A DNA stretch of 54,266 nt from an uncultured bacterium (GTDB lineage: Bacteria; Bacillota; Clostridia; Oscillospirales; Oscillospiraceae). Below are positions 1 to 54,266 of the stretch, one piece after another; positions within the stretch are counted from its first letter, which is position 1; the number at the start of each line of letters is the position of its first letter. The stretch is taken from positions 74,595 through 128,860 of the forward strand of contig CAMNQF010000005.1 in the NCBI GenBank assembly GCA_946548895.1, read 5' to 3'. A program made the position numbers and the translations under genes. The notes below the pieces were generated by a model. That model worked only from the letters and a program-made list of their open reading frames with translations, searched no databases and had not been told where the DNA came from.

Positions 1-552
1 AAAGATGAAGTCGAACTTTTCATCCAGCAGGGCGGCGTTCTCCGCCCGGCCGCCGGTGACGACCGCCGCGTACTCCGGGGGAAAACAGCTCCCGATGAGC
101 TCCGCCAGCAGGGCGCTGGAGGCGGGGGCGTAGGCGCTGGGCTTGACGATGGCGGTGTTCCCTGCGGCGATAGCGTCTGCCAGGGGGTCCAGGGTGAGCA
201 GGACCGGGTAGTTCCAGGGGCTCATGATGAGGGTATTGCCATAGGGGGAGGGCTTTCGGAAGCTCCGGGCGGCGAACTGGGCCAGGGGGGTGGGGACGGT
301 GCGCTCTCCCGCCAGGCGGGCGGCGTGCCGGATCATGTAGTTCAGCTCTGACCGCACCAGCCCCGTCTCGCACAGGAAACTCTCGTAGCCGCTCTTGCCC
401 AGGTCGGCGGCCAGCGCCGCGGCGATGTCCCCCTGACGGCGGTCCACCGCGTCCCGCAGGCGCTTGAGCATCTCCACCCGAAAGGTGACGGGCAGCGTGG
501 CGCCGGTCTGGAAGAAACGCCGCTGGCGCTCCACGAGCTGCTGAATGTCCAT
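1..552 (-). CDS. Aldehyde dehydrogenase, N-terminal part (runs off window)
   Basis: The minus-strand reading frame is open from an ATG at 552 to the window edge, giving 184 residues of an NAD(P)-dependent aldehyde dehydrogenase that would oxidise aldehydes to carboxylates in the cytoplasm. The family signature SPWNYP, followed by a Leu/Asp-rich stretch and AGNTAIVKPS, is the substrate-tunnel and cofactor-binding region of class 3-like (short N-terminus) aldehyde dehydrogenases. The catalytic Cys and Glu lie beyond the edge. The start is supported by a GGAGGGACAG ribosome site just upstream and by a TTGACA promoter. It diverges from the PPTase gene. The substrate cannot be told from this fragment. 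Confidence 0.85.
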   Translation of the reverse strand, partial: MDIQQLVERQRRFFQTGATLPVTFRVEMLKRLRDAVDRRQGDIAAALAADLGKSGYESFLCETGLVRSELNYMIRHAARLAGERTVPTPLAQFAARSFRKPSPYGNTLIMSPWNYPVLLTLDPLADAIAAGNTAIVKPSAYAPASSALLAELIGSCFPPEYAAVVTGGRAENAALLDEKFDFIF

Positions 553-598
553 AGACTGTCCCTCCAATCCGCGCGAATGCCTGTGGCTTGTTCCATAC

Positions 599-627
599 AT
601 CTTACAGCAAGGGGGAGAGCTTGTCAA
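599..627 (-). promoter_or_regulatory. Predicted sigma-A promoter of the aldehyde dehydrogenase
   Basis: Read on the minus strand, a perfect -35 TTGACA (622-627) is separated by 17 bp from TAAGAT (599-604), about 47 bp upstream of the aldehyde dehydrogenase ATG. Confidence 0.6.
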
Positions 628-677
628 TTTTTACTTTCTGCCGCATACAGAGGAAGTGGAAAATTTGTACAAAGTAC

Positions 678-706
678 TTGAAAATTTAGCGGTACCATTG
701 TATTAT
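678..706 (+). promoter_or_regulatory. Predicted sigma-A promoter of the PPTase/kinase pair
   Basis: TTGAAA (678-683), a 17-bp spacer and TATTAT (701-706) sit 27 bp before the PPTase start, in a short AT-rich patch unlike the surrounding GC-rich DNA. Confidence 0.55.
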
Positions 707-733
707 ATATACAAAGAGAAGGAGGGGGAGGCC

Positions 734-1255
734 ATGACGGCCATCTATGGCGCCGCCGGGGAGGACGGCCGGAAGCTGGCCTGGCCGCTGCTGGAGCGGG
801 CGGCGGGGCTCCAGTGGGGCTGGCCGGCCCTGCCGCTGGTGGAGCGATCTCCCCGGGGCAGGCCCTTTTTTCCGGGGCTGGAGGGGCGGTGGTTTTCCCT
901 GTCCCACAGCGGCGGGCTGGCGCTGTGCGCCCTGTCCGACGGGCCCGTGGGGGTGGATGTGGAGCTGGTCCTGCCCCGGCGGGCGGGGCTGCCCCGGCGG
1001 CTGCTCAGTCAGGCCGAGCTGGCCCGGTTCGACGGCTCCTGGGAGGATTTTTACCGCCTGTGGACGCTGAAAGAGAGCTGGTGCAAACGGGAGGACGCGC
1101 CCCTGTACCCGCCCCGGGCAGTGGAAACGCCGCCCCCCTGTCCCCACAAATGCTACGCCGGGGAGGGCTGGCGGGCGGCGGTCTGCTGTGCGGGCCCGCC
1201 CCCGGAGAAGATCATATGGCTGGATGTCAACTGTGAGAAGGAGGGTTCTATATGA
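734..1255 (+). CDS. 4'-phosphopantetheinyl transferase superfamily protein (Sfp-like)
   Basis: This 173-residue protein should transfer the phosphopantetheine arm of CoA to a Ser of a carrier protein. The two diagnostic motifs are present: GVDVE at about 73-77 (Mg-binding Asp and Glu) and WTLKESWCK at about 110-118. A conserved FSLSHS stretch near residue 55 also fits. The frame is open upstream, but ATG 734 is preferred because it follows a GGAGGGGGAGG ribosome site and leaves the protein at a normal, slightly short length. It overlaps the next gene by 4 bp (ATGA), so the two are translationally coupled. The carrier protein it serves is not in the window. Confidence 0.85.
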   Translation: MTAIYGAAGEDGRKLAWPLLERAAGLQWGWPALPLVERSPRGRPFFPGLEGRWFSLSHSGGLALCALSDGPVGVDVELVLPRRAGLPRRLLSQAELARFDGSWEDFYRLWTLKESWCKREDAPLYPPRAVETPPPCPHKCYAGEGWRAAVCCAGPPPEKIIWLDVNCEKEGSI

Positions 1256-1869
1256 GCAAACAGATCATCACCGTCAGCCGGGAATTCGGCTCCGGCGGGC
1301 GTTCGGTGGGCCACCGGGTGGCCGAGCTGCTGGGCGTGCCCTATTACGACAAGGAGCTGGTGAAGCAGGTGGCTGTGGAGACCGGCTTTGACGAGAAGTT
1401 TATCGAGCACGAGGGGGAGTACGCCTCACCCTGGCAGTCGCTGCTGTCCTATGCCTTTGCCGGCGGCGGCGGCAGCCGCCAGCACATGAACGGCCTGTCC
1501 ACCGCCGACTTTTTGTGGGTGATCCAGTGCCGCGTCATTCTGGACCTGGCGGAAAAGGGACCCTGCGTCATCGTGGGGCGGTGCGCCGACTATATCCTGC
1601 GGGAGCGGGCGGACGTGCTCAACGTGTTTATCCACGCCCCCATCTCCTACCGGGCGGACCGGGTGGTTCGGCTGTACGGCGAGTCCGACGTGGCCCCGGA
1701 GAAGCGGCTGGAGGAGAAGGACAAGCGCCGACGGGCCTATTACAAGCACTACGCCGACCGGGACTGGGGCATGAGCCAGAATTACCACCTGTCCCTGGAT
1801 TCCAGCGTGGTGGGCATCGAACGGTGCGCCCAGCTCATCCTGGACGTGGCGCGGAACCCCGAGGGGTAA
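1252..1869 (+). CDS. Cytidylate kinase-like family protein
   Basis: This 205-residue P-loop kinase-like protein belongs to the family annotated as cytidylate kinase-like (AAK6/Cytidylate_kin2). The N-terminal ITVSREFGSGG carries the P-loop, a GRCAD segment lies in the middle, and a lid-like Arg/Lys-rich helix (EEKDKRRRAYYK) follows near 160. Members are often annotated as CMP kinases, but they are distinct from canonical Cmk and their substrate is uncertain. The start overlaps the PPTase stop by 4 bp and a strong terminator follows, so this is a two-gene transcription unit. Confidence 0.75.
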   Translation: MSKQIITVSREFGSGGRSVGHRVAELLGVPYYDKELVKQVAVETGFDEKFIEHEGEYASPWQSLLSYAFAGGGGSRQHMNGLSTADFLWVIQCRVILDLAEKGPCVIVGRCADYILRERADVLNVFIHAPISYRADRVVRLYGESDVAPEKRLEEKDKRRRAYYKHYADRDWGMSQNYHLSLDSSVVGIERCAQLILDVARNPEG

Positions 1870-1871
1870 GG

Positions 1872-1905
1872 AAGCCCCCCTCCCGGCAGGGAGGGGGCTT
1901 TTTCA
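1872..1905 (+). terminator. Intrinsic terminator after the kinase-like gene
   Basis: A GC-rich hairpin (GCCCCCCTCCC / GGGAGGGGGC with a short loop) followed by TTTTT starts 3 bp after the stop codon. The following 1906-2006 holds no gene that I can recognise. Confidence 0.8.
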
Positions 1906-2006
1906 GTGATATGGCCAGTGCTTGGAACAGCGGCGGGCAAAGCCCGCGCGCCGGCTATGAAGCCTGACGCAAGGCAGCATGGGTTGAAAAGAAGTAGTTC
2001 TCCTTT

Positions 2007-3605
2007 TCAGCTGCGTCCATGATAGGCCCGGTAGAGGAAGGTGACGATCTCTCCCCGGGTGCACACCTTGTCCGGGGAGAAGGCGGTGTCCGAGGTGCCG
2101 TTGGTGACGCCCTGCTCAACCGCCCAGGCCACGGGTTTTGCGTAATCCCTGGGCACGTCGTCGAAGCCGGCCGCCCCCGCCGGCTCGGGAAGGCGGAAGG
2201 CCCACCAGATGGAGTTCACCGCGGTGGCGCGGGTGCAGGGGCGGCTGGGATCAAACGCCGCGCCCTGGGGGATCATGCCGATGTCATAGAACCAGCCCAC
2301 CGCGCTGTCCCAAAAGTTGGCGCCGTCCTGAGGGCCGTAGCCGCTGTCCGGCTTCCCCGCGGCCCGCCACAGGAAGGTGAGGACCTCCGCTTCGGAGCAC
2401 TCCTTGCCGGGGGAGAAGGTGGTGGAGGAGGTGCCGTTGGTAATGCCCTGCTCCACCGCCCAGGCCACGGCCTGGGCATAGTAGGCGTCGGGGGCCACGT
2501 CGGTGAATGCGGCGGGTGCGGGGGAATCGGAGGGGGCGGGGGAGGGCTGGGCGGCGCCGGGTTCGTAGTCGCCGGGGCTGATCTGGAGCCAGCCATCGCC
2601 GTACAGCCCCTCCATCAGGTCCGAGTAGGTGTAGACGGCCCGGCAGGAGCCCTTGCTGACGGTGTAGGTCCGCCCGCCGTCTGTGGAGGACGCCCCGGAC
2701 AGGAACAGCTCGCCATCCTCGCCCACCATTTTGTCGTCGCAGTTGGTCACGTCCACCAGGTAGTTCCTGCCATCCTCCATCTGGACCACGTTCCACATAT
2801 GGTTGCCGTTCATGTTTCCGCTGATGGTCCGGCACACGACGTCCCCGTCGAAGTCGGTGAGGTCGCACAGGTACTGGAAGGCTTTGGAGTAGCCTTCGCA
2901 CACTACGTTGGTGTTCGGGTCCCCGTCGAACACGCTGACCAGCTGCCAGGGGGCGCCGTAGGGCGTGCCGGCTGTCAGCGCTTCCAGGTCATAGGACACC
3001 AGCTGGCAGATCTCCTGGCAGTAGCCGGCCAGCTTCTCGTAGTCGGAGCGGTCCCGGTACTTCTCCACAATGGCCTTGGCGCTGTCCGCCGCCTGGGCGG
3101 CGGCTTCAATGCTTTTGGGGTCCACATTCATGTCGCTGCCCCCCCGGCAGTCCTGGGCCACCTGGAGCTGGGCGGTGAGGTCTGCCACGGACACCTGGTT
3201 CCCGCTGCGCAGGAAGGAGTAGCCCAGGGTGAACTGGTTGCTCTTCCAGAACATCTCCAGGGGATGGTCCAGGGACAGGCAGACGTAGACCAGCTCAAAA
3301 TTGAGGGCGTCGGACAGCTTTTGGTCCAGCGTTTTCAGCACGTCCTCATTGCGGGCGCCGGACAGGCCCAGCTCGTCCAGGGTCCAGCACAGGGCGGGCT
3401 GGTTGGGAATCTGGATGGCGGTGCTGGTCCTTCGGCCGGAAGAGATCAGGATGGCCGCCTCCTCCAGCGCCTCATAGACGGCCCGGTTGACGCCGGTGAG
3501 GCTGTTGCCTGCGGCGTGGTCCGCGGGCGCGGCGTGGGCTGTGGACGGGAGGAGGGCGGCGGTGAGCAGCAGGGCCAGCAGGGCGGCAGTCCAACGTTTT
3601 TTCAT
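2007..3605 (-). CDS. Secreted transglutaminase-like protein with C-terminal SLH domains
   Basis: This 532-residue protein has a signal peptide (Lys/Arg start, hydrophobic stretch, cut near AHA at 24-26). It then has a transglutaminase/protease-like domain whose likely catalytic triad is Cys236 (CEGYS), His269 (GNHMW) and Asp285 (VDVTNCDD). A Pro/Ala/Ser-rich linker leads to two SLH repeats at about 370-420 and 480-530, each with FTDV/FDDV and GITNGT/GVTNGT signatures. SLH repeats bind secondary cell-wall polymers, so the enzyme should sit on the cell surface. Families of this type remodel peptidoglycan or act as cysteine peptidases; which applies here is unknown. The gene lies downstream of the decayed xanthine dehydrogenase but looks intact. 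Confidence 0.8.
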   Translation of the reverse strand: MKKRWTAALLALLLTAALLPSTAHAAPADHAAGNSLTGVNRAVYEALEEAAILISSGRRTSTAIQIPNQPALCWTLDELGLSGARNEDVLKTLDQKLSDALNFELVYVCLSLDHPLEMFWKSNQFTLGYSFLRSGNQVSVADLTAQLQVAQDCRGGSDMNVDPKSIEAAAQAADSAKAIVEKYRDRSDYEKLAGYCQEICQLVSYDLEALTAGTPYGAPWQLVSVFDGDPNTNVVCEGYSKAFQYLCDLTDFDGDVVCRTISGNMNGNHMWNVVQMEDGRNYLVDVTNCDDKMVGEDGELFLSGASSTDGGRTYTVSKGSCRAVYTYSDLMEGLYGDGWLQISPGDYEPGAAQPSPAPSDSPAPAAFTDVAPDAYYAQAVAWAVEQGITNGTSSTTFSPGKECSEAEVLTFLWRAAGKPDSGYGPQDGANFWDSAVGWFYDIGMIPQGAAFDPSRPCTRATAVNSIWWAFRLPEPAGAAGFDDVPRDYAKPVAWAVEQGVTNGTSDTAFSPDKVCTRGEIVTFLYRAYHGRS

Positions 3606-3644
3606 GAGGGTTCTCCTTTTTCCGCCGGGGCGGTTTTTGTTTTT

Positions 3645-4750
3645 TTAATAGGCGCCGGGCGTGCCCAGGGCAATCTTTTCCGGGGTGATGGGCAGGGAGC
3701 GGTGCCATACGCCGGTGGCCCGGTAAATGGCGTGGGCCAGGGCGGGGTTGATGGGGATGCCGCAGTCCGCCACTTCCGTGTCCTCCGGGGCGCAGCCCAG
3801 CAGCTCCGCCGCCATCTGGGCCAGGATGGTGTCGCAGCCGGTGCCCATGTCCGCCGCGCCGATGGTCATATTATAGCAGCTGTCGTCCCCCAGCCGGATG
3901 GTGGCGGAGCCCACGTCCACCCGGACGATATTTTTCTCCCGGAGGGCCGCCGGGTCCATGCCCAGCGTCTCGGCCAGCTCGTTGACGGCGCTCTCCACGG
4001 CGAAAATGCCCTGGGTGGCGCCGTATCCCCGGCAGGCCCCGGTGGGCTGGAGGTTGGTGTACACCACGTCGTAGGAGAAGCGGTAGGCCTCCAGCCCCCC
4101 GGTGTACAGTGGGATGGACTTGTGTCCCGACAGGCCCACGGTGGTGGGGCCGTGCTCGCCGTAGGCCCCGGTGTTGGACAGGGTGTACAGGTCCAGGACC
4201 CGGATTTTTCCCTCCCGGCTGGCCCCCAGCCGGACGTGGAGCTCCATCTCGTGCCGGGGGGAGCCGGCGGTCTGGCATTCCTCCCGGGTGTAGGTGATTT
4301 TGGCGGGCCTGCCCGTTTTCCAGGCGACAAAAGCGGGGTACACCTCGCACACGGCGGTCTGCTTGGCTCCGAAGCCCCCGCCGGTGCGGGGCTTTTCCAC
4401 CCGGATTCTGCTCTTGGGATGCCCAGGGCGTTGGACAGGAGGCGGCGCACGTGGAACACGATCTGGGTGGAGGACACCACGTGGAGCCGCCCGTAGGGGT
4501 CCAGGGCGGTATAGGCCCGAAAGGTCTCCATCATGGCCTGCTGGACAGCCTTGGTGTGGTACACCGGTTGATGACGACGTCGCAGCCGGCCGGCCAGCAC
4601 GCCCTCCACGTCCCCGCTGGCGTCGCCGCCCACCTGGCAGATGGGGGGTTCCAGTCCTCCTCCGGGTGGACCAGCACGGGGCCGTCCTTGGCGGCCCGGG
4701 GGGGCGCTGCCCATGACAGGCCGCCCGTTCAAAGTCAGGTTGATGTCCAT
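3645..4750 (-). pseudogene. Xanthine dehydrogenase-family molybdenum/2Fe-2S subunit, decayed
   Basis: The 5' end encodes MDINLTLNGRPV, the start of a 2Fe-2S domain. Instead of the cluster-binding cysteines, the sequence jumps to a late part of the N-terminal Mo-domain (KDGPVLVHPEEDW), which is spread over several frames by single-base indels near 4695, 4660, 4585, 4565 and 4418. From 4400 the frame is open and contains KPRTGGGFGAKQ and ACRGYGATQG, typical of the molybdopterin-binding subunit. Judged from family memory, further in-frame deletions follow KNIVR and the CAPEDTEVAD segment. The last residues (IRSLPITPEK-like) match the true family C-terminus. The usual product is over 700 residues, so this cannot make a working enzyme. 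Confidence 0.8.
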
Positions 4751-4796
4751 GATGGCCTCCCTCCCAATTCCAGCAGCCCCCGCTGGGTCAGAACCT

Positions 4797-5537
4797 TCAC
4801 CAGGTGGGTGCGGTAGGCGGCGCTGGCCCGGGAATTGCTCCCGGTTGGAACCCGCGCCGCCGCGTATTCGCCAAAGGCCTGGGCGCTGTCCGGGCTGATT
4901 CCCCGGACAGGATGCCGTCCCCGTCCCGGACCACCATGGCCCGGCCGGGCCGGGCGCCGTACGCCGCCCGGTACTCCCCCTCCATCCGGGACAGGGCGCA
5001 GGCCAGCACCGGGAAGTCGGTGCGGCTGTTGCGCACGGACAGGTAGGTGAAATCCCCCGGCCGTTTGGCGACGGTCACGCGGACCAGCACGTCCCGGTCC
5101 GGCGGCATTTGGACGAACTCCTCCAGGGGGACCGTCCCCCGCTGGAACAGCTCCACCTGGGCGTCCAGGGCCAAGAAGAGGGTGAGCACGTCGGAAAAGC
5201 CGAAGCGCCCGAAAATACTGCCCCCCACGGTGGCCAGGTTGCGGAACTGTACGCCCACGATGGACTCCAGCGCCCGCTCCGCCGCCCCCTGGGTGTAGGC
5301 GTTGAACCCGGGGTGGGTTTCCAGCGCGCGCAGGGTTGTCATGGCCCCGATGGAGAACGCTTCCGGCCCCTCCCGGATGCCGTCAAGCCCCAGCCCGCCG
5401 AGGTCAATGGCGGCGCCGATGGGCCTGCGGTCCAGCCGGAGCCACAGCCCGCCCCCCAGAATGCGGCTGTCCCGCCGCTGGTTGAGCTCATAGGCCTGTT
5501 GGAGGCTCTGCGCCCTGACGTATTCTCTGATCTCCAT
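4797..5537 (-). pseudogene. Xanthine dehydrogenase-family FAD-binding subunit, frameshifted near the C-terminus
   Basis: The first ~215 residues are a normal CoxM/XdhB-type FAD subunit: RILGGGLWLRL near the start and a QFRNLATVGGSI stretch that binds FAD. At a CCCC run (4901-4904) one base appears to be missing. The expected end (GISPDSAQAFGEY, then an Ala/Arg-rich tail and RTHLVKVLTQRGLLEL) continues in the next frame down to about 4755, where the molybdenum subunit starts. The truncated product is 246 residues with a nonsense tail. This subunit would pass electrons from the 2Fe-2S centres to NAD+. Its partner is clearly broken, so I call it a decaying gene, though a single-base sequencing error cannot be excluded for this subunit alone. 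Confidence 0.75.
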
Positions 5538-5573
5538 AGCTGCCCTCCCTCATACTTTAGCTGTCATGGACAC

Positions 5574-5603
5574 AGTATACCATATTGACTTGCCGGTTGG
5601 CAA
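5574..5603 (-). promoter_or_regulatory. Predicted promoter of the xanthine dehydrogenase remnant, within inverted repeats
   Basis: On the minus strand TTGCCA (5598-5603), an 18-bp gap and TATACT (5574-5579) precede the FAD subunit. The -35 lies inside the palindrome TTGCC-GGTT-GGCAA (5590-5603), and GACTTGCC (5587-5594) is repeated inverted at 5619-5626, so an operator may remain here. Confidence 0.45.
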
Positions 5604-5659
5604 TATTGATGTCGGTGCGGCAAGTCTTCTTTCCGTTTTGATCCGAGTCAAATCTTACC

Positions 5660-5688
5660 TTGCAAATCGCCTCCCGGGGCACTATAAT
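5660..5688 (+). promoter_or_regulatory. Predicted sigma-A promoter of the chimeric ORF
   Basis: TTGCAA (5660-5665), a 17-bp spacer and a perfect TATAAT (5683-5688). A textbook ribosome site (AGGAGGTGATCC, about 5739-5750) follows before the GTG at 5753. These signals probably belonged to an intact MATE transporter gene. Confidence 0.65.
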
Positions 5689-5752
5689 GGCAAGCGAAAT
5701 CCGGCCGGGCCCCCAGCGTACAGGACCTCCGGCGCTATAGGAGGTGATCCCC

Positions 5753-6400
5753 GTGCGAAGAGAAACCGGCCTGGGCCGCGACCCCATGGCGGGGCTGCTG
5801 CTGCGGCTGGCCGTCCCCACCATGCTGGCGCAGTTCGTCAACGTCCTCTGCAGCATCGTGGATCGGATGTTCATCGGCCACATCGCCGGGGTGGGCGGTC
5901 TGGCCCTGGCGGGCGTCGGGGTGTGCGGCCCGATCATCACCCTGCTGTCCGGGGGGCTCAACAGCTTCCTTTCTCTGGACCACATGATGCCCGGGTTTGA
6001 CGGCGTGGAGACGCTGAAAAAGGTCCGTGAGCTCCAAAACGGCGCCTACCAGGACCTCCCCGTGATCGCGCTGACCGCCAACACGGTCAGCGGCGCCAGG
6101 GAGATGTTCCGCAGCGAGGGGTATCAAAACGCCCTTGAGGCGGCCAAATCTTTTGAGAACGTCACGGTGATCGACTCGGGGCACCTCTCCAGCAGCCTGG
6201 GGCTGATGGTGCTGTGCGGCGCCTTACTGCTGCAGTATATTCAAAACCTGGTGCGCCAGCACAGCCCCTTTGAACGGGTTTGTCTGCAAAAGGCGTCCTT
6301 CGCCGTTGCCAGCAATTGCGGCCCGGGATCCTTCGGTCTGCTGTTGGACGACGCCTCGTTTCCCTTCTTCCAGGTGAGGGATCAGAGCGCCGCCATATAG
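5753..6400 (+). pseudogene. Chimeric ORF: MATE N-terminus + response-regulator piece + DegV-like pieces
   Basis: One open frame of 215 codons joins parts of unrelated proteins. Residues 1 to ~72 are a MATE exporter start (LLLRLAVPTMLAQ, then VDRMFIGHI and GPIITLLS). The next ~50 are the second half of a response-regulator receiver domain: DHMMPGFDGVETLKK, then LPVIALTANTV with the conserved Thr/Ala switch region, and SGAREMFRSEGY. The rest resembles DegV-family fragments (NVTVIDSGHLSS, then LQKASFAVASNCGPGSFGLL). No part is complete: the MATE piece lacks most helices and the receiver lacks its phosphorylated Asp half. The junctions look like successive deletions. The promoter and ribosome site are intact, so a short protein may still be made. 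Confidence 0.7.
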
Positions 6401-6409
6401 CCCCATTAC

Positions 6410-6433
6410 CCCTTTTACCTTTCGTGTTGATGG
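6410..6433 (+). repeat. Left terminal inverted repeat of the 583-bp unit
   Basis: The 24 bp beginning CCCTTTTACC and ending GTTGATGG is the exact reverse complement of 6965-6988. Confidence 0.85.
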
Positions 6434-6471
6434 AGGTTCAATTTTTTAATCTTCCGTCAAAATAACTATGC

Positions 6472-6500
6472 GGGCAGCCATTGTTGTTCAATGACTGCCC
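6472..6500 (-). terminator. Hairpin downstream of the cargo ORF
   Basis: GGGCAGCCATT (6472-6482) pairs with AATGACTGCCC (6490-6500) around a 7-nt loop. Read on the minus strand it lies 20 bp after the stop of the cargo ORF and is followed by a modest T-rich stretch. Confidence 0.5.
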
Positions 6501-6520
6501 GATAGACTTGAATTTATCAA

Positions 6521-6868
6521 TCAAACAATATTCTCACCCAAGATTATTTTGGGCATTGTGGTTAAACACCTATTCCAACGTTTATAGAATTTTTCTATAC
6601 CAAGTTTTCCAACTCTTGCATGAGCTTCTTCATTTTCCAGCACCCAATACAAGACATATGTTACCTTACCTACATTTCTTGTAAGACGAACAGGTAATTC
6701 TCCCTCTTTAACTGCATTGAAATCTTTTTGTCGGTGAGTACGTTTTATATAGTGTACATCAATAACACCATCTTGCTCTAAGTAAAATTCCGCTACTTCC
6801 CTCATCAGTTCTTCAATTTCATCTAACTTGGTCAGTTTTGCCTCATATATGCATATTTCATTAAACAT
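6521..6868 (-). CDS. Small cytoplasmic protein of unknown function (possible dimeric alpha/beta-barrel fold)
   Basis: This 115-residue soluble protein has no signal peptide or membrane segment. The opening pattern (ICIYEAKLTKLDEIEELMREV), a central EQDGVIDVHYIKRTHR and a later KVTYVLYWVLENEEAH resemble the strand-helix-strand layout of antibiotic-biosynthesis-monooxygenase/NIPSNAP-like barrels, but this is only a fold guess. The start at 6868 follows a GGAGG ribosome site. An in-frame extension upstream lacks such a site. Codon use is AT-rich, unlike every neighbour. It is the only gene in the inverted-repeat unit, which marks it as acquired cargo. Confidence 0.65.
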   Translation of the reverse strand: MFNEICIYEAKLTKLDEIEELMREVAEFYLEQDGVIDVHYIKRTHRQKDFNAVKEGELPVRLTRNVGKVTYVLYWVLENEEAHARVGKLGIEKFYKRWNRCLTTMPKIILGENIV

Positions 6869-6902
6869 AAAATACCTCCACAAATCAAAATTTACTATTC
6901 TA

Positions 6903-6931
6903 ATTATACCATGTCTGTAAGCGTTACACAA
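6903..6931 (-). promoter_or_regulatory. Predicted sigma-A promoter of the cargo ORF
   Basis: On the minus strand TTGTGT (6926-6931), a 17-bp spacer and a perfect TATAAT (6903-6908), 34 bp before the ORF start and inside the inverted-repeat unit. Confidence 0.7.
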
Positions 6932-6964
6932 GGTGCGTCTTGGTGAAAATGCCGGAAGTATCGG

Positions 6965-6988
6965 CCATCAACACGAAAGGTAAAAGGG
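6965..6988 (-). repeat. Right terminal inverted repeat of the 583-bp unit
   Basis: Exact reverse complement of 6410-6433, followed after AC by the second copy of the 8-bp direct repeat GCCCCATT (6991-6998). Confidence 0.85.
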
Positions 6989-7005
6989 ACGCCCCATTTG
7001 CCCGC

Positions 7006-7034
7006 TTGACATTGGCGGCGGCGCGTAGTAGGAT
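7006..7034 (+). promoter_or_regulatory. Predicted promoter of the lipoprotein gene
   Basis: TTGACA (7006-7011), a 17-bp spacer and TAGGAT (7029-7034), 54 bp before the ATG. The 583-bp unit ends only 15 bp upstream of the -35, so the unit lies right beside this promoter. Confidence 0.6.
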
Positions 7035-7088
7035 AAAGTCTCAGCAATCCAACCTACCATCGGCGCCTAAAGGGCAGAAAGGACCATT

Positions 7089-7694
7089 ATGAAAAGATTG
7101 ACCATATGTTTAGCCGCGGTGTTTTGCGTGGCGCTGGCGGGCTGCGGCGCGCCTGACGAACCCGCGGGCAGCGTCCCGGTGGAATCCAGTGCGGCAGCTG
7201 CCGCGCCAACGGTTCCTGCCGTGGATTCCCCGGCCGTTTCCCCCGCGGACGGGCAGGCCGCGACGCTGTATATTGGCACCAAAGCTGCCGGTTTTGTGGA
7301 GTACCCCCTGGTTTATGAAGGTGCGCTTACCGCGGACCTGCTGATTCAAGGGATCTCGGATCTGACCGGCTGGAATCTGACGCTGTCGGAACCTGTTATC
7401 TCCGGCAAGGGGGGCATGAGCGTGTGCCTGTCCAGCGAATCCGCCCTGTTCGCGGGGCCGCCTGATCCGCAAAAGGATGAGTTTCATATGTACAGCGGGG
7501 AGCAGCTGGCGGAAACGGTTTTGGACAGCATACAGAAAACGCTCCAAATGGGATTTACGGGCGAGGGCGGCGACCCGGACGCACTGGATATCTGGTACTA
7601 TATGGAGGGGGAGCAGCCGCTGAACCTGCCGGAGCTGGGCCTCTCCTGGCCGCTGGACCAGCCCTATCAGTGGGAGTCCGCCAACAGGCAGTAG
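7089..7694 (+). CDS. Lipoprotein, possibly GerMN-domain-like
   Basis: The 201-residue product starts with a lipoprotein signal: a Lys/Arg N-terminus, a hydrophobic core and the lipobox LAGC with Cys19 as the acylation site. A low-complexity Ala/Pro/Ser/Val linker (about 25-58) follows, then a folded domain. The domain's TLYIGT start, a central GMSVCLSSES and SIQKTLQMGF recall GerMN (spore germination/sporulation) domains, but the match is weak. It should be anchored on the outer face of the membrane. It stands alone with its own promoter and terminator and converges with the operon that ends at 7823. Confidence 0.7.
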   Translation: MKRLTICLAAVFCVALAGCGAPDEPAGSVPVESSAAAAAPTVPAVDSPAVSPADGQAATLYIGTKAAGFVEYPLVYEGALTADLLIQGISDLTGWNLTLSEPVISGKGGMSVCLSSESALFAGPPDPQKDEFHMYSGEQLAETVLDSIQKTLQMGFTGEGGDPDALDIWYYMEGEQPLNLPELGLSWPLDQPYQWESANRQ

Positions 7695-7709
7695 CCATTT
7701 AGAAAAAGG

Positions 7710-7735
7710 AACCCCCTCCGGGCGGAGGGGGTTTT
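7710..7735 (+). terminator. Intrinsic terminator of the lipoprotein gene
   Basis: AACCCCCTCCG and CGGAGGGGGTT form an 11-bp stem around GG, followed by TTTT, 15 bp after the stop codon. Confidence 0.85.
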
Positions 7736-7743
7736 CCATCCTG

Positions 7744-7782
7744 TCAAAAAGCCTGCCTTATGCCAGACTTTCCGGCAGGCTG
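7744..7782 (-). terminator. Intrinsic terminator of the aconitase X operon
   Basis: Read on the minus strand, AGCCTGCC and GGCAGGCT enclose a 16-nt loop and are followed by TTTT. A second perfect hairpin (GCCGGAGCGG/CCGCTCCGGC, about 7784-7807) lies between it and the operon's last stop codon at 7823. Confidence 0.7.
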
Positions 7783-7822
7783 TGGCCGGAGCGGTGATCC
7801 CGCTCCGGCCCGCTTTTTGCCT

Positions 7823-9403
7823 CTATTGCCGCCCTCCCTGGGCGCGGATCAGGTTCTTGTAGAAGTCCACCGCCCCGGGCAGGCAGTCCACGCCCATGGT
7901 CTCGTTGAGGCCGTGCATCCCTTTCATCTGCTCCGGCCCGGCCACCACCGGGGCAAAGCGGATGCAGTTGTCGCAGATGGCCTGATAGAAGCTGGCGTCG
8001 GTGGCCCCGGTCATCACGTAGGGGCACACCGGCAGGCCGGGGAAGGTGTCCCCGATGACCTGTTCCACCTGGCGGAACGCCTCGCCCTTGACATCCACGG
8101 GCTTGGTGTAGTCGCTGGAGTGCATGATCTCCATCTCCAGGCCGTACTTGGCCGCCAGCGCCCGGATGACCTCCAGGCTCTCCCGCTCCCCCTGGTGGGG
8201 GATGAAACGCATATTGGCGCTGACGCTGGCCTCCTGGGGCAGGACGTTGCAGGCGTCGGACCCGGACTGCATGGTAAAGGCGATGGTGGTCTGGAGCATG
8301 GCCGCCGCCTGGGCGGAGACGGCGGGCATGACCTGTTTCATCACCGGGCCGAACAGCCACAGGTTGCCCATCACCAGCCGCAGGGGGAAGGGGGCGTAGG
8401 GGGACAGCCGGCGGAACATGGTTTTCACTTCCGGCAGGAACTTTTTTCGGAAGGGCGGCTTGGTCTCCACCTCATTGACGAAAGCCGCCAGCCGGGCGAT
8501 GGGGGTGTGTTTCCCCGGGGCGCTGGCGTGTCCGCCGGAGCTGCGGGCGGTGAAGCGCACGTCCGCCTTGCCCTTCTCGAACACACCCACCATGGCGAAG
8601 TTGCCCTTGACACCGCCGATGGGGTCGGTGATGATGCCGCCGCCCTCGTCGATGACCAGGAAGGGACGGACATTCCGGCGCTGGAGCTCGGCCACCAGCT
8701 TGGGCGCACCGTCCCCCGCCCACTCCTCGGTGCAGGAGGAGGCCAGGTACACATCGCACTGGGGTACATAGCCCTCGGCCAGCAGCTCCTCTACCCCCTG
8801 GAAAAAGGCCATGAGGGACGCCTTGGTGTCAAAGGCCCCCCGGCCCCACAACTTGCCGTCCACGATGGCCCCGGAGAAGGGCGGGTGGAGCCACTCGCCC
8901 TCGGCGGGCACCACATCCTGGTGGCTCATAAGGACGATGGGGGCCGCGTCCGTCCGGCCTTTCCAGCGGAAGAGCAGGTTGCCGTCGATGACCGTCTTTT
9001 CCAAATCCCGGTGGACCAGGGGGAACAGCCGCTCCAGCTCTTTATGGAAGGCCAGAAACTTTTCCGTCTCCGCCGCCCCGGCGTGGGAGGTGGTGTCGCA
9101 CTGGACCATGGCGGACAGCTTCTGGGCATAGTCCATGGCCCGGTTGTCCGGCGCGGGCACGTACTCCGACGTCTTTTTCCTGGTGAGGGCGGTGCGGACC
9201 ACCGCCGCCCCCAGGGCGGCCCCGGCCACGATCCCCGCCCCGGCCAGGGCGGTTTTGGCTGCCCTGGCATAGGGGCATTGCCTGGGCGGTTCAGGCTGCT
9301 TTCCCGCCTTGGGCGGCGCGTTCCGGGCCGCCTGGTCCAGAAGCAGCTCCCCTGCCTTCTTTGCGGTCAGCATGGCCAGGGCGCGTTTATGCCGTTTCTT
9401 CAT
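7823..9403 (-). CDS. M20-family metallopeptidase
   Basis: This 526-residue zinc peptidase/deacylase is of the M20/M25/M40 type and hydrolyses an amide bond of a dipeptide or N-acyl amino acid. The metal-site pattern is complete: His161 and Asp163 (SHQDVV), bridging Asp192 (GAFDTK), Glu226/227 (CTEEW), Asp of IDEGGG, and a C-terminal His in MHGLNE. The first ~75 residues are an extension with a hydrophobic segment (about 50-71) that may anchor it to the membrane. The start overlaps the preceding membrane gene by 4 bp. As the last gene of the six-gene operon it may release the substrate that the upstream enzymes use. Confidence 0.85.
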   Translation of the reverse strand: MKKRHKRALAMLTAKKAGELLLDQAARNAPPKAGKQPEPPRQCPYARAAKTALAGAGIVAGAALGAAVVRTALTRKKTSEYVPAPDNRAMDYAQKLSAMVQCDTTSHAGAAETEKFLAFHKELERLFPLVHRDLEKTVIDGNLLFRWKGRTDAAPIVLMSHQDVVPAEGEWLHPPFSGAIVDGKLWGRGAFDTKASLMAFFQGVEELLAEGYVPQCDVYLASSCTEEWAGDGAPKLVAELQRRNVRPFLVIDEGGGIITDPIGGVKGNFAMVGVFEKGKADVRFTARSSGGHASAPGKHTPIARLAAFVNEVETKPPFRKKFLPEVKTMFRRLSPYAPFPLRLVMGNLWLFGPVMKQVMPAVSAQAAAMLQTTIAFTMQSGSDACNVLPQEASVSANMRFIPHQGERESLEVIRALAAKYGLEMEIMHSSDYTKPVDVKGEAFRQVEQVIGDTFPGLPVCPYVMTGATDASFYQAICDNCIRFAPVVAGPEQMKGMHGLNETMGVDCLPGAVDFYKNLIRAQGGRQ

Positions 9404-10092
9404 GTGTCGCTCGACTTCCTTTCATAGCGGTATAGGAACCAGGTAATAGCAATGGCCATGGCTCCGCTGGGAATGATCATGAAGCTGGTGGACCCGGTGA
9501 GGCTGGGGACCAGCACGAACAGCAGGCTCATGACCGCCAGCGGGGTGATGGCGATTTTCATATTGCCCCGAAAATACTTGTACGCCATAGCCCCGAACAG
9601 GGCGGGGACCACATTGGCGAAGGCGGGCTGGAGCGCCTCGCTCTGGAGGATGGGCTGGAGGGGGACCAGCAGCAGCACCCCCAGGGCCAGCACCAAAATC
9701 GTCACCAGGGAGGAGGCCGCGATGGACAGGGTGGAGATCACCTCGTTTTCCGCCGTCCCCGTTTTGGCCCCCACCATGTCCCGGGCGCTGATGGCGCAGG
9801 GGATCTTCATATTGATGAGATTGCCGGTGATGAAGGCCAGGTAGCCGCCCCCGGCCCCCAGCATGGGGGTGTAGATGAGGTACTCCGCCACCCCGCTGAC
9901 CATCCAGACCAGGCCCACGGAGAGGAAACTCCGGGCCACCGCCCCCACGTCGGGCATGGCGCCCAAAATGGCCCCCAGCGCGAAGGGGGCGCCTACCAGC
10001 AAAATCAAGGTGGCGACGCTGACTACCCGGCCGATGGCGTGGGTGCGCTCATTATAGCGGTCAAAAGCCGCCTGTCTCTCCTGTTCGTTCAT
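9400..10092 (-). CDS. Polytopic membrane protein, partner of DUF5058 protein
   Basis: The 230-residue protein has about six predicted membrane helices (starting ATLILLVGAPFAL and ending AMAIAITWFLYRY) and a Gly-rich loop (GAGGGYLAFITGNL) typical of small transporter-like proteins. I do not recognise a named family. It lies between the DUF5058 gene (15 bp upstream) and the M20 peptidase (4-bp overlap), so the two membrane proteins may form one transporter whose cargo the peptidase or the aconitase X/reductase enzymes handle. That role is inferred from position only. Confidence 0.65.
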   Translation of the reverse strand: MNEQERQAAFDRYNERTHAIGRVVSVATLILLVGAPFALGAILGAMPDVGAVARSFLSVGLVWMVSGVAEYLIYTPMLGAGGGYLAFITGNLINMKIPCAISARDMVGAKTGTAENEVISTLSIAASSLVTILVLALGVLLLVPLQPILQSEALQPAFANVVPALFGAMAYKYFRGNMKIAITPLAVMSLLFVLVPSLTGSTSFMIIPSGAMAIAITWFLYRYERKSSDT

Positions 10093-10107
10093 AAAAGCGC
10101 CCCCTTT

Positions 10108-10860
10108 CTATGCCCACAGCCGCAGCAGCACCGCCGCGGCCATGCCGACAAGCATACTGCCCGCGATGGAGAAGCTCTCCACCCAGGCCAGGCCCTTTTT
10201 CTCCGACAGGTACACGCACCCGGCCATAGTCAGGGCGGACACACCGGCCACCGCCAGGGGGGACCAGTCGCCGTTGAAGGGGAAGGAGCCGCCGGAGACG
10301 AAGGTGCCGATATAGCTGCCCAGGTAGGCGCAGATGAGGCCGATAAACATGGCGGTCATGGCCCGGTCGCCGAAGCCCGCCGCTCCGCCGCCAGAGGAAC
10401 CGCCTCCGCCCAGCTTTTTCAGATACCGCTTGCTGAACAGGGTGGACAGCAGCATCCCCCACATGATGCACACGCTCATGAGCAGCGCGATGGTGGTAAA
10501 GGCCCGGGGGGTCATCTCCGCGGCGGACAGGGCGCTCATGCCCACCTGCTCGGCGGCGGCCTGGGCCACCTGGGTCTCATAGTGCAGCGCCCCCACCACC
10601 GACAGCCGCAGCCAGGGCCAGGGGGTGCCCAGACTGCCCGACAGGGCGATGACCCCCAGCAGAATGCCCACGCTGGGCAGGACGGTGAAGGTGACGCTGG
10701 AGGTGATGACCCGGCGCATTTTGGCCTTGTCCATGCCCAGGGCCACCCCGGCCCGCCAGGCCCGGACCAGGAACACCACGCAGACGGCCGCCACAAAGGC
10801 CACGATGCCGCCGCACACGGCGTAGACGGGGGGACTGTTCAGTTGGGATAAAATTGTCAT
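10108..10860 (-). CDS. DUF5058 family membrane protein
   Basis: This 250-residue protein has an N-terminal helix (VYAVCGGIVAFVAAVCVVFLV) and about five more hydrophobic segments, with a Gly/Ser-rich loop near 165-172. It matches my memory of DUF5058 proteins, which are usually encoded beside a second small membrane protein and an M20-type peptidase, as here. No catalytic motif is visible, and a transport role is an inference. It follows the aconitase X small subunit by 12 bp. Confidence 0.65.
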   Translation of the reverse strand: MTILSQLNSPPVYAVCGGIVAFVAAVCVVFLVRAWRAGVALGMDKAKMRRVITSSVTFTVLPSVGILLGVIALSGSLGTPWPWLRLSVVGALHYETQVAQAAAEQVGMSALSAAEMTPRAFTTIALLMSVCIMWGMLLSTLFSKRYLKKLGGGGSSGGGAAGFGDRAMTAMFIGLICAYLGSYIGTFVSGGSFPFNGDWSPLAVAGVSALTMAGCVYLSEKKGLAWVESFSIAGSMLVGMAAAVLLRLWA

Positions 10861-10872
10861 AGGCTCCCTCCG

Positions 10873-11322
10873 TCAGATGACCTGGACCCTGCCGCCGTCC
10901 AGCACATTGACGGTCATATTATCCTGCACGTAATTTAAGAATTCCTCCCCCAGGCTGTCCACCACCGGCATGGAGGTGTGTTCCCCCTCCAGCCACACGT
11001 CGGCCAGCACCGCCCCGGCGGCGGCCAGGGAGTCGATGGGCTCGGAGAACAGCAGGCACGCGGGCTGGCGGCCCATGGAGCAGGCGCAGTACAGCACCAG
11101 CCCTCCCGTGGTGGAGCCGATGGTCCGGGGCAGGCACAGGGCCTTGCCCGCCATCTCCTTGCCGTAGAGGTCGGGGTTGTTCTGGTCGCCGCAGGTGGCC
11201 TTTTTGTCGCCGAACTGCAGCGCCTTCTGGAAGGAGGCCAGGGTGTTCAGCCCCCCGTGGGACACCAGGGCCTCGGCGGTGAGCTTGCCGGGAGACACTA
11301 CTCGTCCTTGAAACTCGCGCAT
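10873..11322 (-). CDS. Aconitase X swivel domain, small subunit (DUF126)
   Basis: The 149-residue protein matches the swivel domain of aconitase X. The motif PRTIGSTTGGLVLY contains the Ser/Thr-Gly stretch that contributes to the active site, and GRVVSPGK near the start is typical. In this two-subunit arrangement it must pair with the large subunit encoded 1 bp upstream. Known aconitase X enzymes dehydrate cis-3-hydroxy-L-proline (bacteria) or mevalonate 5-phosphate (archaea). Which substrate applies here cannot be read from the sequence. Confidence 0.85.
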   Translation of the reverse strand: MREFQGRVVSPGKLTAEALVSHGGLNTLASFQKALQFGDKKATCGDQNNPDLYGKEMAGKALCLPRTIGSTTGGLVLYCACSMGRQPACLLFSEPIDSLAAAGAVLADVWLEGEHTSMPVVDSLGEEFLNYVQDNMTVNVLDGGRVQVI

Positions 11323-11323
11323 C

Positions 11324-12607
11324 TCAATTGCCCCCTTTCGTAATTTGGGCCAGAATCTCGTCGTCTGTGTAGTAGCGCGCCGTGGTATAGGTGCGCAGCT
11401 TGTTGCTGGAGGTGATGACGGGCATTTTGCCGCTGAGGGGGTTGTTCATATACATCAGCGGGCAGATGTAGCTGAGGATTACCCCAGTCTGCTTCAGCCG
11501 CTCCCCGTAGGGGGTGGCTTCGAACTCGCGGATCACCGCCGGGGCGGCGGTGAACACGGTGGGGATGGCCACCTTTTGCCTGCCCGCCTCCTTCAGGCCC
11601 CGCTCCACCCGTTCGGTCCAACTGGTGAGCTGTTCCAGGCTCATGTGGGGGCAGCCCATGAAGCACAGCTTGGGCTTGGCGTTCTTGTTCTTCCACACCA
11701 CCGGGTAGCTGTCGTACACCCGCTGGAGCTCCGCGTCGTCGATCACATAGGTCCGGGCCCCGTCCGCGATCAGCTCCCGGCCCAGCCGGGCCGCCTCGGG
11801 GGTGATGCCCTCCACGTGGTACAGCCCCACCGCGCCGTTGGAGGCGGTGGCCGCGCCGAAGTCCTTCAGGTAAGTCTTGGCCCCGTCGTCCAGACTGACC
11901 AGCCATTGGTCCAGCCCCACGATGTAGGGCACGTCCTCCATCACCTTCATGCCGATGGCGGAGCCCAGCAGCTGGGCCTCCGGCTTTTTGGTGGTTTTGA
12001 CCTCCACGATCCAGGTGGCGCGGCGCCCCTCGTCGGTGAGCAGGCCGAAGTAGGGCACGTACCCCACCACCGAGCCCATCAGGTCGATGATGCCCGAGTT
12101 GCGGTTGCACCGGGCCCCCAGCACCGAGTTGGCGTACACCACGGCGGAGGACTCCGACCAGGACAGCACGTCCCCCTCCTTGGGGGTGTTGCCCACCTGG
12201 TCCAGGTAGCAGGCGCAGGTGAACGCGTCCTGCTCCATCAGGCCCAGCTTGGAAAGCTGCTCCTCGTAAAAGTCCTGGCGTGTGTACATGAAGTTTTGGA
12301 ACACAAAGTTCTGCAAAAAGGAGCTGGGCACGTTCTTGTCCACCGGCCGGGGGTCGGCGGAGAACTTCTGCTTGGAGGCCGCCCCCTCGGCGATCAATTT
12401 GTCCATCAGTTCGTACACCGGCCCCAGGGCCTTCAGCCCGAAGGAGGTGACCAAATGGTTATACTGGCTGGTGACGGGCACCATGGACTGGGCCCCGAAC
12501 AGCTGGCCGTAGCGCACCAGGGTCTCCATCACCTTGGCCAGGGTCTCTCCCTTTTCGCCGTCCAGGATGGCCTGCTGCTCCTGGGTCAGCTTCATTTTCT
12601 CGCTCAT
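11324..12607 (-). CDS. Aconitase X catalytic domain, large subunit (DUF521)
   Basis: The 427-residue catalytic subunit would be a hydro-lyase, probably with a metal or Fe-S centre. The core signature WSESSAVVYANSVLGAR is present, followed by CNRNSG where many homologues carry TNREG. A second Cys pair lies in FTCACYL just before, and GCPHMSLEQL occurs near the C-terminus. These Cys are candidate cluster ligands. It lies 9 bp after the old-yellow-enzyme gene and 1 bp before the small subunit. Co-transcription with a flavin reductase suggests the dehydrated product is reduced next, a combination I do not know from characterised pathways. Confidence 0.85.
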   Translation of the reverse strand: MSEKMKLTQEQQAILDGEKGETLAKVMETLVRYGQLFGAQSMVPVTSQYNHLVTSFGLKALGPVYELMDKLIAEGAASKQKFSADPRPVDKNVPSSFLQNFVFQNFMYTRQDFYEEQLSKLGLMEQDAFTCACYLDQVGNTPKEGDVLSWSESSAVVYANSVLGARCNRNSGIIDLMGSVVGYVPYFGLLTDEGRRATWIVEVKTTKKPEAQLLGSAIGMKVMEDVPYIVGLDQWLVSLDDGAKTYLKDFGAATASNGAVGLYHVEGITPEAARLGRELIADGARTYVIDDAELQRVYDSYPVVWKNKNAKPKLCFMGCPHMSLEQLTSWTERVERGLKEAGRQKVAIPTVFTAAPAVIREFEATPYGERLKQTGVILSYICPLMYMNNPLSGKMPVITSSNKLRTYTTARYYTDDEILAQITKGGN

Positions 12608-12616
12608 ATGCCCTCC

Positions 12617-14674
12617 TTAAATCTTCATGGCCGCCTCGTAGGCGCCCCAGACCACGGTTTTCACATTGCCCACCCGCTTGCAGTCGCCCACCAGGTGGAT
12701 GTTGCGGCCCTTGCCCTCCAGGGGGTTGGGCAGGTAGCCCACCGAGCTGATGACGCTGTCGCAGGGGATTTCCACCGGTTTGCCCTCCTTGTCCTGACAG
12801 AGGACCTTGTCCTCGTGGACGGCGGTGAGGGTGGTCTCCAAGTGGACGGGCACCCCGTGGAGGGCGAACCACTCCCGCAGGTAGGAGCTGTTGGCCAGGC
12901 AGACCCCCTTCTGGGCCACCAGGTCGTTTTTCATCTCGATGATGACGGGCTCCTTGCCCTGGAGGGCCAGCTCATAGGCGATTTCGCACCCGGTGAGCCC
13001 GCCGCCGACGATGGCCACCCGGTGGCCGACTTCCTTTTCGCCGTTCAGGTATTCCATGGCCTCCACCATGCGCTCGTGGCCGTGAATCCCCCGCAGGGCG
13101 ATGGGCGCCGCGCCGGTGGCGATGATGACCTGGTCGGTGCCGAAGCGGGTGATATCTTTGACCTCCGTGTCAAAATGGATCTCAATCTTCATCTGGTCCA
13201 TCTGGCGCTCATACCAGGCCAGCAGGTCCCGGAGCTTGCCCTTGTAGGACTCCGCCCCGGCGGCGATGAACGCCCCGCCCAGCCGGCCGGTTTTTTCGTA
13301 GATGATGGGCTCGTGGCCCCGGAGCTTCAGCACCCGGGCCGCCTCCATTCCCCCCAGGCCGCCGCCGATGATATGGACCCGCTTGGGTGAAAACGCCTTT
13401 TCGATGTGGTGCTTCTCCCACTGCATCATCTCCGCGTTGACGGCGCACCGGGCCATATGGAGGCTGTCGTACAGATCCTGGTCGTTGGGCACGCCCTCGT
13501 AATGGCTCATGTTGAAGCAGCCGTTGTGGCACAGGATGCAGGGCCGGATGTCCTTCTCCCGGCCCTCCATCAGCTTGGTGACCCAGGCCGGGTCGGCCAG
13601 GAACTGCCGGGCAAAGCCCGCGCCGTCCAGCCGGCCCGCCTGGATGGAGTCCGCCGCCGCCCGGGGGTCCAGCCGCCCGGCGCACACCACCGGGATGCTC
13701 ACAAACTTCTTGATATGCTCTACGTCGGCCAGGTTGCAGTTCTCCGGCATATAGATGGGCGGGTGGGCCCAGTACCAGGCGTCGTAGGTGCCGTTATCGC
13801 AGTTGAGCATATCGTACCCCGCGTCCTGGAGGTATTTGGCCGCCCGCTCCGACTCTTCCAAATCCCGGCCGGCCTCCACAAAGTCCTCGCCGGGGAGGGC
13901 CCCCTGGCGGAAGCCCTTGGTCTTGGACACCACGCTGTAGCGCAGGGAGACGGGGAAATCCTGGCCGCAGGCGGCCTTGATGGCCTGGACGATCTCCACC
14001 GGGAAGCGGTAGCGGTTCTCAAAGGAACCACCGTACTGGTCGGTGCGCTTGTTGACGTATTTCAGGGTGAACTGGTCCAGCAGGTAGCCCTCGTGGACGG
14101 CGTGGACCTCCACCCCGTCCACCCCGGCGTCCTGGAGGAGCTTGACGGTCTGGGCAAAGGCGTCCACGAACTCCCGGATTTCCGCCGCCGTCATTTCCCG
14201 GGAGGGCACCTTGTCCGACCAGCGGTTGGGGGAGGGGCTGGCGGTGGCGGTGATCTTGTCCAGGTCCATAAAGGGCTTGGACAGGAGGCGCAGGGCGGGA
14301 TTGGAGTACAGCGTCTCCATCATGGAGCTGATGGTAAAGGACCGGCCGAAGCCCGCGGTGAGCTGGACGAACAGCTTGGCCCCGGTCTTGTGGAACTCCG
14401 GCATCCAGGCCGCCAGGTCCCGGTACATCTTCTTGTTTTTGTGCAGCCACTGGCCGAACATGGGGTTGTACACCGGCTGGCAGCCGGGGAGGACCAGCCC
14501 CGCGTTGTTCTGGGCCGCCTCCAGGATAAACCGGGCCCCGGCTTTGTCAAAGTGGTTTTTCTCCATCCAGCCCAGCAGGTCCGTGCCCCCCATGGAGGTG
14601 AGCACTACCCGGTTTTTGATCTCGCAGTTTCCGATGCGCCACGGAGTAAATAACGGCTTCAATCTTTCGTCCAT
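12617..14674 (-). CDS. NADH:flavin oxidoreductase / 2,4-dienoyl-CoA reductase-like enzyme
   Basis: This 685-residue, two-part enzyme has an old-yellow-enzyme TIM barrel with FMN (about 1-380; motifs GVDGVEVHAVHEGYLL, YGGSFENRYRF). The bridge, CILCHNGC and a later ARCAVN, should hold a 4Fe-4S cluster. A FAD/NAD(P)-binding half follows (Rossmann signatures IIGGGLGGMEAA near 440 and AIVGGGLTGCEIA near 560). The layout matches FadH, BaiCD/BaiH and related ene-reductases that reduce activated C=C bonds. It is first in the six-gene operon, so it may reduce the unsaturated product of the aconitase X dehydratase. Confidence 0.85.
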   Translation of the reverse strand: MDERLKPLFTPWRIGNCEIKNRVVLTSMGGTDLLGWMEKNHFDKAGARFILEAAQNNAGLVLPGCQPVYNPMFGQWLHKNKKMYRDLAAWMPEFHKTGAKLFVQLTAGFGRSFTISSMMETLYSNPALRLLSKPFMDLDKITATASPSPNRWSDKVPSREMTAAEIREFVDAFAQTVKLLQDAGVDGVEVHAVHEGYLLDQFTLKYVNKRTDQYGGSFENRYRFPVEIVQAIKAACGQDFPVSLRYSVVSKTKGFRQGALPGEDFVEAGRDLEESERAAKYLQDAGYDMLNCDNGTYDAWYWAHPPIYMPENCNLADVEHIKKFVSIPVVCAGRLDPRAAADSIQAGRLDGAGFARQFLADPAWVTKLMEGREKDIRPCILCHNGCFNMSHYEGVPNDQDLYDSLHMARCAVNAEMMQWEKHHIEKAFSPKRVHIIGGGLGGMEAARVLKLRGHEPIIYEKTGRLGGAFIAAGAESYKGKLRDLLAWYERQMDQMKIEIHFDTEVKDITRFGTDQVIIATGAAPIALRGIHGHERMVEAMEYLNGEKEVGHRVAIVGGGLTGCEIAYELALQGKEPVIIEMKNDLVAQKGVCLANSSYLREWFALHGVPVHLETTLTAVHEDKVLCQDKEGKPVEIPCDSVISSVGYLPNPLEGKGRNIHLVGDCKRVGNVKTVVWGAYEAAMKI

Positions 14675-14724
14675 GGTTGTTCTCCTTTCTCATACTGGCA
14701 TTCCTCACAAATGCTTAATATCAT

Positions 14725-14753
14725 AGTATACCAGAAGCTGGCAAAAATAGCAA
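14725..14753 (-). promoter_or_regulatory. Predicted promoter of the six-gene aconitase X operon
   Basis: On the minus strand TTGCTA (14748-14753), a 17-bp spacer and TATACT (14725-14730), 50 bp before the first gene. A GAAAGGAG ribosome site precedes the ATG. Confidence 0.6.
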
Positions 14754-14795
14754 TCATTCTTTTTGAGCGCCCCGATGAATGCCTGGGGGCAGCTG

Positions 14796-14828
14796 AAGGC
14801 CCCTCCCCGCGGCGCGGGGAGGGGCCTT
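14796..14828. other. Perfect 15-bp hairpin between convergent transcription signals
   Basis: AAGGCCCCTCCCCGC and GCGGGGAGGGGCCTT pair exactly around GGC. No T-tract follows on either strand, so it is at best an unusual terminator for the GNAT gene that ends at 14896. The rest of 14754-14895 holds nothing recognisable. Confidence 0.5.
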
Positions 14829-14895
14829 GAGATTCCTGTCAAAAAGTCGACGGCGGCAGGCGGCAAAGCGGGCCGCGGCCAGTGGGGCGGGCGCG

Positions 14896-15366
14896 TTACG
14901 GGTTCCACTGGTGGACATACATCCGGGACGGTTTCGGCTCCCCGTCTCCCTGGGCCATACACAAGAAGCGCCAGCCGTACCGCTCGTAAAACGATGCGTG
15001 GTCGGTGAGCAGGTACAGGGTGTCCACACCCATGCCCGCCAGATCGGCGCAGGCGTGATTTAAAAGCGCTCCGGCGATCCCCCGGCAGCGGTGCGGCTCC
15101 TCCACGTAGACGGCGCACACGTTGGGGGAGAGGTCCTTCCGATTGTGGAAGTCGTTCTCAATGACCCCCAGGCCTCCGATGATCTCCCCATGGTCCGCCG
15201 CCAGATACCACTGGGGCACGGGGCCCTCCCGCCTGAGGCATTGGGCCATGCTCTCCCGGTAGGCGTCCAGGGGCACCCCCCATTTGGCGTGGAACCACGC
15301 CGCCGCCCGGTCCAGCCACTGGGGCTGGTCCCGCAGCGTCAAAATGTGATCGTGCAAACCGTTCAC
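14896..15366 (-). CDS. GNAT-family N-acetyltransferase
   Basis: The ~156-residue protein is a GNAT acetyltransferase that would move an acetyl group from acetyl-CoA to an amine. The acetyl-CoA-binding core is visible as NVCAVYVEEPHRCRGIAGAL, followed by LYLLTDHASFYERYGW, a common C-terminal GNAT pattern. A long open frame upstream is only the antisense-free overlap with the RluA gene. Two starts fit: GTG at 15366, which overlaps the RluA stop by 4 bp, and TTG at 15357, which has GAGGTGA at better spacing. The substrate is unknown. Confidence 0.8.
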   Translation of the reverse strand: MNGLHDHILTLRDQPQWLDRAAAWFHAKWGVPLDAYRESMAQCLRREGPVPQWYLAADHGEIIGGLGVIENDFHNRKDLSPNVCAVYVEEPHRCRGIAGALLNHACADLAGMGVDTLYLLTDHASFYERYGWRFLCMAQGDGEPKPSRMYVHQWNP

Positions 15367-16313
15367 CTCTTCGGGAAGTATTCGTCCACGAAGTCCACGT
15401 CCGCCACCGTCCACTCCCGGCCGTTCAGGGGCTCCAGCGGCCCGGCGGCGGTGGTGAACCGGAACCTCAGCTTGTAGGAGTACAGCGCCTGGAATTTGCG
15501 CCGGTCCCGCTCCCGGCCGTACTTTCCGTCCCCCAGCAGGGGGTGGCCCGCGGCGGCGAACTGGGCCCGGATCTGGTGGGTCCGCCCGGTAATCAGGTCG
15601 CACTCCATCAGGGACAGCCCGTTCCTGACTTCCAGGGTCCGGTACAGCGTCACCGCCGTCCGCGCCCCGGGGACAGGCTTGCCGTATACCTTCACCTGGG
15701 CCCGGTCCCCGTCCTTCAAAATATAGCCCTTGAGCTGCCCGTCCCGGGGTTCCATGGCCCCGTGGATCACGCACAGGTACAGCTTTTGCAGCTCCCGGTC
15801 CCGGATCTTCTGGTTCATCACCCGCAGGGCCTCGGCGGTCTTGGCGGCGATGACGATGCCCCCGGTGTTGCGGTCGATGCGGTTGCACAGGGCGGGGGCA
15901 AAGGCGTGCTCCCAGCGGGGGGACCACTCTTTTTTTTGGTACAAATACGCCTGGATGTGGGTGATGAGGGTGTTGACCTGCTCGCTGCCGCCGGGATGGA
16001 CCACCATGCCGGGGCGCTTGTTGAGCAGCATAAGGTGTTCGTCCTCGTACAGGATGTCCAATTGCGGCCGGTCCACCCGCAAAAAGGCGTTGTCCGGGGT
16101 GGGCGTATCAAAAAACTCGTCGTTGATGTACAGCTGGAGCAGGTCCCCCTCCTGGAGGCGGGCGTCCCGTTTGGCCCCCTTGCCGTTCACCTTCACCCGT
16201 TTGAGCCGGATGTATTTCTGGGCCAGCGGGGCGGGGAGGAGGGGCAGGGCCTTGGCCAGCCAGCGGTCCAGCCGCTGGCCTCCGTCGTTGGGGCCGATGG
16301 TGAATTCCTTCAT
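15363..16313 (-). CDS. RluA-family RNA pseudouridine synthase
   Basis: The 316-residue enzyme isomerises uridine to pseudouridine in rRNA or tRNA. An N-terminal S4-like RNA-binding region (about 12-70, GQRLDRWL) precedes the catalytic domain. The catalytic Asp lies in RIDRNTGG, the family's RLDxxTSG-type motif with Asn-Thr-Gly-Gly here. GRTHQIRAQFAA near the C-terminus is also characteristic. It heads a two-gene unit with the GNAT gene. Whether it is RluC-, RluD- or RluB-like in target cannot be decided. Confidence 0.9.
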   Translation of the reverse strand: MKEFTIGPNDGGQRLDRWLAKALPLLPAPLAQKYIRLKRVKVNGKGAKRDARLQEGDLLQLYINDEFFDTPTPDNAFLRVDRPQLDILYEDEHLMLLNKRPGMVVHPGGSEQVNTLITHIQAYLYQKKEWSPRWEHAFAPALCNRIDRNTGGIVIAAKTAEALRVMNQKIRDRELQKLYLCVIHGAMEPRDGQLKGYILKDGDRAQVKVYGKPVPGARTAVTLYRTLEVRNGLSLMECDLITGRTHQIRAQFAAAGHPLLGDGKYGRERDRRKFQALYSYKLRFRFTTAAGPLEPLNGREWTVADVDFVDEYFPKR

Positions 16314-16399
16314 GCAGCGCGCCTCCTCATTGCGGCCCTCTGGGGTGACAGGCCGGCATATCGTTTAGACGGATCAAATGACCCCATTGAACTCCCTTG

Positions 16400-16428
16400 A
16401 CTATAGCAGAAAGCGGGGGAAAAGGCAA
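16400..16428 (-). promoter_or_regulatory. Predicted promoter of the RluA-family gene
   Basis: On the minus strand TTGCCT (16423-16428), a 17-bp spacer and TATAGT (16400-16405), about 87 bp before the ATG. It directly abuts the terminator of the preceding CatB-like gene. Confidence 0.5.
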
Positions 16429-16455
16429 GGGAGCGCGGCGGAACGCCGCGCTCCC
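16429..16455 (-). terminator. Hairpin terminator after the CatB-like gene
   Basis: GGGAGCGCGGCG and CGCCGCGCTCCC form a perfect 12-bp stem around GAA. On the minus strand it follows the stop by 4 bp and is trailed by TTGCCTTTT; on the plus strand it is followed by GTTTTT. Confidence 0.75.
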
Positions 16456-16459
16456 GTTT

Positions 16460-17086
16460 TTACGCCAGGTGCTCGATATCGCCGGACTGGATGGCCTCCA
16501 AATGGGCGGCAATGCGCTCCGGCGGCCAGTCCCACCATTTGAGGGCCAGCAGGCGCTCAATGACGCCGCCGCTGAACCGCTTTCGAATGGGCTTGGCCGG
16601 GACGCCGCCCACGATGGTATAGGGCGGTACGTCTCTGGCCACCACGGCCCGCGCGCCGACAATGGCGCCGTCGCCGATGGTTACGCCCGCCAGGATGACG
16701 GCCTCATAGCCGATCCACACGTCATTGCCCACCACGATGTCCCCTTTGTTGTCCCAAGCCCGGGGGATGTCCTCCACGGGAAGGTCCCACTCCTCAAAGA
16801 AAATAGGGAAGGGGTAGGTGGACAGGCTGCCCAGGGCGTGGTTGGCGCTGTTAAAGAGAAATTTCGCGCCGCAGGCGATGGAGCAGAACTTTCCAATGGT
16901 CAGCCGCTCGTGGTTGATGGGGTAGTGGTAGAGCACGTTGTTCCGCTCAAAGTCCCTGGGGTCGCGGACAAAATCGTCATAGGTGGTGTAGTCCCCCACG
17001 GTGATGGAGGGATCGGCCACCACGTTTTGCAGATAGACGGTGCTGTGCCCCTGGGGGCGGGGATAAACTTTCCATTGCGGGATCAT
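16460..17086 (-). CDS. CatB/Vat-type O-acetyltransferase (hexapeptide repeat)
   Basis: The 208-residue protein belongs to the left-handed beta-helix acetyltransferases of the xenobiotic type (streptogramin A or chloramphenicol O-acetylation). It has YHYPIN near 54, IGKFCSIACGAKF, the probable catalytic His in NSANHALG followed by STYPF, then hexapeptide repeats (IVVGNDVWIG, VTIGDGAIVGARAVV) and GVPAKPIRKRF. The length is right for a complete enzyme. Family membership alone does not prove drug resistance, since many gut Firmicutes carry homologues of unknown substrate. It has its own promoter and terminator. Confidence 0.85.
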   Translation of the reverse strand: MIPQWKVYPRPQGHSTVYLQNVVADPSITVGDYTTYDDFVRDPRDFERNNVLYHYPINHERLTIGKFCSIACGAKFLFNSANHALGSLSTYPFPIFFEEWDLPVEDIPRAWDNKGDIVVGNDVWIGYEAVILAGVTIGDGAIVGARAVVARDVPPYTIVGGVPAKPIRKRFSGGVIERLLALKWWDWPPERIAAHLEAIQSGDIEHLA

Positions 17087-17183
17087 CTGACTGCCTCCTC
17101 AAGATCGTTTTATGCTGTGACGATCCCGCAAAGGGCAATGCATCGCTTCACGCGTACCACCTCGGCTTGATGGAGATGGGGCA

Positions 17184-17212
17184 AGTATAGCACAGCGCCC
17201 CGCGCTTTTCAA
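17184..17212 (-). promoter_or_regulatory. Predicted promoter of the CatB-like gene
   Basis: On the minus strand TTGAAA (17207-17212), a 17-bp spacer and TATACT (17184-17189). The -35 overlaps the 3' end of the TepA-like gene. A leader of about 95 nt precedes the ATG; I see no known riboswitch or resistance leader peptide in it. Confidence 0.55.
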
Positions 17213-17922
17213 GCGCGCTGCCGGGCTTTTTCCTCCTTCATCCGCCGGTGGAGGCAGGCCAGCGCGTCGGACAGCCCCCCCAGGTGGTCGATGAGCCCCA
17301 GCTCCACCGCCTCCCTGCCGTAGATGACGCTGCCCACGTCGGCGGCCATCTCGCCAGTGTTGAGCATCAGCTGTTCGAACTCCTTCCGGCTGATGCGGCT
17401 GTTCCGGGTGACAAAGTCGCAGATGCGGTCCTGAATGCGCTCAAAGTAGTGGAAGGTCTGGCTCACCCCGATGACCAGGCCGTTGAGCCGCACCGGGTGG
17501 ATGGTCATGGCGCCGGAGGGGACGATGAAGGACTCTTTGGCCGCCACCGCCAAAGGCACCCCGATGGAGTGCCCGCCGCCCAGCACCAGGGATACGGTGG
17601 GCTTGGACATACCGGATATCATCTCCGCGATGGCCAGGCCCGCCTCAATGTCGCCCCCCATGGTGTTGAGCAGGATCAGCAGGCCGTCCGCCTCGTCGCT
17701 CTCCTCCAAACTGGCCAAAAAGGGCAGGATGTGCTCATATTTGGTCGTCTTGGCCCCGGACCTCTCCTCCTGATGGCCCTCAATGGTGCCCACGATGGTC
17801 AGGGTGTGGATAGCGCCGTCCTCCGTTTTGACGGTGCTTGCCCCCAAGTCCACAATTTCCTGGCGGAGCTGGTCCTGCTCCTCGTTTTCGCCGTTCTCTG
17901 TCGGTCTGGTGTCCTCGGTCAT
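17209..17922 (-). CDS. ClpP-like serine protease of the TepA/YmfB type
   Basis: The 237-residue protein has a ClpP/crotonase fold. A charged N-terminal region (about 1-50) leads to LLILLNTMGGDIEAGL, the Ser of GGGHSIGVPLAVA as likely nucleophile and the His of MTIHPV downstream, matching the catalytic dyad order. TepA in Bacillus was proposed to assist protein export; the true role is unclear. The start at 17922 is set by AGGGGG seven bases upstream. That ribosome site is part of the terminator stem of the preceding gene (17930-17968). Confidence 0.8.
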   Translation of the reverse strand: MTEDTRPTENGENEEQDQLRQEIVDLGASTVKTEDGAIHTLTIVGTIEGHQEERSGAKTTKYEHILPFLASLEESDEADGLLILLNTMGGDIEAGLAIAEMISGMSKPTVSLVLGGGHSIGVPLAVAAKESFIVPSGAMTIHPVRLNGLVIGVSQTFHYFERIQDRICDFVTRNSRISRKEFEQLMLNTGEMAADVGSVIYGREAVELGLIDHLGGLSDALACLHRRMKEEKARQRA

Positions 17923-17929
17923 GGAAAAA

Positions 17930-17968
17930 CCCCCTTTTGCGGTAGCTTTTCCGCAAAAAGGGGTTTTT
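17930..17968 (-). terminator. Terminator whose 3' arm contains the ribosome site of the next gene
   Basis: On the minus strand CCCCTTTTTGCGG and CCGCAAAAGGGGG pair around an 8-nt loop and are followed by TTTTT, just after the GNAT gene at 17975. The AAAAGGGGG arm is also the only good ribosome site for the TepA-like ATG, so formation of the hairpin would hide it. Confidence 0.7.
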
Positions 17969-17974
17969 ATCCCT

Positions 17975-18412
17975 TTATAAATGGTCCAATACCATGACGG
18001 TCTCATCCCCGTCCGCTGCGCCGGTGGGGCGGAAGCCCAGCTTTTCGTAGAGCAGGCGGGCGGGCTCGTCGCCCTCCACGTAGCACAGGCAGACCTGGGA
18101 ATAGCGCCCACCCGCGCGCATTTCCTCCAGGGCCAGGCGGGCGGCCCGAATGCCCAGCCCCCGGCGCTGGTACCGCCGGTCGATGAACAGCTGGCTGAAC
18201 ACATACTGCCCGGCCTCCGGCCAGTCGTGGTACAGCAGCATTCCCACGGGGGTGCCGCCGTCCAGGATCAGCCTGGCCTGCCCGCCCAGGTCCCGGTAGG
18301 CGTAGGCCCGGGCCAGGAGGCGGTTGGGTTCGGACACAAACCGCCGCTGGTCCTCCCGGACCTCCAGCGGCTCCCGCCAATTGTCCGGGCCGATGGGCGC
18401 GAGACGGACCAT
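17975..18412 (-). CDS. GNAT-family N-acetyltransferase
   Basis: The 145-residue GNAT protein has the acetyl-CoA-binding pattern QLFIDRRYQRRGLGIRAARLAL split around RRGLG, and a C-terminal ARLLYEKLGFRPTG, both standard. The N-terminus (NWREPLEV) and the spacing resemble spermidine/polyamine-type acetyltransferases, but the substrate is a guess. It starts 3 bp after the M18 peptidase stop, so it is the last gene of the long minus-strand unit before a terminator. Confidence 0.8.
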   Translation of the reverse strand: MVRLAPIGPDNWREPLEVREDQRRFVSEPNRLLARAYAYRDLGGQARLILDGGTPVGMLLYHDWPEAGQYVFSQLFIDRRYQRRGLGIRAARLALEEMRAGGRYSQVCLCYVEGDEPARLLYEKLGFRPTGAADGDETVMVLDHL

Positions 18413-18415
18413 GGT

Positions 18416-19819
18416 TCAGCCCCGGTACACCGCCTTGCAGGCGGCGTAGGTCATATAGCAGTCCAGCTTGGACACGGTCTCAAAGGGGGCGTGCATGGAC
18501 AGCACGGGCACCCCCGCGTCCAGGGTGTCGATGTTGCGCTTGGCCATATAGCAGGCCACGGTGCCGCCGCCGCCCTGGTCGGCCTTGCCCAGCTCCGCCA
18601 TCTGCCACAGGACGCCCTGGTCGTCCAGCAGGCGGCGGACGTAGGCCACCACCTCGGCCCCGGCGTCGGAGGCGCCGCTCTTGCCCCGGGCGCCGGTATA
18701 CTTGCACAAGCCCACGCCGTGATTCACCCGCGCGGAGTTGTTCTTCTCGTACACGTCCGCGAAGTTGGGGTCAAAGGCGGCGGTGACGTCGGTGGACAGG
18801 CAGAAGGCGTTCTCCAGGCACACCCGCAGGGGCACCTTCTGGGTGGCGCACAGGTCGCCCATGAAGGTCTCAAAGAAGCCGGACTGCATCCCGCTGACGC
18901 CCTCGGAGCCGATTTCCTCCTTGTCCGCCAGCACGCACACGGCGGTGCGGACAGGGACGGTGTCCAGGTCCAGCAGGGCCTTCAGCGCGGCGTAGCCGCA
19001 CACCCGGTCGTCGTGGCCGTAGGCGCCGATGAGGGAGCGGTCGAAGCCGATGTCGGTGGCGTTGAAAGCGGGGACGGCCTCGATCTCGGCGGAGATGAAG
19101 TCGGGCTCGCGGATGCCGTAGTGGTCGTACAGCAGCTTCATCACCGCCAGCTTCACCCGGTCCGCGCCGTCGTCGTCCTTCAGCGGGCGGCTGCCCACCA
19201 GGATGTTCAGGCTCTCGGCGGGGATGGCCTCTCCCAGGGGCTTTTTGGACTGCTCCGCCCCCAGGTGAGGCAGCAGGTCGTCGATGGTGAACAGGGGGTC
19301 GCCGGGGTGGGAGCCCACGGCCACGTTGACGATGGAGCCGTCCTTCATGGCTACCACGCCCCGCAGCTCCAGGGGGATGGTCACCCACTGGTATTTGCGG
19401 AGGCCGCCGTAATAGTGGGTTTTGAAAAAGGCCAGCTCGTTGTCCTCATAAAGGGGGCTGGGCTTCAGGTCCAGCCGGGGGCTGTCGATGTGGGAGGCGG
19501 TGATGGATACGCCCAGGTCCAGGGGGGCGGAGCCGATGACGGCCAGGTTGATGGCGCGGCCCCGGTTCACCCGGTACACCTTCATGCCGGGCTGGAGCTC
19601 CATGCCCCGCTCCAGGGGGACGAAGCCCGCGGCCTGGGCCAGCTCCACGGTGTAGTCCACGCAGCAGCGCTCGGTCTTGCCCCGGTCCAGGAAGGTTTTG
19701 TAGCCCTCCGCGTACTCAAAAACGGCCTTTTCCGTGGCGGCGTCCACCACGTCCCAGCCATTTTTCTTCTGGTTCAGCAGCGCCTCCCGCAGCTGCTGTC
19801 CCGGCGTTTTTTCTTCCAT
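18416..19819 (-). CDS. M18-family aminopeptidase
   Basis: The 467-residue metalloaminopeptidase removes N-terminal residues from peptides. M18 signatures are ITASHIDSPRLDLKP (first metal His/Asp), VCVLADKEEIGSEG (catalytic Glu and metal Glu), AYGHDDRVCGYAAL (bridging Asp) and a C-terminal VLSMHAPFE with the last His ligand. The frame is open further upstream, but the ATG at 19819 follows GGAGGATC and starts 1 bp after the coaE stop. It is a cytoplasmic enzyme, probably housekeeping. Confidence 0.9.
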   Translation of the reverse strand: MEEKTPGQQLREALLNQKKNGWDVVDAATEKAVFEYAEGYKTFLDRGKTERCCVDYTVELAQAAGFVPLERGMELQPGMKVYRVNRGRAINLAVIGSAPLDLGVSITASHIDSPRLDLKPSPLYEDNELAFFKTHYYGGLRKYQWVTIPLELRGVVAMKDGSIVNVAVGSHPGDPLFTIDDLLPHLGAEQSKKPLGEAIPAESLNILVGSRPLKDDDGADRVKLAVMKLLYDHYGIREPDFISAEIEAVPAFNATDIGFDRSLIGAYGHDDRVCGYAALKALLDLDTVPVRTAVCVLADKEEIGSEGVSGMQSGFFETFMGDLCATQKVPLRVCLENAFCLSTDVTAAFDPNFADVYEKNNSARVNHGVGLCKYTGARGKSGASDAGAEVVAYVRRLLDDQGVLWQMAELGKADQGGGGTVACYMAKRNIDTLDAGVPVLSMHAPFETVSKLDCYMTYAACKAVYRG

Positions 19820-19820
19820 G

Positions 19821-20426
19821 CTAAAGATCCTCCTTACAAAGAATTGACTGAAATAACGCCCGCGCCCGCGCCTCCAGGGCCGCCTGGGATTTGTCGTTGC
19901 GCAGGGTGTGGGTGCACCGCGCCTCAAACCAGGCGGCGGGCTTCTGCGCCCGGACCCGGGCCCGGGCGTAGTCCTCCGAGATGCCCTCCCGGGCCATGAT
20001 GCGCCGCACCCGCGCCTCTGAAGGGGCGGTGACGGCGATGGTCACATGGCAGAGCGATCCCGCCCCGCTCTCCAGCAGGGCGACGGCGTCCAAAGCGATG
20101 GCGGGGCGGTTCTCCCGTCCGGCCTGAGCGATCAAGCGCTTCAGCTCGGCGATGATGTGCCGGTGGGTGATGGCGTTCAGGTCCGACAGGGCTTCTGGGT
20201 CCTCAAATACAATAGCACCAAGTTCTTTCCGGCGCAAGTCCCCATTTTCATCAAAAATTTCCCCGCCAAAGCGGGTTTTCAGCTCGTTTTGCATGGACGC
20301 GCTGGCGCGCAGCAGGCGGTGGTACACCGCGTCGCAGTCCGCCACGGCTCCGCCCATGCCCCGGAGCACGTTGAGTACGGTGGTTTTGCCCGCCCCAGTG
20401 GGGCCGGTGATGCCGATGACAACCAC
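19821..20426 (-). CDS. coaE: Dephospho-CoA kinase
   Basis: The 201-residue kinase phosphorylates dephospho-CoA, the last step of CoA synthesis. The P-loop GPTGAGKTT lies at about 8-16, ADCDAVYH with the conserved Asp at about 29-36, and the lid Arg-rich segment ARVRRIMAREG near 150. The start is a GTG at 20426, 3 bp after the DUF4180 stop. Standard CoaE usually reads GLTGGIGSGKS; this copy is GITGPTGAGKT, a common clostridial variant. Confidence 0.9.
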   Translation of the reverse strand: MVVIGITGPTGAGKTTVLNVLRGMGGAVADCDAVYHRLLRASASMQNELKTRFGGEIFDENGDLRRKELGAIVFEDPEALSDLNAITHRHIIAELKRLIAQAGRENRPAIALDAVALLESGAGSLCHVTIAVTAPSEARVRRIMAREGISEDYARARVRAQKPAAWFEARCTHTLRNDKSQAALEARARALFQSILCKEDL

Positions 20427-20429
20427 GGG

Positions 20430-20783
20430 TTACGCCCCTTCCAGCCACTCCAGCGCCGCCGCTTCGGTGGGCTGGAAGCAGATCTGCCGGCCCTGATTGC
20501 TCTCCCGGATGAAGTCCTGGAGGGGCTTGCTGGTATAGCCCGAGAAGTTGCCCACAATGGCCAGCTTCATCTGATAGTTGACAAATTTTTGCAGGACCTC
20601 CCCCGCCAAGCCGGAGGACAGCCGGAAAAAGGATTCATCCAGCTGCTCCTTGCGGAGAACCATGGCGGAGCAGCCCGTCTCATAGCGGACGGTGGCCAGC
20701 AGGTCCATGGCGGAGGAGCCGCTGGTGATGAGCACGCCCGGCTCCCGTACAATGGCAGTCTGATTGTTTACCTCTATGTTCAT
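20430..20783 (-). CDS. DUF4180 domain-containing protein
   Basis: The 117-residue soluble protein matches DUF4180: SGSSAMDLLATVRYETGC near 25 and VNYQMKLAIVGNFSGY near 75 are the conserved blocks. The function is unknown. The ATG at 20783 has AAAGGA at a long spacing; a TTG seven codons upstream (20804) is possible but overlaps the preceding gene's end. It lies in the unit between the HAD-Sua5 fusion (17 bp) and coaE (3 bp). Confidence 0.75.
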   Translation of the reverse strand: MNIEVNNQTAIVREPGVLITSGSSAMDLLATVRYETGCSAMVLRKEQLDESFFRLSSGLAGEVLQKFVNYQMKLAIVGNFSGYTSKPLQDFIRESNQGRQICFQPTEAAALEWLEGA

Positions 20784-20800
20784 TTTGATGCAGATTCCTT

Positions 20801-22075
20801 TCAAATGTTTTCAAGCTTGCCGGGCCCCAGCACGGATTCCAGCCGTTCCCGGCTCAATCCGCCCTGCCGCAGAATTCGGTAGGGCAGGCTGGTCAAGTCC
20901 AGAATGGTGGACTCCACCCCCAAGCCGCAGGGCCCGCCGTCCAGCACCGCGTCGATTTTCCCGGCCAGCTGGCCCAATACTTCTCCGGCGGACTTGGGGC
21001 TGGGCGCCCCGGACAGGTTGGCGGAGGGGCAGGCCAGGGGCCGGCCCAGCGCCCGGATGACGGCCAGCGTATCCGGGTGGTCGGGGCAGCGCACCCCCTG
21101 GGTGTCCCCGCCGGCGGTGACGGCGGGGGGCAGGGTGCCGTTCCCCGGCAGAATCATGGTCAGCGGCCCGGGCCAGAAGGCTTCCGCCAGCCGGCAGGCG
21201 TCCTCCGGGATGTCCCGGCAGACGGTTTCCGCCATGGCCATGCCGTCCACCAGCACGGACAGCGGTTTTGCCTCAGGGCGGCCCTTGACCTCATAGACGG
21301 CCTGAACGGCGCCCTCCTGGGCGGCGTCGGCGGCCAGGCCGTATACCGTCTCGGTGGGCACCGCCGCCAGACGGCCCATGCGCAGCAGCTCCGCCGCCAG
21401 GGCGGCCTGCCCCGCGGGAAGCAGGGCGGTACCCGCGGCGATGGCCGCCAGCTGGTCGGGGCTGTGGATGATCCAGTCCGCCCCGGCGTCCTTCAGCTCT
21501 TCCCTGTCCCGGAAGCCCCACAGCACGCCGCACACCGTCAGCCCGCCGTTTTTGCCGGTGAGCACGTCCACGCCGCTGTCTCCCACAAACAGGGTGGTCT
21601 CGGGACGGGCCCCGGTCTGGCCCATCAGCCGGTGGAGCAGGGTGGGGTCGGGCTTCAGCGGCGCGTCGGGGAGGGCCCCCTGCACATACTCAAACACGCC
21701 GGGGAAGTAGTGCTCCACTACAGGCCCCGCCAGGCTGTGGGCCTTGTTGGACAGCACCGTCAGGTGGAGCCCCGCCCCTTTCAGCGCGTCCAGCAGGGCG
21801 GGCACACCGGGATAGGGGGCGGTTTTGTCCTCCTTGTGGGCGTCGTACCGGGCGGAGAACTCCGCCAGCGCCGCCGCCAATTCCGCTTCGTTCAGCCCCT
21901 CCGGCGTGAAGCGGGATACCAGGTTGGGTATCCCGTTGCCCACCATATGCTTGAACTGGTCCACGGTGTGGACGGGCCAGCCATGGGCGGCGCAGACGAA
22001 GTTTCCGGCGTCCGCCAGGTCGTCGATGGTGTTTAGCAGGGTGCCGTCCAGATCGAATATGATGTGGGTATACAT
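20801..22075 (-). CDS. Fusion of HAD phosphatase and threonylcarbamoyl-AMP synthase (Sua5/YrdC)
   Basis: A single 424-codon frame has two enzymes. Residues 1 to about 215 are a HAD-IA phosphatase of the phosphoglycolate phosphatase type (DLDGTLLNT with nucleophile Asp, LSNKAHS, KPDP and VGDSGVDV). Residues about 218-424 are a YrdC/Sua5 domain (VPTETVYGLAADA, KGRPEAKPLSVLV, ACPSANLSG) that makes threonylcarbamoyl-AMP for tRNA t6A. The junction shows no internal ribosome site, and the Sua5 part begins where free Sua5 proteins begin, so the gene looks like an in-frame stop-loss fusion. All motifs in both halves are intact. Confidence 0.85.
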   Translation of the reverse strand: MYTHIIFDLDGTLLNTIDDLADAGNFVCAAHGWPVHTVDQFKHMVGNGIPNLVSRFTPEGLNEAELAAALAEFSARYDAHKEDKTAPYPGVPALLDALKGAGLHLTVLSNKAHSLAGPVVEHYFPGVFEYVQGALPDAPLKPDPTLLHRLMGQTGARPETTLFVGDSGVDVLTGKNGGLTVCGVLWGFRDREELKDAGADWIIHSPDQLAAIAAGTALLPAGQAALAAELLRMGRLAAVPTETVYGLAADAAQEGAVQAVYEVKGRPEAKPLSVLVDGMAMAETVCRDIPEDACRLAEAFWPGPLTMILPGNGTLPPAVTAGGDTQGVRCPDHPDTLAVIRALGRPLACPSANLSGAPSPKSAGEVLGQLAGKIDAVLDGGPCGLGVESTILDLTSLPYRILRQGGLSRERLESVLGPGKLENI

Positions 22076-22121
22076 ATGGCAAAAACTCTTTTCTAATTAT
22101 GGTCTTTTCGCCGCCGAGGAC

Positions 22122-22194
22122 AGCGGCCGGCTTGTGGCCGAGAAAAAACGTACTGTTTTCAGATGGGGTGGTAACGGTTTCAAGTTCTTTTTGC
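22122..22194. repeat. 73-bp direct repeat, copy 1
   Basis: This copy begins AGCGGCCGGC and ends TTCTTTTTGC. It matches copy 2 (22216-22288) at 69 of 73 positions and carries the small inverted repeat GAAAA..TTTTC around CGTACTG. It lies between prfA and the HAD-Sua5 gene. Confidence 0.85.
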
Positions 22195-22215
22195 CCCCTT
22201 CTTCCCGTCGGGGCA

Positions 22216-22288
22216 AGCGGCCGGCTTGTGGTCGAGGAAAAACGTACTGTTTTCAGGTGGGGCGGTAACGGTTTCAAGTTCTTTTTGC
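22216..22288. repeat. 73-bp direct repeat, copy 2
   Basis: Second copy, 94 bp downstream of the first. It is followed by an A/T-rich hairpin (about 22289-22313: CTTCTTTTTC/GAAAAAGAAG) that overlaps the prfA stop codon and may act as its terminator. Confidence 0.85.
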
Positions 22289-22299
22289 TTCTTTTTCTT

Positions 22300-23370
22300 T
22301 CAAGAAAAAGAAGGACCTTGACTTGCCAGCTGCCGCGCCTGATGATCGGCTACCAGCGTGTCGATGATCTCGTCCAGGTCGCCGTCCATCACGGCGTCCA
22401 GCTTGTACAGGGTCAGCCCCACCCGGTGGTCGGTGAGCCGCCCCTGGGGGAAGTTGTAGGTGCGGATGCGCTCGTTGCGCATCCCGCTGCCCACCTGGCT
22501 GCGGCGGTTCTCGCCGTACTCCGACGCAATGCGCTCCTGCTCCCGGTCATAGAGGATGGAGGCCAGCAGGCGCATGGCCTTCTCCCGGTTCTGGAACTGG
22601 GAGCGTTCCTGCTGGCACTCCACCACTGTCCCCGTGGGCCTGTGGATGAGCCGGACGGCGGAGGAGGTCTTGTTGATGTGCTGCCCCCCCGCGCCGGAGG
22701 AGCGGAACACCTGCATTTCCACGTCGGCGGGATTGAGCTCCACGTCCACCGTCTCCATCTCGGGCAGTACCGCCACGGTGACAGTGGATGTGTGCACCCG
22801 CCCGCCGGACTCCGTCTCGGGCACCCGCTGGACCCGGTGGACGCCGCTCTCAAACTTGAGCCGGGACCAGGCCCCGTCTCCTTCGACAGTGAAGGAGATC
22901 TCCTTCACACCGCCCAATTCCGTCTCGCTGGCGGAGTTGACCTCTACCTTCCAGCCCCGCTTTTCCGCGTACATGGCGTACATCCGGGTGAGGGAGTGGG
23001 CGAACAGGGCGGATTCCTCGCCGCCCACCCCGGCCCGGATCTCCATGATGACGTTTTTGCCGTCGTTGGGGTCCTTGGGCAGGAGCAAAATCTTGATTTC
23101 GCGCTCCAGCCGCTCAATATCCTCTTTGGCCTGGGCCAGCTCCTGCTGGGCCAGCTCTTTCATCTCCGGGTCGGAGAGCAGCTCCTCCGCTCCCGCCAGG
23201 TCGCTCCGCGCTTTGCACAGAGCCCGGTAGGCGGACACCAGCGGCTCCAGCTCCTTCTGCTCCCGGTTCAGCTTGGACACCAGCTCAGGGTCGCTGTAAG
23301 TCTCGTTGGCGGCCAGCCGGGCCTCCAGCTCCGCGTAGCGCTGCTCAATATGCTTCAAGTTGTCTGTCAT
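22300..23370 (-). CDS. prfA: Peptide chain release factor 1
   Basis: The 356-residue factor ends translation at UAA and UAG. The stop-codon recognition loop is seen as [13 protein letters not shown], and the universal peptidyl-hydrolysis motif GGQ lies in [12 protein letters not shown]. The N-terminal coiled region (about 1-95) is Glu/Leu-rich as usual. The start at 23370 follows TTAGGTGAG. In many Firmicutes prfA is followed by prmC, which methylates the GGQ glutamine. Here no prmC follows; the repeat region and the HAD-Sua5 gene do. Confidence 0.95.
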
Positions 23371-23389
23371 GAACTCACCTAATTCCTGT

Positions 23390-24073
23390 TTACCGGCTGA
23401 AATCGAATTCCCGGTCAAAAAGAAAGGACTTCACCAGGGCCAGCGGCTCCCGGAAGAACATCTGCACCCTTGAGGGAAAATGGGAACAGGGGGCGGGCAG
23501 GGTGGCCACGTTGTCCAGCCGCCCGGTGGCCCGCTGCCACAGCATGAGGATGCGGGCCAGGTGGAAGTCGCTGGATACCAACACATAGCGGCATTCTTCC
23601 GGCGTCAGGACAGAGTCCCAAGGTCCCATTTGACCGCATAAGGACTTCCACGTATTTTGAATGTTTTGATGGGTGTTTCTGGATTGGTCCTCCATCAGAA
23701 TCTGATTCCAACTCACCCCTCGGGCGGTGAGGTAGTCGTACATACACTGGGCCTCGGAGATGTGTTCGTTGTCCCCCTTGCCGCCGCTGACGACGACGCG
23801 GGTGTCCGGGTGGTCCTCCAAGTAGGCCAGCGCCGTGTCCAGCCGGTCCTGGAGCAGGACGGACGGCCCGTCGTTTCTGGCCTGACAGCCGAAAATGACC
23901 ATCACGGTGGGGGCACCGCCGGTCTGGGCGGTCCGGCCCCGGCTCTCCATGGCGATGAAAACCTCCAGCGCCCCGAATAGAACCAGGCCCAGCCCCAGCA
24001 GAATCAGCAGGGCGGCCAGCCAATGCCGCTTTTTGTTCTGGGGGCTGTTTCCCCGGTATCTTTTATATTGCAT
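23390..24073 (-). CDS. YdcF/SanA-like membrane protein (DUF218)
   Basis: The 227-residue protein has one N-terminal membrane segment (about 18-43) followed by an extracytoplasmic DUF218 domain. The typical stretches are [36 protein letters not shown] and [11 protein letters not shown]. The conserved acidic and His residues suggest a hydrolase or transferase on envelope substrates, but no reaction is established. It starts 3 bp after the ABC-F stop and is followed by prfA, within the minus-strand unit. Confidence 0.8.
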
Positions 24074-24076
24074 GGC

Positions 24077-25981
24077 CTACCCCTTTGCCTCCTCCAGCTC
24101 CGCCGCCAGCCGCTCCCACTCCGCGTACAGGTGGGCCAGCTGGTCTTCCGCCTCCTCCCGCTCCTTGTAGACCTCCTGGAGCCGGAGGTAGTCGGACGCG
24201 GCCTCCTCCGCCTCCTGGGCCAGCTCGTCCAGCCGGACCTCCGCCTTTTCCACCGCCCGCTCGGCGGCCCGGACCTGCTTTTCCAGCTCCTTGGTGCCGC
24301 CGGGGCGGCGGGGCTTGTCTTCTTTGGGCTTTTCAGGCTCAGAAACGGCGGGCTTGGCGTTTTTTAACTGCTCCTGCCGCTCCCGAAAGGCCCGGAACTC
24401 GGTGTAGGTGCCGTGGAAATCGGTGATCTGCCTGTTTTCCAGCATCCAAACCCGGGTGGCGAACTTTTCGATGAAATAGCGGTCGTGGGAGACGAACAAC
24501 AGGTTGCCGCCGTACTCCTCCACCGCTTCCTCAATCCACTCCCGGGAGTCGATGTCCAGATGGTTGGTGGGCTCGTCCAGAATGAGCAGGTTGATCCGGC
24601 TGTCCATGAGCATACAAAGACGCAGCCGGGACTGCTCCCCGCCGGACAGGGCGGACACCTGCTTGAACACGTCCTCCCCCCGGAATTTGAAGGAGGCCAG
24701 CCGGTCCCTTGCCTCCTGGGTGGTGCAGTTCTGGGCGTACAGCATGGTGTCCACCAGGTTGCGGTCGGGCCGGTCGAAATGGATGATCTGGGGCAGGTAG
24801 CCCACCCGGATGGAGGGACCCAGGTAGATGGACCCGGAATCGGGGGCCTCCTCGCCCATGACGATTTTGATGAAGGTGGACTTGCCGGTGCCGTTGTCCC
24901 CCAGCAAAGCGATGCGCTCCCCGCCGGCCACGTCCAGGTTGATGTGGTCGAACAGGGTGCGCCCCCCAAAGGACTTTTTCAGCTCCGTCACCACCATGGC
25001 CTCGTCCCCGTGGAACTCCCGCTCCCCGAACCGGGTGGCCAGCCTGCGCTCCCTGGTGGGCTTGTCGGTGGTGCGCATCCGCTCGATCCGCCGCTCCATG
25101 TTGATGGCCCGGCGGTACTGTTTGTCGTTGCCCTTGAAAGCCCACAGGCGCATCTGCTCCGCCGCGGCCTCCAGCTGGGCGATTTTTGCCTGCTCTTTTT
25201 CGTACTGCTTCAGCCGCTCCTGATACCGCCGCTCCTTCTCCTCCACGTAGAAGGAGTAGCTGCCGGAGTACAGCTCCGCCTTGCCGTCCTGGATTTCCGC
25301 CACCCGCTTGACCACCTTGTCCAGAAACCAGCGGTCGTGGGAGATGGCCAGCACGGTGCCCTTGAACCGCTCCAGATAGCCCTCCAGCCATTCGGTGGCG
25401 TTCAGGTCCAGGTGGTTGGTGGGCTCGTCCAGCAGGAGGATGTCGGTGTCCTCCAAGATGAGGCGGGCCAGGTTGATCCGGGTTTTTTCCCCGCCGGACA
25501 GGGCGCTGAAGGGCCGGGCGCGCATATCCTCCCCGATGCCCAGGCCGTTGCACACCTTGTTGAGCCGGGTTTCGGCGTCGTAGCCGCCCCCGGCCTCGAA
25601 GGCGGCGGTGAGCTTGTCGTACCGGGCCATCACCTGGGGGTCGGCGTTTTCCCCCATCTGGGCGGCCAGGTCCGCCAGCTCCTTTTCCATGGCGTGGAGG
25701 GGGGCGAAGGCGGTGTCCAGCACGTCCCGGACGGTGTAGCCCTGGGGGTAGACGGGAATCTGGGAGATGAGCCCCAGCCGCTTGCCGGGGGCGATGGAGA
25801 CGGTCCCCTCGTCAGGGTCCACCTGGCCGGTCATCATGCGGAAAATGGTGGTCTTGCCCGCGCCGTTCCGGCCCAGCAGGCCCACCCGCTCCCCCTCCTC
25901 CACCTGGAGGGAGAAGCCGTCCAATATTCGTTTGCCGACCTCGAATTCCTTCACCAGGCCGGTGAGCTGTATGTCAATCAT
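24077..25981 (-). CDS. ABC-F family ATPase
   Basis: The 634-residue soluble protein has two ABC domains and no membrane segment. Walker A motifs are GRNGAGKTT (about 38-46) and GDNGTGKST; signatures are LSGGEKTRINLA and LSGGEQSRLRLC; both have LLLDEPTNHLD-type Walker B. A Lys/Arg-rich linker between the domains and a coiled-coil C-terminal tail (about 560-634) complete the Uup/YdiF-like layout. ABC-F proteins act on the ribosome. This type is usually a translation factor, not a drug-protection factor, but that cannot be settled here. The ribosome site is AAGGAG in the duplicated murF end. Confidence 0.9.
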   Translation of the reverse strand: MIDIQLTGLVKEFEVGKRILDGFSLQVEEGERVGLLGRNGAGKTTIFRMMTGQVDPDEGTVSIAPGKRLGLISQIPVYPQGYTVRDVLDTAFAPLHAMEKELADLAAQMGENADPQVMARYDKLTAAFEAGGGYDAETRLNKVCNGLGIGEDMRARPFSALSGGEKTRINLARLILEDTDILLLDEPTNHLDLNATEWLEGYLERFKGTVLAISHDRWFLDKVVKRVAEIQDGKAELYSGSYSFYVEEKERRYQERLKQYEKEQAKIAQLEAAAEQMRLWAFKGNDKQYRRAINMERRIERMRTTDKPTRERRLATRFGEREFHGDEAMVVTELKKSFGGRTLFDHINLDVAGGERIALLGDNGTGKSTFIKIVMGEEAPDSGSIYLGPSIRVGYLPQIIHFDRPDRNLVDTMLYAQNCTTQEARDRLASFKFRGEDVFKQVSALSGGEQSRLRLCMLMDSRINLLILDEPTNHLDIDSREWIEEAVEEYGGNLLFVSHDRYFIEKFATRVWMLENRQITDFHGTYTEFRAFRERQEQLKNAKPAVSEPEKPKEDKPRRPGGTKELEKQVRAAERAVEKAEVRLDELAQEAEEAASDYLRLQEVYKEREEAEDQLAHLYAEWERLAAELEEAKG

Positions 25982-25997
25982 GGGAATACTTTCTCCT

Positions 25998-26066
25998 TAT
26001 TGGGGTACGTTTGCCAGTAAAAAATCCACGATCTTCTCAAAGGCCATGGACCGGGATGCCTTTACC
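25998..26066. repeat. Duplicate of the murF 3' end, copy A (ancestral position)
   Basis: On the minus strand this copy encodes KASRSMAFEKIVDFLLANVPQ in two parts around MAFEKI and then TAA, directly before the ABC-F ribosome site. It matches 26178-26246 at about 60 of 67 aligned positions at an exact offset of 180 bp. Because it adjoins the next gene, it is probably the original end of murF. Confidence 0.85.
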
Positions 26067-26177
26067 TCGTCGGAGCAAACTCCATATCCCTCACTTCCGC
26101 CTGCGGCGAAAGCTCGCTCATTGCGCTGCTCCTCCTCTCCCCATCGAACCCGCTGCGCTGGGCTTCGATGGGGTTCC
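26067..26177. repeat. Inserted ~111-bp sequence with a long hairpin between the two murF ends
   Basis: The segment contains CCCCATCGAACCC (26139-26151) and its inverted match (26160-26173), plus a second small GC stem. On the minus strand it reads as an open stretch ending SPQAEVRDMEFAPTR, a string I recall from small hypothetical ORFs of gut Clostridia, so it may be a dispersed repeat. That recollection needs a database check. Confidence 0.55.
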
Positions 26178-27565
26178 TATTGCGGCACATTAGACAGTAG
26201 AAAATCCACGATCTTTTCAAAGGCCATGGACCGGGATGCCTTTACCAGGATGGTGACCCCGGCCCGCAGCTCCCGCAGGAGGGCGTTTTTGGCGGCGTCC
26301 AGAGTGGGGAAGTAGTCGGCCTGCTCCAGCCCCGCCGCCTTGGCCCCCTCGGCGATGAACCGGGCCAGGTCGCCGATGGCGATGAGCCGGTCCGCCCCGG
26401 ACTGGGCGAAACAGCCGCCTACCGCCCGGTGGAACTGCTCGGAGCCGGAGCCCAGCTCCTTCATATCACCCACCACGGCCACCCGGCGGCGGCCCTGGGC
26501 GTCCCCCAGCACGGCGGCGGCGGCCCGCATGGACTGGGGGTTGGCGTTGTAGGCGTCGTTGAGGATGACCACGTCGCCCTTGCAGCGGATGATGTTCATC
26601 CGCATCTTGGTGGGCAGGAAGGCCCCGATGCCCCGGACGATCTCGTCGGGGGCCATGCCCAGCGCCTCGCCCACGGCGGTGGCCATGAGGGTGGGGTAGA
26701 TCATGTGATTGCCCAGGGCGGGGATGTTGGCCTCGAACTGGCTCCGGGGGGTTTTGATCCGGCAGGACAGCCGGCCCGCGCTGTCGCCGTTCAAATCGCA
26801 GGCGGCGTAGTCCAGACCTTCGCCGGCCCCCACGAATACGGTGCGCTGGGGCAGCTTGCCCCGCAGGGTGGACAGCAGGGGATCGTCCCCGTTGAGGACG
26901 GCCAGGCCGTCCCCCTTCAGGTGGGGGAGCAGTTCGCACTTGGCTCGGAAGATGTTCTCCCGGCTGCCCAGGTTCTCAATGTGGGCGTCGCCGATGTTGG
27001 TGATGAGGGCCATATCCGGCTCCACCAGCCTGCCCAGGTAGTCGATCTCCCCGGCGTGGTCCATGCCCATCTCCACCACGCACACCTGGTGCTGCTTTTC
27101 CAGCTTCAGCAGGGTGAGGGGCACGCCGATGTCGTTGTTGAAATTGCCCTCCGTCTTGTGGACCCGGAATTTGGCCCCCAGCACCGCCGCCGCCATGTCC
27201 TTGGTGGTGGTCTTGCCCACGGACCCGGTGATGGCGATGAAGGGGATGGGGAAGAGCCGCTTATAGTACCGGGCCAGCTCCCACAGGGCGCGCTGGGTGG
27301 AGCGCACCTTGATGTAGAATTTGCCGGGCAGGTAGCCCTCCCGCTCCCGGGCGGTGAGACAGCCCGCCGCCCCCGCCTCCAGGGCGGAATTGATGAAGGA
27401 ATGGCCGTCAAACCGCTCCCCCTCCAGGGGGATGAACAGGCAGCCGGGGGTGATGCTCCGGCTGTCGGTGCTCACCTCGGCGGCGGTGGCGTCCAGGTCG
27501 CAGAATTCTCCCAGCAGGGTGCCGTTTACCGCTTCCAACAGCTGTCTCAGTGTCAGTGCCTCCAT
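26177..27565 (-). CDS. murF: UDP-N-acetylmuramoyl-tripeptide--D-alanyl-D-alanine ligase
   Basis: The 462-residue ligase adds D-Ala-D-Ala to the UDP-MurNAc-tripeptide, the last cytoplasmic step of the peptidoglycan precursor. It shows the Mur ligase ATP site ITGSVGKTTTKDM (about 112-124), EMGMDHAGEI, the central NDAYNANPQSM and VVGDMKELG. It follows ddl by 40 bp, so substrate and enzyme are made together. The last ~22 codons are a slightly diverged copy of a sequence found again 180 bp downstream. The present stop is TAG, while the downstream copy ends TAA. Confidence 0.95.
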   Translation of the reverse strand: MEALTLRQLLEAVNGTLLGEFCDLDATAAEVSTDSRSITPGCLFIPLEGERFDGHSFINSALEAGAAGCLTAREREGYLPGKFYIKVRSTQRALWELARYYKRLFPIPFIAITGSVGKTTTKDMAAAVLGAKFRVHKTEGNFNNDIGVPLTLLKLEKQHQVCVVEMGMDHAGEIDYLGRLVEPDMALITNIGDAHIENLGSRENIFRAKCELLPHLKGDGLAVLNGDDPLLSTLRGKLPQRTVFVGAGEGLDYAACDLNGDSAGRLSCRIKTPRSQFEANIPALGNHMIYPTLMATAVGEALGMAPDEIVRGIGAFLPTKMRMNIIRCKGDVVILNDAYNANPQSMRAAAAVLGDAQGRRRVAVVGDMKELGSGSEQFHRAVGGCFAQSGADRLIAIGDLARFIAEGAKAAGLEQADYFPTLDAAKNALLRELRAGVTILVKASRSMAFEKIVDFLLSNVPQ

Positions 27566-27605
27566 AATAATGCGGCGCTCCTCTCCTGAATCTCTCTCTT
27601 CATTA

Positions 27606-28649
27606 TTATTTTCCGGCGCTGCGGGCGTCCAGAGACGCCTTTATGATCCGTTCGCACAGCTCGCCGTAGCCGATGCCCGCCGCCGCCGCCTCCTGGGGCA
27701 GCAGGCTGGTGGGGGTCATGCCGGGCAGGGTGTTGATCTCCAAGAACCAGGGGGTGCCGTCCTGGGTGACGATGAAGTCCGCCCGGGAGTAGACCGACAG
27801 CCCCAGGGCGCGGAACACCGCCAGCGCCGCCTCCCCCAGCCGCTTTTCCCATTCCGCCGGGATGGGGGCGGGGGTGATCTCCTCCGCGGCCCCGGGCTGG
27901 TATTTGTTCTCGTAGTCGTAAAAGCCGGCCTTGGGGATGATCTCAATGGAGGGCAGGGCCCGGCCCTCCAGAATGCCCACCTGGATCTCCCGGCCGGCTA
28001 TGTACTGCTCCACCACGCACACGCCGCCGAACTCCAAACACTGCGTAAGGGCGGAAGCCAGCTCCTCCCGGCTGTGGGCGATGGACACGCCGATGGACGA
28101 GCCGGAGGCGGAGGGCTTCACCACGCAGGGCAGCTCCAGCCGCCGGGTGAGGGCGGGGATGTCTTCCGCTCCGTAGCGCACCAGCTCCCATTTTGGGGTG
28201 GGCACCCCCAGAGGGGCCACCAGCCGCTTGGTCAGGTCCTTGTCCATGGCGATGGCGCTGCCCAGGCAGCCCGCCCCGGTGTAGGGGATGCCCATCAGGT
28301 CGAAGGCGGCCTGGACCCGCCCGTCCTCCCCGCAGGTGCCGTGGAGGCCCAGGAACACCACGTCCGCCATGCGGCACAGCTCCAGCACCCCGGGGCCGAA
28401 CTGGTTTTCGCCGCCCGGCCGGGACGCCTTTACCGCCGCCAGGTCCGGGGCCTGGCGGCCAATGCGCGTCAGTTCCTCCGGGATGGGGGCGGAAAACAGG
28501 GCCCGGGGGTCCGCCTCCGTTCCAAGGTACATATCAATCAGGGCGGCCTCATGGCCCCGCTCCCGCAGGGCGGCGCACACCTTGCAGCCGCTGGACAGGG
28601 ACACGTTCCGCTCTGGGCTGAGGCCGCCGGCCAAAACAACGATTTTCAT
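27606..28649 (-). CDS. ddl: D-alanine--D-alanine ligase
   Basis: The 347-residue ATP-grasp ligase joins two D-alanines for peptidoglycan. Typical blocks are LAGGLSPERNVSLSSG at the start, FLGLHGTCGEDGRVQ near 115, PCVVKPSASGSSIGVS, and FLEINTLPGMT near the C-terminus with the Mg-binding Glu/Asn. The hallmark Tyr or Phe that separates D-Ala from D-lactate specificity was not assigned. The usual GEDG motif is intact. A good promoter lies upstream and murF follows, making it the head of the cell-wall unit. Confidence 0.95.
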   Translation of the reverse strand: MKIVVLAGGLSPERNVSLSSGCKVCAALRERGHEAALIDMYLGTEADPRALFSAPIPEELTRIGRQAPDLAAVKASRPGGENQFGPGVLELCRMADVVFLGLHGTCGEDGRVQAAFDLMGIPYTGAGCLGSAIAMDKDLTKRLVAPLGVPTPKWELVRYGAEDIPALTRRLELPCVVKPSASGSSIGVSIAHSREELASALTQCLEFGGVCVVEQYIAGREIQVGILEGRALPSIEIIPKAGFYDYENKYQPGAAEEITPAPIPAEWEKRLGEAALAVFRALGLSVYSRADFIVTQDGTPWFLEINTLPGMTPTSLLPQEAAAAGIGYGELCERIIKASLDARSAGK

Positions 28650-28704
28650 AGCATAGCTCCTCCATGAATTGCCTATTCTGCACCTATTTTATGCTTGAAT
28701 GAAA

Positions 28705-28733
28705 ATTATACCACAAGAGATGGGAAGAAACAA
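28705..28733 (-). promoter_or_regulatory. Predicted sigma-A promoter of ddl-murF
   Basis: On the minus strand TTGTTT (28728-28733), a 17-bp spacer and a perfect TATAAT (28705-28710), about 55 bp before ddl, whose ATG follows GGAGGAGC. Confidence 0.7.
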
Positions 28734-28784
28734 GGGGGTAAGTCCGGGGAAAAGGATACGCTCAGGAGGGCGGGACAGGGCAAA

Positions 28785-28805
28785 GCCCCCGCGTACCGCG
28801 GGGGC
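28785..28805 (-). terminator. Hairpin terminator after DUF4363
   Basis: GCCCCCGCG and CGCGGGGGC pair perfectly around TAC and are followed on the minus strand by TTTG, 5 bp after the DUF4363 stop. Confidence 0.65.
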
Positions 28806-28809
28806 CCGG

Positions 28810-29196
28810 CTACAGCAGGTTGGTGATGGTGGGCAGCTCCGCCTCCACCAGCAGACCCAGCTGGGTGAGCAGCCGGGCGTTGGCGGCGGCGTACTCAGCG
28901 GGCTGCTTTTCGGCCCCCTCCAGAAAGGCCAGCGTCTCGTCCAGCGAGACAAGGATGGCGTCGATGTCCGCGTGGCGCAGGGTGATGTGGAGATAGCCCT
29001 CGTGGCCGGTCCAGCGGTCCTTGGCCTGGCGGGTGAGCCGGGCCGCGCCCTCCCAGTCCTCCCGCTCCGCCAGCTCCTGGGCCCGGGTGAGCTGGGCGGT
29101 GAGCTGGCCGGTGAAGTCGTTCAGATGCCAGATGTGCAGCCCGGACAGGGCCGCCATCAGGGCGATGAGCCCCACGGAGATCCACAGCCGCCTCAT
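28810..29196 (-). CDS. DUF4363 family protein
   Basis: The 128-residue protein has an N-terminal hydrophobic segment (about 4-22) and a helical, charged body, as in DUF4363 proteins that are regularly encoded next to a DUF421 protein. Here it overlaps the DUF421 gene by 4 bp. The function is unknown; the body would lie outside the cytoplasm, and it may associate with its DUF421 partner. Confidence 0.75.
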   Translation of the reverse strand: MRRLWISVGLIALMAALSGLHIWHLNDFTGQLTAQLTRAQELAEREDWEGAARLTRQAKDRWTGHEGYLHITLRHADIDAILVSLDETLAFLEGAEKQPAEYAAANARLLTQLGLLVEAELPTITNLL

Positions 29197-29876
29197 TTGC
29201 CCGCCTCCTTTTTGGGCACGCAGTAGGTATTGCCCCCCTCGTCCACCGTGAGCAGGAACGCCTGCCGGGGGGAGCGGAGCCCGTGGCTGGCCAGCTGCTT
29301 ATCCAGCCAGTTGCCCTCGTAGCCCGCCCCCTTCAGGTTGTGCTCCAGCAGCCGCCCGTCGCTGACCAGCACCACCGGCAGGCCGGTCTCCTGGGCGGAC
29401 GCCCCCACCTGGGCGGCGGTGGCGGGCTTGTCGGCGGCATAGGGCAGGACGGACAGCTGCCCGCTGGTTTCCAGCAGCGCGAACTTGACGGACCTGAAAT
29501 CGGCATAGCCCTGAATACGCAGCTCCTCCAGCAGCTCGTCGATGGTGAGGCGGTTTTTCCGCAGCTCCGCCTCCACCACCTGGCCGTTCTCCACCACCAC
29601 CGAGGGCCGCCCGCACAGCAGGGCCCGGAACCGGATGGACTTGGTGCACAGCACCGAGAGGATGGAGGACAGGGCCAGCAGCACCACAATGGGGATGAGT
29701 CCGGCCAGCAGGGGGATGCCGTTGTCCTGCATGGGGACGGAGGCCAGGTCGGCGATGATGAGGGTGAGCACCAGCTCGGAGGGCTCCAGCTGGCCGATCT
29801 GGTGCTTGCCCAGCAGGCGGATGCCCACGATGATAAAGAGATAGAGCACCACGGTGCGGATGAGTACCACGAACAC
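29193..29876 (-). CDS. DUF421 family membrane protein (YetF-like)
   Basis: The 227-residue protein has three membrane helices in the first ~85 residues (starting VVLIRTVVLYLF). The conserved GKHQIGQLEPSELVLTLIIADL lies between the first two. The cytoplasmic domain contains GRPSVVVENGQV and LTIDELLEELR, both DUF421 hallmarks. Family members in Bacillus are linked to spore or stress traits, but no biochemical role is settled. It is the first gene of a pair with DUF4363. The 29877-30040 region upstream holds no further gene. Confidence 0.85.
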   Translation of the reverse strand: MFVVLIRTVVLYLFIIVGIRLLGKHQIGQLEPSELVLTLIIADLASVPMQDNGIPLLAGLIPIVVLLALSSILSVLCTKSIRFRALLCGRPSVVVENGQVVEAELRKNRLTIDELLEELRIQGYADFRSVKFALLETSGQLSVLPYAADKPATAAQVGASAQETGLPVVLVSDGRLLEHNLKGAGYEGNWLDKQLASHGLRSPRQAFLLTVDEGGNTYCVPKKEAGK

Positions 29877-30034
29877 AAAAACACCTCATTTCAGGAAAAC
29901 TGGCGCCGGACGGAAGCGGGATTGCGCGGACTTTGCGGCAACGTCATTTTGCCCTTGGAAGGGGGCGGATATGCCCCCGGTTTGTCCAAACCTCCAATTT
30001 TCGTTTTTCGCCCCGAAATGCCGGGGATATTTTC

Positions 30035-30063
30035 TTGTTTTTTGAGCGGAGATATACTAAAAT
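30035..30063 (+). promoter_or_regulatory. Predicted promoter of carA-carB-guaA
   Basis: TTGTTT (30035-30040), a 17-bp spacer and TAAAAT (30058-30063) lie 32 bp before carA, in an AT-rich patch. I see no PyrR-type attenuator between promoter and start. A small hairpin CCCCG/CGGGG (30012-30026) lies just upstream. Confidence 0.55.
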
Positions 30064-30095
30064 AGCTTCAACGACAGAAAGGGTGGGATGCAGGC

Positions 30096-31203
30096 TTGAA
30101 AGCGACTTTGATTTTGGCCAACGGCGCGGTGTTCCGGGGGGACGCCATCGGCGCCCTGGAGGAGCGGGTGTGCGAGATGGTGTTTAACACCTCCATGACC
30201 GGCTACCAGGAGATTTTGACCGACCCCTCCTACGCCGGGCAGGGGGTGGTGATGTCCTATCCCCTCATGGGCAACTACGGCGTCAACCATGAGGACAACG
30301 AGTCCCGGCGGCCCTGGGCGGAGGCGCTGGTGGTGCGCCATTTGTCCCCCGTAGGGAGCAATTTCCGCTGTGAGGGCGGCCTGGGGGACTACCTGCGCCA
30401 ACATAATATCGTGGGCATCCAGGGCGTGGACACCCGGGCCCTCACCAAGCTCCTCCGCAGCCAGGGGACCATGAACGGCATGATCACCTGCGCGGAGCAT
30501 TTTCATGTCCAGGAGGTCATGGAAAAGCTGGCGGCCTACCGGGTGTCCGGCACCGTGGAGCGGGTGACCCGGGAGGAACCCCAGGTGTACGCCCCCACCG
30601 CCGGGAGCCTGGACCGGCGGGTGGCCTTGATGGACTACGGCGTGAAGCAGAACATGGTCGAGTGCCTGCGCAAGCGGGGCTGCGAGGTGACGGTGTTCCC
30701 CGCCCACACCCCGGCGGCGGAAATTCTGCGGGGCGAGCGGGTGGGCGCGGATTACGTGCCCTACGACGGCGTGATGCTGTCCAATGGCCCCGGCGACCCG
30801 GCGGACAACGTGGACATCATCAAAGAGGTCCGGGCGCTGTACGAGTCCGGTATCCCCCTGTTCGCCGTCTGCCTGGGGCACCAGCTGCTGGCCCTGGCCA
30901 CCGGCGCGAAAACCCACAAGATGGTATTTGGCCATCGGGGGGGCAACCACCCGGTGAAGGACCTGGAGGCGGGCCGGTGCTTTATCACCAGCCAGAACCA
31001 CGGCTATGTGGTGGACGGGGACACGGTGGACCCGGCCGTGGCCCGGGTATCCCACGTCAACGTCAACGACGGCACGGTGGAGGGGCTGAAATACAGCCGG
31101 CCCAACTGCTTCACCGTCCAGTTCCACCCCGAGGCCAGCCCCGGCCCCGAGGATACCGAGTACCTGTTCGACCGCTTTATTGCCAGCATGGGAGGTGGCC
31201 GCA

Positions 31204-31211
<8 letters not shown>
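30096..31211 (+). CDS. carA: Carbamoyl-phosphate synthase small (glutaminase) subunit
   Basis: The 371-residue subunit splits glutamine and feeds ammonia to CarB for pyrimidine and arginine synthesis. An N-terminal CPSase small-chain domain ([20 protein letters not shown] split around the conserved Asn-Thr-Ser) precedes a class I glutamine amidotransferase domain. Its nucleophile Cys lies in [11 protein letters not shown], and the His and Glu in FHPEASPGP. The start is TTG 30096, the only in-frame candidate near the conserved first strand (KATLILANG). It overlaps carB by 8 bp. Confidence 0.95.
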
Positions 31212-34413
<3,202 letters not shown>

Positions 34414-34453
34414 CCGCGCGGCGGCATCGCCGGAAAGAAAAGGAGGCGGCCGT

Positions 34454-35995
34454 ATGGGCCATCAGCTTGTACTTGTGCTGGACTTCGGCGGGCAGTACAA
34501 CCAGCTCATTGCCCGGCGGGTCAGGGATATGGGCGTGTACTGCGAGGTAAAGCCCTACACTGCCCCGCTGTCCGAACTGCGGGCCATGAACCCCATCGGC
34601 ATCATTTTCACCGGGGGCCCGGGCTCGGTTTATCTGGAGGGCGCCCCCCAGGTGGACCGGGAAATCTTCACCTGGGGCGTGCCCATCCTAGGCATCTGCT
34701 ACGGCTGCCAGCTGATGGCCCACCTCCTGGGCGGGCGGGTGGCCGCCGCCCAGGAGGACGCCGCCCGGGAGTATGGCAAAACGGAGACCCATTTTGATCC
34801 GGCGTGCAGGCTGTTCCGGGGCCTGCCCGAGTCCGGCGTCACCTGGATGAGCCACGGGGACTATATGGAGAAAGTCCCCGAGGGCTTCACACTGGCGGCC
34901 CGCAGCGGGGCCTGCCCCAACGCGGCCATAGCCGACGAGAAACGGGGATTTTACGGTGTGCAGTTCCACCCGGAGGTGAACCACACCCGGCATGGGGCGG
35001 ATATGATCCGCCGCTTTCTCTACGACGTGTGCGGCGCGGCGGGCGACTGGACTATGGAGGACTACAAGCGCACCGCCGTGGCCGCCCTGCGGGACAAGAT
35101 CGGGAGCGGCAAAGTGCTGCTGGCCCTCAGCGGCGGGGTGGACTCCTCCGTGGCGGCGGCGCTGCTGGCCGAGGCGGTGGGGGAGCAGCTCACCTGCGTA
35201 TTTGTGGACCACGGCCTCATGCGCAAGGATGAAGGGGACCAGGTGGAGGCGGCCTTTTCCCGGCGGGCCGTGAATTTCGTCCGCGTCAATGCGGAGGAGC
35301 GGTTCCTGGCCCGGCTGGCCGGGGTGGACGAGCCGGAGCGGAAGCGGAAGATCATCGGCGGGGAGTTCATCCGGGTGTTTGAGGAGGAGGCAAAAAAGGT
35401 GGGCGCCGTGGACTACCTGGCCCAGGGCACCATCTACCCCGACGTGATTGAGTCCGGCGCGGGGGACGCCGCCGTCATCAAGAGCCACCACAACGTGGGC
35501 GGACTGCCGGACTTCGTGGATTTCAAAGAGATTGTGGAGCCCCTGCGGCTGCTGTTCAAGGACGAGGTGCGGCAGCTGGGCCGGGAGCTGGGCCTGCCGG
35601 AGTATCTGGTGGCCCGCCAGCCCTTCCCGGGGCCGGGACTGGCCATCCGGGTGATCGGCGGGGTCACCCGGGAGAAACTGGATATGCTCCGGGACGCGGA
35701 CGCCATTTTCCGGGAGGAGCTGGCGAAAGCGGGGGAGGAGAGGCGCCTGAGCCAGTTCTTCGCCGTCCTCACCAATATGCGCTCCGTGGGGGTGATGGGG
35801 GATGGGCGGACCTACGACTACGCCGTGGCCCTGCGGGCGGTGACCACTGACGACTTCATGACGGCGGATTGGGCGCGCATTCCCTATGAGCTGCTGGACC
35901 GGGTGAGTGTGCGCATCGTCAACGAGGTGAAGGGGGTCAACCGGGTGCTGTACGATATCACCTCCAAGCCCCCGGCCACGATTGAATTCGAATGA
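34454..35995 (+). CDS. guaA: GMP synthase (glutamine-hydrolysing)
   Basis: The 513-residue enzyme aminates XMP to GMP. The glutaminase half (about 1-190) has [10 protein letters not shown] with the nucleophile Cys and FHPEVNHT with the catalytic His. The synthetase half has the PP-loop ATP motif [11 protein letters not shown] (about 221-231) and the dimerisation/XMP region ending KPPATIEFE. The start at 34454 is set by AGGAGG and yields a normal length; the open frame upstream overlaps carB. It lies 40 bp after carB on the same strand. Confidence 0.96.
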
Positions 35996-36123
35996 AGCCG
36001 AAAATAGTATTCCTCCCTGGGGATCTTTCCGGCGCGAAGCTCCTGCCGCCGCAAGAGCCATTCCCGCGTAAACTCGTCTGCAAAGCCATAATGGAAGCGG
36101 ATACCCACATTGTACTGGGACAA
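35996..36123 (-). pseudogene. Possible remnant of a small phage/ICE-type ORF
   Basis: The minus-strand frame from 36123 reads FADEFTREWLLRRQELRAG and then EEYYF before running into antisense guaA codons. The pattern DEFTREWLLRRQEL..GKI..EEYF resembles small proteins I recall from clostridial mobile elements, here cut short. There is no clear ribosome site. This may be a chance frame. Confidence 0.3.
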
Positions 36124-36146
36124 ATCAGGAAAGGCGGGTTTTAGCC

Positions 36147-37130
36147 GTGAAGGAAAACAAGCAGTTGCGCTGGGCCGTGCTGGGCGCCGGGGTCATCGCC
36201 AACGAGATGGCCCAGGCCCTCCAGGCCTTGGGGCGCACCTTGGACGCGGTGGGCAACCGTACCTACGAGAAGGCGGTGGCCTTTGCGGAACGGTACGGCG
36301 TGAAAAAGGTCTACCGCGACTATCACCAGATGTTTGCCGACCCGGACATCGACGTGATTTATCTCACCACGCCCCACAACACCCACATGGCCTATCTGGA
36401 GCAGGCCCTGTCCCACGGCAAACACGTTTTATGCGAGAAGTCCATCACCCTCAACAGCGAAGAGCTGGAGCGGGCCGCCAAGCTGGCGGAGGAACACCAT
36501 GTGGTGCTGGCGGAGGCTATGACCATCTACCATATGCCACTGTACCGGGTTTTGCGGGAACGGGTGGCGTCCGGCGGGCTGGGCCGGGTGAACCTGATCC
36601 AGCTCAACTTCGGCAGCTTCAAGGACTACAATATGTCCAACCGATTCTTCAATCGGAGCCTGGCCGGGGGCGCCATGCTGGACATCGGGGTGTATGCCCT
36701 CTCCCTGGCCCGGCTGTTCCTGGATTCCAGCCCGGATCAGGTGAAGTCCTTTGCCTGCAAAGCACCCACCGGGGTGGACGAGAGCGCCGCCATCGCCATG
36801 ATGAACCGGGAGGGCCAGCTGGTGTCCGCCACCCTTTCCCTGCACTCCAAGCAGCCCAAGCGGGCGGTGATTTCCTGCGAGAAGGGGTATATTGAGATCA
36901 TGGAGTATCCCCGGGCCCAGGAGGCGGTCATTGTGGACGCGGCCACCGGGGCGCGGGAGACGGTCCAGGCGGGCCGCACCAGCCATGCCTTGGTGTATGA
37001 AATGGAGGACATGGAGGCGGCCATTCGGGGAGAGGGCGATATGCTGCTGCCCTACACCTCCGACGTAATGGAGCTGATGACCGCTCTTCGGCGGGAGTGG
37101 GGCGTGTCTTACCCGGAGGAGGAATTTTGA
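36147..37130 (+). CDS. Gfo/Idh/MocA-family NAD(P)-dependent oxidoreductase
   Basis: The 327-residue enzyme has an N-terminal Rossmann fold (WAVLGAGVIANEMAQAL at about 9-25) and the family motif CEKSITLNSEE with the catalytic-type Lys at about 97. A downstream AGGAMLDIGVYAL matches the dehydrogenase C-terminal domain. Members oxidise or reduce sugars, inositols or dihydrodiols. The His of the usual DxxxH motif appears as Asp-Ile-Gly-Val-Tyr here, as in the dimeric dihydrodiol/xylose dehydrogenase branch. The start is a GTG with only a weak ribosome site. It stands alone before a strong terminator. Confidence 0.85.
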   Translation: MKENKQLRWAVLGAGVIANEMAQALQALGRTLDAVGNRTYEKAVAFAERYGVKKVYRDYHQMFADPDIDVIYLTTPHNTHMAYLEQALSHGKHVLCEKSITLNSEELERAAKLAEEHHVVLAEAMTIYHMPLYRVLRERVASGGLGRVNLIQLNFGSFKDYNMSNRFFNRSLAGGAMLDIGVYALSLARLFLDSSPDQVKSFACKAPTGVDESAAIAMMNREGQLVSATLSLHSKQPKRAVISCEKGYIEIMEYPRAQEAVIVDAATGARETVQAGRTSHALVYEMEDMEAAIRGEGDMLLPYTSDVMELMTALRREWGVSYPEEEF

Positions 37131-37171
37131 GCGAATTGGCTTGATCCCGCGTGTTTTGCTGGATTTGGATC

Positions 37172-37215
37172 ATAAAACTTGCCGGCGGGGAACAATCCCC
37201 GCCGGCAAGTTTTAT
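37172..37215. terminator. Bidirectional terminator with a perfect 19-bp stem
   Basis: ATAAAACTTGCCGGCGGGG pairs exactly with its inverted match around AACAAT, 41 bp after the oxidoreductase stop. The stem ends in A/T tracts, so it can work in either direction. Confidence 0.85.
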
Positions 37216-37444
37216 GTTATGTATGGAGGCGCAAGCGCATGACAAGGGGGGCGGGTCAAACCGTCCGGCGGCGGGGCCTTTGCGGAGGGACCGGTGGGGC
37301 CGCAGGTGCGCTGGGGCGTTGCCAAGCTCCCGGGATACCGCGTCGGCATCCTCACAGGGGATCAGGCACGGCGGAGGCCGGCGCGCCATAGGATAGCTTG
37401 CAGACCGTCCGTGGGGCGGTCCGCGCCGGAAAGGAGCTATCAAT
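37216..37444 (+). other. GC-rich leader before feoA, no gene recognised
   Basis: About 230 bp separate the terminator from feoA. They contain many G-runs and several possible stems (for example GACCGTCC/GGGCGGTC near 37400-37425) but no motif of an iron, NiCo, cobalamin or manganese riboswitch that I can identify. No clear sigma-A promoter is visible either. Open frames on both strands look non-coding. Confidence 0.4.
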
Positions 37445-37714
37445 ATGTATGAAACATTGTGTTTGTCCGCGCTCCGGGAGGGGGAGAGCGCTTATGTGAC
37501 CCGGGTGGACGCGGGCCCCGCCATGGACCGGCGGCTCACCGATCTGGGGCTGGTGCGGGGCACCCGGGTGACCTGCGTGCTGAGGAGCCCCGCCGGAGAT
37601 CCCTGCGCCTATTTGATCCGGGGGGCGCTCATTGCCCTGCGCCGGGCGGACGCGGACGGCGTGGCCCTGGAGCGGCGGGCTCAGGCCGCCCCCGCCCAGG
37701 CGGTGGCCACATGA
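37445..37714 (+). CDS. feoA: FeoA-domain protein
   Basis: The 89-residue SH3-like cytoplasmic protein supports ferrous iron uptake by FeoB. The family pattern is seen in MDRRLTDLGLVRGTRVTCV followed by ACAYLIRG-like sequence (CAYLIRGALIALR). An AAAGGAG ribosome site precedes the ATG. The last residues are Ala-rich and unstructured. Its stop overlaps the feoB ATG by 4 bp, so the two are translated together. Confidence 0.9.
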   Translation: MYETLCLSALREGESAYVTRVDAGPAMDRRLTDLGLVRGTRVTCVLRSPAGDPCAYLIRGALIALRRADADGVALERRAQAAPAQAVAT

Positions 37715-39528
37715 ACCGGGTAGCGCTGGCGGGCAACCCCAACGTGGGCAAGTCCACCCTGTTCAACGCGCTGACTGGCCTTAGACAGCATACAGGGAAC
37801 TGGGCTGGGAAAACAGTGGCCACCGCCCAGGGACGGTATACCTATCAGGGGGCGGAGTACCAGCTGGTGGACCTGCCCGGCACCTATTCCCTGGCCGCCC
37901 ATTCCCAGGAAGAGGCGGTGGCAAGGGACTACATCCAGAGCGGCCAGGCGGACGGGGTGGTGGTGGTGTGCGACGCCACCTGCCTGGAGCGCAACCTGAT
38001 CCTGGTGCTCCAGGTGCTGGAGTTGACGGGCCGGGTGCTGGTGTGCGTCAATCTCATGGACGAGGCGGAGCGGCTGGGGGTGGAGGTGGACCTGCCCGTC
38101 CTGTCCCAGCGGCTGGGGGTGCCGGTGGTGGGCGCCGCCGGAGGCCGCCAGGACGGGTTGGAGGAGCTGAAGGCCGGCATAGCCCGGCTGGTGGAATCGG
38201 AGGCTCCCGCCGCTCCCAGGCGGGAGCCCCAGGAGCGGGTCACTTTGGCGGAGCGGTACGCGGCACAGGTGGTGCGCAGCCAGCGGGCGGACCGCCTGCG
38301 CCGCCAGCGGCGGCTGGACCGCCTGCTGACCTCCAAGAGCACCGGCATCCCCCTCATGCTGCTGCTGTTCGGGCTGGTGGTTTGGCTGACGGTGGCGGGG
38401 GCCAACGGGCCGTCCGCCCTGCTCACCGCCCTGTTTGCCCGGGTTGGGGAGACACTGGCTGGCTGGCTGGCGGGGGCTCCGGCATGGCTGTCCGGCATAC
38501 TGCTGGACGGGGTATACCGGGTGACGGCCTGGGTGGTGGCGGTGATGCTGCCCCCCATGGCTATCTTCTTCCCCCTGTTTACCCTGTTGGAGGACCTGGG
38601 CTATCTGCCCCGGGTGGCCTTCGTCATGGACCACGCCTTCCAAAAGTGCCGGGCCTGCGGAAAACAGTGCCTGACTATGTGTATGTCCATGGGCTGCAAC
38701 GCCTGCGGCGTCACCGGCTGCCGCATCATCGACAGCCCCCGGGAGCGGCTCATCGCCATTCTGACCTCATCCCTGGTGCCCTGCAACGGCAAATTCCCTA
38801 CCCTCATCGCCCTCATTACCATCTTTTTCGTGGGCGGGCGCAGCGGCCTGCTGGCCTCCTTGGAGGGGGCGGCGCTGCTGCTGGGTACGCTGGTGCTGGG
38901 GGTGGCGGGGACGCTGGCCTGTTCCCGGCTGCTGTCCGCCACAGTGCTCCGGGGGATGCCCACCTCCTTTGCGCTGGAGCTGCCCCCCTTCCGCAAGCCG
39001 CGGGTGGGGGAGGTCATCGTCCGCTCGGTGCTGGACCGTACCCTGTTCGTCCTGGGGCGTGCGGTGGCGGTGGCCGCCCCCGCCGGGGCGGTGATTTGGC
39101 TCATGGCTAACGTCAGCCTGGGAGGCGCGTCTCTGCTGGACTGCTGCACCGGCTTCCTGGACCCCTTCGCCCGGGTATTCGGGCTGGACGGGGTGATCCT
39201 CATGGCCTTTTTGCTGGGGTGGCCCGCCAACGAGATCGTCCTGCCGGTGATGCTGATGGCCTACCTGTCCGCCGGGAGCCTGGTGGAGTTCGACGACCTG
39301 GCGGCGTTGGGCCAGCTGCTCACCCAGCAGGGCTGGACCTGGCTGACGGCGGTATGCACCATGTTGTTCTCCCTGTTCCACTGGCCCTGCTCCACCACCT
39401 GCCTCACCATCTACAAGGAGACGGGAAGCGTGAAATGGACGGCGCTGGCGGTGGCCCTGCCCACCGCTCTGGGGCTGGGGCTGTGCCTGATAGCGGCCAC
39501 AGCGGCCCGCCTGCTGGGGCTGGCGTAA
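37711..39528 (+). CDS. feoB: Ferrous iron transporter FeoB, Cys-rich clostridial type
   Basis: The 605-residue transporter has an N-terminal G domain with GNPNVGKST (8-16), DLPGTYSL and NLMDEAE, and then about eight membrane helices with Gate motifs. Between helices it carries eight Cys within 26 residues (KCRACGKQC, TMCMSMGC, NACGVTGC), a feature of a clostridial FeoB subgroup; more common FeoBs have only one Cys here. VPCNGKFPTLIALI and HWPCSTT are also typical. It should import Fe2+ across the membrane, coupled to feoA upstream. Confidence 0.93.
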   Translation: MNRVALAGNPNVGKSTLFNALTGLRQHTGNWAGKTVATAQGRYTYQGAEYQLVDLPGTYSLAAHSQEEAVARDYIQSGQADGVVVVCDATCLERNLILVLQVLELTGRVLVCVNLMDEAERLGVEVDLPVLSQRLGVPVVGAAGGRQDGLEELKAGIARLVESEAPAAPRREPQERVTLAERYAAQVVRSQRADRLRRQRRLDRLLTSKSTGIPLMLLLFGLVVWLTVAGANGPSALLTALFARVGETLAGWLAGAPAWLSGILLDGVYRVTAWVVAVMLPPMAIFFPLFTLLEDLGYLPRVAFVMDHAFQKCRACGKQCLTMCMSMGCNACGVTGCRIIDSPRERLIAILTSSLVPCNGKFPTLIALITIFFVGGRSGLLASLEGAALLLGTLVLGVAGTLACSRLLSATVLRGMPTSFALELPPFRKPRVGEVIVRSVLDRTLFVLGRAVAVAAPAGAVIWLMANVSLGGASLLDCCTGFLDPFARVFGLDGVILMAFLLGWPANEIVLPVMLMAYLSAGSLVEFDDLAALGQLLTQQGWTWLTAVCTMLFSLFHWPCSTTCLTIYKETGSVKWTALAVALPTALGLGLCLIAATAARLLGLA

Positions 39529-39603
39529 CAAGAACCGCACGGTTCCGATCGGGCCAAACCGAATTACGCGGGCGGCTGAGACGCAGGGGACATCATATAT
39601 TCA

Positions 39604-39646
39604 CGCTGGAGCGGCGCGGCGGGAGCTGCGCCGCTCCAGCGTTTTA
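39604..39646 (+). terminator. Intrinsic terminator of feoAB
   Basis: CGCTGGAGCGGCGC and GCGCCGCTCCAGCG form a perfect 14-bp stem around a 10-nt loop, followed by TTTT. The rest of 39529-39750 holds no gene. Confidence 0.85.
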
Positions 39647-39750
39647 TCGGTTTGCTGGCCTAGTGTGGGGTTCGGCTCGCGCGTGCCGCGAACGGCGGGA
39701 GAGTGCCCGGAGTACGGCGCGCTCGCTATTTTTCGCCCCGCGGTTTGGGG

Positions 39751-41382
39751 TTATGCCATACCGTCCTTTTTCTCCATGCGGTTACGCTTGAGCAAGAGGA
39801 TGTCCTCCTTGCAGTAGCGGCGCATATACTCCAGCACCCGGTAGCTGAACAGCAGGCGCTCCCGCAGGATGGGGTCGTCCAGGCTTTGGCCGATGACGTC
39901 CTCAATTTTTCGGATCTTGTACAGCATGGTGTTGCGGTGAATGTACAGCCGTTTTGCCGCCAGGGCGGCGTTGCGCTCACAGCACAGGTACTCGTACAGC
40001 ACGTCGGTGAGGTTGCCGCCGGTGCGCTTGTCGTCCATCACCATGGCGATGAGGGAGGGGTGGCACAGGTGGACGATGTTCCGGCTGCCCATCTCCTGGC
40101 GGAGCATCTGGGCGGCCATCTCCACCACCTGATACATACTGTAGTCCTCATAGACGTAGATCCGCTTGTCCGGGTCCAACACTTGTCCCAGCCGCAGGGC
40201 GCTTTTGGTCTGGTAGTACATGGTGGGCATGGACGTGAGGAACTCGGAAAAATTGCCGAAGGCGGCCCGGCCGTCATAGCGTTCCAGCAGCTGCCTTAAA
40301 GCCTCCTCATTATAGCGCGGGCGGTGGCCCCGCTGGGTCTTTCGAATAATCAGCAGAATTTCTCCGCGGTAGGTTGTGGCGTTGCTGAACGGGAAAATAT
40401 GCTCCAGCAGGCTGATGATGTAGTTCCAGGGGATATTTTCCATGTCAGGCTTGTCTCCGAACGAGACGATCATCGTGTGGTAGTACCGGCGCACGGCCAG
40501 ATGGATCTGCTTGAGCCGCTGCTGCAGTTCCTCCGGCTCGGTAAGGCGGAATTCGATGAGGTCGGAGACCAGGCTGCCGAACGCGGCGTTGCTGTTGTAG
40601 TCCACGCCCTGATTGCTGAACATGAACTGGGAGAGGTACCCGGCCACAATTTTGGCCAGGTCGGAGTAGTATTGATCGGGCTGCCGCCCGCTGCGGATGA
40701 CCAGAAACCGGGCGGCCAAGGTGTCTTGATAGGTGATATCGCGGATCACAACGTAATTCTGGTCCGCCTCTGAGACGAACTCCACAAATCCTTCTTTCCG
40801 GCCGCCCTGGAGGACCGTCTGGCAGCGGGTGGACTGAATGGTGTCAAAAGACAGGTAGCCGTTTTCCCGCGCTTCGTCGGCCACCCGGTCGGACATCTGA
40901 GGGTGATACGCCGCGGCCAGGCACTTATAGCCGGGATTGACCAGCAGGAGGGTGGCGGGCAGGAGGGAGGACGCCCGCTGGAGCAGTTCCTGAAGGCCGG
41001 CGTTGGTATACACCGCCTCCTGCATCTGTTCCATCCAGGCCGTGAAGCGGCGCAGCCCCTCATGCAGGCGGTTGTAAAGCGCCGCCAGGGAGAGGCTGGT
41101 CTCCACCAGCGTTACCCTGGGGGGCGGCCCGCCCTCCCCGCAGGCGGGGCCGCCCGCGCAGGAGACGACCGCCGCCCCCTCTTTGGGCACAGCGCCCATG
41201 GTCAGCGCCTGGGACACCTGTTCCGGGCTGCCCAGGTACAAAAAACCGGGGCGCAGGGGCTCCTCCGACGGTTCCAGCAGACGGATGCCGCCTGTGCAGG
41301 CGGGGAAGGGGAAGCCCTCATGCAGCCGGACGGCTGCGCCGTCCAGCCAGCGCAGCAGGATAGGGAGGGTGAACGATTCCAT
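39751..41382 (-). CDS. PucR-family transcriptional regulator
   Basis: The 543-residue cytoplasmic regulator has the PucR C-terminal helix-turn-helix (RNAALAAKRLYIHRNTMLYK split around LAAKRL, about 478-500, then EDVIGQSLDDP). A middle region has CdaR/GGDEF-like character, and a divergent N-terminal sensor domain is present. PucR proteins typically activate purine, sugar-acid or aromatic catabolism genes on binding a substrate. The second of two in-frame ATGs (41382) is chosen because AAAGGAG lies at proper spacing only for it. It diverges from the transporter-dehydratase-esterase cluster, which it likely controls. Confidence 0.85.
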   Translation of the reverse strand: MESFTLPILLRWLDGAAVRLHEGFPFPACTGGIRLLEPSEEPLRPGFLYLGSPEQVSQALTMGAVPKEGAAVVSCAGGPACGEGGPPPRVTLVETSLSLAALYNRLHEGLRRFTAWMEQMQEAVYTNAGLQELLQRASSLLPATLLLVNPGYKCLAAAYHPQMSDRVADEARENGYLSFDTIQSTRCQTVLQGGRKEGFVEFVSEADQNYVVIRDITYQDTLAARFLVIRSGRQPDQYYSDLAKIVAGYLSQFMFSNQGVDYNSNAAFGSLVSDLIEFRLTEPEELQQRLKQIHLAVRRYYHTMIVSFGDKPDMENIPWNYIISLLEHIFPFSNATTYRGEILLIIRKTQRGHRPRYNEEALRQLLERYDGRAAFGNFSEFLTSMPTMYYQTKSALRLGQVLDPDKRIYVYEDYSMYQVVEMAAQMLRQEMGSRNIVHLCHPSLIAMVMDDKRTGGNLTDVLYEYLCCERNAALAAKRLYIHRNTMLYKIRKIEDVIGQSLDDPILRERLLFSYRVLEYMRRYCKEDILLLKRNRMEKKDGMA

Positions 41383-41510
41383 AGCCATCTCCTTTGAGCG
41401 GGGTGAGAATGTGTTGAAGATACAGCGATTTTTATTATATTCGATGATTTTTAAAAAATCAAGCGGGGCGGTCGCCAGAAAGGCTTCGGCTCTTTGGCTC
41501 TCAGACACTC

Positions 41511-41527
41511 ATGTGCAACGTGCACAT
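41511..41527. promoter_or_regulatory. 17-bp palindrome, candidate regulator binding site
   Basis: ATGTGCA-ACG-TGCACAT is a perfect dyad in the 336-bp divergent region between the PucR gene and the transporter. It is the clearest operator-like site there. A -10-like TATACT (41582-41587) lies 55 bp further toward the transporter. Confidence 0.5.
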
Positions 41528-41718
41528 TTCAAATACCTATTTTTGGGCGGCGTATATCTATATTTCCTCAAATTCCGATGCTATACTGGCCGTATCAACG
41601 GACGGCCGCTCCACCCGACTGGTATTCAGGGAAAGCGAGGTGACGCCTGGCGCATAATAGGACCGCGGCCCCCGGAAGAAGGAATGACTATAATTTACAG
41701 AGAAGGAGAGGACTGCAA

Positions 41719-43080
41719 ATGTTATCTGCTGTTGGCTTTATCCTGGTTATTGCCATGGTGGCATTGATTATTTGGGGCCGGGTGGCTCTGCCCCCCATCC
41801 TCATCATCCTGCCCACCGTCGCCGTCATCATCCTGGGCCTGATGGGCTATCTGGTGCCGCCCAAAGCGGAGGCCGCCGCGCCCATGGACCTGCTCATGTG
41901 CTTCAAGACCCTCCAGACCTACCTGGGCTCCGGCCTGAGCAGCGTGCTGAACACCGCCGCCCTGTTCACCTTCGCCGTGGTGTTCTTCAACATCCTGGGC
42001 GACGCCGGTATGTTTGACTTCATCGTGTCCAAGGTCATGCGGTACATCGGCAACAACATCAGCCTGATCCTGCTGATGACCTGTCTGCTGTGCGCCATCT
42101 CCCACCTGGACGGCTCCGGCGCCACCACGATGCTGATTACCATTCCCACCATGCTGCCCCTGTTCAAAAAGATGCGTGTGAGCCCCGTGATCCTGCTGAT
42201 CTATGTGGGCCTGGTTTCCGGCGTGGAGAATATGCTCCCCTGGACTTCCGCCCTGGCCCGGGTTTCCGCCGCCACCGGCGTGGAGGCCCGCGAGATATGG
42301 ACCGCCCTGCTGCCCACCCAGATCGTGGGCATGGTGCTGCTGTTCGCCTCCTGCTTTGTGGTGGGCCCCATCCTGAAGAAAAAGGGCTTCGGCATGACCG
42401 ACGAGGAGTTCGCCGAGCTGAAGTCCGGTATGCTCAAGCTCAACGACCCTGTGCTGAAGGTCAAGAAGGGTGTGCTGTACTTCGACATCATTTTCACCGT
42501 GGTGCTGGTGGTCTGCCTGCTGATGGGCTGGATTAACACCAACGTGGCCTTTATGATCGCCCTGTCCATTGCCCTCATCGTCAACTGCAAGGACGCCAAG
42601 GAGATGACCTCCCAGATCCGCAAGCACGGCTCCACCGCCCTGAATATGGTCATGATTATCTTTTCCATCGGTATGCTGGTGGGCGTTATGAAGGAGTCCG
42701 GCATGATGAGCGCCATGACCGACACCCTGGTGGGCCTGATGCCTGAGTCCATGGGCACCCACCTGACCTTTATCATCGCCCTGCTGTCCGTTCCCCTGTC
42801 CATGGCCGTGGGCTCCGACACCCTGTATATGGTCATGGCCCCCATCTTCGGCAACATGGCCGTGGCCTTCGGCGGCACTATGCTGGCCGGCGCCGCCGCC
42901 TGCGTCATCGGCGCGTGCATCGCCGCCAACCTGTGCCTGGTGGCCCCCACCCCGTACCTGGCCCTGGGCCTGGCCGGCGTGGAGATGAAAGACAACCTGA
43001 AGTACTGCTTTATCCCCACCTGGATCCTGGGCATCCTGCTGGCCATCGTGGGCGCTGTCACCGGCGCGTTCCCCTTCTAA
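41719..43080 (+). CDS. CitMHS-type transporter (organic acid:cation symporter)
   Basis: The 453-residue protein has about twelve membrane helices and belongs to the ion transporter superfamily branch that includes citrate-Mg2+:H+ (CitMHS) and related carboxylate carriers. The helix-loop motif SHLDGSGATTMLITIPTMLP (about 130-149) and a mirrored AVGSDTLYMVMAPIF near 360 are the two re-entrant substrate regions. GAG-AGGAGAGG precedes the ATG. First in the PucR-linked cluster, it probably imports the carboxylate released by the surface esterase. Confidence 0.85.
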   Translation: MLSAVGFILVIAMVALIIWGRVALPPILIILPTVAVIILGLMGYLVPPKAEAAAPMDLLMCFKTLQTYLGSGLSSVLNTAALFTFAVVFFNILGDAGMFDFIVSKVMRYIGNNISLILLMTCLLCAISHLDGSGATTMLITIPTMLPLFKKMRVSPVILLIYVGLVSGVENMLPWTSALARVSAATGVEAREIWTALLPTQIVGMVLLFASCFVVGPILKKKGFGMTDEEFAELKSGMLKLNDPVLKVKKGVLYFDIIFTVVLVVCLLMGWINTNVAFMIALSIALIVNCKDAKEMTSQIRKHGSTALNMVMIIFSIGMLVGVMKESGMMSAMTDTLVGLMPESMGTHLTFIIALLSVPLSMAVGSDTLYMVMAPIFGNMAVAFGGTMLAGAAACVIGACIAANLCLVAPTPYLALGLAGVEMKDNLKYCFIPTWILGILLAIVGAVTGAFPF

Positions 43081-43172
43081 GGAACGGATACAATCATTCA
43101 TCTGCCCGGCGGGCCGCAGTCTGCGCCCGTCCGGGCAGAGACCCTACCATGGAAAGGAAGCGACCCCAGCCT

Positions 43173-44342
43173 ATGAGCATTCGATCCTGCGCCCTGGAGA
43201 GCAGGGCCTTTGCCGCGCTGAAAAACGTGTACGACCACCGGGAGGAGGCTGCCGCCCGGTGGCGGGCCCAGGGCAAAAAGGTGGTGGCCGAGCTGGGCTG
43301 CGACGTGCCCGACGAGCTGGTCATCGCCGCCGGTATGCTGCCTGTCCGGGTGTACGCCGACCCGGAGAAGCCGCTGGACGAGACCAATAAATATCTGGAA
43401 TACGCCTTTGATCCCACCGTCCGCGCCCAGTTTGAGAAGATCGTGGACGGGACCTATCACAGCCAGGCCGACTACCTGGCCATCTCCAACAGCACCGACG
43501 TCATCATCCGCGTGTTTCTCTACCTGCGGGAGCTGAAGCGGGTGGAGCCGGACAAGCCGGTGCCGCCCCTGGCGTTTATCGACTGGCTGTTCACCCGCCA
43601 CCGCCTGCACCAGACCCGGGACGAGTTTGTGATCGGCCTGTTCAAGCGGCAGCTGGAGGAATGGGCCGGACGGGAGATCACCGACGAGCAGGTCCGCGCC
43701 GCCGGCCGGGTCTGCAATGAGAACCGGCGGGCCCTGCGGGAAATGGCCCGGCTCCGCCACGGGCGGGAGGTCCGCATCAGCGGCTCCGAGGCCCTGGTCA
43801 TCATCGGCGCCGGGCTGTTCATGGAAAAGGACGCCCACACCGCCCTGGTCCGGCAGGTGACGGAGGACGCCAAGAACTGGCCCGTCCTCACCGGCCCCCG
43901 GGTGTTTTACACCGGGGCCAACCAGGAGGACACCGCGCTGTACGATAAAATCGAGGCCGCCGGCATGGTGGTAGTGGGCGAGGACACCGACTGGGGCGAC
44001 CGACACTACGACCGGGACTACAATCCCGATTATCCGGTGATCCGGGGTGTGGTGGACCGCTACCTGCTGCGGGAGTACTCCGCCAAAAAGGCCACCGCCG
44101 CCCAGCGCGTGGCGGCTCTGGACCGGGAGGTGGACGCCGCCGGAGCCCGGGGCGTGATTTTCTACACCAACCAGTACGACGAGGTGGCCACCTGGGATAT
44201 GCCCGGCCAGCGCAGGAGCCTGAGCGCCCGGGGCATTTCCCATATCACCTTCGGACGGATGCAGTGGCCTGTTGATAAGAACGAGGGCCTGGATGAGAAG
44301 CTGGCCGGATTTGCGGCCGAAATGAAAGGGGGCGTCCAGTAA
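43173..44342 (+). CDS. 2-hydroxyacyl-CoA dehydratase-family subunit, cluster Cys replaced (HadC/HgdB-like)
   Basis: The 389-residue protein matches the beta-type subunit: ELVIAAGMLPVRVY near 47-61, a central ALVIIGAGLFM and the C-terminal GVIFYTN stretch. In HadC the three Cys holding the [4Fe-4S] cluster lie in FAC, GMCD and KFCD. By alignment from memory, the same places here are AFDP (about 79-81), NSTD (Thr108) and NQYD (Tyr335), so none is Cys. The fold is clear; radical dehydration by the known mechanism is not expected. ATG 43173 has AAAGGAAG upstream at long spacing; an ATG at 43149 lacks any site. Confidence 0.85.
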   Translation: MSIRSCALESRAFAALKNVYDHREEAAARWRAQGKKVVAELGCDVPDELVIAAGMLPVRVYADPEKPLDETNKYLEYAFDPTVRAQFEKIVDGTYHSQADYLAISNSTDVIIRVFLYLRELKRVEPDKPVPPLAFIDWLFTRHRLHQTRDEFVIGLFKRQLEEWAGREITDEQVRAAGRVCNENRRALREMARLRHGREVRISGSEALVIIGAGLFMEKDAHTALVRQVTEDAKNWPVLTGPRVFYTGANQEDTALYDKIEAAGMVVVGEDTDWGDRHYDRDYNPDYPVIRGVVDRYLLREYSAKKATAAQRVAALDREVDAAGARGVIFYTNQYDEVATWDMPGQRRSLSARGISHITFGRMQWPVDKNEGLDEKLAGFAAEMKGGVQ

Positions 44343-45694
44343 TGCCCGAGGAGAACAGAGCGCCCGCGTCCAAGTCCGCCGTGGTAAAAAAGCTGAAGGC
44401 GACGAAAGCGGCCGGCGCCTACCAGAAGGACTGGTTCTTCGCCATGAAGGAGCGGGTGGAGCGTGAGGGGTGCGATTTCGCCATCTTGAACGCCGACGTG
44501 CCCATGGAGATCTTCCGGGCCATGGACATTCCGTTTGTGGTCAACCAGTGGTGGGCCGCCATCTGCGGCGCCAAGCGGATGACCCGCAAATACTTCGGCC
44601 TGATGCAGGAGAACGGCTACCGCCCCGACCTGAACAGTTACGACGCCCAGGCCCTGGCGGAGAGCTTTGACCCGGACGACCACAAACTGGACGCCGAGGG
44701 AAATCCCATGGGCCCTTGGGGCGGCCTGCCCAAGCCCACCATCTGCATCACCCGGCTGACCGGCGATGTGCAGAATAAAATTTTCGGCCTGCTGGCCGAG
44801 AATTATGGGGCGGACCTGTATGTGATGGAGAACACCGTGGCCCGGAAGGCCCCGCTGAACTGGTATGAGCTGGCCGCCGACCGCTGGGAGGAATTGTACG
44901 ACACCGACCGCATCGACCTGGCGGTGGAGGAACTGAAGGAGCTCATCCGCTGGCTGGAGATGAAAACCGGCAGGCTGTTCGACATGAACAAGCTCCAGGA
45001 GGTTATGGACCTCATCAACGAGCAGGAGGGCTACTATAAAAAAATCCGGGACCTGATCGCCCAGTGCCATCCCGTGCCCGTCACCGTGGTGGACACCATC
45101 AACGCCGTGATGCAGGCCCAGTGGCAGCGGGGCACCCAGTGGGCCGTGGACCACGCCCGGGGCCTCTACGAGGAAGTTAAGGCCCTGGCCGACAGGGGAG
45201 AGGCCGCCGTGCCCAACGAAAAGCTGCGCATGATGTGGCTGGGCCGGGGTATGTGGCAGGATTTCGCCTTCTACCAGCGGTTTGAGGAGAAGTACGGTGC
45301 GGTGTTCATGTGGTCCATGTACCTGGCCATGGGGGCGGACGCCTACATCCGCAACCACGTGGAGCGGGACCCCCTGCGCGCCCTGGCCGCCCGGTTCATC
45401 GGCATGGAGGACTTCCTCCATATGCCCCCCTGGAACAGCAGCTGGTTTATTCAGCAGGCCAGGCAGAACGATATCGACGGCGTGGTGTACATGATTCCGG
45501 ACAACGATATTCAGGCGGTGGAGGGCAGCTACTTCATCAAAAAGTGCCTGGAGGACGCGGGCATCCCCGTTCTGGCTTTCCACGCCGACCCCGTCAACCC
45601 CAGGAAGTGGAATGCCGAGACCATGACCGGTCTGGTGGAGGAGTTCATTGAAAAACGGGTCATACCAAATAAGGAGAGAACATCAAGGTCATAA
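44342..45694 (+). CDS. 2-hydroxyacyl-CoA dehydratase-family subunit, cluster Cys replaced (HadB/HgdA-like)
   Basis: The 450-residue protein is the alpha-type partner: FVVNQWWAAICGAKRM near 65-80, NGYRPDLNSY, KPTICITRLTGDVQNKIFG split around LTGD, and GIPVLAFHADPVNPRKW near the end. HadB uses Cys84 (DLCAY), Cys117 (NNIC) and Cys346 (RSCK) as cluster ligands. The equivalents here are Asn98, Gly141 and Asp389. Together with the preceding subunit, all six ligands appear changed. The ATG shares one base with the previous stop (TAATG), so a heterodimer is very likely made. Confidence 0.85.
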   Translation: MPEENRAPASKSAVVKKLKATKAAGAYQKDWFFAMKERVEREGCDFAILNADVPMEIFRAMDIPFVVNQWWAAICGAKRMTRKYFGLMQENGYRPDLNSYDAQALAESFDPDDHKLDAEGNPMGPWGGLPKPTICITRLTGDVQNKIFGLLAENYGADLYVMENTVARKAPLNWYELAADRWEELYDTDRIDLAVEELKELIRWLEMKTGRLFDMNKLQEVMDLINEQEGYYKKIRDLIAQCHPVPVTVVDTINAVMQAQWQRGTQWAVDHARGLYEEVKALADRGEAAVPNEKLRMMWLGRGMWQDFAFYQRFEEKYGAVFMWSMYLAMGADAYIRNHVERDPLRALAARFIGMEDFLHMPPWNSSWFIQQARQNDIDGVVYMIPDNDIQAVEGSYFIKKCLEDAGIPVLAFHADPVNPRKWNAETMTGLVEEFIEKRVIPNKERTSRS

Positions 45695-45710
45695 TGAAAG
45701 GAGAAACCCT

Positions 45711-48221
45711 ATGAAGGCACTTCAAAAGCGTGTTTGGTCACTTCTCCTGTGCCTGACTGTCCTGATGTCGCCGCTGATGCTTCCGGCTTTCGCGGCGGAT
45801 GCGGGCGCCGTGTCCTTTCAGCGCTGGTCCTCCCAGGGCGTGTTCGGCGAAGACGGCGCGGTGGAGCCTCATGGAGTGGTGAGCCGGGCGGAGTTTGCCA
45901 TCATGCTGAACAATTTGATGGGCTATACCGAGCGGGCGGAGAACGCCTATGACGACGTGGACTCCGCGGACCATTATGCCGACGCCATCCTCTGCCTGAC
46001 CGCCGCCGGGGTCATGCGGGGCGACGGAAGCAGCGCTATGCCCAGCGGGGCGGTCAACCGGGAGCAGGCCGCCGTGATGCTGTGCCGAGCCTTCGGCATC
46101 ACCCCCTCGGCGGACGCGGAGCTGGCGTTCAGCGACGCCGGGTCAATTTCTCCCTGGGCCCGTGACAGCGCGGCGGCCCTTGCCCAGCGGGGCATGGTGC
46201 CGGGCGGCCGTTTCGCCCCCGCCCAAACGCTGGACTGGACTTCCCTGGCCGTCTTGCTGGACAGCGTGGTGGGCCGGTTTGTCAACGAGAAGGACGCCGT
46301 GATCACCGGGGAACAGTGGGGGGTCGTCATCATCGCCGCCGGCGGCGTGACGCTGGACGGTGTGGCAGCCACGGAAAACGTCATTGTTGCGCCTGCGGCG
46401 GCCGGAGCGTCCCTCACTGTCACCGGGACCTCTCAAATCGGGACCGTCATGGTGGGCGCCCCGGGCGTCAAGCTCACGATGGACACGGGCGCCCATGTGG
46501 AGCGGATCTCCGCCCTCTTTCCCGTAGAGGTGGAGGGCGGAGGCACAGTGGGCGTAACAGAGGCCCCCGCTCCCGTCAACCGGGCGGAGACCCCGCTGGG
46601 CACCTACACGGGCCGCCAGTTGAGCCGAGACCTGGTAAAGTATACCAATATCACCTACGCCACCTATGAGCGCTGGCAGCGGCCGGTGCGGGCTGCCTCC
46701 GCCAGCGCGGAGGACCTGGACGCCGCCGACCGGGAGGCCGTCATCACCAACCAGAGCCGCGGGCAGGCCATGGGCCAGGAGGGCGTCCTGACCATGGACG
46801 TCTACGTCAATCCCACCAGCACGAGGTCCAATAAGGGCGTGCTGGTGTGGAATACCTGCGGCGGCGGCACCAGCAGCAACAGCAACACCTTTAGCCCCGC
46901 CGACATCGTAAAGGAGAATCCGAACGTCATTGTGGCTGTGGTGAACATCCGCGTGGGCTACTTTGGCTGCATCGACCTGCGGGCCTTCTCCGATTACGAC
47001 AGCTATACCGTAAACGGCAAAAATCCTTACGACGCCAGCAATAACCTGATGCGGCTGGATTATCTGGAATCCCTCAAGTGGGTGCAGGCCAACATCGCGG
47101 GCTTTGGCGGCGACCCCCATAACGTTACCATCGGCGGGCAGTCCGCGGGCGCGGCCAACGCCTCCGCCATGCTCCTGATCGAGGAGGCCCACGACTATTT
47201 CCAGAAAGTGATTTTGGAGAGCGGCGTGGCCATCGACCGCATCTCCGTGGCTCCCCTGTCGGAGAGCGAATTCGCCGCCGGCCGGTTCCAGCAGTACGCC
47301 AAGGGGACCATGGACGGCCAGACCCCCGCGGCGGCGGACGAGGCCGACTATGTCACTACCATTCAGGAGGCCCTGACCCTGGGGCCGGACAGCTTCGCCA
47401 CTGCCCAGAGCGGCCTGAGCGTGGGCGGCGTGGGCGCTTATCCCAAGGGCTGCCAGGGCAAGACCTTTACCAACGTGGCGGACGGGGTGGTTATTCCCGT
47501 CACCACCGAGGAGCGCTGGGCCGCCATCGAAAAGGCGGCCGCGAAAGGGATCAAGATTCTGGTGGGCACCACCGGCGGCGAGTACGACCGCGACCTGGCC
47601 GGCAAGGACGCGGCGGCCGCCAAGGCCGATATCATGTCCGCCAACTGGGGTAAGCTGGCCGCGGAGGACCCCGCCACCGACCTGCCCGCCGTCAACGGCA
47701 AGGAGGCCAGCGCCGAGGCCGAGGCCCTGTTCCAGGCGTATGCCGCCCGTGGGCGGCGCGCCGGCACGGAATATGAACGGGACGAGGTCACCGCCTACAA
47801 GGATTTCAAGAACGACATCAATCAAAAGGTCAGCGCGGTGATGATCGCCGAGGCCTTCGCCCAAAACGGTTCCGACGCCTACCTGTTCTCCTTCGAGTGG
47901 TTTGCCCCCAACAAGGACGGCATCCGGGCGGGCCACGGATCGGAAAAGAACGCCCTGTACCCCGGCGCCCAGGGCTTTGCCGGCCCCGAGGAGCTGGGCA
48001 GGGCCATGCGGGAGGCGTGGGCCGCCTTTATCCTGGACGGCGACCCCAACCAGGGCAATGCCTGCTTCGAGGCGGCCCAGGTGGAGTGGAAGCCCTACAG
48101 AAAGGACGCGCCCAACACCATGGTGTTCGACGCCGAGATGGAGTGCGTGGAGGGCCAGCGGGTGGAAGACGTGGAGTCCCTGATGCCCCTGTTCGAGGAA
48201 TATCCCCTTCTGCGGGGATGA
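45711..48221 (+). CDS. Surface-anchored type-B carboxylesterase with SLH-like N-terminus
   Basis: The 836-residue secreted protein has a signal peptide (cut near AFAA, about 28). Two or three SLH-like repeats follow to about 190 (RAEFAIMLNNLMGY, NREQAAVMLCRAFG), then a short beta-rich spacer. From about 300 comes a type-B carboxylesterase with nucleophile Ser478 (GGQSAGA), an acidic residue Glu624 (TTGGEYDR) and His742 (AGHGSE). It should hydrolyse esters at the cell wall. The AAAGGAG site at 45698 supports the start. In the cluster its likely role is to free the acid that the transporter imports. Confidence 0.88.
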   Translation: MKALQKRVWSLLLCLTVLMSPLMLPAFAADAGAVSFQRWSSQGVFGEDGAVEPHGVVSRAEFAIMLNNLMGYTERAENAYDDVDSADHYADAILCLTAAGVMRGDGSSAMPSGAVNREQAAVMLCRAFGITPSADAELAFSDAGSISPWARDSAAALAQRGMVPGGRFAPAQTLDWTSLAVLLDSVVGRFVNEKDAVITGEQWGVVIIAAGGVTLDGVAATENVIVAPAAAGASLTVTGTSQIGTVMVGAPGVKLTMDTGAHVERISALFPVEVEGGGTVGVTEAPAPVNRAETPLGTYTGRQLSRDLVKYTNITYATYERWQRPVRAASASAEDLDAADREAVITNQSRGQAMGQEGVLTMDVYVNPTSTRSNKGVLVWNTCGGGTSSNSNTFSPADIVKENPNVIVAVVNIRVGYFGCIDLRAFSDYDSYTVNGKNPYDASNNLMRLDYLESLKWVQANIAGFGGDPHNVTIGGQSAGAANASAMLLIEEAHDYFQKVILESGVAIDRISVAPLSESEFAAGRFQQYAKGTMDGQTPAAADEADYVTTIQEALTLGPDSFATAQSGLSVGGVGAYPKGCQGKTFTNVADGVVIPVTTEERWAAIEKAAAKGIKILVGTTGGEYDRDLAGKDAAAAKADIMSANWGKLAAEDPATDLPAVNGKEASAEAEALFQAYAARGRRAGTEYERDEVTAYKDFKNDINQKVSAVMIAEAFAQNGSDAYLFSFEWFAPNKDGIRAGHGSEKNALYPGAQGFAGPEELGRAMREAWAAFILDGDPNQGNACFEAAQVEWKPYRKDAPNTMVFDAEMECVEGQRVEDVESLMPLFEEYPLLRG

Positions 48222-48273
48222 GGACCGCCGGTCAGGGCGGAAAACATCAAACACAAAACGGAGGAATTATATT

Positions 48274-49503
48274 ATGGCTTGTAAAGGACCTCTTTCCGGC
48301 TATCGCGTGCTGGACATGACCCAATTTGAATCCGGCACTTCCTGCACCGAGACCCTGGCCTGGCTGGGCGCCGAGGTGCTCAAGGTGGAGCGCCCCGGCC
48401 GGGGCGAGCTGGGCCGCTATTCCCAGGCGGAGCCCGGCGTGGACACCTATGGCTTTCTGGTGATGAACATGAACAAGAAGTCCATCACCTGCAACGCCAA
48501 GTCCCCCGAGGGATTGGAACTGCTCAAGGGCCTGGTGGCCAAGTGCGACGTTATTGTGGAGAACATGGGGCCCGGCTCCATGGACAACCTGGGCCTCACC
48601 TACGAGGCCTGTAAGGAGATCAATCCCAAAATCATCTACGCCGGGCTGAAGGGCTTCTCCCAGTCGGGCCCCTACAAGGACTACCCCGCATTCGACCCCA
48701 TCGCCACCCACACCGGCGTCATGGTGTCCGCCACCGGCCTGCCCGAGCGGCCCATCAAGTGCGGCATCTCGGTGGCCGACTCCGGCACCGGCCAGATGCT
48801 GGCCCTGTCCATCATCGCCGCCCTGCTCCAGCGGGAACGGGAGGGCATCGGGCAGCGGGTGGATATCGCCATGCAGGACTTCATGATCGGCCTGAGCCGC
48901 AGCCAGTGGGAGCCCTACTACAATAACGGCAAGGTGCCCAACCGCCGGGTGGCCAACGGAATGCCCCTGGAGGATGTGGGCCCCTCCGACACCTACCCCT
49001 GCAAGCCCTTCGGCCTCAACGACTACGTCCATATCTACTGCTCCCGGGCCCCCGGCAGCAAGCAGTGGGACAACCTGTGCGAGGCCATTGGCCGGCCCGA
49101 TCTGAAGCAGGACGTATGCCCCGAAATGGCCACTCCCCGCCTGCGCTTCCAGAACCGGGAGATCTGCGACACCGCCATCAAGGACTGGCTGAAGGACCAC
49201 GACAAGTTTGAGGCCATGGAAATCCTTTGCAAGGCCGATGTGCCCGCCGGCGCCCTGCTCAGTGTGGACGACATCACCAACGACCCCCAGTACTACGCGC
49301 CTGACCGCCAGATGATGGTGGAGGTGGAGCATCCGCAGCGGGGCAAGGTGAAGCTCCCCGGCTTTGCCCCCAAAATGAGCGCCGTCACGGTGGAGTATGA
49401 GAGCAGCCCCGCGTTGGGCGGCAGCAACGGCGAGGTATACGGCGGCCTGCTGGGCCTGTCCGACGAGAAGCTGGCCGAGCTGAAGGAAAAAAGGGTCATT
49501 TGA
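48274..49503 (+). CDS. CaiB/BaiF-type (class III) CoA-transferase
   Basis: The 409-residue enzyme moves CoA from an acyl-CoA to a free acid. Class III features: RVLDMTQFESGTSCTETLAW, WLGAEVLKVERPG and the probable catalytic Asp in SVADSGTG (about 172). FldA (phenyllactate) and CaiB (carnitine) are relatives that load acids for HadBC-type or other dehydratases, so a CoA-recycling role with the neighbouring dehydratase-like pair fits. It is preceded by GGAGG at 48260-48264 and followed by a strong hairpin. Confidence 0.88.
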   Translation: MACKGPLSGYRVLDMTQFESGTSCTETLAWLGAEVLKVERPGRGELGRYSQAEPGVDTYGFLVMNMNKKSITCNAKSPEGLELLKGLVAKCDVIVENMGPGSMDNLGLTYEACKEINPKIIYAGLKGFSQSGPYKDYPAFDPIATHTGVMVSATGLPERPIKCGISVADSGTGQMLALSIIAALLQREREGIGQRVDIAMQDFMIGLSRSQWEPYYNNGKVPNRRVANGMPLEDVGPSDTYPCKPFGLNDYVHIYCSRAPGSKQWDNLCEAIGRPDLKQDVCPEMATPRLRFQNREICDTAIKDWLKDHDKFEAMEILCKADVPAGALLSVDDITNDPQYYAPDRQMMVEVEHPQRGKVKLPGFAPKMSAVTVEYESSPALGGSNGEVYGGLLGLSDEKLAELKEKRVI

Positions 49504-49520
49504 TCCCATCTCAGTATGGA

Positions 49521-49585
49521 GCTTCGGCGCGATGGGCCCGCCTCCCCTTTGGGGGAGGCGGGCCACGGGCCGAAGCGCCGGTTTT
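49521..49585 (+). terminator. Large two-part hairpin between CoA-transferase and ligase genes
   Basis: GCTTCGGC (49521-49528) pairs with GCCGAAGC (49569-49576) and encloses a GC-rich inner stem (GCCCGCCTCCCC/GGGGGAGGCGGGC). TTTT follows at 49582. It should lower transcription into the downstream ligase and MATE genes. Confidence 0.65.
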
Positions 49586-49613
49586 CCAGATCATGATAGG
49601 AGGGTGAGGACTC

Positions 49614-51191
49614 ATGCTGCCATTAGAACCTCTGACCGTAGGCGGACTGCTGCGCCGGACGGCGGGGCGGTTCCCGGAGCGGCCCGCCATGGAATACGCG
49701 GACCAGAGCTGGGACTACCGGGCGCTGGACGGCGCGGTGGACCTGTGGGCACGGCGGCTGCTGGCTGCTGGCGTCCGCAAGGGGGACCGGGTGGGGCTGT
49801 GGTGCGAGGCGGAGCCCAAGGCCATCATTGCCCTGTATGCCTTGACGCGGATCGGAGCGGTGTGCACCATGCTGAACACCAGCCTGAAAGGCCCTGAGCT
49901 CCAGGACCTGCTCCACGCCACCGAGGTCACCGCCCTGCTCATCGGGGACGGATACAAGGATGTGAGCTATCCCGAAGTGTGCCGGGGGCTGGAGGGCTGC
50001 GGGCTGCTGGAGCGGATTTGGTATATCGGCCAGGCCGGGTGCGGCGCGTTCCCCGCCCTGGAGGAGGCGGAACCCGCCCCGGAGGGGGAACTGGCCCGGG
50101 CGGAGGGGGCCGTCGTCCCGGAGGACACCGCCTTTATCCTCTACACCAGCGGCGCCACCAGCCGGCCCAAGGCGGTGATGGGCAGCCATTACAGCCGGGC
50201 CAACAGCGGCGTCATGCAGGCAGCCGACCTGGGAGCCTCTGAGGAGGATCGGTTCTGCGTGGCCATGCCTGTTTTCCACTGCTTCTGCCTGTCGGTAAAC
50301 GTGATGGCGGCCTGCGCGGCGGGGGCCTGCCTGTGCCTGCCCCGGTCCCGGCGGACCCGCGACCTGCTGGAGGCGGTGAGCGAAAAAAAGTGCACCATTA
50401 TGAGCAGTGTTCCCGCCCTGTTTCACGCCATGATTAACAGGGAGGACTTCGCCCAATGGGACCTGTCCTCTCTGCGGACGGGGTTTATCGGCGGCAGCCT
50501 GTACCCCCCGGAGCTGTTCCGGGAGATCGACCGAAAAATGGGTTTTACCCTGCTGTCCAGCCTGGGGCAGACGGAGGCCACGGCGGGCATCACTACCGCC
50601 TTCCTGGACGACTCCCTGGACGTGCGGGCGGAGACCATTGGGCATTTCATGGACCACCTGGAGGGCAAAATCGCCCGCCCCGGCACAGGGGAGCCGCTTC
50701 CCGTGGGAGAGGCGGGGGAGATCTGTGTCCGGGGCTATGTAGTCATGCAGGGTTACTATGGCCTGCCGGAGAGCACCGCCCAGGCGGTGGACGCGGATGG
50801 CTGGCTCCACACCGGCGACGTGGGATACTTGGACGAAAACGGCAATATTCACATGACCGGGCGGATCAAGGAGCTCATTATTCGGGGCGGGGAGAACATC
50901 AGTCCGGCGGAAGTGGAAAACGCCGCCGCTGCCTGGCCCTGCATCGACCGCTGCAAGGCGGTGGGAGTGGCCGACGAGCACTATGGCGAAGAGGTCTGCC
51001 TGTGCGTGATCCTGAAGGAGGGGATGGATTTGCGGGAGGAGGAGTTCCGCGCCTGGCTTGGGGCGCGGCTGGCCTCCTTCAAAGTCCCCCGGTATATCAT
51101 ACGGCTGGATGACTTTCCCCGGACGGCCACCGGCAAGGTGCGCCCGTCGGAGCTGAAAAAGCTGGCGGAGCGGCGGCTGGGATTCGTGTGA
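49614..51191 (+). CDS. AMP-forming acyl-CoA synthetase/ligase
   Basis: The 525-residue enzyme activates a carboxylic acid with ATP and CoA. The adenylate-forming core motifs are ILYTSGATSRPKAVMG (about 181-196), GWLHTGDVGYLDENG (about 400) and GRIKELIIRGGENISPAEVE nearby, and the C-terminal catalytic Lys in TATGKVRP. The layout resembles medium-chain/carnitine CaiC- or benzoate-type ligases. The GGAGGG site at 49601 gives the ATG. It provides an initial CoA charge for imported acid, complementing the CoA-transferase. Confidence 0.9.
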   Translation: MLPLEPLTVGGLLRRTAGRFPERPAMEYADQSWDYRALDGAVDLWARRLLAAGVRKGDRVGLWCEAEPKAIIALYALTRIGAVCTMLNTSLKGPELQDLLHATEVTALLIGDGYKDVSYPEVCRGLEGCGLLERIWYIGQAGCGAFPALEEAEPAPEGELARAEGAVVPEDTAFILYTSGATSRPKAVMGSHYSRANSGVMQAADLGASEEDRFCVAMPVFHCFCLSVNVMAACAAGACLCLPRSRRTRDLLEAVSEKKCTIMSSVPALFHAMINREDFAQWDLSSLRTGFIGGSLYPPELFREIDRKMGFTLLSSLGQTEATAGITTAFLDDSLDVRAETIGHFMDHLEGKIARPGTGEPLPVGEAGEICVRGYVVMQGYYGLPESTAQAVDADGWLHTGDVGYLDENGNIHMTGRIKELIIRGGENISPAEVENAAAAWPCIDRCKAVGVADEHYGEEVCLCVILKEGMDLREEEFRAWLGARLASFKVPRYIIRLDDFPRTATGKVRPSELKKLAERRLGFV

Positions 51192-51208
51192 GGAAGGGGC
51201 GGGCGCCT

Positions 51209-52576
51209 GTGGGCCTGTTTGTGAGGGACCGGGAATTTTACAAAAAGATATGGGTCATCGGCGGGCCCATCGCCGCCCAGCAGGTCATCACCGTGGGTGT
51301 CAACATGATGGACAACGTAATGCTGGGCCAGCTCAACGAGACGGCGCTGTCCGCCAGCGCGGCGGCTACCCAGGTTCACAGCCTGTTTCAGTTCATGGCC
51401 ATGGGGATGGGCATGGGGGCCAGTGTGCTCATCGCCCGGTACTGGGGAGCGGGAGAGACGCCCAGCCTGCGCAAGGCCCTCGCGCTGATGTACCGCTGCT
51501 GCCTGCTCATCTCGCTGGCCTTCACGGCGGTGGTGGGGCTGGCCCCCGCGCGGGTCCTGTCGCTGCTCACCCCCTACCCGGAGGTCATCGCCGAGGGTGT
51601 GCGCTATCTATACTGGGCGCTGCCCTGTTTCCTGCTGTTCGGCGCCTCCACCACGACCACCATCGTTCTGCGCAACCTGAAACAGATGCAAATACCCCTG
51701 TACGTATCCATCGGCGCGTTTTTCATCAACATCTTTTTCAACTGGATGTTTATTTTCGGCAAGCTGGGCGCTCCCGCCATGGGGGTGGCCGGGGCGGCGC
51801 TGGGCACCCTCATCAGCCGGTGCTTTGAATTCACTGCCATCTGCGGTTACTTCTTCCTGCTTGAAAAACAGGTGAGATTCCGCCCCCGGGACATCTTGGC
51901 CCCCTGCGGGGACCTGACCCGGGAATATCTGCGGATCTCACTGCCGGTGATGGTCAGCGATACCCTGCTGGGCCTGGGCAACAGCGTGACCATGTCGGTG
52001 GCGGGCCATATCAGCGACGTGTTTATGTCCGCCTATACCATCACCCAAGTAACCCAGCAGCTGACTACGGTGTTCACCAACGGCCTGGGACAGTCCGCCG
52101 TCATCATAACCGGCAACACCTTGGGCGGGGGGGACGCGGGCAAGGCCCAGCGGCAGGGTGTCACCTTCACTGCTTTGGGCTTCCTGCTGGGCGGCCTGTG
52201 CGGGGCGGTGATCGTGCTCATCAGTCCCGCGGTGGTGGGCAGCTACCGCATCCTGCCTGAGACCTATGCCGCCGCCATGGAGCTCATGAAGGCGGTGGGC
52301 GTGGTCACAGTCTTCATGGCTCCGGCCTCTATCCTCACCAAGGGTGTGCTGAGGGGCGGCGGGGATACCCGGTTTCTCATGGCGGCGGACGTGGTTTTTT
52401 TGTGGGTGGTGAGCGTTCCCATGGGGTATCTCGCCGGATTGGTGTGGCATTGGCCCCCATTCTGGGTGTTTTTATGCCTGCGGATGGACCATGTGATAAA
52501 AGCGGCCTGGTGCGTGTTCCGGCTGCGGAGCGGGAAATGGATCAAAAAAATCAAAACTGCCGGTGGGCCCGGGTAG
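51209..52576 (+). CDS. MATE-family efflux transporter
   Basis: The 455-residue membrane protein has the MATE twelve-helix pattern in two halves (GGPIAAQQVITVGVNMMDNV opening, then repeated TLLGLGNSVTMS in the second half near 250). It exports organic cations or drugs using Na+ or H+. GTG at 51209 is preferred, as AGGAAGGGG lies upstream; a GTG at 51188 overlaps the ligase stop and is an alternative. It reads with the ligase gene but may be a separate function, since a hairpin precedes the ligase. Confidence 0.88.
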   Translation: MGLFVRDREFYKKIWVIGGPIAAQQVITVGVNMMDNVMLGQLNETALSASAAATQVHSLFQFMAMGMGMGASVLIARYWGAGETPSLRKALALMYRCCLLISLAFTAVVGLAPARVLSLLTPYPEVIAEGVRYLYWALPCFLLFGASTTTTIVLRNLKQMQIPLYVSIGAFFINIFFNWMFIFGKLGAPAMGVAGAALGTLISRCFEFTAICGYFFLLEKQVRFRPRDILAPCGDLTREYLRISLPVMVSDTLLGLGNSVTMSVAGHISDVFMSAYTITQVTQQLTTVFTNGLGQSAVIITGNTLGGGDAGKAQRQGVTFTALGFLLGGLCGAVIVLISPAVVGSYRILPETYAAAMELMKAVGVVTVFMAPASILTKGVLRGGGDTRFLMAADVVFLWVVSVPMGYLAGLVWHWPPFWVFLCLRMDHVIKAAWCVFRLRSGKWIKKIKTAGGPG

Positions 52577-52583
52577 GCCAGCG

Positions 52584-52622
52584 AAAAAAGCGCTCCGCGG
52601 GCTGGACGGCCCCGGAGCGCTT
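52584..52622 (-). terminator. Terminator of the TetR gene
   Basis: On the minus strand AAGCGCTCCG and CGGAGCGCTT enclose a 14-nt loop and are followed by TTTT, 6 bp after the TetR stop. It also lies after the convergent MATE gene. Confidence 0.75.
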
Positions 52623-52628
52623 GCGGTG

Positions 52629-53228
52629 TTATGGAGATTGATAGGCGCGGAGAAGCCGGGCGGCAGACCAGCGGGTGGCGGAAATGAGGTCGTAAGCGCC
52701 ATTGGCGGTGCACCAATTGTAGGTAAGGCCCCGGATGGAGATCATCATCCAGGCGGCGATCTCGGAGGCGGTATCCCCGTAGGAGGTGAGCTCGCCGCTG
52801 TCCAGCCCCCGCTGGAGGACCCGCGCCAGCACCCCCACCAGGCTGCCGTCCTGGGGGCGGTTGAACCAGGGGTTGTCCGGGCCGTACAGCAGCCGGGTCA
52901 TGTTTCGGTCTGTAAGTTCGCTGGAATAGTGGGCGTAATGCTCGAAGAAGCACAGCGCCTGCTGGGCGCAGGTGGGTTGGGTGAGCCGGGGGGCCACCTC
53001 CTCGATGAAGTAGCGGTCCGCCACCTGGTAGGTCTCATAAAACACTTCCAGTTTGGTGCTGTAGTAGTTGTAGAACGTTCCGATAGACACATTGGCCCGG
53101 GTGACGATGTCCCGGATCGTGATGTGCTCGAAGTCCTGGACGGCCAGCAGCTCCACTGCGGCGTTGAAGAGCTTCAGCTTTGTCTGCTCCGCCTGAAGCT
53201 GGCGCTTGGTCTTAGTCTCCTCAGCCAT
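52629..53228 (-). CDS. TetR/AcrR-family transcriptional regulator
   Basis: The 199-residue repressor-like protein has the TetR helix-turn-helix at about 24-56 (DFEHITIRDIVTRANVSIGTFYNY split around ANVSIGTFYNYYSTK). The C-terminal ligand/dimer domain ends near AARLLRAYQ. The ligand is unknown; regulation of CoA metabolism is suggested by the divergent CoA-transferase 287 bp away. It has its own promoter (53264-53292). Confidence 0.88.
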   Translation of the reverse strand: MAEETKTKRQLQAEQTKLKLFNAAVELLAVQDFEHITIRDIVTRANVSIGTFYNYYSTKLEVFYETYQVADRYFIEEVAPRLTQPTCAQQALCFFEHYAHYSSELTDRNMTRLLYGPDNPWFNRPQDGSLVGVLARVLQRGLDSGELTSYGDTASEIAAWMMISIRGLTYNWCTANGAYDLISATRWSAARLLRAYQSP

Positions 53229-53263
53229 GGCCGTGCCCGCCTTTCCTCGAAAGATTGGATGTA

Positions 53264-53292
53264 ATTATAGCGGAAAAATCTTCTTTTGACAA
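53264..53292 (-). promoter_or_regulatory. Predicted sigma-A promoter of the TetR gene
   Basis: On the minus strand TTGTCA (53287-53292), a 17-bp spacer and TATAAT (53264-53269), 35 bp before the ATG. Confidence 0.7.
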
Positions 53293-53434
53293 GAGGAAGC
53301 CAGTTATTCCGATGGACGGACGGTCTATGCGCTGCTGCTCGGTTCAAGCAAGCGCGCGGTTGGCAGGCGGCACAAATGCGGAGGAGCGGGAATGTGCATT
53401 TGCGATAAAAATCTTTTAGACTTTTAATTTTCAG

Positions 53435-53463
53435 TTGACGGTTATGACAAGCGGTAGTATAAT
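53435..53463 (+). promoter_or_regulatory. Predicted sigma-A promoter of the family I CoA-transferase gene
   Basis: TTGACG (53435-53440), a 17-bp spacer and a perfect TATAAT (53458-53463), 51 bp before the start. Confidence 0.75.
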
Positions 53464-53467
53464 TTAA

Positions 53468-53494
53468 ACGAACAAGTTCAGTGAATATGTTCAT
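53468..53494. promoter_or_regulatory. Candidate TetR operator just downstream of the promoter
   Basis: GAAC-AA-GTTC (53470-53479) and TGAA-TATG-TTCA (53482-53493) are two adjacent dyads directly after the -10 box. A repressor bound here would block transcription, as expected for the divergent TetR regulator. Confidence 0.45.
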
Positions 53495-53514
53495 TAAGAA
53501 TGAGGGGAGTGCAT

Positions 53515-54266
53515 ATGGCAAAATTCATTACCGCGCGGGAGGCGGCCAGGCTGATTCCCGACGGGGCCACGGTGGGTCTGGCGGGTATGGGCCTGTCCGG
53601 CTGGGCGGAGGAAATCGCCTGCGCCATCCGGGACAGCTACAAGGAGACGGGCCATCCCTGCGGCCTCAACCTGAAGCAGGGCAGCGCCCTGGGAGACTGG
53701 GGCTACGGCAACGCCTTCGTGGGCTGGAACCGCTCCAAGCGGGAGGGCGGCCCGGACAAGGAGCACGGCAACCGGGGGGCCACCCGGCTGGGTGAGGCGG
53801 GCCCGGGGCTGGTGAAAAAGTGGACCAGCGCCCACATCGGCAGCGCCTTTACCCTGTGCGACCAGGCCCGGAACAACCAGTTAGAGAGTTACTGCCTGCC
53901 CCAGGGCGTCATCATCAACCTGTGGCGCGAGATCGGCGCGGGCCGACCCGGCCTGCTCACCAAGGTGGGCCTGGGCACCTTCGTGGACCCCCGGGTGGAG
54001 GGGGGCCGGATGAACCAGTGCGCCAAGGACGAGCTGGTGAAGGTGGTCACTTTCGAGGGAGAGGAGTACCTGTTCTACCCCGGCTTCCAGGTGGACGTGG
54101 CCATTCTCCGGGGCACCATCGCCGACGAGAACGGCAACATCTCCTTCGCCCGGGAGAGCGTCATCAACGAGGGCTTCGCCGTGGCCAACGCCGCCAAGAA
54201 CTCCGGCGGCATCGTCATCGTCCAGGTGGAGTACCTGGCCAAGAAGGAGACCCTGCCCGCCAAGGA
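53515..54266 (+). CDS. Family I CoA-transferase (acetate/propionate CoA-transferase type), N-terminal part
   Basis: An open frame of 250 codons runs off the window. It begins AKFITAREAARLIPDGATV, then GLNLKQGSALGDWGYGN, WREIGAGRPGLLTKVGLGTF split around GAGRPG, and PGFQVDVAILRGTIAD. The order matches single-chain propionate/acetate CoA-transferases (about 520 residues), which exchange CoA between short-chain acyl-CoA and acetate. The catalytic Glu lies beyond the edge. The ATG follows GAGGGGAG. Confidence 0.85.
   Translation, partial: MAKFITAREAARLIPDGATVGLAGMGLSGWAEEIACAIRDSYKETGHPCGLNLKQGSALGDWGYGNAFVGWNRSKREGGPDKEHGNRGATRLGEAGPGLVKKWTSAHIGSAFTLCDQARNNQLESYCLPQGVIINLWREIGAGRPGLLTKVGLGTFVDPRVEGGRMNQCAKDELVKVVTFEGEEYLFYPGFQVDVAILRGTIADENGNISFARESVINEGFAVANAAKNSGGIVIVQVEYLAKKETLPAK

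Follow-up and report, generated by a model that had tools for sequence, protein, structure and literature searches.

Stepwise loss of iron-sulfur cluster ligands in a conserved clade of benzoyl-CoA reductase/2-hydroxyacyl-CoA dehydratase-like protein pairs

Introduction

Class I benzoyl-CoA reductases and 2-hydroxyacyl-CoA dehydratases (the BCR I/HAD family) are well studied for their low-potential Fe-S chemistry, which depends on an ATP-driven activator, and, to our knowledge, have been thought always to need Fe-S clusters and radical chemistry. In the Had operon, a CoA-transferase gene lies next to the genes of the dehydratase pair, and for HadA the CoA ester of the product serves as the donor. 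The accessible part of a published account attributes new functions within the family to the loss of Fe-S sub-clusters; as far as that text goes, the members with lost sub-clusters all retain some cluster. The titles and abstracts found by a full-text search, mostly outside subscription journals, describe no cluster-free family member.

The catalytic dimer of class I benzoyl-CoA reductase, BzdNO (PDB 8s02), provides the closest point of comparison, and the cluster ligands of BzdO and BzdN given in the accessible part of its description (PMC11971306) are used here as reference columns. Here, a pair of adjacent genes is analysed that lies in a stretch of 54,266 nucleotides from an uncultured gut member of the Oscillospiraceae (hereafter, the window). 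Both of its products share the PF06050 fold with the BzdNO subunits but, judged against the ligands in that part of the description, contain none of those for the [4Fe-4S] and [8Fe-9S] clusters, and the alpha product has Gln69 in place of the catalytic BzdO Glu65; unlike BzdNO, the pair has a class III CoA-transferase gene beside it, and no adjacent activator was found. The arrangement is reminiscent of the (R)-2-hydroxyisocaproyl-CoA dehydratase HadABC-I (PDB 3o3m), in which a family III CoA-transferase likewise adjoins the alpha/beta pair, whereas the window pair lacks the cluster Cys and the activator and is accompanied by a CitMHS carrier and a PucR regulator. In contrast to the sub-cluster-loss members covered by the published account, the window pair has ligands for no cluster at all.

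Results

A coupled gene pair with all cluster cysteines replaced

The assignment of the two genes (Table 1) to the 2-hydroxyacyl-CoA dehydratase/benzoyl-CoA reductase family, made in a first-pass annotation, is borne out by PF06050 profile scores of 148.6 (beta) and 153.8 bits (alpha), far over the cut-off of 28.4. In the PDB, the alpha protein matches HadB and the beta protein HadC, the best match of the beta protein being BzdN (1.4e-26). Both reading frames are intact and coupled, the TAA stop of the beta gene sharing one base with the ATG of the alpha gene at 44342, and the products are predicted to form a heterodimer.

Table 1. Features of the window around the gene pair; L-numbers denote compared loci, and the cassette content of L013-L026 was taken from a tblastn comparison
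Feature	Position	Strand	Remarks
PucR/CdaR-type transcriptional regulator	39751..41508	-	divergent; homologue in 13/19 loci
CitMHS-type organic-acid transporter	41719..43080	+	directly upstream of the pair; homologue adjoins in 13/19 loci
Beta subunit, HadC/BzdN-like, PF06050	43173..44342	+	six BzdN cluster-Cys columns substituted
Beta codon 80, Asp	43410..43412	+	Asp/Glu in 19/19
Beta codon 108, Thr	43494..43496	+	Thr/Asn in 19/19
Beta codon 336, Asp	44178..44180	+	Asp 12, Glu 5, Ala 2 of 19
Alpha subunit, HadB/BzdO-like, PF06050	44342..45694	+	three catalytic-cluster Cys and catalytic Glu substituted
Alpha codon 98, Asn	44633..44635	+	Cys in 6 relatives and 60/60 surveyed family members
Alpha codon 141, Gly	44762..44764	+	Cys in 6 relatives and 60/60 surveyed
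Alpha codon 389, Asp	45506..45508	+	Cys in 6 relatives and 60/60 surveyed
S-layer-homology and carboxylesterase protein	45708..48221	+	accessory; among compared loci, homologue in L015 and L016 only
Class III CoA-transferase (CaiB/formyl-CoA transferase type)	48274..49503	+	catalytic Asp169 motif
AMP-forming acyl-CoA ligase	49614..51191	+	accessory; same place in L023, 68.5% identical
MATE efflux transporter	51188..52576	+	also 3' of the transferase in L016, L017, L018, L020, L022, L023

Alignment to BzdO places Asn98, Gly141 and Asp389 of the alpha subunit in the columns of Cys95, Cys128 and Cys380, exactly the substitutions named in the first-pass annotation. In the beta subunit, the columns of BzdN Cys73, Cys100 and Cys327 are occupied by Asp80, Thr108 and Asp336; the Tyr335 of the first-pass annotation is one residue off. 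The further double-cubane columns of BzdN (Cys36, Cys263 and Cys293) hold Gly42, Asp273 and Ser303. The claim that all six [4Fe-4S] Cys are replaced while the other blocks are retained is thus upheld by the alignments, in which neither window subunit has Cys at a ligand column.

This loss exceeds chance: Cys is present at all three columns in 60/60 other PF06050 proteins, near-full-length picks from the 108 PF06050 rows listed. In an initial survey, PF06050 was present in at least 85 of 149 genomes, by best scores among the matches listed. A hidden alternative cluster is ruled out by total Cys counts in several members of the clade described below, since the alpha proteins of L017, L018, L020 and L021 contain two Cys in total and the beta proteins of L016-L018 only one.

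Nineteen related pairs and the order of losses

A search of genomes for homologues without the same Cys, which the first-pass annotation had proposed, yielded 18 further pairs with the beta loss in each. Together with the window pair they form a clade of 19, every member of which lies beside a class III CoA-transferase gene and lacks the beta cluster Cys. The alpha cluster Cys are all kept in six of the 19 and all missing in the window and 12 relatives, where the columns read either Asn/Gly/Asp or Asp/Ser/Asp. When the alpha+beta tree is rooted on seven canonical pairs, whose branches are long, with that of the C29 pair the longest, the six Cys-alpha members form a grade and the cluster-free rows a single clade (100/100), which is also obtained with alpha alone (100/100) and beta alone (90/100). 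Since six alphas still possess all three Cys, the beta cluster was lost first and the alpha cluster later, once. The column of the catalytic Glu (BzdO Glu65) is occupied by Gln69 in 19/19 clade alphas and by Glu in 7/7 canonical alpha rows; loss of the alpha cluster, with the pocket otherwise little changed, therefore came after that of both the catalytic Glu and the beta cluster. About 20 further fixed differences in alpha and about 14 in beta distinguish the cluster-bearing from the cluster-free kind.

The clade is under purifying selection, as indicated by the low dN/dS in the 11 locus pairs chosen for comparison: 0.03-0.14 for alpha (eight pairs with finite dS) and 0.02-0.35 for beta (nine pairs with finite dS), several dS values being near saturation. 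The existence of 19 such pairs with a neighbouring CoA-transferase gene, combined with low dN/dS, argues that the window pair is not decaying. The genome does contain an intact Cys-bearing pair next to an activator (contig C29), a copy of the kind that, according to the first-pass annotation, might mark the window pair as a drifting duplicate; C29 gives no such sign, being only distantly paralogous to the window pair, whose own conserved relatives occur in other genomes.

Pocket residues

According to the accessible part of PMC11971306, Tyr97, Tyr298 and Gln274 of BzdO touch the thioester oxygen. Tyr100 and Tyr327, in the columns of the two tyrosines, are found in 19/19 clade alphas, and Tyr occupies these columns in 7/7 and 5/7 canonical rows, respectively. 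Residues invariant in 19/19 alphas regardless of cluster state are Asn50, Asp52, Asn68, Gln69, Trp70, Trp71, Tyr100, Arg138, Asp142, Arg302, Tyr327, Asn388 and Glu394. Column 101 contains Cys in 6/6 Cys-alpha proteins and both Asp/Ser/Asp members, Asp in the other 11, and Cys in 0/7 canonical rows; column 389 is Asp in 13/13 cluster-free rows. Indirect support for continued action of the window pair on a CoA thioester comes from the 19 loci in which a CoA-transferase gene accompanies the pair and from the thioester-contact Tyr in 19/19 alphas. In the beta subunit, Arg277 and Arg300 align with Arg267 and Arg290, which belong to the BzdN cluster pocket in the accessible description.

Distribution of activators

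As noted in the first-pass annotation, the window contains no activator ATPase gene: a PF01869 search of it found none, and the four PF01869 matches in the genome are all on other contigs. Activator homologues were found in 0/20 stretches of flanking DNA examined around clade loci with two effective activator query sequences. Among eight control loci chosen regardless of the activator (L044-L051), four have one nearby, three of the four coming from one genus; L053-L055 are controls chosen for or together with an activator, and L052, chosen likewise, was excluded. Since half of the canonical controls have no activator nearby and PF01869 proteins are encoded elsewhere in all seven relatives' genomes searched, the missing nearby activator is weak evidence for activator independence.

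The CoA-transferase and its history

The CaiB gene follows the alpha gene in 19/19 loci, a count in which L019 is cut by a contig end and the gene of L024 lies on a separate contig (L026) of its assembly; in the window, the esterase gene is in between. The closest solved relative of the window CaiB, which matches the CoA_transf_3 domain with 303 bits, is the formyl-CoA:oxalate CoA-transferase YfdW/Frc (PDB 1pqy, 1p5h; 2.5e-70), yet its score against the NCBIfam formyl-CoA transferase profile is 318 bits, far under the cut-off of 504. The ADSG/GDSG motif is present in all 17 CaiB rows read (15 plus L043 and L065). Asp169 aligns with the Asp of YfdW that we take to be catalytic and that is retained here; the glycine-rich loop of YfdW, presumably functional, corresponds to an alignment gap in the window protein.

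At E 1e-90, a close CaiB is found in two of 381 genomes of the class, both of which carry the pair. The window CaiB is 85.3% identical to that of L042, a Cys-alpha locus, and 83.5% and 85.4% identical to those of the cluster-free loci L015 and L017; this equal closeness suggests one substrate for both kinds. The CaiB tree does not establish that cluster-bearing and cluster-free pairs replaced each other within a cassette, as it permits the cluster-free rows to form one clade (p-AU 0.181), so that the reaction may have changed when the alpha cluster was lost. An exchange between two cluster-free pair types relative to CaiB does hold: on CaiB, the window and L022 group together (100/99) and L022+L023 is rejected (p-AU 0.002); on alpha+beta, L022 groups with L023 (100/100) and window+L022 is rejected (p-AU 0.00012). 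The tree of alpha alone nevertheless places the window next to L022+L023 (89/93).

Other neighbours and substrate clues

The CitMHS carrier matches PF03600 above the cut-off (85 bits) and scores 204 bits against the citrate:proton symporter profile TIGR00784, whose cut-off is 259.7. The metabolic neighbours are variable and include esterase, metallo-hydrolase (L021, L025 and L065, with L025 assigned by eye alone), ligase, a LarA-type nickel-pincer isomerase of group 22 (L020) and tartrate dehydrogenase (L065; 500.8 bits, over the cut-off); L043 has a TRAP carrier and corrinoid-type genes. As each such gene occurs in one to three loci, no substrate is named from them, and because of this variation the substrate class rests mainly on the transporters and the CaiB homology. 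No recurring lyase or decarboxylase partner was found among the neighbour genes scanned.

Discussion

The window pair is probably a conserved enzyme of CoA esters that needs no activator and has no Fe-S clusters. With slightly less than even confidence, and judging from sequence, we favour a non-radical enolate-type enzyme, most likely a (de)hydratase, whose substrate is an imported hydroxy-di- or tricarboxylic acid in CoA-ester form; the choice of hydration/dehydration as the reaction, taken by itself, is tentative. On this view, the two proteins would form a working BCR I/HAD-fold heterodimer from which radical chemistry has disappeared. An organic acid, probably hydroxy-di- or tricarboxylic, would be imported by the CitMHS carrier and converted by the CaiB-type transferase to its CoA ester, probably with the CoA ester of the product as the donor, as for HadA. 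In the alpha subunit, Tyr100, Tyr327 and the new Arg302 may hold the thioester oxygen for enolate-type, non-reductive chemistry, most likely reversible water elimination/addition. The beta subunit would have given up its role as an electron relay, the former cluster cavity probably being occupied by the carboxylates of Asp/Glu80, Asp273 and, mostly, Asp/Glu336, which would face the retained Arg277 and Arg300. Six relatives might still bind the alpha cluster, whose role would not go beyond that of a Lewis acid or a structural element; it could hence be lost with pocket and pathway unchanged.

A broader reading, possible if rather doubtful, is that a radical Fe-S lineage gave rise to an acyl-CoA enzyme that is cofactor-free (or uses a hard metal), the surviving members with the alpha cluster only being the intermediate, and that both kinds have one function in a shared cassette; if so, the alpha [4Fe-4S] of the clade stopped redox work before its loss. 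To name these genes 2-hydroxyacyl-CoA dehydratase, or to count them among gut Fe-S enzymes, would mislead. The clade suggests that gut and rumen Clostridia have an organic-acid pathway of which a literature search of the same scope as above found no description; as the clade has living members of each loss stage, a step-by-step test of the passage from a radical to a non-radical enzyme becomes possible.

Several other explanations have to be weighed against a non-radical (de)hydratase. The pocket would also serve a different non-radical reaction of a CoA ester, as Tyr/Tyr/Arg round the thioester oxygen fits any enolate reaction and the neighbouring CaiB is of the formyl-CoA:oxalate transferase type; nevertheless, decarboxylation, C-C cleavage or alpha-carbon epimerisation instead of water loss appears rather unlikely, given that the closest known relatives are dehydratases or reductases and that the scanned neighbours include no recurrent lyase or decarboxylase. 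It is also unlikely, though worth consideration, that the cluster has been exchanged for a single metal ion (Mg, Mn, Fe or Zn) acting as a Lewis acid on the departing hydroxyl group, in the manner of aconitase but without its cluster. The ligands would be Asp/Asn98, Asp101 or Cys101, and Asp389, and in the cluster-bearing relatives the alpha site might already have been altered by an added Cys101 (CxxC). The distribution of Cys101 (six Cys-alpha and both Asp/Ser/Asp members, none of seven canonical rows) and Asp101 (11 members) and the uniform Asp389 of the 13 cluster-free rows are in line with a metal site, but column 141 turns to Gly or Ser and no His lies within 10 positions of any of these columns in the window alpha protein.

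Catalysis might have been given up altogether, the pair binding a CoA ester or the transferase to regulate or stabilise it. The absence of every catalytic Cys and of the catalytic Glu in the window, along with the constant company of CaiB (19/19), would suit such a pseudoenzyme, an improbable one in our view, since a scaffold is not expected to keep its substrate-facing columns invariant in 19/19 members, and in 8/11 locus pairs alpha shows higher conservation than CaiB (the exceptions being L042-L063, window-L022 and window-L042). Highly improbable is a radical 2-hydroxyacyl-CoA dehydratase that still receives its electron from a flavin or a differently bound cluster: certain dehydratases additionally carry flavin, according to the accessible part of PMC11574389, and activators are encoded elsewhere in the window genome, but Cys are too few for a three-Cys cluster within alpha in four members, the beta Cys are missing throughout, the catalytic Glu is lost, and the flanks examined contain no activator. 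Finally, decay of a duplicate of the C29 pair, to which the presence of that intact pair and its activator in the genome might point, is barely credible: it is ruled out, unless the whole clade is non-functional, by the tree and by 18 further pairs elsewhere with the same beta loss, low dN/dS, open frames and conserved neighbours. The 100/100 branch leaves C29, which is itself very long-branched, among the canonical pairs.

Cluster ligands of the alpha-beta pair

The pair is encoded by two intact genes coupled by a one-base overlap. By sequence, the closest solved relative of the beta subunit is BzdN (1.4e-26), while alpha is nearest to MbdO, BzdO and HadB (2.8e-12 to 5.7e-11). In class I benzoyl-CoA reductase, the ligands of the catalytic [4Fe-4S] cluster of BzdO are described as Cys95, Cys128 and Cys380, and those of the double cubane of BzdN as Cys36, Cys73, Cys100, Cys263, Cys293 and Cys327 (PMC11971306). 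In our alignment, the window alpha carries Asn98, Gly141 and Asp389 at the BzdO columns, the same three residues that the first-pass annotation had named, and beta carries Gly42, Asp80, Thr108, Asp273, Ser303 and Asp336 at the BzdN columns; the annotation was also right that the third HadC cysteine is lost, but its Tyr335 lies one residue before the correct column, Asp336. Cysteine occupies all three columns in 60/60 near full-length PF06050 proteins of either subunit type, taken from the 108 matches listed in a search of 61 genomes of the phylum.

None of the six beta ligand cysteines is present in any of the 19 pairs of the clade (of which L017 and L018 are near copies of each other). The alphas fall into three types: Cys-Cys-Cys in six loci (L024, L042, L043, L063, L064, L065), Asp-Ser-Asp in two (L022, L023) and Asn-Gly-Asp in eleven. 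The alphas of L017, L018, L020 and L021 contain only two cysteines in total, so a three-cysteine cluster cannot be rebuilt within them.

Features of the window pair and of related and flanking loci
Feature	Location	Strand	Status or assignment
beta	window:43173-44342		intact; PF06050
alpha	window:44342-45694		intact; PF06050
aconitase X (AcnX)	window:11327-12607	-	313 bits
old-yellow-enzyme-type flavoprotein	window:12620-14674		adjoins AcnX
canonical Cys-bearing pair and activator	G000:C29:23246-26495 (in L055)
tartrate dehydrogenase	L065:14574-15644	-	TIGR02089; 500.8 bits, over cut-off
nickel-pincer-cofactor-dependent isomerase, group 22	L020:13239-14597	+	508.8 bits, over cut-off
corrinoid-binding protein	L043:1731-2477	-
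URO-D-family methyltransferase-like	L043:6446-7585	+
URO-D family	L042:12167-13255
PGA_cap (CapA-like)	L064:11201-12358	-
PGA_cap (CapA-like)	L065:1610-3951	-

Distribution and order of loss

A scan of the genome collection returned 14 loci, 13 of which encode a complete or almost complete alpha (best segment 77-90% identical); the fourteenth, L026, is a further contig from the assembly of L024 and holds a terminal piece of an alpha gene together with CaiB. Searches with profiles matched 2/391 class genomes (the window's own and G170), 11/398 genomes of the phylum at 1e-20 (adding G486, with scores dropping from 664 to 97 bits below the window, G170 and G486) and 5/299 genomes from the family of G170 (adding G1077, G1080 and G1087). 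Among 60 near relatives, which include the window's own genome, that genome alone gave a strong match. The clade is thus uncommon and patchily distributed, with members in Oscillospiraceae, Lachnospiraceae and the family of G486. The window's genome also encodes a canonical Cys-bearing dehydratase pair with an activator (table).

An alpha+beta tree was built without the ligand columns and rooted on canonical pairs; in it, the Cys-bearing rows form a grade and the cluster-free rows a single clade (100/100), supported at 100/100 on alpha alone and 90/100 on beta alone. The most economical history has the beta cluster lost at the root of the clade and the alpha cluster lost once, later on. Decay of the pair was rejected, given open reading frames and low dN/dS among 11 chosen locus pairs (alpha 0.03-0.14 in 8 finite-dS cases, beta 0.02-0.35 in 9, several dS values being near saturation).

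Ligand columns aside, 17 alpha and 14 beta columns differ between cluster-bearing and cluster-free pairs, so some retuning accompanied cluster loss. All six pairs with a Cys-alpha, and no others, have His at beta position 272, where the remaining 13 have Thr; as both features changed on one branch, this is either one coincidence or a link.

Alpha pocket and beta cavity

Fourteen alpha residues are fixed in 19/19 sequences, whether the cysteines are present or absent: Asn50, Asp52, Asn68, Gln69, Trp70, Trp71, Tyr100, Arg138, Thr140, Asp142, Arg302, Tyr327, Asn388 and Glu394. Gln69 aligns with BzdO Glu65, described as an acid/base residue beside the Fe-bound water (PMC11971306), and the column is Glu in 7/7 canonical alphas. 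Tyr100, Tyr327 and Arg302 align with BzdO Tyr97, Tyr298 and Gln274, which are placed on the thioester oxygen (PMC11971306). At the Arg302 column the seven canonical alphas carry Ile, Leu or Met, so the arginine is a gain in the clade; just five of them have Tyr at column 327. Column 101 is Cys in Cys-bearing and Asp-Ser-Asp alphas and Asp in the remaining eleven.

In beta, Arg277 and Arg300, fixed in 19/19, align with BzdN Arg267 and Arg290, which are reported to touch cluster sulfurs (PMC11971306). They may face the new carboxylates at 80, 273 and, in 17/19, 336.

Cassette neighbours and their history

In the window, a PucR-type regulator (-), a CitMHS carrier, beta and alpha are followed by an S-layer carboxylesterase, a class III CoA-transferase (CaiB), an AMP-forming ligase and a MATE carrier; AcnX and an adjoining flavoprotein are encoded further upstream (table). 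CaiB follows alpha in 19/19 loci, counting L019, where it is cut by the contig end, L024, whose copy lies on L026, and the window, where the esterase gene intervenes. A near CaiB at E 1e-90 was found in 2/381 class genomes, both pair-bearing. CitMHS adjoins in 13/19 loci, and a PucR homologue is present in 13/19. Weaker PF03600 carriers occur in L021 (below cut-off) and L025, TRAP genes in L043, and an ABC peptide-type importer in L064; no carrier gene was seen in the examined part of L024, and L019 is too short to show one. No activator homologue was found in the flanking DNA examined of the 20 clade loci, against 4/8 control loci not chosen for it and 3/3 chosen with it; activators are encoded elsewhere in the clade genomes searched.

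The CaiB trees do not track the three alpha types. The CaiB of L042, a Cys-alpha locus, is 85.3% identical to the window's (alpha 71.7%), as close as those of cluster-free loci. The nine Asn-Gly-Asp CaiB rows are rejected as one clade (p-AU 2.4e-5), because the window CaiB groups with that of L022. The L022 pair is nearest to that of L023 and its CaiB to the window's: window+L022 is rejected on alpha+beta (p-AU 0.00012) and L022+L023 on CaiB (p-AU 0.002). Pairs of the two cluster-free types have therefore been exchanged between cassettes (window:43173-49503 versus L022). Between these loci, DNA identity in 250-base steps is 80-92% in CitMHS, 86-91% in CaiB, 67-83% in beta and 77-92% in alpha. 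Exchange between cluster-bearing and cluster-free pairs lacks such support, since a single cluster-free CaiB clade is not rejected (p-AU 0.181).

Proposed reaction

Elimination of an alpha-hydroxyl beside the thioester is described as requiring a ketyl radical, because the beta-proton is insufficiently acidic, the electron being supplied by the beta cluster and the activator (PMC11574389). As the relay cluster of beta and the catalytic Glu were lost before the alpha cluster and the cassette has no activator, the clade ancestor had in all probability abandoned radical chemistry by then. The alpha pocket appears suited to enolate chemistry; hydration/dehydration would be the first choice of reaction, followed by decarboxylation, C-C cleavage or epimerisation. 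CaiB would pass CoA from product to substrate, so an imported acid could be converted by the cassette without net CoA use.

The flank of L065, a Cys-alpha locus, encodes a tartrate dehydrogenase, next to genes for a metallo-hydrolase and another PF03600 carrier; this single case hints at the substrate class. A nickel-pincer-cofactor-dependent isomerase lies 3' of the L020 cassette. The L043 pair, the most distant, is flanked by genes for a corrinoid-binding protein and a URO-D-family methyltransferase-like protein as well as the TRAP carrier, and another URO-D-family gene occurs in L042. Two of the Cys-alpha loci also have PGA_cap genes close to the pair, for no obvious reason.
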